This document shows positions 1 to 46,159 of a stretch of DNA of 46,159 nt, piece after piece; positions within the stretch are counted from its first letter, which is position 1; every line of letters begins with the position of its first letter. Origin of the DNA: Acidobacteriota bacterium (GTDB taxonomy: Bacteria > Acidobacteriota > Vicinamibacteria > Vicinamibacterales > JAKQTR01); NCBI GenBank assembly GCA_026393675.1, contig JAPKZQ010000041.1:1-46159 (forward strand), written 5' to 3'. The notes beneath the pieces were generated by a model. The model was not told the origin of the DNA. It searched no databases and was given only the letters and a program-made list of their open reading frames with translations. A program made the position numbers and the translations under genes.

Positions 1-60
1 CTCGGGACGTAATGAGCGGTCGCTTCTGCTCTCAATCGGTCTTATCGGCATCCAGCAGCG

Positions 61-144
61 ACCTAACCTTCAAATGGAGCCGACGCGCCGGGCGGTCCGT
101 GACATCATGTCGCCGTGGCGCGCGGCTCATTTGAAACGTTAGCC
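61..144 (+). other. integron attC site (site A)
   Basis: Imperfect palindrome of 84 bp. The left box ACCTAAC (61-67) fits RYYYAAC. The right box GTTAGCC (138-144) is close to GTTRRRY. The inner arms TCAAATGGAGCC and GGCTCATTTGA pair completely except for one extra G, the extrahelical base typical of attC sites. The site at 45312-45395 shares these arms. No integrase gene is visible nearby. It ends the cassette lying to the left of the window and starts the toxin-antitoxin cassette. Confidence 0.85.
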
Positions 145-161
145 GGACCGAACGCCAACCA

Positions 162-195
162 TTGAAAGACGACGTCGCTAGTTGTACAATTGTAC
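162..195 (+). promoter_or_regulatory. promoter and palindromic operator of the PIN toxin cassette
   Basis: A -35 box TTGAAA (162-167), a 17-bp spacer and a -10 box TACAAT (185-190) form a good sigma70-type promoter. A perfect 12-bp palindrome GTACAATTGTAC (184-195) covers the -10 box, where a toxin-antitoxin complex would bind to repress. Only 8 bases separate the -10 box from the ATG at 199, so the mRNA may be leaderless. Regulation is inferred from position and symmetry. Confidence 0.6.
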
Positions 196-198
196 GAA

Positions 199-612
199 AT
201 GCAAGATCGCCCAGTGATTATCGCCGTTGACACGTCTGCCATTCTCGCGGTGTTGCTCAGCGAACCGTCGCGGCCTGCCCTCATCGTAGCGACGGAAGGG
301 TGCTCCCTCATCGCGGCGCCGTCGCTCCCGTGGGAAGTCGGGAATGCCCTGATTGCTGGGGTCCGCAAGCGAAGGCTCACCGAGGCAGTGGTCCTGACGG
401 CATGGGCAAGCTACGGCCTGATTCCGGTGCGCCTGGCACAGCTCGACATTGCGAAAGCGTTGGAGTTGGCAGTCGCGCTACGCGTGTATGCCTACGACGC
501 CTACATGTTGGAAACGGCGCGCAGTGCACGGGCGCCCTTGCTCACGCTGGACGCGGCGTTGGCTCGGGCCGCGCGGTCGATCGGTGTCTCGGTCATGGAG
601 TTACCGACATGA
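199..612 (+). CDS. PIN-domain (VapC-like) toxin
   Basis: This 137-residue protein has the PIN-domain fold signature of VapC-type Mg2+-dependent RNases. The four acidic positions are visible: Asp11 in the opening strand (VDTSA), Glu46 (PWEVGNAL), Asp100 (AYDAYMLETA) and Asp118 (LTLDAALA). The ATG at 199 is preferred over the in-frame TTG at 190, because that TTG lies inside the promoter -10 box and operator palindrome. The stop overlaps the ATG of the next gene (ATGA), so the two are translationally coupled. The toxin comes first in the operon, the reverse of usual vapBC order. The family's role, known from homologues, is cleavage of tRNA or rRNA to arrest growth when the antitoxin is lost. 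The RNA target cannot be read from the sequence. Confidence 0.85.
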   Translation: MQDRPVIIAVDTSAILAVLLSEPSRPALIVATEGCSLIAAPSLPWEVGNALIAGVRKRRLTEAVVLTAWASYGLIPVRLAQLDIAKALELAVALRVYAYDAYMLETARSARAPLLTLDAALARAARSIGVSVMELPT

Positions 613-923
613 AAGTGTACAGCTGCTCGGAGGCGCGCCAGCGGTTCGCTGATGTGCTGCGGCAGGCCAAGCGCGAAGGCCAGGCGCAGATTCGGCGTCG
701 CGACGGTGAACTGTTCCTCGTGCAGCCGGCTCTCCGCAGTGGGTCGCCGCTTGACGTGCCCGGCGTTGAATCCGGTCTCACAGCACTGCAACTGGTGGAT
801 CTTGTTCGGGCAAGCCGACGATCGACGGGACGCTTGTTACCACAAACGCCGGCTAACAAACGCATGCAGCCGACGCGCGCAAAGAGCCCTACTTCCAAGA
901 GAGTGGAAGGCGCGCGCGGCTGA
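609..923 (+). CDS. Phd/YefM-like antitoxin with attC-encoded tail
   Basis: A 104-residue product whose start (MKVYSCSEARQRFADVLRQA) matches the DNA-binding N-terminus of Phd/YefM antitoxins, where a short strand precedes an amphipathic helix. It would bind the operator at 184-195 through this part and neutralise the upstream PIN toxin through its C-terminal half. The ATG overlaps the toxin stop. About the last 20 residues, starting NKRMQPTR, are encoded by the left half of the attC site at 851-939, and the stop codon lies within that site. The original tail has probably been replaced by recombination-site sequence. The Phd assignment rests on the N-terminal pattern and context. Confidence 0.7.
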   Translation: MKVYSCSEARQRFADVLRQAKREGQAQIRRRDGELFLVQPALRSGSPLDVPGVESGLTALQLVDLVRASRRSTGRLLPQTPANKRMQPTRAKSPTSKRVEGARG

Positions 924-939
924 TGCGTCGCCGTTCGAT
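851..939 (+). other. integron attC site (site B)
   Basis: Imperfect palindrome with arms CGCATGCAGCC and GGCTGATGCG that pair with one extra base, as in attC sites. The outer boxes GGCTAAC (851-857) and GTTCGAT (933-939) fit the consensus only in part. The antitoxin reading frame runs into it. Confidence 0.65.
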
Positions 940-986
940 GACACAACTGGTGACCTGACCCACGGTGATTCCCTGGAGCTGCGTCA

Positions 987-2126
987 GTGAATGTTGATGT
1001 GTTTGGCATCGCAATCGAGAGGCTTCGAGCGTTGGACCAAGGGGTCGACTTCCATGCTACCCGTTCGCGCTCGACGATTGGCGCCGAGCTTCTTGCACGT
1101 GCCTTCGGTCCTCCAGCACCCCCCAGCCCTGGTGAGAGCCTCGCCATAGCCTTGGTAAGGCCAAAGACTGCCGCTCTTGCCTTCGACCGAATCTGGGGAC
1201 TCGATGTCAACCTGCCTCCATCGATTCGCTTTGGGGGCCTGGCCTACGGAGAGTACGACATCGTCATATCGGCGGTCGCCAACTGCTGGGACAGGATTGT
1301 ACGGCGGTGCGAACAAGGTCTACCCTGGGATGACTCAATGGATGATCACGTCCAGTTGGCGGAGGGCCTTCTTCATGACCAGAACCTCTCCTGCCCCCTG
1401 GAGCTATTTGGGCCGTTGGACCAGCATCGGAGGGCACGTGCACGCCTTCCACACTCCGATGATTCGGCAACTCTTCGAACAGGCGGCCTTGCCGCCGAGC
1501 TTCAGGATCGATGGGTCCTTGACCTCCAGAGGCTGATCACCACCGCCATCGGGATGACGCTGGGCCAGATTGTCGGACAGGACATTGTTACAGTCCATGA
1601 TTCGACTCACGCAAGGGATGCGGGTTGTCTCAAGAGCGCGGAGCCAGCGCTCTTGGGCATTCTTGATGGTTTGCGGATCGTGGACGAGAGACGCCTGAGC
1701 TGGGAAATGGTCGAGGAGTTTCGAGCCGACCCCGAGGCGCGCCGGAAGTACAAGCGGCTTCTTCACTGGCTGCGAACATCCATGGCAAGTAAATCCCAAC
1801 GGGAAGTGGAGGATGAAGTCGGCTGCAGGCTTGAGGAATACGAATGGGCGCTCAAGAAGCACGGAATCGAGACACTGCTAGGACATATCGAGAGTGTTCT
1901 CGATCCTCGGTTCTTGGCCCCAACGGTCGGACTCGGGGGGATCGTCGGCTTGTTCGGCGAGCCTCTGTGGGGCGCGCTGTCAGCGGGAGCGGTACTTCTT
2001 GGTCGGGCATCGTTGAAGGTGGCGTCTTACTTCCTAACGCGTGAGGACATCGCCCGCAGAACCAACCCGGAAGTCTCGTATGTGTACCAAGCAAAGAAGC
2101 TCGTGCGGGGAAAGGCCTCCATCTGA
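987..2126 (+). CDS. unrecognised 379-residue cassette protein with C-terminal hydrophobic region
   Basis: I do not recognise the family. The protein starts at GTG 987, since the nearby ATG at 991 is out of frame. No signal peptide is visible. Residues about 1-300 are soluble and mostly helical. A segment near 245-270 reads EMVEEFRADPEARRKYKRLL, followed by charged helices. Residues about 315-350 are rich in Gly, Leu and Ala and could insert into or bind a membrane. Similar EFR-D-A-R plus Gly-rich-tail layouts occur in other hypothetical proteins, but I cannot name a family. It is the only gene between attC sites B and C, on the same strand as its neighbours, so it is probably a single-gene cassette. 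Function unknown. Confidence 0.75.
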   Translation: MNVDVFGIAIERLRALDQGVDFHATRSRSTIGAELLARAFGPPAPPSPGESLAIALVRPKTAALAFDRIWGLDVNLPPSIRFGGLAYGEYDIVISAVANCWDRIVRRCEQGLPWDDSMDDHVQLAEGLLHDQNLSCPLELFGPLDQHRRARARLPHSDDSATLRTGGLAAELQDRWVLDLQRLITTAIGMTLGQIVGQDIVTVHDSTHARDAGCLKSAEPALLGILDGLRIVDERRLSWEMVEEFRADPEARRKYKRLLHWLRTSMASKSQREVEDEVGCRLEEYEWALKKHGIETLLGHIESVLDPRFLAPTVGLGGIVGLFGEPLWGALSAGAVLLGRASLKVASYFLTREDIARRTNPEVSYVYQAKKLVRGKASI

Positions 2127-2151
2127 CAGTCGCCGGCAGTGAGAAGGGACC

Positions 2152-2211
2152 ATCGAACAAGGCGCTTCAGCGGACGCGGCGAGGCCGCGCCGCTGAGCTT
2201 CGTCGTTCGGC
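2152..2211 (+). other. integron attC site (site C)
   Basis: Palindrome of about 60 bp just after the preceding gene. The left box is ATCGAAC (2152-2158) and the right box GTTCGGC (2205-2211). The stem CAGCGGACGCGGC pairs with GCCGCGCCGCTG, and one arm carries an extra T. The boxes are less exact than in the best sites of this window. Confidence 0.6.
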
Positions 2212-2234
2212 ATCAACAACACCCACGAGCAACC

Positions 2235-2265
2235 TTGACACGCGTGTATATAAGGATAATATACA
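2235..2265 (+). promoter_or_regulatory. brnTA promoter with operator palindrome
   Basis: TTGACA (2235-2240) is a perfect -35 box. AT-rich -10 candidates lie at 2255-2265. An inverted repeat with 7-bp arms, TGTATAT (2245-2251) and ATATACA (2259-2265), covers the -10 region. BrnTA modules are known to be autorepressed through BrnA, and this palindrome is the obvious operator. The start codon at 2269 is so close that the transcript may be leaderless. Confidence 0.65.
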
Positions 2266-2268
2266 TTC

Positions 2269-2601
2269 ATGACGGCGTTTCCTGACGCGCTGGCCCATTG
2301 CAGCGGCTTCGAGTGGGACGCTGGGAATGCTGAGAAGAATTGGGAACTCCACCGGGTTACTCGGACGGAGAGTGAACAGCCATTCTTCAACCGCCCCGTC
2401 TTGGTCACTGCAGCCGACCGGCACTCGAGCGAGGAGGCGCGGTACGCGGCGCTGGGCCAGACGAACGCGGAGCGCCTGTTGGCGATTGTATTCACGATTC
2501 GTGGCACGCTCATCAGGGTGATTTCGGCCAGGGACATGAGTCGGCGGGAACGGAGGGTGTATGAAGGCGCGCGCCAAACTGGCAAGAAAGCGGATCCCTA
2601 G
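2269..2601 (+). CDS. brnT: BrnT-family toxin
   Basis: This 110-residue protein has the BrnT N-terminal pattern FEWDAGNAEKN and the C-terminal strand pattern IRVISARDMSRRERRVYE of this RelE-like ribonuclease fold. Known BrnT toxins cleave RNA and stop translation until bound by BrnA. The ATG at 2269 directly follows the palindromic promoter. The 3' end overlaps the antitoxin gene by 41 bp. It is slightly longer than the usual 90-100 residues, with a short Lys/Gly-rich tail inside the overlap. It sits alone with its antitoxin between attC sites C and D and carries its own promoter, as toxin-antitoxin cassettes usually do. Confidence 0.9.
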   Translation: MTAFPDALAHCSGFEWDAGNAEKNWELHRVTRTESEQPFFNRPVLVTAADRHSSEEARYAALGQTNAERLLAIVFTIRGTLIRVISARDMSRRERRVYEGARQTGKKADP

Positions 2602-2866
2602 GTTCTCCGGCGAGGACGAGGAACGGCAGTTCTGGACCGGCCACGACACCGTCGACTTCTTTGACTGGAGCAAAGCTGTCCGCGCGACGTTTCCGGAACT
2701 CAGACCGTCGACCGCCAACATCTCCCTTCGGCTGCCCGCATCGATGCTCGACGAACTGAAAGCCCTGGCGAACGAGCGGGACGTGCCCTATCAATCGTTG
2801 CTAAAGGTCTTCTTGGCGGAGCGCATCGCAAACGAACGTGGGATGCGGCGCAAGGTGCCAGCCTGA
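2561..2866 (+). CDS. brnA: BrnA-family antitoxin
   Basis: A 101-residue protein. The first half (IPRFSGEDEERQFW near residues 12-25) is the toxin-wrapping part found in BrnA/CopG-type antitoxins. The second half (ISLRLPASMLDELKALANER, residues about 55-74) is a ribbon-helix-helix DNA-binding domain. It should neutralise BrnT and, as a dimer, bind the palindrome at 2245-2265 to repress the operon. It overlaps brnT by 41 bp, which implies coupled translation. Its TGA ends one base before the left box of the next attC site, a compactness typical of gene cassettes. Confidence 0.88.
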   Translation: MKARAKLARKRIPRFSGEDEERQFWTGHDTVDFFDWSKAVRATFPELRPSTANISLRLPASMLDELKALANERDVPYQSLLKVFLAERIANERGMRRKVPA

Positions 2867-2867
2867 T

Positions 2868-2941
2868 GCCGAACAACGCGCTGCACCCGACCGGCGCTGG
2901 GTGTCTTGTAAGCGCCGGCGGCTGAGCGCTGGCCGTTAGGC
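2868..2941 (+). other. integron attC site (site D)
   Basis: The left box GCCGAAC (2868-2874) and a perfect right box GTTAGGC (2935-2941) flank an imperfect stem in which ACCGGCGCT pairs with AGCGCCGGC. It lies immediately after the brnA stop codon. Confidence 0.75.
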
Positions 2942-2981
2942 GGACAACGACGTACGTTTCCAAGTCGCACGGGAGTAGCCA

Positions 2982-3164
2982 ATGAACGCCGAAGCGCCGA
3001 TTACGCAGAAACAGGATGCGGGCAGAGAATCAATTGGGAGCGGGCCGTGGTTCGCGACCTTCACATTTCTGGATGCCGGCTGCGCGATGAACTCATCACA
3101 GGTACAACGTCTCGTGGCGTCGATCGCGAAGCTTTGGCGGCGGACAATTGGCCGGCGTGTCTGA
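2982..3164 (+). CDS. possible 60-residue cassette ORF
   Basis: An ATG-initiated reading frame of 60 codons, the first one after attC site D. It has no recognisable domain, no membrane segment and no clear ribosome binding site. The base composition looks ordinary. It may be a real small cassette protein or non-coding leader for the membrane protein that follows. Weak call. Confidence 0.25.
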   Translation: MNAEAPITQKQDAGRESIGSGPWFATFTFLDAGCAMNSSQVQRLVASIAKLWRRTIGRRV

Positions 3165-3192
3165 TCGAGCATGGTCGTTCCATTGGTGTCCC

Positions 3193-3438
3193 GTGAGAAT
3201 CAACGCTGCGAACCGCAAACTCCAGGGGCTCAAGATGCACTTTCCCCAATCGGACCGGCGTGGAGGTAGTCTGCCGATGGTCGCGCTGGGGGCGTGCGCG
3301 ACGGCCGTGATGCCTGCGGTGGCAATCGCGAAGCCCGAGTACGCGTACCCGTGCATATTCTTCTTCCTGATCGGCTTGACGGTCACATGGCGGCAGTACG
3401 TCCGGTGGCGCAGAACGGAACACGGACACGGCGGGTAG
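3193..3438 (+). CDS. small two-helix membrane protein in a cassette
   Basis: About 81 residues from GTG 3193; ATG 3235 is an alternative start giving 67 residues. Two hydrophobic segments are visible, roughly MVALGACATAVMPAVAIA and YPCIFFFLIGLTVTW. A basic, His-containing C-terminus (RRTEHGHGG) follows and is probably cytoplasmic. No family is recognised. The gene ends ten bases before the left box of attC site E, so it is cassette cargo. Function unknown. Confidence 0.5.
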   Translation: MRINAANRKLQGLKMHFPQSDRRGGSLPMVALGACATAVMPAVAIAKPEYAYPCIFFFLIGLTVTWRQYVRWRRTEHGHGG

Positions 3439-3447
3439 AGCATGGCC

Positions 3448-3522
3448 GCCTAACACCCGCATGTACCCGACGGCCACCGGAGCTGGCGCACCGCGGCCGC
3501 GGGTGATGCGGAGACGTTACGC
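3448..3522 (+). other. integron attC site (site E)
   Basis: A perfect left box GCCTAAC (3448-3454) and a right box GTTACGC (3516-3522) flank arms CCGCATGTACCCG and CGGGTGATGCGG, which pair with one extra base. The geometry is good for attC. Confidence 0.8.
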
Positions 3523-3564
3523 TCCTCGTCATCAGTGCTACCGGCTTCTTAAGGGAGGCTTGGA

Positions 3565-4347
3565 ATGCAGTACAAACCAGGCGACAAACTCTTAAGCACT
3601 GAGCAAATCATCCAGCGTGTGATTGGGCAAGGACCGCACGCATGTGTGGTGATCACCGAGGATCACCAGATCCGTTGGGAATTCCAACCTCGTGACAGTG
3701 AAACGCCGTCACACCTTCGTCCCGCTATCGCTGCTCTAACCGAACTATCCTCCCTCGGGCGTTTGGTCCTGAGGGCGGATAACCGCGACGGCGTACGTGG
3801 TGACTTGGCCGAAGCTCTCTGGGTATCCTTCGAGACCCCTGACGGGGAAGACGTCCTGCCGGCTTTCAGGCCAGTTCGTAAAAGGCTTGAAGCCCGGTGG
3901 CGGCGTCTCACGACTGCTGCCTATTTAGGAGGCGCAGTTCTCGTCCTCGTTCCATCTCTGATTCCACTCGGCTACGTTCTCCTGACGAGTAATCAGTCGA
4001 TACTCATAGCGTCCGCGGCTCTCGCGGGTGGTGCCGCCGGTGCGCTTCTCAGCGTCATGGAACGGACTCGCCGACTTGAAGTGGATGAGTGGTCCCCGTT
4101 TTGGTATTGGGCTCTAGAGGGTGCCCTCCGCGTATTGCTCGGCACGCTTTCTGGCGTCATTATGATGACACTCGTCAATCTGGACCTGTTTTTCGGATTT
4201 GCCAAGGGACGAACGGAAGGTGTCTTTTTAGCCGGAGTCATCGCTGGCTTTGCTGAGCGGCTCGTTCCAACACTCCTCATTCGCCTGACCCGATCGCCCG
4301 AAACAGGCGGGAAAAGAACCGGCGGGAATAGAGGTCCCGGAGCCTAA
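3565..4347 (+). CDS. unrecognised four-helix membrane protein in a cassette
   Basis: A 260-residue protein from ATG 3565, preceded by a good AGGGAGG ribosome binding site. Residues about 1-110 form a soluble domain that begins MQYKPGDKLLSTEQIIQRVI. Four hydrophobic segments follow at roughly 113-138, 148-168, 180-212 and 218-245. The last contains AGFAERLVPTLL, a pattern I associate with membrane-anchoring halves of several hypothetical proteins. No catalytic motif is visible. The TAA stop lies inside the GCCTAAC left box of the next attC-like site, so the gene fills its cassette to the end. Function unknown; a membrane-anchored sensor or defence component is possible but unproven. Confidence 0.75.
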   Translation: MQYKPGDKLLSTEQIIQRVIGQGPHACVVITEDHQIRWEFQPRDSETPSHLRPAIAALTELSSLGRLVLRADNRDGVRGDLAEALWVSFETPDGEDVLPAFRPVRKRLEARWRRLTTAAYLGGAVLVLVPSLIPLGYVLLTSNQSILIASAALAGGAAGALLSVMERTRRLEVDEWSPFWYWALEGALRVLLGTLSGVIMMTLVNLDLFFGFAKGRTEGVFLAGVIAGFAERLVPTLLIRLTRSPETGGKRTGGNRGPGA

Positions 4348-4439
4348 CGAGAGGCAGGTCAACAACGATACTGTCCAGGCGGATCCGTGATGTCAGTCGT
4401 GGCTGCGGTCGAGGCGATGGCCGACCCCGCTCGTTGCCG
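4342..4439 (+). other. probable degenerate attC site (site F)
   Basis: A perfect left box GCCTAAC (4342-4348) contains the stop codon of the preceding gene. The arms CGAGAGGCAGGTC and GACCCCGCTCG pair imperfectly. The right box GTTGCCG (4433-4439) is poor. Probably a decayed attC site. Confidence 0.42.
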
Positions 4440-4476
4440 TCGAGAGTGCTGAACTGGATATGGCGCAGAGGCACCC

Positions 4477-5505
4477 ATGCTGAACATTTCCCTTGCCGGA
4501 CGCCAGAGTCTCTGGGTCCCTCTTCTGGGCTGCCTTTTGGCGGTGCCGGTCACATTGGCGTACCAAGAAGGAAGCGCGACACAGAAGGGGCACGTCATCT
4601 CAGGCCGCGTTGTCGATCCGCATCGACTGCGGCCGGAGGACGCGGTCCTGATGCTCGGAACCCAGAAAGACGGCGGCTTCAGCTCTGTCCCCGTTCCCCT
4701 GGGAGCGGAGGGCTCATTTATCATGCCGCGACTGAATCCCGCCACATATGTGCTGGAGGTGCTGCGGACGCCGCACTCCCCAACGAAAGCTGCGACCGTC
4801 GTGGCCTTCAGCATCGTGCGCCTCAGCACGGCAGATGTGGCGGGAGTGACGGTGACGGTTCGGCGCGATACTGCGATGACGGGCAGATTTCGCATGGAGA
4901 GTGACAACGCGGCTGCCGAATGGCCGCCGGTGATCGTCGTGAACGCGTTTCTTGCCCTTGACCAAGCGCCGTTACTGCCAGGGACCGTTGCCGACGGTGC
5001 GCCGGCAGGCAGATTCGTCTTGCGCAACGCGTTCGGTCCGCGTGTCTTGAGATGTGGTTACACGCTCGCCGGAGGTAACTCCTGGTGGCCGACGCGCGTC
5101 CTGCTGGACGGCGTCGACATCACCGACGTTCCGACAGACTTCAGCACGCATGAGAACGGTCAACTCGAAGTCCTGTTCACTCAGCATCCGGCACGCTTTG
5201 CCGGTACGGTCACCGATCGACAGGGTCAACCGGCGAGGAAAGCGTGGATCCTGGTGTTTGCCGCCGAACGGACGGCATGGCAGCAATGGGCGACGACATC
5301 CCAAGCCGTTCAAGCGGACGGGCAGGGCACGTTCCGATTCGAGTCGCTTCCCGGCCGCTACCTGGTGCGCGCTCTTCCAGCGGCCACGTTCTCGTCGGAG
5401 CGTTCAGCCCTGCGACAGATTGAGCGGTTCGCAGTCGGGGCGGTGCCCGTCGAACTTGGCCCTCGGGAACTCAAGACGCTCAGGCTCGCGCTGCATGAGC
5501 CGTAG
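4477..5505 (+). CDS. secreted carboxypeptidase-regulatory-like domain protein
   Basis: A 342-residue protein. A signal peptide at about residues 8-30 (LWVPLLGCLLAVPVTLA) sends it to the periplasm or outside. Two regions resemble CarboxypepD_reg/transthyretin-like beta-sandwich repeats: about residues 40-125 (SGRVVDPHRLRPEDAVLML, then GSFIMPRLNPATYVLEV) and about 240-320 (FAGTVTDRQGQPARKAWILV, then GTFRFESLPGRYLVRALP). Such domains are common in Acidobacteriota secreted proteins and usually serve binding or structure rather than catalysis. No enzyme motif is visible. It is followed by a methyltransferase-like membrane protein on the same strand. Whether it is cassette cargo is uncertain, because the attC-like sites on both sides are poor. 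Confidence 0.7.
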   Translation: MLNISLAGRQSLWVPLLGCLLAVPVTLAYQEGSATQKGHVISGRVVDPHRLRPEDAVLMLGTQKDGGFSSVPVPLGAEGSFIMPRLNPATYVLEVLRTPHSPTKAATVVAFSIVRLSTADVAGVTVTVRRDTAMTGRFRMESDNAAAEWPPVIVVNAFLALDQAPLLPGTVADGAPAGRFVLRNAFGPRVLRCGYTLAGGNSWWPTRVLLDGVDITDVPTDFSTHENGQLEVLFTQHPARFAGTVTDRQGQPARKAWILVFAAERTAWQQWATTSQAVQADGQGTFRFESLPGRYLVRALPAATFSSERSALRQIERFAVGAVPVELGPRELKTLRLALHEP

Positions 5506-5627
5506 AGTTCATCAGGGCGCTGTCGGAGCTGAGGGTGTGCGGCGCTGCAGCCGACGAGCGCCCTGAAACCGCCCGGCGTTCGCGGTTGAGCGGCCGGCCC
5601 TTGGTCTACATGAAGGAGCATCGAGCG

Positions 5628-6137
5628 ATGTCGCCAGACCTGGCTGCTGCCGATCACAAACCGTGGTGGAAAGGGGCTCGTGGCGAGTGGCTTGTCGTCG
5701 CGCAGGTCGTCCTGATCGGGCTGGTATTCCTCGGCCCTCGGACCGTGGTCGGCCAACCAGCATGGCCGTTCCCATTCCCGAATGCGTGCCCGGTCATGGG
5801 CGGCGTGTTGATGGTCGTCGGCGGCGTCCTGTTTGTCGCAGGGTTTATCCGCCTGGGCCGCGGCTTAACACCGTTGCCGTATCCGAAGGACGGGGCCAGG
5901 CTCGTCCAGACGGGCCCCTTCGCGCTGGTCCGCCATCCGATCTACAGCGGCGGGCTCGTTCTTGGCCTTGGGTGGGCGCTGTATGTCCAGGGTTGGCTCA
6001 CGCTCGGATACGTGGTTGCCCTGTTCGTGTTCCTGGACGTGAAGTCGCGGCGCGAAGAGAAATGGTTGAGAGAGAGGTTTCCAGCGTACGCGACATATCA
6101 GCAGCGTGTGCGCAAGCTTATCCCGTTCGTCTACTGA
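5628..6137 (+). CDS. isoprenylcysteine carboxyl methyltransferase-like membrane protein
   Basis: 169 residues with several transmembrane helices. The C-terminal half carries the ICMT/NnrU-like signature: GPFALVRHPIYSGGLVLGLG, followed by a helix, then KSRREEKWLRERFPAYATYQ and VRKLIPFVY. In this family the RHP-Y motif and the EE-L-xxxFP-Y-Y motif bind S-adenosylmethionine. Bacterial members methylate unknown small or lipid substrates, not prenyl-cysteine proteins. ATG 5628 is chosen because AAGGAG lies nine bases upstream; ATG 5610 is an in-frame alternative. Confidence 0.8.
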   Translation: MSPDLAAADHKPWWKGARGEWLVVAQVVLIGLVFLGPRTVVGQPAWPFPFPNACPVMGGVLMVVGGVLFVAGFIRLGRGLTPLPYPKDGARLVQTGPFALVRHPIYSGGLVLGLGWALYVQGWLTLGYVVALFVFLDVKSRREEKWLRERFPAYATYQQRVRKLIPFVY

Positions 6138-6159
6138 TGATGAGGGCGGTTTACCCCAT

Positions 6160-6245
6160 ATCGCCTCACACCGCGCTGCACCCTGCCGCCACCGGTGGTA
6201 TGGTGAGCACCGGCGGATGAGGGCGGGGCGCCAGGCCGTCGCAAT
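6160..6245. repeat. imperfect palindrome, possible attC relic
   Basis: The inverted segments TGCCGCCACCGGTG and CACCGGCGGATGAGGG lie just after the methyltransferase-like gene, and its CGCGCTGCACCC stretch resembles attC site D. No RYYYAAC or GTTRRRY box is convincing. Either a decayed recombination site or a simple hairpin. Confidence 0.25.
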
Positions 6246-6306
6246 CTGATTGTGTCTGCATGCCACAGCGCGTACTCAGTCCGCCAACAACGTCCGGAGG
6301 TACACG

Positions 6307-8316
6307 ATGACCCCTGAAAAGAGCCAAGACCGGCGAAGGCCCCCATTCTGCGTTGGTCGGCTGCGATCACTGACAGCACTCGCGGTCGTCGGCACCGCGT
6401 TGTGTTTCGGTCCGCCGGCGGCTCAGACGGCGCCGCAACAGTCTGTCCAGTATCCGCGCCTGCCGAGCGAGACGCCGCAGAAATTTCAAGCGGTCACCGG
6501 CAGCTTCGACTACATCAGGCGTGACGTGATGATCCCGATGCGTGACGGCGCGAAACTGCACACGGTCATCCTCGTGCCGAAGGGCGCCAAGGGCGCACCG
6601 ATCCTGCTGACACGGACGCCCTACGACGCGACCGCACTCACGACTCACGCCGACAGCGCGCACCTCGGCCCGATCCTCACCGGCTACGACAACGCCACCG
6701 ACGTCATCGTCGAAGGCGGCTACATCCGTGTGGTCCAGGACGTGCGAGGCAAGTACGGCTCGGAAGGCGACTACGTGATGAATCGCCCGCTGAGCGGACC
6801 ACAGAATCCGACGCCGGTCGATCACGCCACCGACACGTACGACACCATCGACTGGCTCGTGAAGAACATCCCGGAGAACAACGGCAAGGTCGGCATCCTC
6901 GGCATTTCGTACGACGGCTTCCTGCCGCTGATGGCGCTCGTCAACCCCCACCCCGCGCTCAAGGTGTCGGTGCCGATGAACCCGATGGTGGACGGCTGGA
7001 GGGGCGACGACTGGTTCCATAATGGCGCCTTCCGGCAGCAGAATATGGCGTACGTCTACGAGCAGGAGGCGACGCGTGCGGGCGAGGCCAAGTGGTGGTC
7101 AAGTCACTTCGACGACTACGACATGTTCATGCAGGCCGGATCAGCCGGCGAGCTGGGACGTCGCCGAGGGCTTGAGGTACTCGGGTTCTGGCGCAAAATC
7201 CTCGAACATCCGAGCTACGACGCGTTCTGGCGCGATCAGGCCGTGGACAAGGTGCTGGCGGCTCGGCCGCTGACCGTGCCCGTGATGATCGTGCACAGCC
7301 TGTGGGACCAGGAAGACATCTACGGCGCCATCGCCGTGTACGAAGCGCTCGAGCCGAAGGACACGGGCAACGACAAGGTCTTCCTGGTGATGGGGCCGTG
7401 GCACCACGGCCAGGAGATTCGCGACGGCAGTACGCTCGGCGCCCTGCGATTCAGCAGCGACACGGCGCTGCACTTCCGGCAGGAGATCCTGCGTCCCTTC
7501 CTGGATCAGTACCTGAAGGACGGCGCGCCGAAAGCCGACGTGGCCCCCGTGACCGCGTTCGAAACCGGGACCAACACGTGGCGGCGCCTGCCCGCGTGGC
7601 CGGCTGGCTGCCAGAACGGCTGCACGATTGGGCCGACGCCGCTCTATCTGCGCGCTGGTCTGACTCTGGGCTTTGACGCTCCGAAGCCAGGGGACGCCGC
7701 GTTTCAGGAGTACGTGTCCGACCCCGCTAAGCCTGTGCCTTACCGCGCGCGTCCTCTGCGTGCGATGTATGCGGCAGAATCCACATGGAGTCAGTGGCTC
7801 GTCGACGACCAGCGCGAGGCGTCCGGCCGTCCGGACGTGGTCGCGTTCGTCTCGGATGTGCTGACGACACCTATGAAGATCAGCGGACGCCCGATCGCCA
7901 ATCTGATGGCATCCACGAGCGGCACGGATTCAGACTGGGTGGTCAAGCTCATCGATGTGTATCCCGACGAAGTGGCCGGCCAGCCGGAGATGGGTGGATA
8001 TCAGCTGATGGTGTCAGCCGACATCTTCCGGGGCCGTTACCGCGAGAGCCTCGAGACGCCAAGAGCGATCACGCCCGACGCGGCGCTGAAGTACACGTTC
8101 GCGTTGCCCACGGCGAACCACGTCTTTCTGCCGGGCCACCGCATCATGGTTCAGGTGCAGTCGAGCTGGTTCCCGCTCTACGACCGCAATCCCCAGACGT
8201 TCGTCCCCAATATTTTCCGGGCGACGCCAGGGGATTACCGCAAAGCCGTGCAGCGGATCTACCATGCGCCCGGCCAGGCGAGCTTCATCGAACTGCCGCT
8301 TGTCAGGACTCCGTGA
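6307..8316 (+). CDS. CocE/NonD family (X-Pro dipeptidyl-peptidase S15-type) hydrolase
   Basis: 669 residues from ATG 6307, chosen because CGGAGG sits just upstream; an in-frame start at 6250 lacks one. Residues about 20-45 form a signal peptide ending near AAQTA, so the enzyme is exported. The alpha/beta-hydrolase part carries the nucleophile motif GISYDG (Ser201), an Asp candidate at 334 (HSLWDQED) and a His in GPWHHG (366/367). The C-terminal region (about 450-665) is the beta-rich galactose-binding-like domain of this family. Characterised members hydrolyse Xaa-Pro peptides, cocaine or glutaryl-beta-lactams; the substrate here is unknown. It stands alone upstream of a YdeI-like gene. Confidence 0.9.
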   Translation: MTPEKSQDRRRPPFCVGRLRSLTALAVVGTALCFGPPAAQTAPQQSVQYPRLPSETPQKFQAVTGSFDYIRRDVMIPMRDGAKLHTVILVPKGAKGAPILLTRTPYDATALTTHADSAHLGPILTGYDNATDVIVEGGYIRVVQDVRGKYGSEGDYVMNRPLSGPQNPTPVDHATDTYDTIDWLVKNIPENNGKVGILGISYDGFLPLMALVNPHPALKVSVPMNPMVDGWRGDDWFHNGAFRQQNMAYVYEQEATRAGEAKWWSSHFDDYDMFMQAGSAGELGRRRGLEVLGFWRKILEHPSYDAFWRDQAVDKVLAARPLTVPVMIVHSLWDQEDIYGAIAVYEALEPKDTGNDKVFLVMGPWHHGQEIRDGSTLGALRFSSDTALHFRQEILRPFLDQYLKDGAPKADVAPVTAFETGTNTWRRLPAWPAGCQNGCTIGPTPLYLRAGLTLGFDAPKPGDAAFQEYVSDPAKPVPYRARPLRAMYAAESTWSQWLVDDQREASGRPDVVAFVSDVLTTPMKISGRPIANLMASTSGTDSDWVVKLIDVYPDEVAGQPEMGGYQLMVSADIFRGRYRESLETPRAITPDAALKYTFALPTANHVFLPGHRIMVQVQSSWFPLYDRNPQTFVPNIFRATPGDYRKAVQRIYHAPGQASFIELPLVRTP

Positions 8317-8321
8317 GCAGG

Positions 8322-8888
8322 ATGTCACCTGAAGCCATTGACGCCATAGACGTGCGGACCCGCCGGCAGTGGCGGAAGTGGCTGGAAGCGCACCACGCCT
8401 CGGAGTCTGAAATCTGGCTTGTCTTCCAGAAGCGGCACACTGGCGTGAGATCCCTCAGCTACAACGACGCCGTCGAAGAAGCACTCTGCTATGGCTGGAT
8501 CGACAGCATCGTCAGGCGCCTCGATGAAGCCCGGTATGCCCGGAAGTTCACGCCGCGACAGGCCGACAGCAAATGGTCGACCGCGAATCGCCGACGGTAC
8601 GCGGACCTCGGCTCGCGCGGGTTGCTGGCGGCACCGGGATTGAGCCGCGCGCCGACGAGTCGGAGCGGTGATGCGCCACGTCCATCCGTTGCGGAGATCC
8701 CGTCGTACATCGAGCAGGCATTGAAGACCAATCTGCGTGCCTGGAGGACGTTCGGACAGCTGGCTCCGTCGTATCGGCGGGCCTACATCGGGTGGATCGA
8801 CGCAGCCAAACGAGAAGACACGAAGGCGCGACGTCTTCGCGAAGCCGCGCGCCTTCTGGCGGAAGGCAAGAAGCTCGGCTTGAAGTGA
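8322..8888 (+). CDS. YdeI/OmdA family protein
   Basis: 188 residues. The segments WRKWLEAHHASESEIWLVFQ and YNDAVEEALCYGWIDSIVRR, then FTPRQADSKWSTANRRR, are characteristic of the YdeI/OmdA family, sometimes annotated as bacteriocin-protection proteins. The C-terminal AYIGWIDAAKREDTKARR helix is also typical. The biochemical role is poorly known. GTG 8313, overlapping the stop of the hydrolase gene, is an in-frame alternative start that would couple the two genes. Confidence 0.82.
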   Translation: MSPEAIDAIDVRTRRQWRKWLEAHHASESEIWLVFQKRHTGVRSLSYNDAVEEALCYGWIDSIVRRLDEARYARKFTPRQADSKWSTANRRRYADLGSRGLLAAPGLSRAPTSRSGDAPRPSVAEIPSYIEQALKTNLRAWRTFGQLAPSYRRAYIGWIDAAKREDTKARRLREAARLLAEGKKLGLK

Positions 8889-8941
8889 GCAACGGTCGAG
8901 GCGTGACAGGCTGATGTCTCCGACCGCCAGGACGTACCTGC

Positions 8942-10795
<1,854 letters not shown>

Positions 10796-10968
10796 GGGTC
10801 ATTCCTTCCCGAGGTCCGCGCCTGCCTGAGGCACGACCTACGCTGGATGTCTCGCCCCGACCGGACCGACAGAAGCCGGAAGTCTAGCCGCTTCTTGTGT
10901 CATCCTAACCTTACTGGCGAACGGATGGAAACCCGGTCGAAGAATTGTGGGGGACCAGGGGCGTCACG

Positions 10969-11271
10969 ATGCAGAAGATCCTTTTGGCAGTTGCGCTGGT
11001 TCTGGGTGGGCTGATCACCTATGTGGATAGTCAGCCCACCTGGGACGACACCGGCGTAACTGCGCTCGCCATACTGGTCACCTGCGGCTCGCTCGGGTTC
11101 ATGGCGCCGAAACGCCCCTGGCTGTGGGCCCTTGCCGTAGGCCTGTGGATTCCGCTACTGGGGATTGTCGGGACGCACAACTACGGCTCGTTGCTGGCGC
11201 TGCTCATCGCCTTCGCTGGAGCCTACGCCGGGATGGCGATTCGGAAAGTAATCGCGCCAGCCCGGACCTGA
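10969..11271 (+). CDS. small membrane protein, unknown function
   Basis: 100 residues from ATG 10969 with four short hydrophobic segments: ILLAVALVLGGLITYV, GVTALAILVTCGSLGFMA, WLWALAVGLWIPLLGIV and LLALLIAFAGAYAGMAI. A basic C-terminal tail (RKVIAPART) is likely cytoplasmic. No family is named with confidence. It lies upstream of a DoxX-like gene in the same direction with a 60-bp gap, so they may be co-transcribed. Confidence 0.65.
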   Translation: MQKILLAVALVLGGLITYVDSQPTWDDTGVTALAILVTCGSLGFMAPKRPWLWALAVGLWIPLLGIVGTHNYGSLLALLIAFAGAYAGMAIRKVIAPART

Positions 11272-11331
11272 GCGCCAGGGCGTTGGACGGTGCGGGAGAA
11301 GAAATGAGGTCTTGGATTGGAGAGCACACTC

Positions 11332-11718
11332 ATGAACAGTCTTGAGAAGTACGCGGATCACGCTTACGCCTTGTTGCGAATCATGGCGGGATTGATGTTC
11401 TCGTTCCACGGCGCCCAGCTACTCCTTGGGGTGCTTTCCGAGTTCCAACCGCCGGCGGGGTCCCAGCTGTGGTTTGGTGGGGCCATCGAGCTCGTGGGAG
11501 GGCTGGCGGTGATGCTGGGATTCCAGACACGCGCAGCCGCGGTTCTCTGCAGCGGCACGATGATCGTGGCGTATGTCCAATTCCACTGGAAGTTCCAAAT
11601 CGGCGCCAGGTTCTTCCCGGCGCTCAACCAAGGCGAACTGGCCGCTCTCTACTGCTTCGTGTTCCTCCTGATTGCCTGCCGAGGCGGAGTCAAGTGGTGC
11701 CTGGACAAGACGAACTGA
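11332..11718 (+). CDS. DoxX family membrane protein
   Basis: 128 residues with four transmembrane helices. The pattern LLRIMAGLMFSFHGAQLLLG, then GAIELVGGLAVMLGFQTRAA and GELAALYCFVFLLIA, matches the DoxX/SURF4-like family of small inner-membrane proteins. Members take part in redox or thiosulfate-linked processes in some organisms, but most are uncharacterised. The start follows a weak ribosome binding site. It ends 28 bp before the menaquinone gene block. Confidence 0.85.
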   Translation: MNSLEKYADHAYALLRIMAGLMFSFHGAQLLLGVLSEFQPPAGSQLWFGGAIELVGGLAVMLGFQTRAAAVLCSGTMIVAYVQFHWKFQIGARFFPALNQGELAALYCFVFLLIACRGGVKWCLDKTN

Positions 11719-11746
11719 CGTACTACTGTCTACTGCGCGTCTAACC

Positions 11747-12985
11747 ATGCCCACCTATCACGCGTCCTGGGTCCTCCCGATTGCGAGTCCGCCGATTCGC
11801 AACGGATGGGTTCGCACCGACGGCGGCCGCATTGCGGCCGTCGGTGATGCCGGCGACCGCACCTGTTCGTCAGGCGGCGAGCACGACGATGTGGAGCTGG
11901 GCGACGTGGCGGTGATGCCGGCTCTGGTCAACGCGCACACCCACCTGGAGTTGTCGTGGCTACGCGGGCGTGTGCCGCCCGGGCGTAACTTCATCGACTG
12001 GGTGATGGCGCAGATGCGCGTGCGTCTGTCTCCACAGGACGCCGCGAGCGACGCCACCGTTCGAACGGGAATCCAGGAGGCCCTGGCGGAGATGCGAGCC
12101 TCCGGCACCGGCGTCGTCGGCGATATCAGCAACTCGCTCGTTGGCCTCGACCTGCTGGCGTCGAGTGGTCTGGTCGGTGTCATCTTCCACGAGATTCTGA
12201 AGTTCAACCCCTCGGACCCAGCAACATGTGTGGCGAAGGCGCAGGCGAGGATTGAGGCGGTGCCCGAGGTGCCGGGATGGAGGCTGGCCCTGGCGCCTCA
12301 CGCGCCATACTCGGTGGCTCCGGGCATCTTCGAGGCCATCCGCGACACCCGACAGCCGGCGCGTACCCTGCCGACCTCCGTCCACGTGGGCGAATCGCCC
12401 GAAGAGATGGAGCTGCTGATCACCGGCGGCGGACGGTGGCGCGAAGTGCTCGAAGGGATGGGCGCGTGGAATCCCGAGTGGGAAGTGCCGTGGTCCGGTC
12501 CGATTGCCTACCTCGACCGGATGAAGTTCTGGGATGCTCGGACGCTCGCGGTGCACGGCGTGCAATTGAGCGACATCGAACTCGGCCTGCTCGCCGCTCG
12601 CGGGGCGACCCTGGTCACCTGTCCGCGCAGCAACGTGTATGTCGGTGTCGGCGCGCCGCCGGTGGCCCGTTTCTTTAAGTCGGGAGCACGGATCGCCATT
12701 GGCACCGACAGCCTCGCGAGCGTGCAGGACCTGAACCTGTTTACCGAACTGGCCGAACTGCACGGCCTGGCGCCCGAGGTGCCGCCGTCGCGTCTGCTCG
12801 CGTGTGCCACCACGAATGGCGCGATCGCGCTTGGTCTCGGTCACGAATACGGGACCATCGAGGTGGGGAACAGGGCCGCACTGCTGGCGGTGACGATTCC
12901 TGCTGGCACAGCGGATGTGGAACAATACCTGGTATCGGGAATCACCCCGGATCGGGTGCAGTGGATTGAGTCGCCGACGTGCTGA
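11747..12985 (+). CDS. amidohydrolase, probable aminodeoxyfutalosine deaminase
   Basis: 412 residues of the metal-dependent amidohydrolase superfamily. The HxH metal pair is in VNAHTHLELSWLRG (near residues 63-76). Further metal or base ligands are in LAPHAPYSV, HVGESPEE, VHGVQLSD and IGTDSLAS. The HTHLELS sequence and the next gene, an UbiA-type prenyltransferase, followed by UbiX and UbiE types, point to aminodeoxyfutalosine deaminase of the futalosine menaquinone route rather than a guanine or S-adenosylhomocysteine deaminase. That specificity is inferred from context. The gene overlaps the prenyltransferase start by 7 bp, so it heads a tight operon. Confidence 0.8.
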   Translation: MPTYHASWVLPIASPPIRNGWVRTDGGRIAAVGDAGDRTCSSGGEHDDVELGDVAVMPALVNAHTHLELSWLRGRVPPGRNFIDWVMAQMRVRLSPQDAASDATVRTGIQEALAEMRASGTGVVGDISNSLVGLDLLASSGLVGVIFHEILKFNPSDPATCVAKAQARIEAVPEVPGWRLALAPHAPYSVAPGIFEAIRDTRQPARTLPTSVHVGESPEEMELLITGGGRWREVLEGMGAWNPEWEVPWSGPIAYLDRMKFWDARTLAVHGVQLSDIELGLLAARGATLVTCPRSNVYVGVGAPPVARFFKSGARIAIGTDSLASVQDLNLFTELAELHGLAPEVPPSRLLACATTNGAIALGLGHEYGTIEVGNRAALLAVTIPAGTADVEQYLVSGITPDRVQWIESPTC

Positions 12986-13833
12986 ATCAGTTGCTGACCT
13001 ACGCCTCGTTCGTGCGCATCGGCCACTCGGTCTTTGCGCTGCCATTCGCGCTGACCGGCGCGATGCTGGCGTCACGACGGGTGCCGCTGACAGTAGGACG
13101 GGTCATCTGGATCGTCGTGGCGATGGTCGCTGCGCGCAGTGCCGCCATGGGATTCAACCGCCTCGTCGACGCCCGGTACGATGCGCTCAATCCGCGCACC
13201 GCCAATCGCGAGTTGCCGGCCGGCCGCATGAGCGTTCGTGAGGCGGTGCTGTTTGTGACGGTGTCGTCCGCGGTGTTCGCGCTGGCGGCCGGGGCCCTCA
13301 ATCCGCTCTGTCTCGCGCTCTCGCCGGTGGCGCTCGGAATCGTGTTCTGGTATTCGCTGGCCAAACGGTTCACCTGGTCGACGCAGGCGTTTCTGGGCCT
13401 CGCGATGGCCGTGGCGCCGGTGGGTGGATGGCTGGCGGCAGGTGGGCGCGAAGGGTGGGAGCCGTGGTTGCTCGCGTTGGCCATTGGCACGTGGGTCAGC
13501 GGGTTCGACGTGCTGTACGCCTGCCAGGATCTCGAGTTCGACCGCGCACACGGTCTGAGATCCATTCCGCAGCGCTTTGGCGTGGCGGCGTCTTTACTGA
13601 TTTCGCGCGGCCTGCACGTCGTGACTGTCGTCTGCCTGGCTGCGCTTGGGTGGGTGGTGCCGCTGGGAGGCATCTATCTTAGTGGCGTGGCGGGCGTGGC
13701 CGTATTGCTGGCGTTTGAGCAGTCGCTGGTCTCGGTTCGCGATCTGACGCGCGTCAAGCTGGCGTTCGACCTGAACGGGTATGTCGGCATTCTGTATTTC
13801 ATCACCACCGCCACGGCCATTTATGTCCACTAG
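12979..13833 (+). CDS. ubiA: UbiA-family prenyltransferase, menaquinone pathway
   Basis: 284 residues with about eight transmembrane helices. Two Asp-rich motifs bind Mg2+-prenyl diphosphate: NRLVDARYD (residues 60-68) and QDLEFDRAHG (about 186-195). It should attach the polyprenyl tail to the aromatic acid intermediate at the inner membrane. Given its neighbours this is more likely the MqnP-type enzyme of the futalosine route than 4-hydroxybenzoate prenyltransferase of ubiquinone synthesis. It starts at GTG 12979, overlapping the deaminase stop, and its own stop overlaps the ubiX start. Confidence 0.9.
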   Translation: MLNQLLTYASFVRIGHSVFALPFALTGAMLASRRVPLTVGRVIWIVVAMVAARSAAMGFNRLVDARYDALNPRTANRELPAGRMSVREAVLFVTVSSAVFALAAGALNPLCLALSPVALGIVFWYSLAKRFTWSTQAFLGLAMAVAPVGGWLAAGGREGWEPWLLALAIGTWVSGFDVLYACQDLEFDRAHGLRSIPQRFGVAASLLISRGLHVVTVVCLAALGWVVPLGGIYLSGVAGVAVLLAFEQSLVSVRDLTRVKLAFDLNGYVGILYFITTATAIYVH

Positions 13834-14458
13834 CACAGAGACCCGTCCCCGGAACTTCGTTGTCGCCATCTCGGGTGCCAGCGGTGCCCTCTATGCCGCC
13901 AGGACGGTGGCCGCATTGCTGGAACAGGGCTGCCACCTCGACCTGGTCGTGACGGACTTCGGCCGCCGCCTGATTCGCGATGAACTGGGCGTTGAGGTGT
14001 CGGTTGAGACGCTGATGCCCTATCTTCAGGCGAAGTACGGAGACGGCGTGTCGCGAGGCCGGTACGCACTGCACAGCAATCGCGACCTCGGCGCGACCAT
14101 CGCGAGCGGCAGCCGGTCTGCCGACGGCATGGTCATCGTGCCGTGCTCGATGAAGACACTGGCTGGCGTGGCCAACGGTCTGTCGCGCACGCTGGTCGAA
14201 CGCGCGGCCGATGTGATGCTGAAGGAGCGGAAACCCCTCGTGATCGTACCCCGCGAGACTCCCATGAGCCTGCCGCAACTGCGCAACATGGTGCTGTGCG
14301 CCGAAGCCGGGGCGATTATGGTGCCCGCGATGCCCGCCTTCTATCAGTTGCCAAAGACGCTGGATGATCTGGCCGACTTCATGGCCGGCAAGATCCTGTC
14401 CGTGTTGGGCGTGGAGCATCACCTCTATCCCCCGTGGTCCGGCCAGGTTGAGCGGTGA
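13823..14458 (+). CDS. ubiX: flavin prenyltransferase UbiX
   Basis: 211 residues. The N-terminal FVVAISGASGALYAARTVAA is the FMN-binding start of UbiX. The segments GSRSADGMVIVPCSMKTLAG and PLVIVPRETPMSLPQLRNMV are diagnostic, the latter holding residues that bind the prenyl phosphate. The enzyme makes prenylated FMN, the cofactor of UbiD-type decarboxylases. No ubiD is visible in the window although the futalosine route needs one, so it must lie elsewhere. The ATG at 13823 overlaps the prenyltransferase stop. The stop shares bases with the next GTG (GTGA). Confidence 0.93.
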   Translation: MSTSTETRPRNFVVAISGASGALYAARTVAALLEQGCHLDLVVTDFGRRLIRDELGVEVSVETLMPYLQAKYGDGVSRGRYALHSNRDLGATIASGSRSADGMVIVPCSMKTLAGVANGLSRTLVERAADVMLKERKPLVIVPRETPMSLPQLRNMVLCAEAGAIMVPAMPAFYQLPKTLDDLADFMAGKILSVLGVEHHLYPPWSGQVER

Positions 14459-15189
14459 ACCCGGGCGCGTCTGAACTCGGTCGCGACAAGGCCCCCGTCC
14501 GCATCAGCGGGATGTTCGATGCCATCGCCCACCGCTACGATCTGCTCAATCACGTCCTCAGCGGAGGATTGGATACCTTCTGGCGATGGAGGGCGATTGG
14601 CTCACTGGGTCTTCGCGGCGGCGAAACGGTGCTCGATCTGTGCTCCGGGACGGCCGATCTGGCGATTGCCGCGACTCGGGGACGCCGCGGTGCCCGACAT
14701 GTGATTGGTGTCGACTTTTCGGGCGCCATGCTGCGGTACGGCGCGCGGAAGCTCGCCCGGCGTGGCCTCATGGATACCGTCTGGCTCACGCAGGGCGACG
14801 CGATGCGGATTCCGGTTCGGTCCAGCAGCGTCGATGCGGCAACGGTCGCCTTTGGCATTCGAAACGTCGAAGCGCCCGCCGTCGTATTTCAGGACGTGCT
14901 GCGGGTGTTGCGCCCGGGCGGGAGATTCGCGATTCTCGAGTTTGGCCTGCCGCCGATGCCGGGCGTTCGACAGCTCTATATGGCCTATTTTCGCCATGTA
15001 CTGCCGCGGATCGGCCAGCTGATGTCCGGACATACGTCGGCGTACAGCTACCTGCCCGCCTCGGTCAGCACGTTTCCGGAGCCCGCCGTGATGGTGTTGG
15101 CGCTGGAGAATCAAGGATTTATCAACGTACGAGCCGTCCAGTTGACCCTCGGCGTCGTCTATCTGTACAGCGCCATGAAGCGGCCTTGA
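14455..15189 (+). CDS. ubiE: demethylmenaquinone methyltransferase (UbiE/MenG type)
   Basis: 244 residues of the class I SAM-dependent methyltransferase fold. The start MFDAIAHRYDLLNHVLSGGLD is the UbiE signature, followed by the SAM motif VLDLCSGTADLAIAA (about residues 60-74) and VAFGIRNVE (about 138-146). It performs the last C-methylation that makes menaquinone. The start is GTG 14455 within a GTGA overlap with ubiX. It closes the four-gene overlapping block; a 200-bp fold-back element follows it. Confidence 0.93.
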   Translation: MNPGASELGRDKAPVRISGMFDAIAHRYDLLNHVLSGGLDTFWRWRAIGSLGLRGGETVLDLCSGTADLAIAATRGRRGARHVIGVDFSGAMLRYGARKLARRGLMDTVWLTQGDAMRIPVRSSSVDAATVAFGIRNVEAPAVVFQDVLRVLRPGGRFAILEFGLPPMPGVRQLYMAYFRHVLPRIGQLMSGHTSAYSYLPASVSTFPEPAVMVLALENQGFINVRAVQLTLGVVYLYSAMKRP

Positions 15190-15250
15190 TGCTCCAGTCT
15201 GTCGGTCCCGCCTCGATGGGCCGCATCTCGAACGCTTCTAACCTGGATGC

Positions 15251-15256
15251 TATAAT
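15251..15256 (+). promoter_or_regulatory. possible -10 box upstream of the fold-back element
   Basis: A perfect TATAAT, but no good -35 box at 17 bp. It lies 8 bp left of the fold-back element and 217 bp before the TonB-like gene. Weak support. Confidence 0.3.
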
Positions 15257-15263
15257 CGACCAA

Positions 15264-15463
15264 AGTGCTCCGATTCCGAAGTGCGGCAACAGTAGTCCGG
15301 AGCGCGGCGCCCGGATCGCAAGGCGCGACGACCGAGAATATCGGGAATATTCGAGGAAGGAGCAACGCCGCGAGGCCGGGGCCCCCGACGCGGCAGCCGC
15401 GTTGGGGTGGCAGCCGGGATGCCCCGCCCGGAATACGTGGTCGTACTTCGGAATCGGGGCACT
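15264..15463. repeat. 200-bp fold-back element with long terminal inverted repeats
   Basis: The ends are inverted copies: AGTGCTCCGATTCCGAAGTG from 15264 and, read on the other strand from 15463, AGTGCCCCGATTCCGAAGTA. The similarity continues inward for about 40-50 bp with scattered mismatches. The centre is GC-rich and contains GAATATCGGGAATATTC. It holds no gene, and no target duplication is obvious. It looks like a MITE-like or other non-autonomous palindromic element between ubiE and the TonB-like gene. Confidence 0.7.
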
Positions 15464-15472
15464 GAGTTCCTG

Positions 15473-16426
15473 ATGTACTTCAACTTCGACGATCGACACC
15501 CTGATGTTTCCGGCATGGACCGCGCCATGTCGTGGCGCGAGGGTGTACTCCTGTCGCTCGTCCTGCATCTGGCCGGCACGATCCTCGTCATTCTGGCTCC
15601 GCAGTTGTTCCCGGTTGGGAAACCCGATGCGAGCGAAGTCGAGCAGAAGATGGCGCTGATGCGGCAGCGCGAGAACGACGCCCGCCGATTCGTCTTCGTG
15701 CAACCGCGCGCCGAGTTCGAGGCCAGGCAGAAGCCGAAGGGTTCGGATTTGTCAGATCGGGACCGCGCGACGCAGACGCCGGAACGTGCGCCCAACCCGA
15801 TGAACATGCAGCCGTTCTCGCGGGGGAACACGCCCGAACGCATCGACCAGCCCGCCACGCCGGCGCCACCGCAGATGCAGGCATTTCAGAATATGGCCAA
15901 TCCCGGGCAGCCGGCGCCAGGGCCTCCGGGAGCGAAGGTGCAGGAGGATTCGGTACTGCGGGGCCTGACGGGGGCGGCGGCCCTTACGCGAGCCGGTGCC
16001 GGGGGCACGGCGGGGGATCGACTGGGCGATGCCCTCCGCAACGTGCAGAAGTACACGCCGCCGCAGATCTTCGACAACTCGCAGGGCGGTGGCCAGTTTG
16101 GTTCGGCGATCCAGTTCGATACCAAGGGTGTCGAGTTCGGACCGTGGGTCAGGCGCTTCATCGCGCAGATCAAGCGGAACTGGTTCATCCCGTACGCCGC
16201 GATGTCCCTGAAGGGGCACGTCGTCGTCACCTTTGTCGTGCACAAGGATGGCAGCATCACGGAGCTGGGTGTGGCGGGCCCCTGTTCGATCGACGCGTTC
16301 AACAACTCGTCGTTTAACGCCATCGCGACGTCGAATCCCACGCAGCCGCTGCCGCCGGAGTACCCGGACGAGAAAGCCCGCTTCACCGTCACCTTTTATT
16401 ACAACGATCCCCCGCCCGATCGGTAA
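15473..16426 (+). CDS. TonB-like energy-transducing protein
   Basis: 317 residues from ATG 15473; an upstream in-frame start at 15407 lies within the fold-back element and is rejected. One N-terminal membrane anchor is at about residues 22-45 (GVLLSLVLHLAGTILVILAP). A long Pro/Gln-rich linker spans about 85-200. The C-terminal TonB-type domain is at about 225-317 (FIAQIKRNWFIPYAAMSLKG, VVTFVVHKDGSITELGV). This layout links inner-membrane ExbBD-type motors to outer-membrane receptors; no exbB or exbD is in the window. The TAA stop overlaps the ATG of a 31-codon frame (TAATG). Confidence 0.82.
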   Translation: MYFNFDDRHPDVSGMDRAMSWREGVLLSLVLHLAGTILVILAPQLFPVGKPDASEVEQKMALMRQRENDARRFVFVQPRAEFEARQKPKGSDLSDRDRATQTPERAPNPMNMQPFSRGNTPERIDQPATPAPPQMQAFQNMANPGQPAPGPPGAKVQEDSVLRGLTGAAALTRAGAGGTAGDRLGDALRNVQKYTPPQIFDNSQGGGQFGSAIQFDTKGVEFGPWVRRFIAQIKRNWFIPYAAMSLKGHVVVTFVVHKDGSITELGVAGPCSIDAFNNSSFNAIATSNPTQPLPPEYPDEKARFTVTFYYNDPPPDR

Positions 16427-16521
16427 TGGCACCGCCGAATCGCATTCAACAGCTCGGCTGGTTCGCGCTGCTCTCCCTGCTGGCCGCGTGGGTCGTGCTT
16501 CGGGTCATCGGCTGGCTGTGA
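16426..16521 (+). CDS. possible 31-residue single-helix membrane peptide
   Basis: A 31-codon frame lies exactly between the TonB-like gene and miaA. Its ATG overlaps the upstream stop (TAATG) and its TGA overlaps the miaA GTG (GTGA). The product is a short polar start (MAPPNRIQQLGW) followed by one hydrophobic helix, FALLSLLAAWVVLRVIGWL. The double overlap and the clean transmembrane profile argue for translation. Function unknown. Confidence 0.5.
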   Translation: MAPPNRIQQLGWFALLSLLAAWVVLRVIGWL

Positions 16522-17522
16522 GCAACGGGCACGCCGAGACCGATCGCACGGTTGTGGCCATCCTGGGGCCGACTGCCAGCGGCAAGAGCGCGCTCGGCCT
16601 CGCTCTGGCAAAACGGTTTGGCGGCGAGATCATCAGTTGCGACTCGACAGCCGTGTACAAGGGCTTCGATATCGGAACCGACAAGGTGCCGCTCGCCGAG
16701 CAACAAGGCGTCCCTCACCACCTCGTCGATCTGGTCGACCCCGGCTGTGAGTACACGGCCGCCGACTATGCCCGCGACGCGATGCGGGTGATCGTCGACA
16801 TCAGGCGGCGTGGCAGGCTTCCCATCCTGGTCGGCGGCACGGGCTTCTATTACCGCGCGCTCGTTCGTGGGCTCTTTCCCGGTCCCGCGCGCGATCCCGC
16901 GATCCGGAGCAGACTCGAGCGCATCGCGGCGCTGCGCGGTGTCGAGCGCCTCCATCGCTGGCTGGCGCGTGTCGATCCGCCATCCGCCAGGCGCATCCAG
17001 TCGCGCGACCTGGTCCGCATCGTGCGCGCCCTCGAGGTGTACGTGAAGAGCGGCATTCCGCTGACGCAGCATTTCGCCAAGACGCGCGCACCGCTCGACG
17101 GCTGGTCGGTCATCGGCTTGGCGGTGTCGCCGCCGTGGGCCGAAATCACGGACCGAATTGCGCGGCGCGTGGACATCCAGTTTGCGCGCGGCATTGTCGG
17201 CGAAGTGCGGCAGGCGCTCGCGAGCGGCGTGCCGGCAACATCGCGCCCGTTCACCGGATACGTCTATCGTCGGGTGCTCGAGCACGTGCGCGGTGAGCGT
17301 GACGAGGCCGCGACCCGCGCGTTGATCGTGATCGAGAACCGTCACTACGCGCGCCGACAGTTGATCTGGTTCCGTAAAGAGCCTAATCTAGTCTGGATTC
17401 ACAGGGCTGGTGAACGAGACGAGACGATCGACGACGCCGGGCGCGCGGTTGGTGCGCGACTCGGTCCGATCTCGGCATCCGGTCCCTTTGCGGAGAATGC
17501 CACGCATGGCCCAGATTTCTGA
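16518..17522 (+). CDS. miaA: tRNA dimethylallyltransferase MiaA
   Basis: 334 residues. P-loop GPTASGKS at residues 17-24, then SCDSTAVYKGFDIGTDK, HHLVDLVDPG, ILVGGTGFYYRALVRG and the C-terminal ENRHYARRQLIWFR motif are all diagnostic. It adds the dimethylallyl group to A37 of tRNAs that read UNN codons. The GTG start at 16518 overlaps the preceding small frame. Its 3' end overlaps hfq by 17 bp, so miaA-hfq is a translationally coupled pair, as in many proteobacteria. Confidence 0.95.
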   Translation: MSNGHAETDRTVVAILGPTASGKSALGLALAKRFGGEIISCDSTAVYKGFDIGTDKVPLAEQQGVPHHLVDLVDPGCEYTAADYARDAMRVIVDIRRRGRLPILVGGTGFYYRALVRGLFPGPARDPAIRSRLERIAALRGVERLHRWLARVDPPSARRIQSRDLVRIVRALEVYVKSGIPLTQHFAKTRAPLDGWSVIGLAVSPPWAEITDRIARRVDIQFARGIVGEVRQALASGVPATSRPFTGYVYRRVLEHVRGERDEAATRALIVIENRHYARRQLIWFRKEPNLVWIHRAGERDETIDDAGRAVGARLGPISASGPFAENATHGPDF

Positions 17523-17766
17523 GACGAGAGCGCCGGCGGCCCCTGATGTCCAGGACGGCTTCCTCAACATCGCCCGGCGCAGTCGCGCCACGGTGCGGTT
17601 TCTCCTGATGGACGGCACCGAATTCGAGGCGCGCGTCAAGACCTTCGATCGATTCGCCGTGATCGTCGAACATGACGGCACCGACACCATGGTCTTCAAG
17701 CATGCCATCGCGTCGATTCGCGCACCGCGCGCGACCAACACGTCCGACTCCGCAGACCAGGGCTGA
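17506..17766 (+). CDS. hfq: RNA chaperone Hfq
   Basis: 86 residues with the Sm fold: VQDGFLN at the start of the core helix, [20 protein letters not shown] as Sm1, and VFKHAIASI as the Sm2 motif, where Phe replaces the usual Tyr of YKHA. The proximal-face residues Gln (in VQDGFLN), Lys and His are present. It should form the hexamer that pairs small RNAs with mRNAs. The C-terminal tail is short and polar. It overlaps the end of miaA, which supports the assignment. Confidence 0.9.
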
Positions 17767-17809
17767 TCGCGCCGCCCTCTCGGGCCCGCCAACTGCATCG
17801 GACAGACCC

Positions 17810-19000
17810 ATGCCGCTCCAGCCGTTCCGTCGAGTCTTTGTCATCGTCATCGACAGCGTCGGTGTCGGCGAACTGCCGGATGCCGCCGTCTACGGAGACG
17901 AGGGCAGCAATACGCTGGGGCACATCGCGGAACGCCATCTGCTCCGCATCCCGCACCTTAATGCCCTCGGCATCTCGTGCATCCTGCCGCTTGCCGGCCA
18001 GGTTCCGCCCGTGTCGCCCGGGGCGGCGTACGGCCGCATGGCCGAGCGCTCGCCGGGCAAGGATTCGGTGACCGGCCATTGGGAACTGATGGGCATCGTG
18101 CTCGATCGCGCGTTCCCGACGTTTCCGCACGGCTTCCCGGTCGACGCGATCCGCGAGTATGAGCGGCGCATCGGTCGCACGACCATTGGCAACACCGTCG
18201 CGTCAGGAACGCAGATCATCGATGAGTTGGGTCCTGAGCACATGCGGACCGGTCAGCCGATCGTCTATACCTCCGCCGACAGCGTGTTTCAGATTGCGGC
18301 ACACGAGGACGTGATCCCGGTGCCGGAGCTGTACCGAATCTGCGAGATCGCCTACCAGATGTTTGGCGTTGGCATGGGCGTCGGTCGGGTGATTGCCAGG
18401 CCATTCGTCGGCCAGCCCGGCAGGTTCAAGCGAACCTCGAACAGGCACGACTACGCGCTTCCGCCGTTCGAACCCACGTTGCTCGATCGGCTGACGACGA
18501 AGGGGGTGCCCGTGATCGCGATCGGCAAGATCCGCGACCTGTTTGCCGGGCACGGGATTGGCGAGGCCGTTCATACGACGTCGGACTCGGACGGAATGGA
18601 CGCCATCGATCGCGCGATCGCATCCGCGCCAGACGGTTTCATCTTCGCCAACCTCGTGGACTTCGACACCCTGTACGGTCATCGCAACGACGTGGCAGGC
18701 TATGCGGCGAATCTCGAGCGGTTCGACGTGCGTCTGGGCGCGCTGCTTCCGCGTCTCCGGACCGATGACTTGCTGATTCTCACGGCGGACCACGGTAACG
18801 ATCCCACCACAGCGAGCACCGATCACGCCCGTGAGTACGTGCCGCTGCTTGCGCAGGGCGCGCATGTCGACGCAGGTGTCGACCTCGGCACCCGTGAGAC
18901 GTTTGCCGATCTCGGCCAGACGCTGGCGGAACTCTTCGGTGTCGGGCCGTTGCGCCATGGGCGCAGTTTCCTGCGCGAGATCGTCAGGCAGGACGCGTAG
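17810..19000 (+). CDS. deoB: phosphopentomutase DeoB
   Basis: 396 residues of the alkaline-phosphatase-like metalloenzyme family. Metal-binding and catalytic motifs are [12 protein letters not shown] near the start, [13 protein letters not shown] (the Thr that becomes phosphorylated lies near residue 88), [13 protein letters not shown] and [11 protein letters not shown]. It interconverts ribose or deoxyribose 1-phosphate and 5-phosphate in nucleoside salvage. It begins at ATG 17810, 43 bp after hfq, and ends 16 bp before the dGTPase-like gene, another nucleotide-pool enzyme. Confidence 0.95.
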
Positions 19001-19016
19001 CGATAGGAGACGGCTT

Positions 19017-20084
19017 GTGCCGACGATCCGCGAAGTCCTCGAGCAACGCGAAGAGCGCATGCTGGCCCCGCAGGCGACCCGGAGCGCGGCCAGCCGGGGT
19101 CGGTTGCGGCCGGAACCAGAAGATGACATCCGTCCCGCCTTCCAGCGCGATCGGGATCGCATTCTCCACTGCAAGGCGTTTCGCCGGCTCAAGCACAAAA
19201 CCCAGGTCTTCTTCGCTCCGACAGGCGATCACTACCGGACCCGGCTTACGCATACCCTCGAGGTCTCGCAGATTGCGCGGACCATCGCCAAAGCGCTGGC
19301 CCTCCACGAAGAACTGACCGAGGCCATTGCGCTCGGCCACGACCTGGGCCACACGCCCTTTGGCCACCAGGGGGAGCAGGTGCTGGCGGACCTCGTACCG
19401 GGTGGCTTTGAGCACTACCATCAGAGCCTGCGCATCGTGGATGTGCTCGAGCGGGATGGTGCCGGGTTGAATCTGACCGTCGAGGTGCGGGACGGTATCT
19501 CCAACCATTCGAAGGGTAAACGCGGCGCACCGATCGGCCCGGACGTGTCGGCTCAAGCGATGACGATCGAGGGGCAGATTGCGCGCGTCTCGGATCTGAT
19601 CGCCTACGTCAATCACGACATTGACGATGCCGTTCGGGCCGGCATCCTGGGATACGACGCGCTTCCGGCCGGGCCGGTGGAGGTGCTGGGCCTGACGCAT
19701 TCGCGGCGAATCGGGCGGCTGGTCGCAGACGTGGTGACCACGACGCTCGAAGGCGGCTTGTCAGGCATCAGGATGACCGAGCCGGTCCTCCAGGCGCTGC
19801 TCGAACTCCGGAGCTTCCTGTTTGCCAGCGTGTACGAGAACCAGTTATCGACCGCCGAGTTCAAGAAGGCGGCTGGCATTCTCGGCGGCCTGTGGGAGAA
19901 GGTCCGGGAGCAGCCCGAGCGGTTCCTCGATCGTCGGACGCTCGACGGCGAGGGGCTCGATGCCGCCGCGAGGGACTTCCTGGCCGGCATGACCGATCGA
20001 TACGCCGTCGCCCTCTACGAGCACCTTTTCATCCCCAAGCCGTGGGTCGAACTGGCCGGCCGCTGGGACGGTCGGGTGGAATAG
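19017..20084 (+). CDS. dgt: dGTP triphosphohydrolase-like protein
   Basis: 355 residues of the HD superfamily. The metal site is shown by RTRLTHTLEVSQIARTIAK and LGHDLGHTPFGHQGE (about residues 105-120). DDIRPAFQRDRDRILHCKAF is typical of the shorter dGTPase-like family. It hydrolyses dNTPs to the nucleoside and tripolyphosphate; the exact nucleotide preference is not visible. The GTG start follows TAGGAGA. The stop lies within a perfect 17-bp tandem duplication that abuts the next promoter. Confidence 0.92.
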   Translation: MPTIREVLEQREERMLAPQATRSAASRGRLRPEPEDDIRPAFQRDRDRILHCKAFRRLKHKTQVFFAPTGDHYRTRLTHTLEVSQIARTIAKALALHEELTEAIALGHDLGHTPFGHQGEQVLADLVPGGFEHYHQSLRIVDVLERDGAGLNLTVEVRDGISNHSKGKRGAPIGPDVSAQAMTIEGQIARVSDLIAYVNHDIDDAVRAGILGYDALPAGPVEVLGLTHSRRIGRLVADVVTTTLEGGLSGIRMTEPVLQALLELRSFLFASVYENQLSTAEFKKAAGILGGLWEKVREQPERFLDRRTLDGEGLDAAARDFLAGMTDRYAVALYEHLFIPKPWVELAGRWDGRVE

Positions 20085-20104
20085 GCTGTCGGGTGGAATA
20101 GGCT
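20071..20104 (+). repeat. perfect 17-bp tandem duplication
   Basis: GTCGGGTGGAATAGGCT occurs twice in a row (20071-20087, 20088-20104). The first copy contains the TAG stop of dgt. The second overlaps the -35 box of the next promoter by two bases. Confidence 0.95.
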
Positions 20105-20131
20105 GACTGCGGGCGGGGCACATGGTATAAT
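20103..20131 (+). promoter_or_regulatory. promoter of the yceD-rpmF-plsX-fab block
   Basis: CTGACT (20103-20108), a 17-bp spacer and a perfect TATAAT (20126-20131) lie 34 bp before the yceD ATG. It is the best sigma70-type promoter among the core genes here and likely drives ribosomal protein L32 with fatty-acid genes. Confidence 0.7.
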
Positions 20132-20165
20132 CAAAAGTCTGTGCATATCCCGGAAGTCGCGACAG

Positions 20166-20696
20166 ATGAGTGACTTGCTGCTGGATGTCAGCCAGATGCG
20201 TGAGGCGCATGCTCGCGTTGAGCGGACCGTATCCGCCGACGCGCTGGCCAACGACACTGGCGTGTTCGGCGTGGACGGGCCGGTGCGTCTGGCTGTCGCG
20301 ATCCAGAAGGATCGCCAGCAGTTCCGGCTGATAGGCAAAGTGCAGGCGACGCTCGAACTCGAGTGCAGCCGGTGCCTGGTCGGGTTCGAGATGCCGGTCG
20401 ACGTGGCGTTCGACGTGCTCTATCTGCCCCATTCCGATGCCAAAGCGGATGGGGAAGTGGAAATCGAAGACGACGACCTGTCAACCGCGTATTACCGCGA
20501 TCAGGTCATCGACCTCGGCCAGTTGGTGATGGAGCAGTTCTTCATGGTTGTCCCCATGAAGCCGCTCTGCCGCGAGACCTGCCGGGGACTCTGCTCGATG
20601 TGCGGCACGAACCTGAACACCGGCTCGTGCTCGTGCACGGCCCGATGGGAGGACCCGCGGTTGGCGGTTCTCCGGGAGATCAAGAAGGATACGTAG
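20166..20696 (+). CDS. yceD: YceD/DUF177 family protein
   Basis: 176 residues. Conserved Cys pairs occur in LELECSRCLVGFEMPVDV (about residues 62-79) and near the C-terminus in CRETCRGLCSMCGTNLN, a zinc-ribbon-like arrangement. DUF177 genes almost always precede rpmF, as here, and the protein is linked to 23S rRNA accumulation and ribosome assembly. The stop is 2 bp before the rpmF start. Confidence 0.92.
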   Translation: MSDLLLDVSQMREAHARVERTVSADALANDTGVFGVDGPVRLAVAIQKDRQQFRLIGKVQATLELECSRCLVGFEMPVDVAFDVLYLPHSDAKADGEVEIEDDDLSTAYYRDQVIDLGQLVMEQFFMVVPMKPLCRETCRGLCSMCGTNLNTGSCSCTARWEDPRLAVLREIKKDT

Positions 20697-20698
20697 TC

Positions 20699-20881
20699 AT
20701 GCCGAATCCAAAACGACGACATTCCAAGCAGCGGACCGCCAAGCGGCGCACGCACGACGCGCTCAAGCCCATCTCGCTCGGCCAGTGTCCACAGTGCCAC
20801 GAAGCGAAGGCCCCTCATACGATCTGCGCCCATTGCGGATACTACCGCGGGCGGCAGGTTCGCGAGGTTGAAGAGACCTAG
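20699..20881 (+). CDS. rpmF: 50S ribosomal protein L32
   Basis: 60 residues. The N-terminus MPNPKRRHSKQRTAKRRTHD and a zinc ribbon CPQCHEAKAPHTICAHCGYY with four Cys make it the zinc-binding (C+) form of L32. It lies between yceD and plsX, the classic arrangement that ties ribosome output to lipid synthesis. Confidence 0.97.
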   Translation: MPNPKRRHSKQRTAKRRTHDALKPISLGQCPQCHEAKAPHTICAHCGYYRGRQVREVEET

Positions 20882-20886
20882 CCCAC

Positions 20887-21891
20887 ATGCGGGTTGCCGT
20901 CGACGCCATGGGGGGCGACCGCGCTCCCCGCGTGGTCGTGGAGGGGGCAGTGGCCGCCGTCCGGTCAACCGGAGTTGGCGTGACGCTGGTCGGTCCTCCT
21001 GAGTTGCTGCGCGCGGAACTGGACCGCGTGCCAGACTCCGCGGCGCTCGACATCACGATCGCGCCGGCGGCCGACGTGGTCGGCATGGGCGAGACGCCCG
21101 CCAGAGCGCTCCGGCGCAAACCTCAGGCTTCAATCAAGGTCGCGGCGGAATTGGTAGCCAACGGTGAGGCCGCCGCGCTCTTCAGCGCGGGCAACACCGG
21201 CGCGACCGTGCTCGCCGCCTATACCGCGCTGGGACTGCTGGAGGGGGCCGAACGTCCGGCTCTGGCCGCCACAGTGCCGACCCAGTCGGGGGCGGCCATT
21301 CTGCTCGACGTCGGGGCCAATGCGAACTGCCGGCCGCGCCACCTGCTCACCTTCGGCATCATGGGCGCCGTGTTCGCCCGCGTGAGTCTTGGAACCGGCG
21401 AACCGCGGGTCGGGCTGTTATCGATTGGCGAGGAAGAAACCAAAGGCAATGCGCTCACCCGTGACGCGCACGCGCTCCTGAAGAGCAGCCGCCTCCAGTT
21501 CATTGGCAATGTCGAGGCGAGGGACGTGTACTCCGGGGCCGCCGACGTCGTCGTCTGCGATGGCTTCACCGGCAATGTGGTGCTCAAGGTGAGTGAGGGC
21601 GTCGTCGAGATGATCGACGCCGTCTGGCGGCAGGTCGCGTTGTCTGATCGCGGGACGGCAGGGCAATCGGCGGCTGTCGAGGCCTTCGAGCGATTCCGGA
21701 CGCGCGTCGACTACTCCGAGTACGGCGGTGCGCCGCTGCTTGGTGTCGCGGGCGTGTGCATCGTGGGCCACGGCCGGTCGTCGGAGAAGGCCGTGCGCAA
21801 TGCGATTGTCATGGCCCATCGGTTCGCGACCGAGGGCCTGGTCCCGCGGATCCAGCAGGAATTATCGTTATTGCAGGGGATGGCATCGTGA
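20887..21891 (+). CDS. plsX: phosphate acyltransferase PlsX
   Basis: 334 residues. MRVAVDAMGGDRAPRVVVEG at the start, FSAGNTGATVLAAYTALG and the C-terminal GGAPLLGVAGVCIVGHGRSS are PlsX signatures. It transfers the acyl chain from acyl-ACP to phosphate, giving acyl-phosphate for membrane lipid synthesis. The stop overlaps the fabD GTG (GTGA). fabH, which often follows plsX, is missing here. Confidence 0.96.
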   Translation: MRVAVDAMGGDRAPRVVVEGAVAAVRSTGVGVTLVGPPELLRAELDRVPDSAALDITIAPAADVVGMGETPARALRRKPQASIKVAAELVANGEAAALFSAGNTGATVLAAYTALGLLEGAERPALAATVPTQSGAAILLDVGANANCRPRHLLTFGIMGAVFARVSLGTGEPRVGLLSIGEEETKGNALTRDAHALLKSSRLQFIGNVEARDVYSGAADVVVCDGFTGNVVLKVSEGVVEMIDAVWRQVALSDRGTAGQSAAVEAFERFRTRVDYSEYGGAPLLGVAGVCIVGHGRSSEKAVRNAIVMAHRFATEGLVPRIQQELSLLQGMAS

Positions 21892-22817
21892 TCGCATTCT
21901 TGTTTCCGGGACAGGGGTCGCAGAAAGTCGGGATGGGGCGCGCGTTTGCCGACGCCTTTCCCGTGTGCCGGGACGCGATGGCGGAGGCCGATGCGGCGCT
22001 TGGTGACGATCTGAGCGGACTGTGCTACAACGGCCCCGAAGACAAGCTGGTGCTCACGGAGAATACGCAGCCTGCGATCCTGGCCGTGAGCGTGGCGCTT
22101 GGTCGCCTGCTCGTGTCGAAAGGCGTGCGGCCAGCGTTTGTTGCCGGGCATAGTCTCGGCGAGTACTCCGCGCACGTGGCGGCCGGGACGATCACGTTTG
22201 GCGATGCGCTGAGAATTGTGAGACGCCGGGGGCGCTACATGCAGGAGGCCGTTCCGGTCGGACAGGGGGCCATGGCGGCCATTCTGGGCCTCGACGCGGA
22301 CAAGGTCGTCGCCGCCTGCGCCGATGCGGCGCAGGGCGATGTGGTGAGCGCGGCGAATCTGAATGCACCCGGGCAGGTGGTCATCGCCGGGTCGAAGGAC
22401 GCAGTCGCGCGGGCCATTGTGCAGGCGAAGGCTCGAGGAGCCAGGCGCGCGATTCCGCTCCCTGTGAGCGCCCCGTTCCACTGCGCGCTCATGAAGCCGG
22501 CCGAAGAGCGGCTCGCGCCCGAACTTCGGGGGTTGGCCGCGGCTGATCCCGTCGTGCCCGTGGTGGCCAACGTCGACGCCGAGCCCAAGCGCGATGCCCG
22601 GTCGGCTATCGAGGCGCTGGTTGCCCAGGTGTCGTCGCCGGTTCGTTGGGAACAGGTGATGCAACGGCTTGCATCCGAAGGCATCCGCAAGTATGTTGAA
22701 GTGGGCCCGGGGACGGTGCTGACCGGGCTTGGCCGCAAAATTCTCAAGGACGCAGCCTTTCTGACGATCGAGGAGCCGGCAGACCTCGACGCCGTGGTGG
22801 CGGCCCTGTTGCTGTAA
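21888..22817 (+). CDS. fabD: malonyl-CoA:ACP transacylase FabD
   Basis: 309 residues. FLFPGQGSQKVGMGRAFADA opens the protein, GHSLGEYSA carries the active Ser (about residue 92) and VSAPFHCALMKPAEE the catalytic His. It loads malonyl groups onto ACP. The GTG start is coupled to plsX. The TAA stop lies in the first unit of a two-copy direct repeat that fills the gap to fabG. Confidence 0.95.
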   Translation: MIAFLFPGQGSQKVGMGRAFADAFPVCRDAMAEADAALGDDLSGLCYNGPEDKLVLTENTQPAILAVSVALGRLLVSKGVRPAFVAGHSLGEYSAHVAAGTITFGDALRIVRRRGRYMQEAVPVGQGAMAAILGLDADKVVAACADAAQGDVVSAANLNAPGQVVIAGSKDAVARAIVQAKARGARRAIPLPVSAPFHCALMKPAEERLAPELRGLAAADPVVPVVANVDAEPKRDARSAIEALVAQVSSPVRWEQVMQRLASEGIRKYVEVGPGTVLTGLGRKILKDAAFLTIEEPADLDAVVAALLL

Positions 22818-22918
22818 GTCCTGAGCGAACGAGCGTGGCACGCAAGGCGAGTGAGTCGAAGGATCGTAAGCCCTGAGCCCACGCGGCTGGCTGGCGATGC
22901 GCGTGAGTCGAAGGGGAG
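22814..22918 (+). repeat. two-copy direct repeat between fabD and fabG
   Basis: Two diverged units of about 52 bp start GTAAGTCCTGAGC (22814) and GTAAGCCCTGAGC (22866), and each ends in GTGAGTCGAAGG. The middles differ. CCCTGAGC...GAGTCGAAGG segments look like a dispersed intergenic repeat rather than a regulatory site. Confidence 0.65.
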
Positions 22919-22930
22919 TCGGATGCAACG

Positions 22931-23668
22931 ATGGTTGATTTGACAGGGAAAGTCGCGGTCGTGACCGGTGGGGCCAGAGGGATTGGCCAGACGATCGCTG
23001 CCGAGTTGGCGCGATGCGGGGCCAGCGTGGTCGCGGCCGACGTGCTGGCGGCGGTCGGATCCGGGACGGCAGCGACCGGTGACGGGCGTGCCATCGAGAC
23101 GGCCGTGATGGACGTGACCGACGCCAAGGGGGTCGAGGCGACGATCGCCGATATCATCGCCCGCCACGGGCGCATCGACATCCTGGTGAACAACGCCGGC
23201 ATCACCCGCGACCAGTTGCTGATGCGCATGAAGCGGGAAGACTGGGACCGCGTGCTCAACGTGAACCTGACGGGCACCTTCATCTGTGCACAGGCGGTGT
23301 TGCGGCCGATGATGAAGCAGCGCGTCGGCCGGATCATCAGCATCAGCTCGGTGGTCGGCCAGATGGGCAACGCCGGGCAGTCGAACTATGCGGCGTCGAA
23401 GGCCGGGTTGATTGGATTCAGCAAGTCGCTCGCTCGCGAGGTGGCATCGCGCAACATCACGGTCAACGTGGTGGCGCCTGGGCTCATCGATACCGATATG
23501 ACGCGCGCGCTTCCGCCCGAGACGCAGAACGAGTGGCTGAGCAAGGTGCCCCTCGGGCGCTTCGGCAGCCCGGAGGATATCGCGTCGGCCGTCTGTTTCC
23601 TGGCCTCGAACGAGGCTTCGTACATCACGGGGCAGGTCCTTGCCGTCAACGGCGGGATGTATACGTAG
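22931..23668 (+). CDS. fabG: 3-oxoacyl-ACP reductase FabG
   Basis: 245 residues of the short-chain dehydrogenase family. NADPH-binding [15 protein letters not shown] (about residues 12-26), NNAGIT (about 88-93), the active site [21 protein letters not shown] with Tyr and Lys of YxxxK, and the C-terminal [14 protein letters not shown] are all present. It reduces 3-oxoacyl-ACP in chain elongation. Its stop is 8 bp before the acpP start. Confidence 0.95.
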
Positions 23669-23676
23669 GAGGATGC

Positions 23677-23919
23677 ATGTCTGCGGTTGCTGACAAGGTC
23701 AAGAAGATCATTGTGGACCAGCTGGGCGTCGACGAAGAGGAAGTGACGCAGGATGCGTCGTTCGTGGACGACCTCGGCGCGGACTCGCTCGACACGGTCG
23801 AGCTGGTGATGGCGTTCGAAGAGGAGTTCGGGATCGAGATCCCGGATGAGGACGCCGAGAAGATCACCCGCGTGAAGGAAGCCATCGAGTACATCGAAGC
23901 CCACTCGAAAAAGAAGTAG
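23677..23919 (+). CDS. acpP: acyl carrier protein
   Basis: 80 residues, strongly acidic. [20 protein letters not shown] carries the Ser that receives phosphopantetheine. [20 protein letters not shown] follows as expected. The ATG at 23677 follows AGGAGG. The fabG-acpP-fabF order is the common one. Confidence 0.97.
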
Positions 23920-23943
23920 TCGGGCATCCCGACGGAGGCTCAG

Positions 23944-25185
23944 GTGAACAGGCGCGTTGTTGTGACGGGCGTCGGGTTGGTGTCGCCGCTTGGCGTCGGC
24001 ACCGAGGCGACATGGGAGGGCCTCTGTGCGGGCCGCAGTGGTGCGGGCCGCATCACGAAGTTCGACCCCTCGGCGTTCGCCGCGCAAATCGCCCACGAGG
24101 TCAAGGGTTTCGACCCGTTGCAGTTCATGGAGAAGAAGGACGTCAAGAAGATGGACGTCTTCATCCACTACGCGATTGCCGCGTCCCAATTCGCGGTGAC
24201 CGATGCCGGGCTTGTCATCGGGCCCGAGAACGCGCCGCGTGTCGGCGTGTTCATCGCCTCCGGGATCGGCGGATTCGGGACCATCGAGCGCGAACACAAG
24301 GCGCTGCTCGAAGGCGGGCCGAGGAAGATCTCACCGTTCTTCATTCCTGCGGCCATTATCAACCTGGCGTCCGGCCAGGTCTCGATTCGCCTGGGTGCTA
24401 AGGGGCCGAACCTGGCCAGCTGCACGGCCTGCTCGGCATCCGCGCATGCGGTGGGCGATGCTTACGAAATCATCAAGCGGGGTGCGGCCGACGTGATGAT
24501 CGTTGGCGGCTCCGAGGCGGCGATTACGCCTATGGGGGTCGGGGGATTTGCCGCGATGCGGGCGCTCTCGACGCGCAACGACGAGCCCGAGCGGGCCAGC
24601 CGGCCATTCGACAAGGATCGCGATGGCTTCGTCATGGGCGAAGGATCCGGCGTGCTGGTGGTCGAGGAACTCGAGCACGCGCGCCGTCGCGGCGCGGGCA
24701 TCTACGCCGAGATCGTCGGCTACGGCATGACCGCCGATGCGTTCCACATCACGGCGCCCTCGGAAGACGGTGATGGGGCCGTTCGGGCCATGGACATGGC
24801 GATCAGGTCGGCCGGGGCGATCCCGTCGCAGGTGGACTACATCAACGCGCACGGGACCTCCACGCCCTTCAACGACAAGCTGGAGACGCTGGCCATCAAG
24901 ACGCTCTTCGGTGAACACGCCCGCCGACTGGCCGTATCGTCCACCAAGTCGATGACCGGACATCTGCTCGGCGCCTCTGGCGGTCTCGAAGCCGGCATTC
25001 TGGCGCTGGCCATTCGTCGCCAGACGATGCCTCCGACCATCAACCAGGACACCCCCGATCCCGAGTGCGATCTCGACTACATCCCGTGGAAGGCTCGCAC
25101 CGCACCCATCACGTACGCCTTGTCGAATTCGTTCGGGTTTGGCGGAACCAACGCCGTCATCCTGATGCGCCGCTTCGACGGCTGA
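23944..25185 (+). CDS. fabF: 3-oxoacyl-ACP synthase II FabF
   Basis: 413 residues of the thiolase fold. Active-site Cys in SCTACSASAHAVGDAYE (about residue 163), first His in INAHGTSTPFND, second His in KSMTGHLLGASG, and C-terminal SNSFGFGGTNAVILMR. It condenses malonyl-ACP with acyl-ACP. The start is GTG 23944 with GGAGG upstream. It is the last gene of the lipid block; the etfB start follows after 19 bp. Confidence 0.96.
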   Translation: MNRRVVVTGVGLVSPLGVGTEATWEGLCAGRSGAGRITKFDPSAFAAQIAHEVKGFDPLQFMEKKDVKKMDVFIHYAIAASQFAVTDAGLVIGPENAPRVGVFIASGIGGFGTIEREHKALLEGGPRKISPFFIPAAIINLASGQVSIRLGAKGPNLASCTACSASAHAVGDAYEIIKRGAADVMIVGGSEAAITPMGVGGFAAMRALSTRNDEPERASRPFDKDRDGFVMGEGSGVLVVEELEHARRRGAGIYAEIVGYGMTADAFHITAPSEDGDGAVRAMDMAIRSAGAIPSQVDYINAHGTSTPFNDKLETLAIKTLFGEHARRLAVSSTKSMTGHLLGASGGLEAGILALAIRRQTMPPTINQDTPDPECDLDYIPWKARTAPITYALSNSFGFGGTNAVILMRRFDG

Positions 25186-25204
25186 GGTCCGAGGTCGTAT
25201 CCTC

Positions 25205-25969
25205 ATGAAGATCGCGGTCTGCATCAAACAGGTTCCGGCACGCGACTGGCAGCCGCGCGTCAATGACGATCGCACGTGGGTGCGGGACCAGGACGCGTCG
25301 TTCGAGATGAACGAGGCCGACGCCTACGCGCTCGAAGAAGGCCTGCGCCTCAAAGAGAAACACGGGGGCGAAGTCGTGGTGTGCTCGGCTGGGCCGGCCA
25401 GAGTGGCCCAAGTCCTCCGGGAGGCGCTGGCGCGTGGCGCGGACCGGGCGATTCATGTCGAAGACGATGGCCTCGAAAGAGGCGATGCGTTCGCGGTTGC
25501 GGAGGCGCTGGCCTCGGCGATGCGGGACGAGCAATTCGACCTCGTGCTCACCGGGTTGCAGTCCGACGACCAGGGCTTCGCGCAGACCGGAGTCGTGCTG
25601 GCCGGGACGCTGGGCATCGCGTCGGCGACGATCATCATGGAAGTCGATGTGCAGCCGGGCGCCGTCCGCGTCAAACGGGAACTCGAGGGCGGGTGGTTCC
25701 AGTTCGTCACCCTGCCGCTCCCGGCTGTCCTGACGATTCAGAGCGGCATCAACCAACTGCGGTACGCGACGCTCAAGGGCATCATGGGGGCCAAGAAGAA
25801 GGAGATTCGCAAGGCAGTTCCGCCCGCGGGTCTCGCGTCTCGGCAGCGCATCGTCAGCCTGTATGTGCCGGAGAAGAAGAAGCACACCGAGATGATTGGT
25901 GGCTCAGCTGCCGAGGCGGCCAAGGAACTCGTCCGACGGCTTCGTGACGAGGCTCGGGTGATTTCATGA
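25205..25969 (+). CDS. etfB: electron transfer flavoprotein beta subunit
   Basis: 254 residues. MKIAVCIKQVPARDWQPRVN and MNEADAYALEEGLRLKEK at the start, then VLTGLQSDDQGFAQTGVVLA and the C-terminal LPAVLTIQSGINQLRYATLK are diagnostic for EtfB. It pairs with EtfA to carry electrons from acyl-CoA dehydrogenases. The stop overlaps the etfA ATG (ATGA). Whether it bifurcates electrons cannot be judged here. Confidence 0.95.
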   Translation: MKIAVCIKQVPARDWQPRVNDDRTWVRDQDASFEMNEADAYALEEGLRLKEKHGGEVVVCSAGPARVAQVLREALARGADRAIHVEDDGLERGDAFAVAEALASAMRDEQFDLVLTGLQSDDQGFAQTGVVLAGTLGIASATIIMEVDVQPGAVRVKRELEGGWFQFVTLPLPAVLTIQSGINQLRYATLKGIMGAKKKEIRKAVPPAGLASRQRIVSLYVPEKKKHTEMIGGSAAEAAKELVRRLRDEARVIS

Positions 25970-26919
25970 TCCTCGTCATCGCGGAACAGCAGGGCGGAAC
26001 GCTTAATCGCACGAGCCTGGAGACCATCGCAGCCGCCCAGCAGGCTGGCAGCGAGGTGAAGGTCGCCGTGGCCGGCGCCGATGTGTCGGCGGTGGCGGCG
26101 GCACTCTCGGCAGCCCAGGTGGCCGAGGTCCTGTGCGTGCAGGCCGCGGCACTCGACGCCTACACGTTGGACGGTTACGTGGCGGCGCTCGCGCAGGTCA
26201 TTCAGAGCGAGCGGCCCGACCACGTGTTTCTGCCGCACACCTATCAGACGCGCGACTTTGCGCCGGCGCTGGCCGTCAGGCTGGGAATGGCGCTCGTGAC
26301 CGACTGTGTCGCGACCAAGTGGCAGGACGGCAAGCTCATTGCCGCGCGGCCGATGTTCCAGGGGCGTCTGTACGCCGATGTGGCGACGAGCGGCCCGGCG
26401 CTGGTCACGTTCCAGATTGGTGCGGTTCGCGCCGACAGCCTGGTGAATGGCAGCGCGCCAGCGCCCATTCGCACCGTGGCGGTGGCGATCGACCCCGGCG
26501 CGATCCGCCAGAAGCCGGAGGCGCCGTTCCGCGAGGCCAAACAGGCCGTCGATTTGACGCAGGCGGAGCGCATCGTGTCGGTGGGGCGCGGGATCAAGGA
26601 GCAGGACAAGATCGACATGGCCCGGCAACTCGCCGCCGCGATTGGCGCCGAACTTGGAGCCTCGCGGCCGATCTGTGACGCGGGCTGGCTGCCGATGGAC
26701 CGGCAGGTGGGCAGTTCCGGTCAGACGGTGGCGCCCAAACTCTATCTGGCCCTTGGCATCTCCGGCGCGATTCAGCACCTGGTTGGCATGAAGGGTGCCC
26801 ATATCATCGTCGCGATCAATAAGGACCCCGAAGCGCCCATCTTCGAAATCGCGGACTACGGTATTGTGGGAGACCTGTTCGAGATCGTGCCTGCCATGCT
26901 CAAGGAGCTACAGGGCTAG
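25966..26919 (+). CDS. etfA: electron transfer flavoprotein alpha subunit
   Basis: 317 residues. The C-terminal FAD-binding domain is clear: VSVGRGIKEQDKIDMARQLA, GASRPICDAGWLPMDRQVG, QTVAPKLYLALGISGAIQHL and IVAINKDPEAPIFEIADYGI. The TAG stop overlaps the GTG of the Fe-S oxidoreductase (TAGTG), so ETF and its membrane acceptor are coupled. Confidence 0.95.
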   Translation: MILVIAEQQGGTLNRTSLETIAAAQQAGSEVKVAVAGADVSAVAAALSAAQVAEVLCVQAAALDAYTLDGYVAALAQVIQSERPDHVFLPHTYQTRDFAPALAVRLGMALVTDCVATKWQDGKLIAARPMFQGRLYADVATSGPALVTFQIGAVRADSLVNGSAPAPIRTVAVAIDPGAIRQKPEAPFREAKQAVDLTQAERIVSVGRGIKEQDKIDMARQLAAAIGAELGASRPICDAGWLPMDRQVGSSGQTVAPKLYLALGISGAIQHLVGMKGAHIIVAINKDPEAPIFEIADYGIVGDLFEIVPAMLKELQG

Positions 26920-28745
26920 TGCACCCAGCGGAGATCTGGATTTTCCGCTTCGTCGTCCTGGCGTTCGCGGCGGCCTTTGCGGCCCAGATCGCGACGCGTC
27001 TCCGGCTGTTCCTCCGCGCGCCCAACAACATCCGTATTCCTGATGGCGAGTCGGGCGTCCGGATCTGGCGCGTCGTTCGGGAAGTGGTCTTCCAATCGCG
27101 GACCATCGCCGAGCGGCCGCTAGTGGGGCTGGCCCACCTGGGCGTGTTCTGGGGATTCTGCGCGTTCGCGTTGTTCACGGCCGTCGAATTCCTGCGCGGG
27201 CTGGGCGTGGCGGATCTGACGACGACCGGGTGGTTCGCGACCTACGCCCTCCTGCTGGTGCCGTTTGCGCTGGCCGTCCTGGTCGGGATCACGGGCCTGA
27301 TCATCCGGCGCGTGTTCGTCCGGCCTCCCGCCCTCGGGGCATACGTCTCAAAGGAATCCGTGTTGATCGGGTTCTTCATCATCACGCTGATGGTGACGTT
27401 TCTGCTCGACTTCAGCCTGACCGAGGGCGTGTCCGCGCGCGTCAACTGGTGGGTGCACGCGCTGGTGATTCTCAGCTTCATGGTGGTGATTCCGGGTTCG
27501 AAACACTTCCACCTGCTGGTGTCGCCGGTCACGGTCTATCTCCGGTCGAGCGCGCTCGGGACGGTGCCGAATCTCGATTTCGAGCGGGAGCAGGTTGGCC
27601 TCGAGACGTTGAACGACGTCGAGCGCAAGCAGGTACTCGATGCGTTCACGTGCGTGGAATGCGGACGGTGTCAGGTGAACTGCCCGGCCCACGCGACTGG
27701 GAAGCTCCTGAACCCCAAGACGCTGATTCTTCAGAACGAGGATGCGCTGCTGGCCGGTAAGATGGATGTGAAGCTGGCCGACATCTTCGATGCGACGGTG
27801 CTGTGGCAATGCACCACCTGTGGGGCCTGCGAGAACCAGTGCCCGGTGGGTGTGGAGCATCTGCCGCTGATTATTGGCGCCCGCCGCGGCCTCGTGTCAA
27901 ATGGCGAGGCGCCCGATGCGCTGGGCGCGGTCTACAACCACGTCGAGCGACGTGGCAACATCTGGGGCCTCGGCGCCGACGAGCGACAGAAGTTCGTGCA
28001 GGCGGCCGGGCTCGAGATCTTCGATCCGGCAAGACACGAGTACCTGATGTGGCTCGGGTGCGCAGGCGCGTTCGAGGCCGACTTCCAGAAAGGCCTGCGG
28101 TCGCTGTTCGAGATTCTGAGGGCGCGGGGTATCACGTTCGGCGTACTCGCGAAGGAACGGTGCACGGGGGACGTGGCAAAACGCACCGGCAACGAGTACC
28201 AATTCCAGGAACTCGCGCGCGCCAACATTGAGAACTTCACCGCGGCTGGCGTCACGAAGATTCTCACGTCCTGCCCGCACTGTCTGCGCACGATTGGGGT
28301 TGACTACCAGGAGTTCGGGTTGACCGTCGAGGTTGTCCACTCGTCGGTCCTGGTCGCCGCGATTACCAGGGACGTGGCCGTGCCGGTCATCGATCAGGTG
28401 ACCTTTCACGACCCTTGTTACCTGGGTCGATACAGCGGGCATACCGAGGAGCCTCGGGTCCTGCTTCAGCGGTTCGGTGCGTCGATATCCGAGCCGGCAC
28501 GACATGGCGCGAATCCCTTCTGTTGCGGCGCGGGTGGCGGGCTCCTGTTCGAAGAACATGAGGAAGGCAAGCGCATCAGCCAGGAACGACTTGAGCAACT
28601 GGAGGCGACTGGCGCCACGACCATTGTGACGGCGTGCCCGTTCTGCTCGATTATGCTGAAGGGTGCGCAGGCGTCGGCCAATTCGGCTGTCGAGTTCGTC
28701 GACCTGATGACGTTTGTCGAAGGAAAACTGAAGACCGTCCAGTGA
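26919..28745 (+). CDS. membrane Fe-S oxidoreductase, EtfD-like ETF:quinone acceptor
   Basis: 608 residues. The N-terminal 200 or so hold several transmembrane helices of the nitrate-reductase-gamma/cytochrome b type. Two 4Fe-4S motifs follow, CVECGRCQVNCP (about 244-255) and CTTCGACENQCP (about 297-308). Two CCG-type cysteine-rich domains hold LTSCPHCLRTIG, FHDPCYLGRYSG, NPFCCGAGGG and TACPFCSIM, as in heterodisulfide reductase subunits. This fits EtfD-type proteins that accept electrons from EtfBA and reduce menaquinone. The role is inferred from domain order and coupling to etfA; the menaquinone genes at 11747-15189 fit. The stop overlaps the acyltransferase start. Confidence 0.9.
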   Translation: MHPAEIWIFRFVVLAFAAAFAAQIATRLRLFLRAPNNIRIPDGESGVRIWRVVREVVFQSRTIAERPLVGLAHLGVFWGFCAFALFTAVEFLRGLGVADLTTTGWFATYALLLVPFALAVLVGITGLIIRRVFVRPPALGAYVSKESVLIGFFIITLMVTFLLDFSLTEGVSARVNWWVHALVILSFMVVIPGSKHFHLLVSPVTVYLRSSALGTVPNLDFEREQVGLETLNDVERKQVLDAFTCVECGRCQVNCPAHATGKLLNPKTLILQNEDALLAGKMDVKLADIFDATVLWQCTTCGACENQCPVGVEHLPLIIGARRGLVSNGEAPDALGAVYNHVERRGNIWGLGADERQKFVQAAGLEIFDPARHEYLMWLGCAGAFEADFQKGLRSLFEILRARGITFGVLAKERCTGDVAKRTGNEYQFQELARANIENFTAAGVTKILTSCPHCLRTIGVDYQEFGLTVEVVHSSVLVAAITRDVAVPVIDQVTFHDPCYLGRYSGHTEEPRVLLQRFGASISEPARHGANPFCCGAGGGLLFEEHEEGKRISQERLEQLEATGATTIVTACPFCSIMLKGAQASANSAVEFVDLMTFVEGKLKTVQ

Positions 28746-29425
28746 ACGAACCTTCCTGGCAGGGCTCCCGTCTCAAGCGTGCCCAAGTCGCGGCAATTGC
28801 CGCCGTCGGATATCCCCTTATTGCATTGCTCGGTCGGACGTTCCGCTGGCGGGTGGGCGGATACCAACATTACGATGCGGTGGTGGCTGCCGGCCGCCAA
28901 CCCATCCTGTGCCTGTGGCACGGCCGAATCCTGCCCGGGACGGTCTTCCTGAAGCGGCGGGGCATTGTCGTCATCACGAGCCAGAACTTTGACGGCGAGT
29001 GGATTGCGCGCATCATCCAGCGCTTCGGGTTCGGGACGGCGCGCGGGTCGAGTTCGCGCAACGCGGCCGGTGCGCTGCGGCAGATGGTTCGCGAGATGCG
29101 TGCCGGGCATCCGACGGCCATCACGGTCGATGGCCCGCGGGGACCGGCCGGCGTAGCCAAGGCCGGTGCGGTGTGGTTGGCGATGGCGAGTGGCTGCCCG
29201 CTCGTGCCGTTTCACATCGAGGCTGAGCGGTTCTGGACGCTCCGAAGCTGGGATCGCGCACAGATTCCCAAGCCGTTCAGTCGCGTGGCCTTCGTCGTCG
29301 GCGAGCCGCTGGAAGTACCTCGTGAACTGGACGAGGCCGGGATTGACGTCTACCGGCAGCAGCTCGAGACCCGGCTGGCGGCACTGCGCGATCGGGCGAG
29401 AGCGCTCGTCAGCGGGGAGGCGTGA
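28742..29425 (+). CDS. DUF374 lysophospholipid acyltransferase-like protein
   Basis: 227 residues. LCLWHGRILPGTVFLKRRG, ITSQNFDGEWIARIIQRFGF, the Ser/Arg-rich GTARGSSSRNAAGALRQMV and TVDGPRGPAGVAKAGAVWLA identify the DUF374/LPLAT family of lipid acyltransferases. Related proteins acylate lipid A precursors or lysophospholipids at the inner membrane. The acyl acceptor is unknown. GTG 28742 overlaps the upstream stop, and its stop overlaps the next start. Confidence 0.88.
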   Translation: MNEPSWQGSRLKRAQVAAIAAVGYPLIALLGRTFRWRVGGYQHYDAVVAAGRQPILCLWHGRILPGTVFLKRRGIVVITSQNFDGEWIARIIQRFGFGTARGSSSRNAAGALRQMVREMRAGHPTAITVDGPRGPAGVAKAGAVWLAMASGCPLVPFHIEAERFWTLRSWDRAQIPKPFSRVAFVVGEPLEVPRELDEAGIDVYRQQLETRLAALRDRARALVSGEA

Positions 29426-30465
29426 TGCCGATCGTGATCGCCACATCTGATCGCTGTGCGCTCCATCAGCCGCCGCCGGGCCACCCGGAGCGGCCGGAGC
29501 GCTACGACGCCATGTCGGTGGTAGCGGGGCAATGGCGCGATCGGGGCGCGCAGGTGGTCGAGCCCAATCGCGCGACGCGCGAGCAGTTGGTCAGAGTGCA
29601 TCACGCGGCGTACCTCGACGAGCTTGCGGAGACGGCAGGGCAGGCCGTGATGCTGGACCCTGACACGTTTACCTCTCCCGAATCGTGGGAGGTCGCAACT
29701 GTGGCTGCCGGTGCCGCACTGAAGGCGGTCGATGCCGTGCTCGGAGGAACCGTCACGCGAGCAGCTGCCTTGGTCCGGCCTCCTGGTCATCACGCCGAGC
29801 CGTCGCGCGCCATGGGATTCTGCCTGCTGAACAATGTGGCGATTGCGGCCGCCGAAGCGCTGGCGCGCGGCGTCAATCGAGTCGCCATCGTCGATTTCGA
29901 CGTGCATCACGGCAACGGGACCCAGTGTGCCTTCCTTGCGGATCCACGAGTCTTGTTCGTCTCAACTCACCAATGGCCCTACTACCCGGGATCGGGACAT
30001 GAGGCCGAAGTTGGCGTGGGTGACGGCGAGGGGTACACGGTAAACGTACCCATGGAGGCCGGCGCCACAGACGATGACTACGATGTCGTGTTTCGTCACA
30101 TCGTGGTGCCAGTCGTCACGCTGTTCAATCCTGGCCTGGTGCTTGTCTCGGCCGGCTACGATGCGCATGAACTGGACCCCCTCGGGGGCATGCGCATGAC
30201 GGACGCGGGCTACGGCCGCTTGACGCGTCATCTCGTCGCCGTAGCGGACCAGTGCGCGGCGGGCCGCCTCGTGATGGTGACCGAGGGCGGGTATCACCTG
30301 CCGGCGCTGGCGGCGTCGCTTGACGCGTCGCTTCGCGCGCTGGACGGAGAAGACAGGGAGGTCGGGGCCGCCACTGTCCAAGCCAAGGCCGAGCCGCCAG
30401 TTCGTGGCAACGCGGCCGTCAAGAGGGTCCGCGCCGCCCAGGCTCGTTACTGGCGTGGACTATAA
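29425..30465 (+). CDS. histone deacetylase family (acetoin-utilisation type) protein
   Basis: 346 residues. RPPGHHAEPSRAMGFCLLNN, VDFDVHHGNGTQ (zinc ligands Asp and His), STHQWPYYPGSG, VSAGYDAHELDPLGG (second Asp ligand) and TEGGYHLPAL show an intact zinc deacylase of the HDAC/AcuC superfamily. Bacterial members remove acyl groups from polyamines, proteins or small molecules; the substrate is unknown. ATG 29425 lies in TGATG with the upstream stop, and GTG 29422 is an alternative. The stop overlaps the leuS -10 box. Confidence 0.9.
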   Translation: MPIVIATSDRCALHQPPPGHPERPERYDAMSVVAGQWRDRGAQVVEPNRATREQLVRVHHAAYLDELAETAGQAVMLDPDTFTSPESWEVATVAAGAALKAVDAVLGGTVTRAAALVRPPGHHAEPSRAMGFCLLNNVAIAAAEALARGVNRVAIVDFDVHHGNGTQCAFLADPRVLFVSTHQWPYYPGSGHEAEVGVGDGEGYTVNVPMEAGATDDDYDVVFRHIVVPVVTLFNPGLVLVSAGYDAHELDPLGGMRMTDAGYGRLTRHLVAVADQCAAGRLVMVTEGGYHLPALAASLDASLRALDGEDREVGAATVQAKAEPPVRGNAAVKRVRAAQARYWRGL

Positions 30466-30466
30466 T
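30461..30466 (+). promoter_or_regulatory. -10 box of leuS, probable leaderless start
   Basis: A perfect TATAAT ends only 9 bases before the leuS ATG, so the transcript should begin within a few bases of the start codon. No good -35 box is visible. It overlaps the end of the deacetylase gene. Confidence 0.5.
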
Positions 30467-30475
30467 TCCTGAAGT

Positions 30476-33034
30476 ATGACTGAGTATCAGCCGCAGGTCA
30501 TCGAGAAGAAGTGGCAGAAGCGCTGGGCCGATGCCCGGGCGTTCGAAGTGACGGAGGATCCGTCAAAGCCGAAGTTCTACTGCCTCGAGATGTTCGCGTA
30601 CCCGTCAGGGCACGCGCACGTCGGTCACGTCCGCAACTACATGATCGGCGACGTGATGGCGCGGACCAAGCGGATGCGGGGCTATAACGTCCTGCACCCG
30701 TTCGGATGGGACGCCTTTGGGCTGCCCGCCGAGAACGCGGCCATCAAGAACGGCATCCATCCCGAAACGTCCACGCTGGCCAACATCGCGCACATGAAGG
30801 GGCAGTTGCGGCGTCTGGGCATCAGCTACGCCTGGGAGCGTGAGCTGGCGACGTGCCTGCCCGACTACTACAAGTGGAACCAGTGGCTGTTTATCCGCAT
30901 GTTCGAGCGCGATCTGGCGTACCGGAAGCGCTCGTCGGTCAACTGGTGTTCATCGTGTCAAACCGTGCTCGCCAACGAACAGGTGGTCGACGGCGGATGC
31001 TGGCGATGCGGCACGCTGGTGGCCAATCGCGATCTCGATCAGTGGTTTCTGCGGATTACGCATTTTGCCGATGAACTGCTGCAGGCGATCGACGGGTTGA
31101 CCGACTGGCCCGAAAAAGTCCTGACGATGCAGCGGAACTGGATCGGGCGGTCCGTGGGCACCCGTGTAAGATTCCCGCTGGTTGACGCTTCAGGATCTGG
31201 CGGATCCGTGGACATCGAGGTCTTTACGACCCGGATCGACACCATCTTCGGCGCGACCTTTGTCCTTCTGGCGCCCGAGCACGAGCTGGTCGAGCGCATG
31301 GCGGCCGAGTCGCCTGATCCGGCGGCCTTCCGCGAGGCCAACAACAGGTTCCGCAGGCAGGACCGGAGCGCCCGGCTGACTGGCGAGGTCGAGAAAGAGG
31401 GATTCAGCACCGGGCGGTTCGCCATCAATCTGTTCACCGGCGAGCACGTGCCCATCTGGGTCGCCAACTTCGTGCTGGGCGAGTACGGCACCGGCGCCGT
31501 GATGGCCGTGCCCGCGCACGACCAGCGCGACTTCGAGTTCGCCACGAAGTACAAGCTGCCCATCCGCGTGGTGATACAACCGGAGGGCGATGGCGCCGCG
31601 GTGCTCGACCCAGAGACGATGACCGCCGCGTACGAGGAACCCGGACGAGTGGTCGCCTCCGGGGAGTACAACGGCCTGTGGTCGACCGACGCCATCGACA
31701 TCATGGCGGGCAAGGCCGAGCGCCGGGCGATTGGTCAGCGGACTGTGCAGTTCAGGCTCAAGGACTGGGGGATCTCGCGGCAGCGGTACTGGGGCACGCC
31801 CATCCCGATCATCTACTGCGAGTCGTGCGGCATGGTGCCCGTTCCGGATTCACAGCTCCCGGTCGTGTTGCCGAAGGTGGCCGAGTTCACGGGGCGCGGC
31901 AGTTCACCACTGGCGAGCGTTCCTGAGTTCGTCAATACGCCGTGTCCGAGGTGCGCCAGGCCCGCGCGCCGCGAGACGGACACGATGGACACGTTCGTCG
32001 ATTCGTCATGGTACTTCTATCGCTTCTGCGATTCGACAAACGATCAGATGGCGTTCGACCCGGCCAAGGTCAAGTACTGGGCGCCGGTCGACTTCTACAG
32101 CGGGGGCGTCGAGCATGCGATCCTGCACCTGATCTACTCGCGGTTCTTCGCGCGGGTGTTCCGCGAACTCGGGATGGTGACCCACGACGAGCCGTTCGCC
32201 CGCCTGCTGACTCAGGGGATGGTGCTGAAGGACGGCGCCGTCATGTCGAAGTCGAAGGGCAACGTCGTCGACCCCGACGACATGATCGCCAGGTACGGCG
32301 CCGATGCCCTGCGGCTGTACGTGATGTTCGTGGCGCCGCCCGAGAAGGAAGTGGAGTGGAGCGACGCCGGGCTCGAAGGGGCCTTCCGGTTTCTGATGCG
32401 GGTCTGGCGTGTTGTGCAGGCGTGGCGCGAGCCGATGGCGTCGGGAGTGGTTCCGATCGTCGCGAGCGAACTGACCGACGCCGAGCGGGCGCTCAGACGC
32501 AAGACGCACGAGACGATCCGCCGCGTCACGCTTGACCTGGATCCCCGCGTCCACCTCAACACGGCGGTGTCGGCGCTGATGGAGCTGGTCAACCAACTCT
32601 ACCTGTTTGCCGATCAGCACACGCTGGCCGGGCGGCCGGGGAGGAGAGCCGAGGAGGACGCGAGCGTCGAGGCCGAGCGGCCACAGACCGTCGCCGTGCT
32701 GTCCGAGGCCATCAGTGCGCTGGTGCTGATGCTGTCGCCCTTCACCCCTCACATGGCCGAGGAGTTGTGGGAGCAGATGGGACACCCGGACGGTATCATC
32801 CATGCGTCGTGGCCGTCGTCTGATCCGGAAGTGGCGAAGGCCGACGAGATCGTGATCCCCGTGCAGGTGAACGGTAAGCTGCGAGGGAGGATTACGGTTC
32901 CAGCCGACAGCTCCGAGGAGGACATTCGAGCCGCCGCGCTGGCGGACGGCGCGGTGGCCTCCCACGTTCACGGCAAGACGATGAAGAAAGTCATCGTCGC
33001 CAAGGGCAAACTCGTCAGCATCGTGGTGCAGTAG
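30476..33034 (+). CDS. leuS: leucyl-tRNA synthetase
   Basis: 852 residues, normal for bacterial LeuRS. The HIGH-type motif is [12 protein letters not shown] (about 43-54). The CP1 editing domain follows (about 220-410), with [13 protein letters not shown] and [15 protein letters not shown]. The KMSKS motif is VMSKSKGN (about 588-595). The anticodon-binding region and small C-terminal domain complete it. A Cys cluster, [21 protein letters not shown], is the usual zinc-binding insertion. Order leuS-lptE-holA is the same as in enterobacteria. Confidence 0.97.
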
Positions 33035-33041
33035 GAGTCAC

Positions 33042-33578
33042 GTGCGTACGTTCTTCAAGATCGCCATCATCGTCGTGCTCGCGGCGCACACCGCCGCGTG
33101 TGGCTACACCCTCGCGGGCCGGGGCTCATTCTTGCCGGCGTACATCAAGACTGTCGGCATTCCGGAGTTCACGAATGCGACGCCGTACTTCGAGGTCGAG
33201 CGGCTGTTTACCGACAAGATCCGATCGGAGCTGATCGGGCGGGGCAAGTACCAGGTGCTGCCTCAGGCGACGGGGGTCGACGCGGTGCTCCGGGGTGCCA
33301 TCGCGAGCATGACGATCCTGCCAGCCAACTTCAACCAGCAACAGCAGGCGACGCGCTTCGTCATCACGATCACCACGTCGATTGAGCTGGTGGACCTCAA
33401 GACGAACAAGAACATCTGGCAGAACCCAAGCATGGTATTTCGCGAGGAATACGATCTGCCGGCCGATCTGCAGGCCGGAGATCCTTCGGCCTTCTTCGGA
33501 CAGAGTTCGAACGCGCTGCAACGGGTCGCGACCGATTTCGCGCGAACCGTGATCAGCTCCATCCTGGAAGCGTTCTAG
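33042..33578 (+). CDS. lptE: LPS-assembly lipoprotein LptE
   Basis: 178 residues. The signal peptide has a lipobox-like end, AHTAAC, with Cys at about residue 20, followed by GYTLAGRGSFLPAYIKTVGI, the usual LptE start. LptE plugs the LptD barrel that inserts lipopolysaccharide in the outer membrane, so the organism is diderm. GTG 33042 follows TAGGAG. It lies between leuS and holA as in many proteobacteria, which supports the identity despite weak family conservation. Confidence 0.85.
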   Translation: MRTFFKIAIIVVLAAHTAACGYTLAGRGSFLPAYIKTVGIPEFTNATPYFEVERLFTDKIRSELIGRGKYQVLPQATGVDAVLRGAIASMTILPANFNQQQQATRFVITITTSIELVDLKTNKNIWQNPSMVFREEYDLPADLQAGDPSAFFGQSSNALQRVATDFARTVISSILEAF

Positions 33579-33585
33579 GCCGGAG

Positions 33586-34629
33586 ATGGCCGAGAAGGCA
33601 CCGGCTCGCATCTCGCCCGCGGCGCTCGAGCAGCAGATTGCCTCGGGGCGCGTGCAACCTGTCTACCTGTTGTTGGGGCCCGATGACGAGGCCAAGTCGC
33701 GCCTGGTGGCGCGATTGGCGGAGACCATCGAGGAAGACCTCCGGGCGTTCAATGTCGACAAGGTGTATCCGGCCGAGCAGCGGGACGAGGCGCGCAAACA
33801 GTTCTGGAACCTGATGCAACTGGTCCGAACGCTCCCGCTGATGTCGCCGAGGCGGGTGGTCGTGGTCGCTCAGGCCGAGCGGCTGATGCCGATCTTCAAG
33901 CATCCAGAAGACGAAGCGCCCCGCGAACCGGTGGACAAGTCCGGGCGGCGCGGTAAGAAGGGTGTGGCGAAAGCCGCAGGCGAGGCCGAACTGGAGGCGC
34001 TCGAGCAGTACCTGCTCTCACCCTCGGCCGAGACGGCCCTCGTGTTTGTCGCGGGATCCGACCTGAAGCGCAACCTCAGGCCGGTGATGTTGATCGAGAA
34101 ACACGCGACGGTCGTCGACTGCGATCCGCTGTCGGATGCCGGCGATGCCGCGGCGTGGGTCAAGGCGGAGGCCGCCAAAGAGGGGATTCGGATCGAGGCC
34201 GGAGCCGTGCGGTTGCTGGCCAGGCTGGCCGGCGATGACATCACCCGCCTGCGAGCTGAATTCGAGCGCGCGCTGGTGTTTGCGTCCGGCGACGGCCTGA
34301 TCACGGAGGCTGCGGTGCAGGAAGTGGCGAGCGCACCGACGACGCGGGATCCCTGGGCGATGACCAACGCCATCGCCGCCGGCGACGCGAAGGGCGCGCT
34401 GCGCGAATTGGCGCTCAAGTTTGATGCAGGCGAGATGCCCGTGATGATCCTCGGGCAACTGGCGTGGTTTACGCGGATGAAGCTCGCGCCGGCCCGGGTG
34501 GCACGCGCGGTCGACGCAGAGTTCCGGACCGACCTCGCGCTGAAGACGTCGCGCGGGGAGCCGCGCATCCTGCTGGAGCGGCTCGTCGTCGAGTTGTGTG
34601 GAGAAGGAGACCGCCGAAAAGGTAGTTAA
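33586..34629 (+). CDS. holA: DNA polymerase III delta subunit HolA
   Basis: 347 residues. PVYLLLGPDDEAKSRLVARL at the start, FNVDKVYPAEQ and LPLMSPRRVVVVAQAERLMP, then the C-terminal ILGQLAWFTRMKLAPARVAR are HolA features. It opens the beta clamp in the clamp loader. A charged insert near residues 104-128 (EDEAPREPVDKSGRRGKKGV) is unusual and likely a flexible loop. It converges with rpsT, and the two stop codons overlap. Confidence 0.88.
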   Translation: MAEKAPARISPAALEQQIASGRVQPVYLLLGPDDEAKSRLVARLAETIEEDLRAFNVDKVYPAEQRDEARKQFWNLMQLVRTLPLMSPRRVVVVAQAERLMPIFKHPEDEAPREPVDKSGRRGKKGVAKAAGEAELEALEQYLLSPSAETALVFVAGSDLKRNLRPVMLIEKHATVVDCDPLSDAGDAAAWVKAEAAKEGIRIEAGAVRLLARLAGDDITRLRAEFERALVFASGDGLITEAAVQEVASAPTTRDPWAMTNAIAAGDAKGALRELALKFDAGEMPVMILGQLAWFTRMKLAPARVARAVDAEFRTDLALKTSRGEPRILLERLVVELCGEGDRRKGS

Positions 34630-34904
34630 ACCTTCTTGGCGGCGGTTCCGGCGGCGACCTTCGTCTGAAGTCGGGACTTGTACCGGGCGGCCGCGTTCTT
34701 GTGGATCACGCCCTTGGTCACCATCCGGTCAATGAGCGACACGGTGGCCTTCAACTCGTCCTTGGCCTTCAGGAACTCATCGTCGTCGATCAACGCGCGG
34801 ATGGCTCTGAGGGCATTCCGGAGCTTGGAGCGGAACTGCCGGTTGTGTTCACGGTGGACGACATTCTGCCGATGCGCCTTGAGCGCGGATGCATGACTGG
34901 CCAC
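34626..34904 (-). CDS. rpsT: 30S ribosomal protein S20
   Basis: 92 residues. VASHASALKAHRQNVVHREH, then NRQFRSKLRNALRAIRAL and VTKGVIHKNAAARYKSRL, are S20 hallmarks. The reverse-strand GTG at 34904 is preferred over an upstream in-frame start because S20 begins MA-x-H and an AGAGGA site lies just before it. The TAA stop shares bases with the holA stop on the other strand. Confidence 0.93.
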   Translation of the reverse strand: MASHASALKAHRQNVVHREHNRQFRSKLRNALRAIRALIDDDEFLKAKDELKATVSLIDRMVTKGVIHKNAAARYKSRLQTKVAAGTAAKKV

Positions 34905-35197
34905 AGGATCCTCTGAAACTCTATACACCACAGGCTGGCCCCATGCCGGCCCATGAACTTCGAATCATAGCATTTCGCGGCCGCTGGCGCGAGCCACAGC
35001 ATCCCCCAAAAACACTGTGGGGCTACAAGTTCCGCCGGTGCATACCCCCGTTTCTTGTGGCTCGACGCGGTGCAGGCTCGCCAGATCTCCCTACCACGCG
35101 TGTGCAACCGTGTGCCGTCCCGGGCAGCCGAGTGCCGCCGCGATCCGCGCTGGCGTGGTGGCATCACCCTTGCCTCCACGAGAGGTCAGTGGCGTTC
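34905..35197. other. intergenic region between rpsT and the HD-GYP gene
   Basis: About 290 bp without a supported gene. On the minus strand TATGAT (34969-34964) could be the rpsT -10 box, giving a leader of about 50 bases, but no -35 box is convincing. The in-frame extension of the HD-GYP gene through here has no family similarity. Confidence 0.4.
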
Positions 35198-35935
35198 GTG
35201 TCGGACGCCAAACAGCCTGTTTCGGCACAGGCGAGACGCGGGAAGGGTATGCTGCAAACGGAACTGGGAAGAGTCGAATCGGTGCTGGTCACGCTCGAGA
35301 AGAAGCGCCCAGAGGTCGCGGCCCACTGCCGCCGTGTCGCGGCGTATTCGGTCCGGATGGCGTCCCAATACGGGTTCGATGCCGGGACCATCGAGACGAT
35401 CAGGACGGGGGCCCTGCTGCACGATGTGGGTAAACTGCTGGTGCCGTCGCGCATCCTCAACAAGCCCGGTCGTCCCAACGCTCGTGAATGGCGCGAGTTG
35501 AAGATCCACCCGGAGTTGGGGACGGAGATCGCGCATCGCTGCGGGTTTGACGATGACGTGTGCAGCATTGTGCTGTCGCACCACGAGCGGTACGACGGGG
35601 CAGGGTACCCGGACGGCGTCGGCAAGGAGCATCTCCACTTCACCGTCAGGATCGTCAGCGTGATGGACACGTTTGATGCGCTGACCAGTTCCCGCGATTA
35701 CCGGGAACGGTTGACCATTGACGCGGCCAGGACGCTGATTGCGCGGGGAGTGGGGAGCCAGTTCTGTCCGTGGGTCGTGAGCGGCTTGCTCGCCATGCCG
35801 CCGCAGATGTTCAACATGGGGCCGGCCGAGACGCGGACGGCGCCTCAGCAGGCAGAAGGACAAGTCTTCATGCCGCCAGAACAGATCGCCCAGTCCTGGC
35901 ACGCACAGCCCCCCTCCGCCCTCTGCGCCTGCTAG
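35198..35935 (+). CDS. HD-GYP domain protein, probable cyclic-di-GMP phosphodiesterase
   Basis: About 245 residues from GTG 35198; GTG 35189 and ATG 35249 are alternatives. Motifs in order are HCRRVAAYSVRMA, LLHDVGKLLVPSRIL (HD metal pair), ELKIHPELGTEIA, LSHHERYDGAGYPDG (the HHE and GYP motifs) and VMDTFDALTSSRDYR. Together these define HD-GYP domains, which cut cyclic-di-GMP. No receiver or PAS sensor domain is present. The last 60 residues are Pro/Gln/Ala-rich and unrecognised. It is convergent with the lytic transglycosylase gene. Confidence 0.85.
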   Translation: MSDAKQPVSAQARRGKGMLQTELGRVESVLVTLEKKRPEVAAHCRRVAAYSVRMASQYGFDAGTIETIRTGALLHDVGKLLVPSRILNKPGRPNAREWRELKIHPELGTEIAHRCGFDDDVCSIVLSHHERYDGAGYPDGVGKEHLHFTVRIVSVMDTFDALTSSRDYRERLTIDAARTLIARGVGSQFCPWVVSGLLAMPPQMFNMGPAETRTAPQQAEGQVFMPPEQIAQSWHAQPPSALCAC

Positions 35936-35956
35936 AAAAGGGGTCTGACCCCATTT
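35936..35956 (-). terminator. hairpin between convergent genes, terminator-like
   Basis: GGGGTC and GACCCC (35940-35952) pair around one base, flanked by AAAA on the left and ATTT on the right. Read on the minus strand it ends in CCCCTTTT, like an intrinsic terminator, but the lytic transglycosylase ends 12-30 bp earlier. This motif also resembles a common dispersed palindrome. Confidence 0.45.
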
Positions 35957-35964
35957 CGTGGGGG

Positions 35965-36744
35965 CTAGCGGCGGTAGCTGTAGACCTCGTAGTCGCCGGA
36001 CGCTGGCTTGGTGTCGCTGTATCGCGACACGGGCTGGCCGTCGGCGTTGATGGCGACCGTCTTGTAGAGGACGCGGACACCCTGAGGAAGAGGAACGGTC
36101 TTGGCGGCCGTTCCCGAAGCCTGGTTCTTCGCGGTCGTTGCTGCGGCCGAAAGCGGGCTGATGTTCCGCACACGCTCGACGTAATCCTGGGTTTCGCGAT
36201 ATGGCGGCACCGCGTTGCCATACTTCTCAACGGCCATGGGGCCGGCGTTGTACGCCGCGAGGGCCAGCGTCTCGTCGGTGCCGTAGCGGTCGAGCAGCGT
36301 CCTGAGATACCGAACGCCCCCGCGGATGTTGTCCTCGGGGTCGTAGGCGTTGATGACGCCAACATCCAGGGCGGTCGACGGCATGAGCTGCATCAGGCCC
36401 ATGGCGCCTTTGGGCGACCGGGCCCGCGGGTTGAAGCCGGATTCCACCTGGATGACGGCGCGGACCAGGTCGGTCCGGACGCCGTTTGCCGCCGCGTAGC
36501 GCTCAATCAGACCATCGAACTGACTGGCGTACTCGTCGGCCGGAGGGCGGGTGGCGAGAATCGTCCTGCTGGAGCCTGGTACAGCGTAGGTCTTATAGGC
36601 TCGCGTCTCCCGGGGCAGCGTGTCGCCCACAACCGGATTCCCATTCGCATCGCGCCAGATATAGATCTGCGCCTCAACCGGCCTGGCGAGGGCCAGTGTC
36701 ACCATTCCGAACAGGAGCGCGAACGCGGCGCGAAGTATGGTCAT
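35965..36744 (-). CDS. lytic transglycosylase (SLT domain)
   Basis: 259 residues. A signal peptide (about 1-25) ends near VEAQ. A DUF4124-like start follows (IYIWRDANGNPVVGDTLPRE). The SLT domain has catalytic Glu in IQVESGFNPRARSPKGAMGL, MQLMPSTALDVG, NIRGGVRYLRTLLDRYG and ALAAYNAGPMAVEKYG. It cleaves the glycan strands of peptidoglycan with anhydro-ring formation, in the periplasm. It is the last gene of the minus-strand run, 39 bp after alaS. Confidence 0.93.
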   Translation of the reverse strand: MTILRAAFALLFGMVTLALARPVEAQIYIWRDANGNPVVGDTLPRETRAYKTYAVPGSSRTILATRPPADEYASQFDGLIERYAAANGVRTDLVRAVIQVESGFNPRARSPKGAMGLMQLMPSTALDVGVINAYDPEDNIRGGVRYLRTLLDRYGTDETLALAAYNAGPMAVEKYGNAVPPYRETQDYVERVRNISPLSAAATTAKNQASGTAAKTVPLPQGVRVLYKTVAINADGQPVSRYSDTKPASGDYEVYSYRR

Positions 36745-36783
36745 AGCCTTCCATTGCCGTATCGGCGCGAGCGTCTCACGACT

Positions 36784-39465
36784 TCAGCCCTCCAGCAGTT
36801 TCACAATGGCCTGTCGGGCGGTTTCCATCAGTTCGTCGAGTCTTTCCGGGTTCTTGCCTCCGGCCTCGGCGAAATCCGGCCGTCCACCGCCCCCACCCCC
36901 GACAATTGGCGACACCAGCTTGACCAGCTTCCCAGCATGGACCCTGGCCGTCAAGTCGGGGGTCACCGACACGACCACCTGGACCCGTCCGTCCCCGACG
37001 GCGCCCAGCACCACGACACCCGAACCCAGCTTGCCCTTGAGCGAGTCGGCCAGGTCACGCAGCGCGTTCTTGTCCAGGTCGGCCACCTTGCGGGTCAGCA
37101 CCTTTGCCGTCCCGACCGTCACCACGTCACCGGCATTGTCCGGCCCGCCGCCCATCGCGGCCTTCATCTTGAGCTGGCTGACCTCGCGGGTGAGGCGCTT
37201 CACTTCTCCCTGCAGCCGCTCAATCACTTCGACGGCTTGTTCCGAGGGGACATTCAGCCGGCCGAGGATACGCTCGACCGTTCGGCGCTGGGCCTGCAGA
37301 CGGGCCACAGCCGCCGCTCCGGTGACGGCCTCGATTCGGCGGACCCCGGCGGCAATGCCGCCCTCCTCGACAATGACGAACGGTCCGATGTCGCCCGTGG
37401 CCCGCACATGGGTGCCTCCGCACAACTCGAGACTGAATCCCGGCACCGCGACCACACGCACCTTGTCGCCGTACTTCTCGCCAAACAGCGCCATCGCGCC
37501 GGCGGCCATCGCCTCCTGTGTCGATCGTACCTCGGTTTCCACCGGGGTGTTCTTGAAGGCCTGTTCGTTAACGAGGCGCTCGACCTCCGTGAGCTCTTCC
37601 GGGCTGAGCCCCGCGAAATGGACGAAGTCAAAGCGGAGTCGATCGGGTGTCACCAGTGAGCCGGCCTGCTTGACGTGAGCGCCCAGCACCTTCCTCAAGG
37701 CCGCATGCAGCAGATGCGTCGCGGTGTGATTTCGCCTGGTGGCATCGCGCAGGGAGACATCGACCTGGGCGTCGACCAGATCACGCGGCTTGAGCGAGCC
37801 GCTGGTGACGCGAACGCGATGCAGGCGGGGCCAGTGGCTACCGCCCCTCGCCATCCCTTCAACGATCGCATTGGCCGACCCATTGCTGGCGACGAGGCGT
37901 CCCGTATCAGAGACTTGTCCGCCAGCCTCGACATAGAACGGCGTCTTTGCCAGCGCCACGTACCCGATGGCGCCCTCGCCAATTGCTGCGGTCTCTCGAC
38001 CACCTGTATCCAGGACGGCGACGACCGGTATGCCCGTCACGCTGGTCGAGGAATAACCGTCAAACGTATCGCCTGCTTGCTCAAGCGACGCGCGCGTCTG
38101 GTCGCCGACCGTATAGCTCGCGACGGCAGCCGCGCCGCCGAACCCGCTGCTGGCGCGCGCCCGCGTCTTCTGGGCCTCCATGGCCTGATCGAACCCCGGC
38201 TTGTCGAGCGCGAGACTCCGCTGCGCCGCCACATCTTCGATGAAGTCGTAGGGAAGGCCGTACGAATCGTAGAGCCGGAACACGTCGTCCCCCGCCACGG
38301 GGCCTGGGGCCGACCGATCCAGCAGTTCCTCGAGGCGGGGCAGGCCGGTGACGAGGAGCGATTCGAAACGTTCTTCTTCGCTGTGCACGACCTTCTTGAC
38401 GTAGTCCTGTCCGGACCGCAACTCCGGATAGGCATCGCCCATCTGCGTCACGAGGACATCGACGAGGCGGAACAGGAACGGCTCGGTCAGGCCAAGTTTG
38501 TTGCCGTGCCGCATCGCTCGCCGCATGATTTTACGAAGCACGTAGCCGCGCCACTCGTTCGAAGGCACGACCCCATCCGCGATGAGGAAGGTCGTGGCGC
38601 GAGCGTGGTCGGCGATCACGCGCATCGACACGTCGGCCGGGTCCATCGTCCCGCCATGCCGCCGGTTGGTCATCGCGCCGATCGCGTCGAAAAGCGGCGC
38701 GAACAGGTTCGTATCGTAGTTCGACAGGACGCCCTGCATGATGGCCGTGATGCGCTCGAGCCCCATGCCGGTGTCGATCGACGGTGCGGGCAGCGGCTGC
38801 AGGGAGCCGTCCGGCTGGCGGTTGAACTCCATGAAGACGTTGTTCCAGACCTCGACGTAGCGGTCGCACGAACACTCGAGCCCGCGGCACACCGGCTCCG
38901 CGCACGGCACCGTGTTGCCCCGGTAGTAGTGGATCTCCGAGCATCGACCGCACGGTCCGGTTTCGCCCATTGCCCAGAAGTTGTCGGCCGCACCCAACTC
39001 GTGGATGCGCTCGGCGGGCAGCACTTTCCGCCAGTGCCCATAGGCTTCGTCGTCGCGGGCCACGCCCTGTTCGCCGGCAAAGACGGTCGCGTGGAGACGA
39101 TCGGCCGGCAGTTTCCAGGCATCGGTCAGCAGCGACCACGCGAATGCGATGGCGTCTTGCTTGAAGTAGTCGCCAAACGAGAAATTGCCGAGCATCTCGA
39201 AAAAGGTGTGGTGTCGCAGAGACGGCCCGACGTTTTCGAGATCGTTGTGCTTGCCGCTGACGCGCATGCACTTCTGCGAACTGGTCGCGCGCCTGTAGTC
39301 GCGGCGGTCCTTGCCGAGAAACACGTCCTTGAACTGGTTCATCCCCGCGTTGGTGAACAGCAACGTGGGATCGTCGGCTGGCACCAGCGGAGTACTCTGG
39401 ACAATGCGATGACCGTGCTGTTCGAAAAACCCGAGGAAACTGCGCCGAATCTCGTTCGAGGTCAT
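36784..39465 (-). CDS. alaS: alanyl-tRNA synthetase
   Basis: 893 residues. The N-terminal FANAGMNQFKDVFLG class II region, the editing-domain HTATHLLHAALRKVLGAHV and CGGTHVRATGDIG, and the C-terminal DHH-type oligomerisation domain are complete. A Cys-rich stretch near residues 170-200 (GPCGRCSEIHYYRG, then VPCAEPVCRGLECSCDRY) is longer than in E. coli and may bind zinc. Such variants occur in other phyla. Confidence 0.96.
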   Translation of the reverse strand: MTSNEIRRSFLGFFEQHGHRIVQSTPLVPADDPTLLFTNAGMNQFKDVFLGKDRRDYRRATSSQKCMRVSGKHNDLENVGPSLRHHTFFEMLGNFSFGDYFKQDAIAFAWSLLTDAWKLPADRLHATVFAGEQGVARDDEAYGHWRKVLPAERIHELGAADNFWAMGETGPCGRCSEIHYYRGNTVPCAEPVCRGLECSCDRYVEVWNNVFMEFNRQPDGSLQPLPAPSIDTGMGLERITAIMQGVLSNYDTNLFAPLFDAIGAMTNRRHGGTMDPADVSMRVIADHARATTFLIADGVVPSNEWRGYVLRKIMRRAMRHGNKLGLTEPFLFRLVDVLVTQMGDAYPELRSGQDYVKKVVHSEEERFESLLVTGLPRLEELLDRSAPGPVAGDDVFRLYDSYGLPYDFIEDVAAQRSLALDKPGFDQAMEAQKTRARASSGFGGAAAVASYTVGDQTRASLEQAGDTFDGYSSTSVTGIPVVAVLDTGGRETAAIGEGAIGYVALAKTPFYVEAGGQVSDTGRLVASNGSANAIVEGMARGGSHWPRLHRVRVTSGSLKPRDLVDAQVDVSLRDATRRNHTATHLLHAALRKVLGAHVKQAGSLVTPDRLRFDFVHFAGLSPEELTEVERLVNEQAFKNTPVETEVRSTQEAMAAGAMALFGEKYGDKVRVVAVPGFSLELCGGTHVRATGDIGPFVIVEEGGIAAGVRRIEAVTGAAAVARLQAQRRTVERILGRLNVPSEQAVEVIERLQGEVKRLTREVSQLKMKAAMGGGPDNAGDVVTVGTAKVLTRKVADLDKNALRDLADSLKGKLGSGVVVLGAVGDGRVQVVVSVTPDLTARVHAGKLVKLVSPIVGGGGGGRPDFAEAGGKNPERLDELMETARQAIVKLLEG

Positions 39466-39522
39466 CCCTCTATTCTATCAAGGGGGTCCCGGATTCAGAA
39501 ATTTGGATCGGCAGTGGTGGCC

Positions 39523-40059
39523 TCACTCCGCGGTGTCAGGCTCGTCAGGCGTCCGGCCGCGTTTCCAGTAGGGCTTCAGCGCATCGCGCACGATGGAGGG
39601 AGAGAACCCGCGGCGGAACAAGGCGCCATAGAGGCGGCGGTACGTCGCCGGATCGCGGATGACCTGACCGCCATGCATCCGCGACGCGAGCACTCGACTG
39701 GCGAGTGCGAGTTCGTCGGTCTCACCGAGGATCTCGTCGAGTGTTTCCCGAACCAGTTCGGATCGGAAGCCCATCACTTCGAGTTCCCGCTGCGCGCGCT
39801 GGCGGCCGCGCAGTTTGACGACGACCAGGGTCCGGGCGCAGGCGCGGACGGCCCGGTTGTCGTCGATGAACCGATTCTCGGTGAGTCGGGCGACGACCGC
39901 GTCGACCACGACGGGATCGAATCCTCGGTCAGCCAGCCTCGACGTGACTGAGGCGGCGGCCAGTTCGCGGGCGGAGAGCCACCGCAGCGCCAGGCCGTAG
40001 GCGGCGCGGCGCGCTTTCTCGGGTTCGAGCGGGGGAGTGGGCGAGGTCCTTCGGAACAC
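39523..40059 (-). CDS. recX: regulatory protein RecX
   Basis: 178 residues of three-helix repeats: YGLALRWLSARELAAASVTS, LADRGFDPVVVDAVVARLTE, then FIDDNRAVRACARTL and later GFSPSIVRDALKPYW. RecX restrains RecA filaments. recA is not in the window; recX sits between pilT and alaS, an order also seen elsewhere for alaS. The reverse-strand GTG start is 3 bp from the pilT stop. Confidence 0.9.
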   Translation of the reverse strand: MFRRTSPTPPLEPEKARRAAYGLALRWLSARELAAASVTSRLADRGFDPVVVDAVVARLTENRFIDDNRAVRACARTLVVVKLRGRQRAQRELEVMGFRSELVRETLDEILGETDELALASRVLASRMHGGQVIRDPATYRRLYGALFRRGFSPSIVRDALKPYWKRGRTPDEPDTAE

Positions 40060-40062
40060 AGC

Positions 40063-41220
40063 CTAACGGGTGAATCTGGTGATCTCGGATGAGGGCCCAT
40101 CCAGGCCGACGACGTCGCGGGCCATCTGCTCCTGCGCCTCGTCGCCGGCGGCGGAGATTCCCTGCACCTTGAGTTTGAATTCGTCAACGTTGGTGGCCCA
40201 CCTGAGCGCCTCCTCGAGCGAGACGAGCTGCCGCCGCAGCAGGCCCAGCAGCGACTGATCAAACGTCTGCATACCGTACTGCGACGTGCCGGCGGCAATC
40301 GCGCCCTGGATGAGGTGCGTCCGTTCCTTATCCACGATGCAGTCGCGGATAAACGGCGTCGACACCAGCACCTCGACGGCCGGGCACCGTCCCTGTCCGT
40401 CGGCGCGCGGCACCAGCCGCTGGGAGATGACGGCCTTGAGCACGGATGCCAGTTGCAGCCGGACCTGTTTCTGCTGGTGGGGCGGGAACACCGCGATGAT
40501 GCGGTTGATGGTCTCGGTGGCGTCCAGCGTGTGGAGCGTCGACATCACCAGATGGCCGGTTTCGGCCGCCAGCAGGGCCGTTTCGACCGTCTCCTGGTCG
40601 CGCATCTCGCCGACCAGGATGACGTCGGGATCCTGGCGCAGCACGCTGCGCATGGCGCTGGCGAACGATCGCGTGTCGGTCGACACTTCCCGCTGGTTGA
40701 TGATGGATTTGTTGTCCCGGTGCAGGAACTCGATCGGGTCCTCGATCGTCAGCACGTGCACGCAGCGATTGCGATTGATGTGATCGACCATCGCCGCCAG
40801 CGTCGTGCTCTTGCCGCTGCCGGTCGTGCCGGTGACCAGGATCAGGCCGCGTTCTTCTTCCGCGATCTTCTTCAGCACCGGCGGCAGGCTCAAATCGTCG
40901 ATCACCCGGATGACTGATGGAATCACCCTGAGCACCAGGCCAATCGCGCCGCGCTGCTGGAAGATGCTGCACCGGAATCGTCCCAGCCCCGAGACGGTGT
41001 AGGCGAGATCGACCTCCTGCGCTTCCTTGAAGCGTTCCCGAAGCGGAGCGGGCATGAGCGCCGCAGCCATCGCCACGGTGTCCTCGTGGGTGATTCGCTT
41101 GGCCTCTGGAACCGGCGTCAGCGCGCCTCGCACCCGGATCATCGGGACGCTGCCGACCTTGATGTGCAGGTCGGAGGCGCCGTGCTGCACCGCGGTTTTC
41201 AGCAGGTCGTTGACGTGCAT
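40063..41220 (-). CDS. pilT: type IV pilus retraction ATPase PilT
   Basis: 385 residues. Walker A GTTGSGKSTTLAAMVDHINR, Asp box VLTIEDPIEFLH, Walker B ILVGEMRDQETVETALLAAE and His box GHLVMSTLHTLDATETINRI are all present, with the N-terminal ASDLHIKVGSVPMIRVRG. It powers pilus retraction and twitching. No other pilus genes are in the window. The C-terminal tail carries DEAQEQMARDVVGLDG. Confidence 0.95.
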   Translation of the reverse strand: MHVNDLLKTAVQHGASDLHIKVGSVPMIRVRGALTPVPEAKRITHEDTVAMAAALMPAPLRERFKEAQEVDLAYTVSGLGRFRCSIFQQRGAIGLVLRVIPSVIRVIDDLSLPPVLKKIAEEERGLILVTGTTGSGKSTTLAAMVDHINRNRCVHVLTIEDPIEFLHRDNKSIINQREVSTDTRSFASAMRSVLRQDPDVILVGEMRDQETVETALLAAETGHLVMSTLHTLDATETINRIIAVFPPHQQKQVRLQLASVLKAVISQRLVPRADGQGRCPAVEVLVSTPFIRDCIVDKERTHLIQGAIAAGTSQYGMQTFDQSLLGLLRRQLVSLEEALRWATNVDEFKLKVQGISAAGDEAQEQMARDVVGLDGPSSEITRFTR

Positions 41221-41257
41221 GCGTCAGGCCTTCGCAAAGAGCCGCCGTGGCGGCGGG

Positions 41258-42181
41258 TCAGTAGACGAACGTCAGCCACCCGTGCGTATCCGGCCGGTCG
41301 CCGTTGATGATACCGAAGAACGCCTGCTGAATCGCTTCGGTGATTGGCCCGCGCGAGCCCGATCCGATCGGGATGCGATCGACGGACTTGATGGGCGTAA
41401 TCTCCACCGCGGTTCCGGCGAAGAAGAGTTCATCGGCGATATACAGCATCTCGCGTGGGATCACGTCCTCGCGCACGTCGAAGTCGAGTTCACGCGCAAT
41501 CGTGATGACCGAGTCGCGGGTGATGCCAGGCAGGATCGACGCGGACCGCGGCGGCGTGTAGATGACGCCTTCCCGCACGACGAAGATGTTCTGGCCGCTC
41601 CCTTCGCTCACGTAGCCCATGGTGTCAAGCGCCACGGCTTCGGCGTAGCCGTCGACGACCGCTTCCATCTTGATCAACTGGGCGTTCGCGTAATTCGCGC
41701 TGGTCTTCGCGAGCGACGGGAACGTGTCTGGCGCCATGCGCCGCCACGAACTGACCTTCACGTCGACGCCCTTCTCCAGCGCTTCGGCCCCCAGGTAGGC
41801 GCCCCACTCCCACAGCATGATGGCAACATCGATGGGGCAGGGGAACGGGTTGACGCCGAGCTGCGCATAGCCGCGATAGACGACTGGCCTGATGTAGCAG
41901 GCCTTCATGCCGTTGGCGCGGATCGTATCGAGGACGGCCAGTTCCAGTTGTTCTTGGGAGTATGCAGGCACCATCCGGTAGATCTTGGCGGAATCCATCA
42001 ACCGGCGCATGTGTGTGTCGAGCCGGAAACAGGCCGACCCGTTCGGCGTCTGATAGCAGCGGGCGCCTTCGAACACGCCACTGCCATAGTGAATGACATG
42101 CGACGCGATGTGGATATTCGCGTCGGCCCAGTCCACCAGCGTCCCGTTGATCCAGATTTTTCCAGTGCCCGTAAACGACAT
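41258..42181 (-). CDS. ilvE: branched-chain amino acid aminotransferase
   Basis: 307 residues of fold-type IV PLP enzymes. [38 protein letters not shown], the catalytic-Lys region [35 protein letters not shown] and [18 protein letters not shown] match IlvE. It makes leucine, isoleucine and valine from their 2-oxo acids. Confidence 0.94.
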
Positions 42182-42206
42182 CGTACGCTCCTTGAACCCA
42201 AGTATT

Positions 42207-43193
42207 CTACTGCGCTTCGCCGCAGAAGGGACACCGATCCGACCGCGCGTGCATGGGCTTCCGGCAATGCCAGCAAAAACGCGGCTGCGGGGTCTCTCGC
42301 GTTCGCGACCAGTTTGCCTGGCGGGGCGCGGCCGGCGCTGCCGTTGGCGGAACCGTTAATCTTCCGGCCCGATGCGGTGTGGCTTTCGCTTTCGGACGGT
42401 CGACCGCGGTCAGCAGATCCTCGAGCAGTTCCGAGGCCCGCTGATACCGCTCGGTCACCTCCGGTGCCATCGCCTTCATGATGATGTCGTTGAGGCGCTG
42501 TGGCACCCGCCCATTGCGGGATCGCGGCGGCGAGACCAGATCCCCGCGCATCAGCTTCTCCAGATCGGCCGGCGCCGGCGTCTGGTACGGCAGCGTGCCC
42601 GTCATCATCTGGTACATCGTCACGCCAAGCGAATAGATGTCGGAAGCAAACGTCGCCCGGCCATGAAACTGTTCCGGCGCCATGTAGGGCGGGCTGCCGA
42701 TCACCGTCGTGCCGTGCGCGGCCAGCTCCAGAAACCGTGACGTGCCGAAGTCGGCCACCTTGACGAGGCCGTTTTCGGCCACCAGGACATTGGCGGGCCG
42801 AAGATCCCGATGAATGACGCCCTGGTTGTGCGCATGATCGACGGCATTGCAGATCTGGCACGTGAAGTCGAGCGCCCGGGTGAGATCGAGCGCGCCATCT
42901 CGCGCGATGATGTTCTCCAGCGTCTCGCCGGCCACGTACTCCATCACGATGAAGAAGACATTGTCCTGCTTCTCGGCGGTGAGGACGGTGACAATGTTCG
43001 GGTGATTCAGGCTGGCCAGCAGTCGCGGCTCGCGGAGCAGTTCGCCGAAGTTGACGCTTTGGCGGTGCGGAACCTTGAGGGCGACCTTTTTGCCGATCCA
43101 CGTGTCTTCGGCGAGGTAGACGGTGCCGAATCCGCCGCTTCCGAGGGCTGAGAGGATCTTGTATTTTCCGATGGTCTGGCCGCGGAAGAACAT
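42207..43193 (-). CDS. Ser/Thr protein kinase with C-terminal zinc ribbon
   Basis: 328 residues. Kinase domain about 9-275: Gly loop [20 protein letters not shown] Lys, [14 protein letters not shown], catalytic loop [17 protein letters not shown] and [20 protein letters not shown]. The catalytic loop has Arg where most active kinases have Lys (HRDLKPxN). A basic Pro/Ala-rich linker leads to a four-Cys zinc ribbon, [20 protein letters not shown], at the very end. There is no transmembrane segment, so it is cytoplasmic. The start at 43193 is chosen because the domain begins [14 protein letters not shown]. Divergent from rsmE; its target is unknown. Confidence 0.9.
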
Positions 43194-43203
43194 GGAAACG
43201 TCA

Positions 43204-43231
43204 TTGGAGTATAGATCGTCTTGTCTATAAT
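43204..43231 (+). promoter_or_regulatory. rsmE promoter, probable leaderless start; overlaps reverse kinase promoter
   Basis: TTGGAG (43204-43209), a 16-bp spacer and a perfect TATAAT (43226-43231). Only 6 bases separate it from the rsmE ATG at 43238. On the minus strand TATACT (43213-43208) could serve the kinase, with a leader of under ten bases. Confidence 0.5.
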
Positions 43232-43237
43232 TGCGGA

Positions 43238-43981
43238 ATGACGCCACGCTTCTACGCACCCGCGCTTCGGTCCGAGAGCGGCGCCGTCGAGCTTCCAGCC
43301 GAGGAAGCCGAACACCTCACGCGCGTGCTCCGTCTCGGCGTGGGCGCGACCGTGCGTGTGTTCGACGGCCGGGGACTCGAGTGTCAGGCGCGGGTCGTGC
43401 ACGCCACCCGCCGCGACGTACGACTCGAGGTCGGCGCCCGGGTGGATGCCGCTGCGGAACCACGCGTGCGTGTGACGCTTGCGCAGGCCGTCGTCAAGGG
43501 CGACAAGATGGACGGCATCATCAGGGACGCCGTCATGCTGGGCGTGGCGGCCATCCACCCATTACTGACGGCGCGAACCGATGTGCCGGAATCGGCGTTC
43601 GCAACCGGCACACGCGTCGAGCGCTGGCGGCGCATCGTCATCTCGTCAGTCAAGCAGTGCGGGCGTGCGGTCGTACCGGATCTGGCGGCACCCGAGAGCC
43701 TGGAGGCGTGCCTGCGGCGGGGCCACGACGGGCTGCGCCTGATGTTGGTGGAGCCGGGAATCTTGGCCGAGGTGACGACGGGGGAGGAGCTGCGCGGCCT
43801 GAGCCCGACGGATTCGGCGCAAGTGTTCGTCGGGCCTGAGGGCGGCTGGACGCCCGCGGAGGTGTCGATGGCACAGGAGGCGGGCTGCCGTCTGGTCACG
43901 CTGGGCAAGCGAACTCTCAGGGCCGATGCGACGCCCCTCATCGCGCTTGGCGTGCTGCAGTATCTGTGGGGCGATTTGTAG
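43238..43981 (+). CDS. rsmE: 16S rRNA m3U1498 methyltransferase RsmE
   Basis: 247 residues of the SPOUT knot fold. FYAPALRSESGAVELPAEEA opens it, ISSVKQCGRAVVPDLAAPES, VFVGPEGGWTPAEVSMAQEA and LGKRTLRADATPLIALGVLQ are RsmE motifs for SAM binding. It methylates U1498 in the 30S decoding region. It has its own promoter opposite the kinase gene; 500 bp of non-coding DNA follows. Confidence 0.94.
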   Translation: MTPRFYAPALRSESGAVELPAEEAEHLTRVLRLGVGATVRVFDGRGLECQARVVHATRRDVRLEVGARVDAAAEPRVRVTLAQAVVKGDKMDGIIRDAVMLGVAAIHPLLTARTDVPESAFATGTRVERWRRIVISSVKQCGRAVVPDLAAPESLEACLRRGHDGLRLMLVEPGILAEVTTGEELRGLSPTDSAQVFVGPEGGWTPAEVSMAQEAGCRLVTLGKRTLRADATPLIALGVLQYLWGDL

Positions 43982-44355
43982 GGCACAGCGCTCAGTCGCC
44001 TGCCGGCGCGCATCGGTCTTGCCCATCCACCCTGTCCGTGAGGTATGGGTATCGAAGGCCGAGTCGGCAGATTCTGCGGTTGGCAGATTCTGCGTACTCT
44101 TGCGTCGGTGACGATATACAATCCGGCCGCGCCTCGTCGTGCCCCCGCCGTGCCCGTTCGAACGGTCCGTATCCCATTACGCTTGGGACGGTTGCAGCGT
44201 ATGCCCCTGACGTCGCCACTTGCCTGCTTGCGACAAGTGGCCGTCGGGGAAGGAGTTACCGCGTGCAGCCAACAACGGTGCGTAAGACATTACGCTGCGA
44301 ACCGCTGCAGCGTATAAGGAGAGAGCGGCGGCGGAGCGCCGCAGGCTGATTATCC
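43982..44355. other. non-coding region with several short inverted and direct repeats
   Basis: No supported gene. It holds a direct repeat GGCAGATTCTGCG (twice near 44070-44095), an inverted repeat GCCACTTG (44215-44222) with CAAGTGGC (44234-44241), a second, TTACGCTGC with GCAGCGTA near 44290-44310, and GCAGCGTAT twice. It may be decayed recombination sites at the edge of the right-hand attC cluster. Confidence 0.5.
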
Positions 44356-44362
44356 GTTAGCC
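44270..44362 (+). other. possible degenerate attC site before the DUF4386 cassette
   Basis: A good right-end box GTTAGCC (44356-44362) matches that of site A, and CTGCAGCG pairs with CGCCGCAG, but no convincing left box is found. If real, it bounds the DUF4386 cassette on the left. Confidence 0.25.
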
Positions 44363-44567
44363 GGCACGGAAACTTCGGGATCCGTAGGCGCGTATGGTCG
44401 GTGTCTGGCGTTGGACTTGATAGGAGCTGTTACTCACTCGTAGCGGCCGGCGGGCTCAAGCCGCGGCCGAGAGCAACGAGCGCGTGGAGGCACGACATGA
44501 ACTCAACTGCGGCCACAACGCGGCAAGCAGGGCGGCGCGTGAAAGGCGTCCGCGCCCCGGAGCGCCC

Positions 44568-45248
44568 ATGACTCGCAGGACGAACGCAAGAATCGCCGGA
44601 GTCACGTTCCTGGTTTACATCGCGGCCACCATCACGAGCATGGTCCTGTTCTCCCGGGCGACCAGCGGAGAAGGGGTTGCCGCGCAACTCGCAGGCATCG
44701 CCCAGCATGCGACAGACGTGCGTCTCACCATCGTGCTCGGCCTACTTGGGAACTTCTGCGCCCTGGTGCTCGCCGTGACACTTTACGCGATAACGCGAGA
44801 GCAGGATCCCGATCTGGCAATGCTGGCCCTGGCCTGTCGCGTCGCCGAAGGCATCGCCGGCATGGACGTGTCGAAGACGCTCGGCCTTCTCTGGCTCGCG
44901 ACGGCAACCGACGCTACCGCACTTGACGCGGGGGCAGCATCCGCGCTCGGCGCATTCTTCCTGAAGATGGAAGCGTCGTTTACCGCAAGCGCAGCCTTCT
45001 TCGCCCTGGGGAGCACGCTCTTCTCGTGGCTCCTCCTCCGCGGTCGCATGATCCCGGTCGCACTGGCCTGGCTCGGCGTGCTTGCGTCGATCCTGCCCGT
45101 CGTGTGCTTTCCTCTGCAGCTCGCGGGACTGCTCGGCGGCCCGGTCACGTCGTTCATGTGGTATCCAATAATGCTGTTCGAGGTGGCGCTGGCGCTGTGG
45201 CTGATCATCAAAGGCGTCGCCGCGCCGGCGCCGAGGCAACCGGCCTGA
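44568..45248 (+). CDS. DUF4386 family membrane protein
   Basis: 226 residues with six hydrophobic segments. The start NARIAGVTFLVYIAATITSM, then LLGNFCALVLAVTLYAITRE and LACRVAEGIAGMDVSKTLGL, then GSTLFSWLLLRGRMIPVALA, fit DUF4386, whose function is unknown. ATG 44568 is chosen because the family begins close to it; an upstream in-frame start (44484) adds unrelated sequence. The gene lies between a possible attC end and attC site H, so it is probably cassette cargo. Confidence 0.85.
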   Translation: MTRRTNARIAGVTFLVYIAATITSMVLFSRATSGEGVAAQLAGIAQHATDVRLTIVLGLLGNFCALVLAVTLYAITREQDPDLAMLALACRVAEGIAGMDVSKTLGLLWLATATDATALDAGAASALGAFFLKMEASFTASAAFFALGSTLFSWLLLRGRMIPVALAWLGVLASILPVVCFPLQLAGLLGGPVTSFMWYPIMLFEVALALWLIIKGVAAPAPRQPA

Positions 45249-45311
45249 GGTTGCTACCGCCAGACTGGATTCGGCGGTCGCCAGCTGCGCGTCGCCGACC
45301 GCCAGGTGTCC

Positions 45312-45395
45312 GTCTAACACTCAAATGGAGCCGACGCGCCGGATCATCTGGACCATTGTGTTGCAGAGGCTCGCGGCTCATTTGAAACGTTGGGC
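45312..45395 (+). other. integron attC site (site H)
   Basis: The best attC here. GTCTAAC (45312-45318) and GTTGGGC (45389-45395) fit the consensus exactly. The arms TCAAATGGAGCC and GGCTCATTTGA pair with one extrahelical G. Arms and adjacent CGACGCGCCGG are shared with site A at 61-144; only the loop differs. Confidence 0.92.
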
Positions 45396-45409
45396 TTGAG
45401 GTGGAAGAA

Positions 45410-45886
45410 ATGAACACGAGAGTCATCACACACGCTTCGTTGCCCGGCCTGGTTGTCGTGGTCATACTGTTTGCCACCGCCGTGACCTCGATTGCAGCCA
45501 CCGAGAAGAGGATCCCGTACCATCCCGAGTTCATTCAACTCGTCCAGCAGGGCCGGATAGGCAGCGCGGAGATCATCACTGGACCATCCGGAATCAAGTA
45601 CATCCGGGCGAAACTCGTCAGAGCTGAAGGGAAGGAGGAGGAAACGCTTAGGGTGGATGCTATTCCAAACGACATCTCGAGCGATCAGGTGATCAACATG
45701 CTGATCGAGAAAGGTGTCCTGATAACTCAGAGGCAAGAATCATTGTCGCCCTTCAGCATGTTCACGATGTGGCTACCGCAGGTCGTGGGATTCGTGGTTT
45801 GGATCGTAGTCGTCATCATCGCCCTCTGGCTTGGTTTCAGGCTGGTGCGGGCCGTTGAGCGGATCGCAGAGAACACGAAGAAATAG
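45410..45886 (+). CDS. stand-alone FtsH periplasmic-domain-like membrane protein
   Basis: 158 residues. First helix about residues 10-30 (LPGLVVVVILFATAVTSIAA). Then a domain like the FtsH extracytoplasmic part: YHPEFIQLVQQGRIGSAEII, RVDAIPNDISSDQVINMLIE, KGVLITQRQESLSPF. A second helix (about 118-148, VVGFVVWIVVVIIALWLGF) precedes a short cytoplasmic tail ending in AENTKK. The layout equals the N-terminal region of FtsH, but the AAA+ and zinc-protease domains are absent and a normal stop follows. attC sites lie on both sides, so it is cassette cargo. It might join FtsH hexamers and change their activity, which is inference. Confidence 0.72.
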   Translation: MNTRVITHASLPGLVVVVILFATAVTSIAATEKRIPYHPEFIQLVQQGRIGSAEIITGPSGIKYIRAKLVRAEGKEEETLRVDAIPNDISSDQVINMLIEKGVLITQRQESLSPFSMFTMWLPQVVGFVVWIVVVIIALWLGFRLVRAVERIAENTKK

Positions 45887-45889
45887 GCC

Positions 45890-45948
45890 GTCCAACAACC
45901 GGCTGGAGCAGACGCGCTGGCGCGCGCTGCTCAGCCGTGCCGTTATGC
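45890..45948 (+). other. integron attC site (site I)
   Basis: A perfect left box GTCCAAC (45890-45896) lies just after the preceding stop codon. The arms CGGCTGGAGCAG and CTGCTCAGCCG pair with one extra G. The right box is GTTATGC (45942-45948). Compact, 59 bp. Confidence 0.82.
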
Positions 45949-45970
45949 GGAATACACGGGAACGAGACGA

Positions 45971-46159
45971 TCAGGCGGCAACCAGTCGTCGGACGTGGAA
46001 GTTCTTCCGGTTCCGATTGGCGTGCCACAAGTCGTACTGGACTTGCTGGTTCAGCCAGCTCTCGGCGGTCGTGTTGAAGGCCAAGGACAAACGGATGGCC
46101 ATTTCCGGGGAAATGCCCGCGCGGCCGTTCAGGATTGCCGACAGCGTCTTCCGGCTCAC
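45971..46159 (-). CDS. higA: HigA-family antitoxin, partial
   Basis: The last 62 codons of a gene that enters from the right on the minus strand. [20 protein letters not shown] is the recognition helix and following turn of an XRE-type helix-turn-helix, and [13 protein letters not shown] is the HigA signature. The N-terminal 35-40 residues lie outside the window; the GTG at 46159 is internal. A higB toxin gene would be expected further right. It is the only minus-strand cassette gene here. Confidence 0.85.

Follow-up and report, generated by a model that had tools for sequence, protein, structure and literature searches.

An integron cassette of an Acidobacteriota bacterium encodes a small membrane protein with an FtsH-type periplasmic domain and no ATPase or protease

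The gene and its integron cassette

The DNA analysed (the window, 46,159 nt) is the entire contig C41 of an Acidobacteriota genome of 3.25 Mb in 46 contigs. Close to the right end of the window, an intact reading frame encodes a 158-aa protein composed of a transmembrane helix (TM1), a periplasmic domain of the FtsH_ext type, a second helix (TM2) and a short tail (Table 1). The gene is the only one in its cassette, and the cassette is the second in an array that consists of an attI-like leader, a DUF4386 gene, the FtsH_ext gene and an HTH_3 gene. The attC sites carry R''/R' cores and form a bottom-strand hairpin, as expected for integron cassettes. In the excised circle, the attC2 cores match the RYYYAAC/GTTRRRY consensus perfectly, and the z-score of attC2 folding against shuffled sequences is −6.6 in the circular form and −4.9 in the inserted form. 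These sites bear out the first-pass annotation, a reading of the bare sequence, in placing the gene in a cassette. A search against Rfam gave no match.

Table 1. Coordinates of the cassette and its neighbours in the window
Feature	Position	Strand	Basis and remarks
attI-like leader	44019..44358	+	91% identity with the sequence lying upstream of the intact integron integrase (contig C16)
First cassette, DUF4386 membrane protein	44571..45248	+	PF14329, E 7.2e-26
attC1, attC of the preceding cassette	45312..45395	+	Bottom-strand hairpin; relatives at window 63-140 and, elsewhere in the genome, on other contigs
Integron cassette, 553 nt, this gene only	45390..45942	+	Bounded by the G/TT recombination point in each attC site
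Shine-Dalgarno-like AGGTGG	45399..45404	+	5 nt upstream of the ATG of the 45410-45886 ORF
Gene of the small FtsH_ext membrane protein	45410..45886	+	ATG to TAG, 158 aa; intact ORF
TM1, FtsH_ext periplasmic domain, TM2, short basic tail	encoded by 45410..45886	+	Pfam, AlphaFold2, fold match, profile score
Periplasmic FtsH_ext domain, codons 32-118	45503..45763	+	Pfam residues 14-109; structural matches over model residues 32-118
attC2, attC of the FtsH_ext cassette	45890..45948	+	Cores in circular form GTCCAAC...GTTGGGC
Third cassette, HTH_3 (HigA-like) regulator, truncated at the contig end	45971..46159	-	PF01381

The attI-like leader in the window has no adjoining intI; integrases are located on contigs C16 and C46, and the closest relatives of the genome's integron integrase are found in Acidobacteria. 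The copy of the attI region in the window directly follows an RsmE-like gene (named by eye) within 43238-44358 and is one of two attI-like sites in the genome, the other being the copy beside the intact integrase. The second integrase (L014 1498-2235, contig C46) lacks its N-terminal part, comprises 245 aa and lies near an attC-like sequence. The left end of the contig (window 1-3560) is another cassette array, so that both contig ends break within arrays. Its attC sites lie near 63-143 (folded) and near 850-925, 2880-2945 and 3450-3520 (by eye). This array holds toxin-antitoxin cassettes, one with a PIN gene and its Phd-like partner (190-612, 609-842) and one with a CopG antitoxin (2561-2866) downstream of a BrnT-like ORF. 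In or beside it, two ORFs, one of 379 aa (987-2126) and one of 260 aa (3565-4347), have no Pfam match.

The FtsH_ext gene has a GC content of 0.549 and the window one of 0.644, a difference suggestive of a foreign origin. Its GC3 (0.73) is higher than its own overall GC, as in the adjacent genes.

A short ftsH-like frame may be what is left of a full-length gene after decay or truncation by the assembly. Such artefacts occur in the class: FtsH_ext is present in 182 of the 192 genomes, nearly all frames among the matches listed (all but the weakest) are long, and the short ones that were checked or placed among these matches all run off contig ends. However, the stop that the first-pass annotation called normal is a natural TAG three bases before attC2 and 273 nt inside the contig, and closing the cassette yields a perfect attC. 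Remnants of the AAA+ domain, named in advance as a sign of a decayed gene, are absent; the three forward frames after TM2 contain no FtsH-like sequence at all, and there is no room for it before attC2. The tail residues are also unlike the FtsH linker. The position of the stop and the lack of an FtsH-encoding frame beyond TM2 indicate that the gene did not decay in place. Thus, for the locus as it stands, a decayed full-length gene is refuted by the stop, the frames, the tail and attC2, and decay or truncation of any kind is hardly credible.

The FtsH_ext domain in sequence and in predicted fold

By Pfam search, residues 14-109 belong to the FtsH_ext family PF06480 with a score of 28.5 bits (E 1.9e-6), above the curated cut-off of 25.5 bits. 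The same search found no AAA and no M41 domain, in agreement with the first-pass annotation. The AAA+ ATPase domain of the FtsH protease family has neither a Pfam match nor coding space here, and the M41 zinc protease domain with its HExxH motif is missing from the protein. We also used an HMM from 35 FtsH N-termini from which the 158-aa protein was left out. The protein scored 43.3 bits and its reversed sequence 5.7 bits, while none of 1903 scored shuffles exceeded 12.0 bits; for the soluble part alone (31-118) the score was 21.7 bits compared to 6.4 bits for the best shuffle. The HMM alignment to the FtsH N-termini stops at residue 134, and tail residues 136-158 scored −1.8. Scored alone, TM2 and the tail did not rise above shuffles, and TM2 is therefore identified by its position and by the W-P motif that it shares with FtsH. 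The statement that the gene keeps "exactly" what FtsH has in the periplasm and membrane thus goes slightly too far: the domain and the TM1-domain-TM2 layout stand, but the last 23 residues are unlike FtsH.

The identity of the protein to FtsH is about 27–36%, and to the domain of the resident FtsH it is 27%. Residues 70-78 (VRAEGKEEE) form a longer acidic loop between strands 3 and 4, which by sequence alignments falls at position 61-64 of E. coli FtsH, where HflK makes contact.

The structure of the 158-aa protein was predicted by AlphaFold2 from the single sequence without an alignment (mean pLDDT 70.9). The model consists of a helix (11-29), a strand, a helix, three strands, a helix and a strand, and a long helix (114-157). 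The solved structures that best match it are chains of FtsH or FtsHi, and the top four Foldseek matches are chains from FtsHi motor complexes. In structural re-alignment, the N-domain of E. coli FtsH (4v0b) gave Z 9.4 and 1.4 Å over 63 of 63 residues, and Thermotoga FtsH (4m8a) gave Z 8.9. Thus the predicted model has the FtsH periplasmic fold that defines PF06480, between two hydrophobic helices as the first-pass annotation had read it, and the dissimilar structure that would have spoken against that reading was not obtained. Ribosomal proteins of a similar small fold reached Z 8.3, so the fold by itself is insufficient to settle descent. Sequence and predicted fold combined do settle it. A fold search of BFVD with the model gave no match at E <= 0.001. 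We infer that the protein goes back to an N-terminal module of FtsH that diverged long ago and had its C-terminal tail replaced, rather than to a recent truncation of the ftsH gene resident in this genome.

Search for short relatives

The first-pass annotation expected homologues that are always short and lie near attC sites. No short homologue was found in any collection searched. Protein searches covered about 1,000 genomes, namely 60 relatives, 193 genomes of the class and a sample of 396 of the phylum (these three sets overlap), as well as 50 integron-bearing genomes from several phyla and 398 from the order to which Xanthomonas belongs. All matches were full-length FtsH or unrelated long frames with an identity of 22–36%. 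Exact peptide patterns found no short relative in a collection of 84,980 genomes; since pattern scans detect close relatives only, distant short relatives may exist. There were also none in viral contigs, plasmids or phages, where the viral-contig scan found no FtsH N-termini either, and none in 62 integrase loci, which total 782 kb. As no other short relative turned up in the genomes, plasmids, phages and integrase loci searched, the 158-aa protein is a singleton. Most cassettes occur in metagenomes. This is usual for cassettes, about 80% of whose ORFs had no database match in one survey (PMC10963911).

Without relatives there is no conservation by which selection could be demonstrated. The gene may thus be non-functional or weakly selected and drift in the array, as its singleton status, with no relative outside its own genome, and its low GC content would allow. 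We consider this quite improbable, however, because the frame is intact, a ribosome site precedes it, the predicted product is foldable, and GC3 exceeds the overall GC as in the neighbours.

An action against phage, suggested by the first-pass annotation, gained no support: the protein matches none of the PADLOC models of known anti-phage defence proteins. The only hint in this direction is that the defence protein IetA has been described as having an FtsH_ext domain (PMC10924106). In the open-access literature we found no description of a natural stand-alone FtsH periplasmic module. The anatomy proposed for the protein, an FtsH_ext module in a cassette, is right and uncommon.

Possible action on host FtsH

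FtsH, a protease of wide conservation, governs the quality of membrane proteins, the synthesis of lipid A and lambda lysogeny. In this genome there is a single complete FtsH (644 aa, with HEAGH, contig C6), which is the only M41 match, and an hflK-hflC pair whose two genes lie side by side. Thus, partners for the 158-aa protein exist. A weak match on contig C3 proved to be YajC-like by sequence and was rejected.

E. coli FtsH without the cytosolic domain remains a hexamer through its periplasmic domain and TM helices (PMC13097134). In P. aeruginosa, the horizontally acquired FtsH2 forms hetero-oligomers with the core FtsH1 (PMC6629908). HflKC contacts FtsH via the periplasmic domain, at residues 61-64 (PMC12067869, PMC12048511). 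Given this hexamer, this co-assembly and this grip of HflKC, the 158-aa protein could become part of the FtsH complex and either reduce proteolysis or redirect it. Its periplasmic and membrane parts would assemble with host FtsH into mixed hexamers or enter the HflKC cage, and once there it would act on membrane-protein proteolysis as an engine-less regulatory pseudo-subunit. The first-pass annotation had proposed a decoy subunit that alters membrane proteolysis. Modulation of FtsH through such co-assembly is a plausible hypothesis. The FtsH_ext score above the cut-off, the scores far over shuffles, the fold match and the cassette boundaries tight around the ORF argue for it; the 27% identity to the resident domain, the longer acidic loop, a TM2 that is not significant alone and the lack of relatives count against it.

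The same divergence, the altered loop and the non-FtsH tail may instead mark an independent membrane protein, which would use the FtsH_ext fold for its own purpose (a self-assembled ring, an envelope-stress sensor or an adaptor) without binding FtsH. This is a real, if doubtful, possibility; membrane or exported proteins are frequent among cassette products (PMC10963911). However, the whole TM1-domain-TM2 layout is kept as in FtsH, including the W-P motif at TM2, and FtsH and its HflK-HflC partners are present in the genome. The protein could also bind the HflKC cage instead of FtsH and thereby release FtsH, since FtsH itself binds HflKC through a domain of this type (PMC12067869) and hflK-hflC are at hand. 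Such titration is improbable, because the E. coli contact loop is conserved neither in length nor in charge, which also speaks against a simple HflKC mimic.

The 158-aa protein resembles FtsH (FtsH_ext, AAA and M41) in the order and spacing of TM1, the periplasmic alpha+beta domain and TM2 and in the predicted fold (4v0b, 2muy, 4m8a), and differs from it in the absence of AAA+ and the M41 protease, its C-terminal tail and its longer acidic loop (70-78). FtsHi pseudo-proteases of the Ycf2/Orf2971-FtsHi motor (8xqw, 8xks) likewise combine an FtsH-type domain with the loss of protease function in one subunit, but they are organellar and retain the AAA+ domain. P. aeruginosa FtsH2 on the genomic island PACGI-1 (PMC6629908) is also an FtsH homologue gained by horizontal transfer, and it hetero-oligomerizes with the core FtsH of its host, but it is a full-length active protease. 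HflKC is non-catalytic and acts on FtsH, but contains no FtsH-derived module. SpoVM and lambda CIII are small non-catalytic proteins acting on FtsH; to our knowledge, neither is an FtsH-derived module.

A transferable protein that consists of the periplasmic and membrane module only would be a natural tool for finding what this module of FtsH does alone, and would give mobile elements a new route to influence proteolysis in the host. It is rather unlikely that this mobile engine-less subunit enters the host FtsH/HflKC assembly and reprogrammes membrane proteolysis, as a dominant regulator spread by horizontal transfer and acting on a protease that is conserved widely and often essential.

TM1 of the 158-aa protein ends in VTSIA-ATEK (window 45410-45500), a possible signal peptidase site of a type unexpected in FtsH; if it is cleaved, the protein would be left with one anchor.
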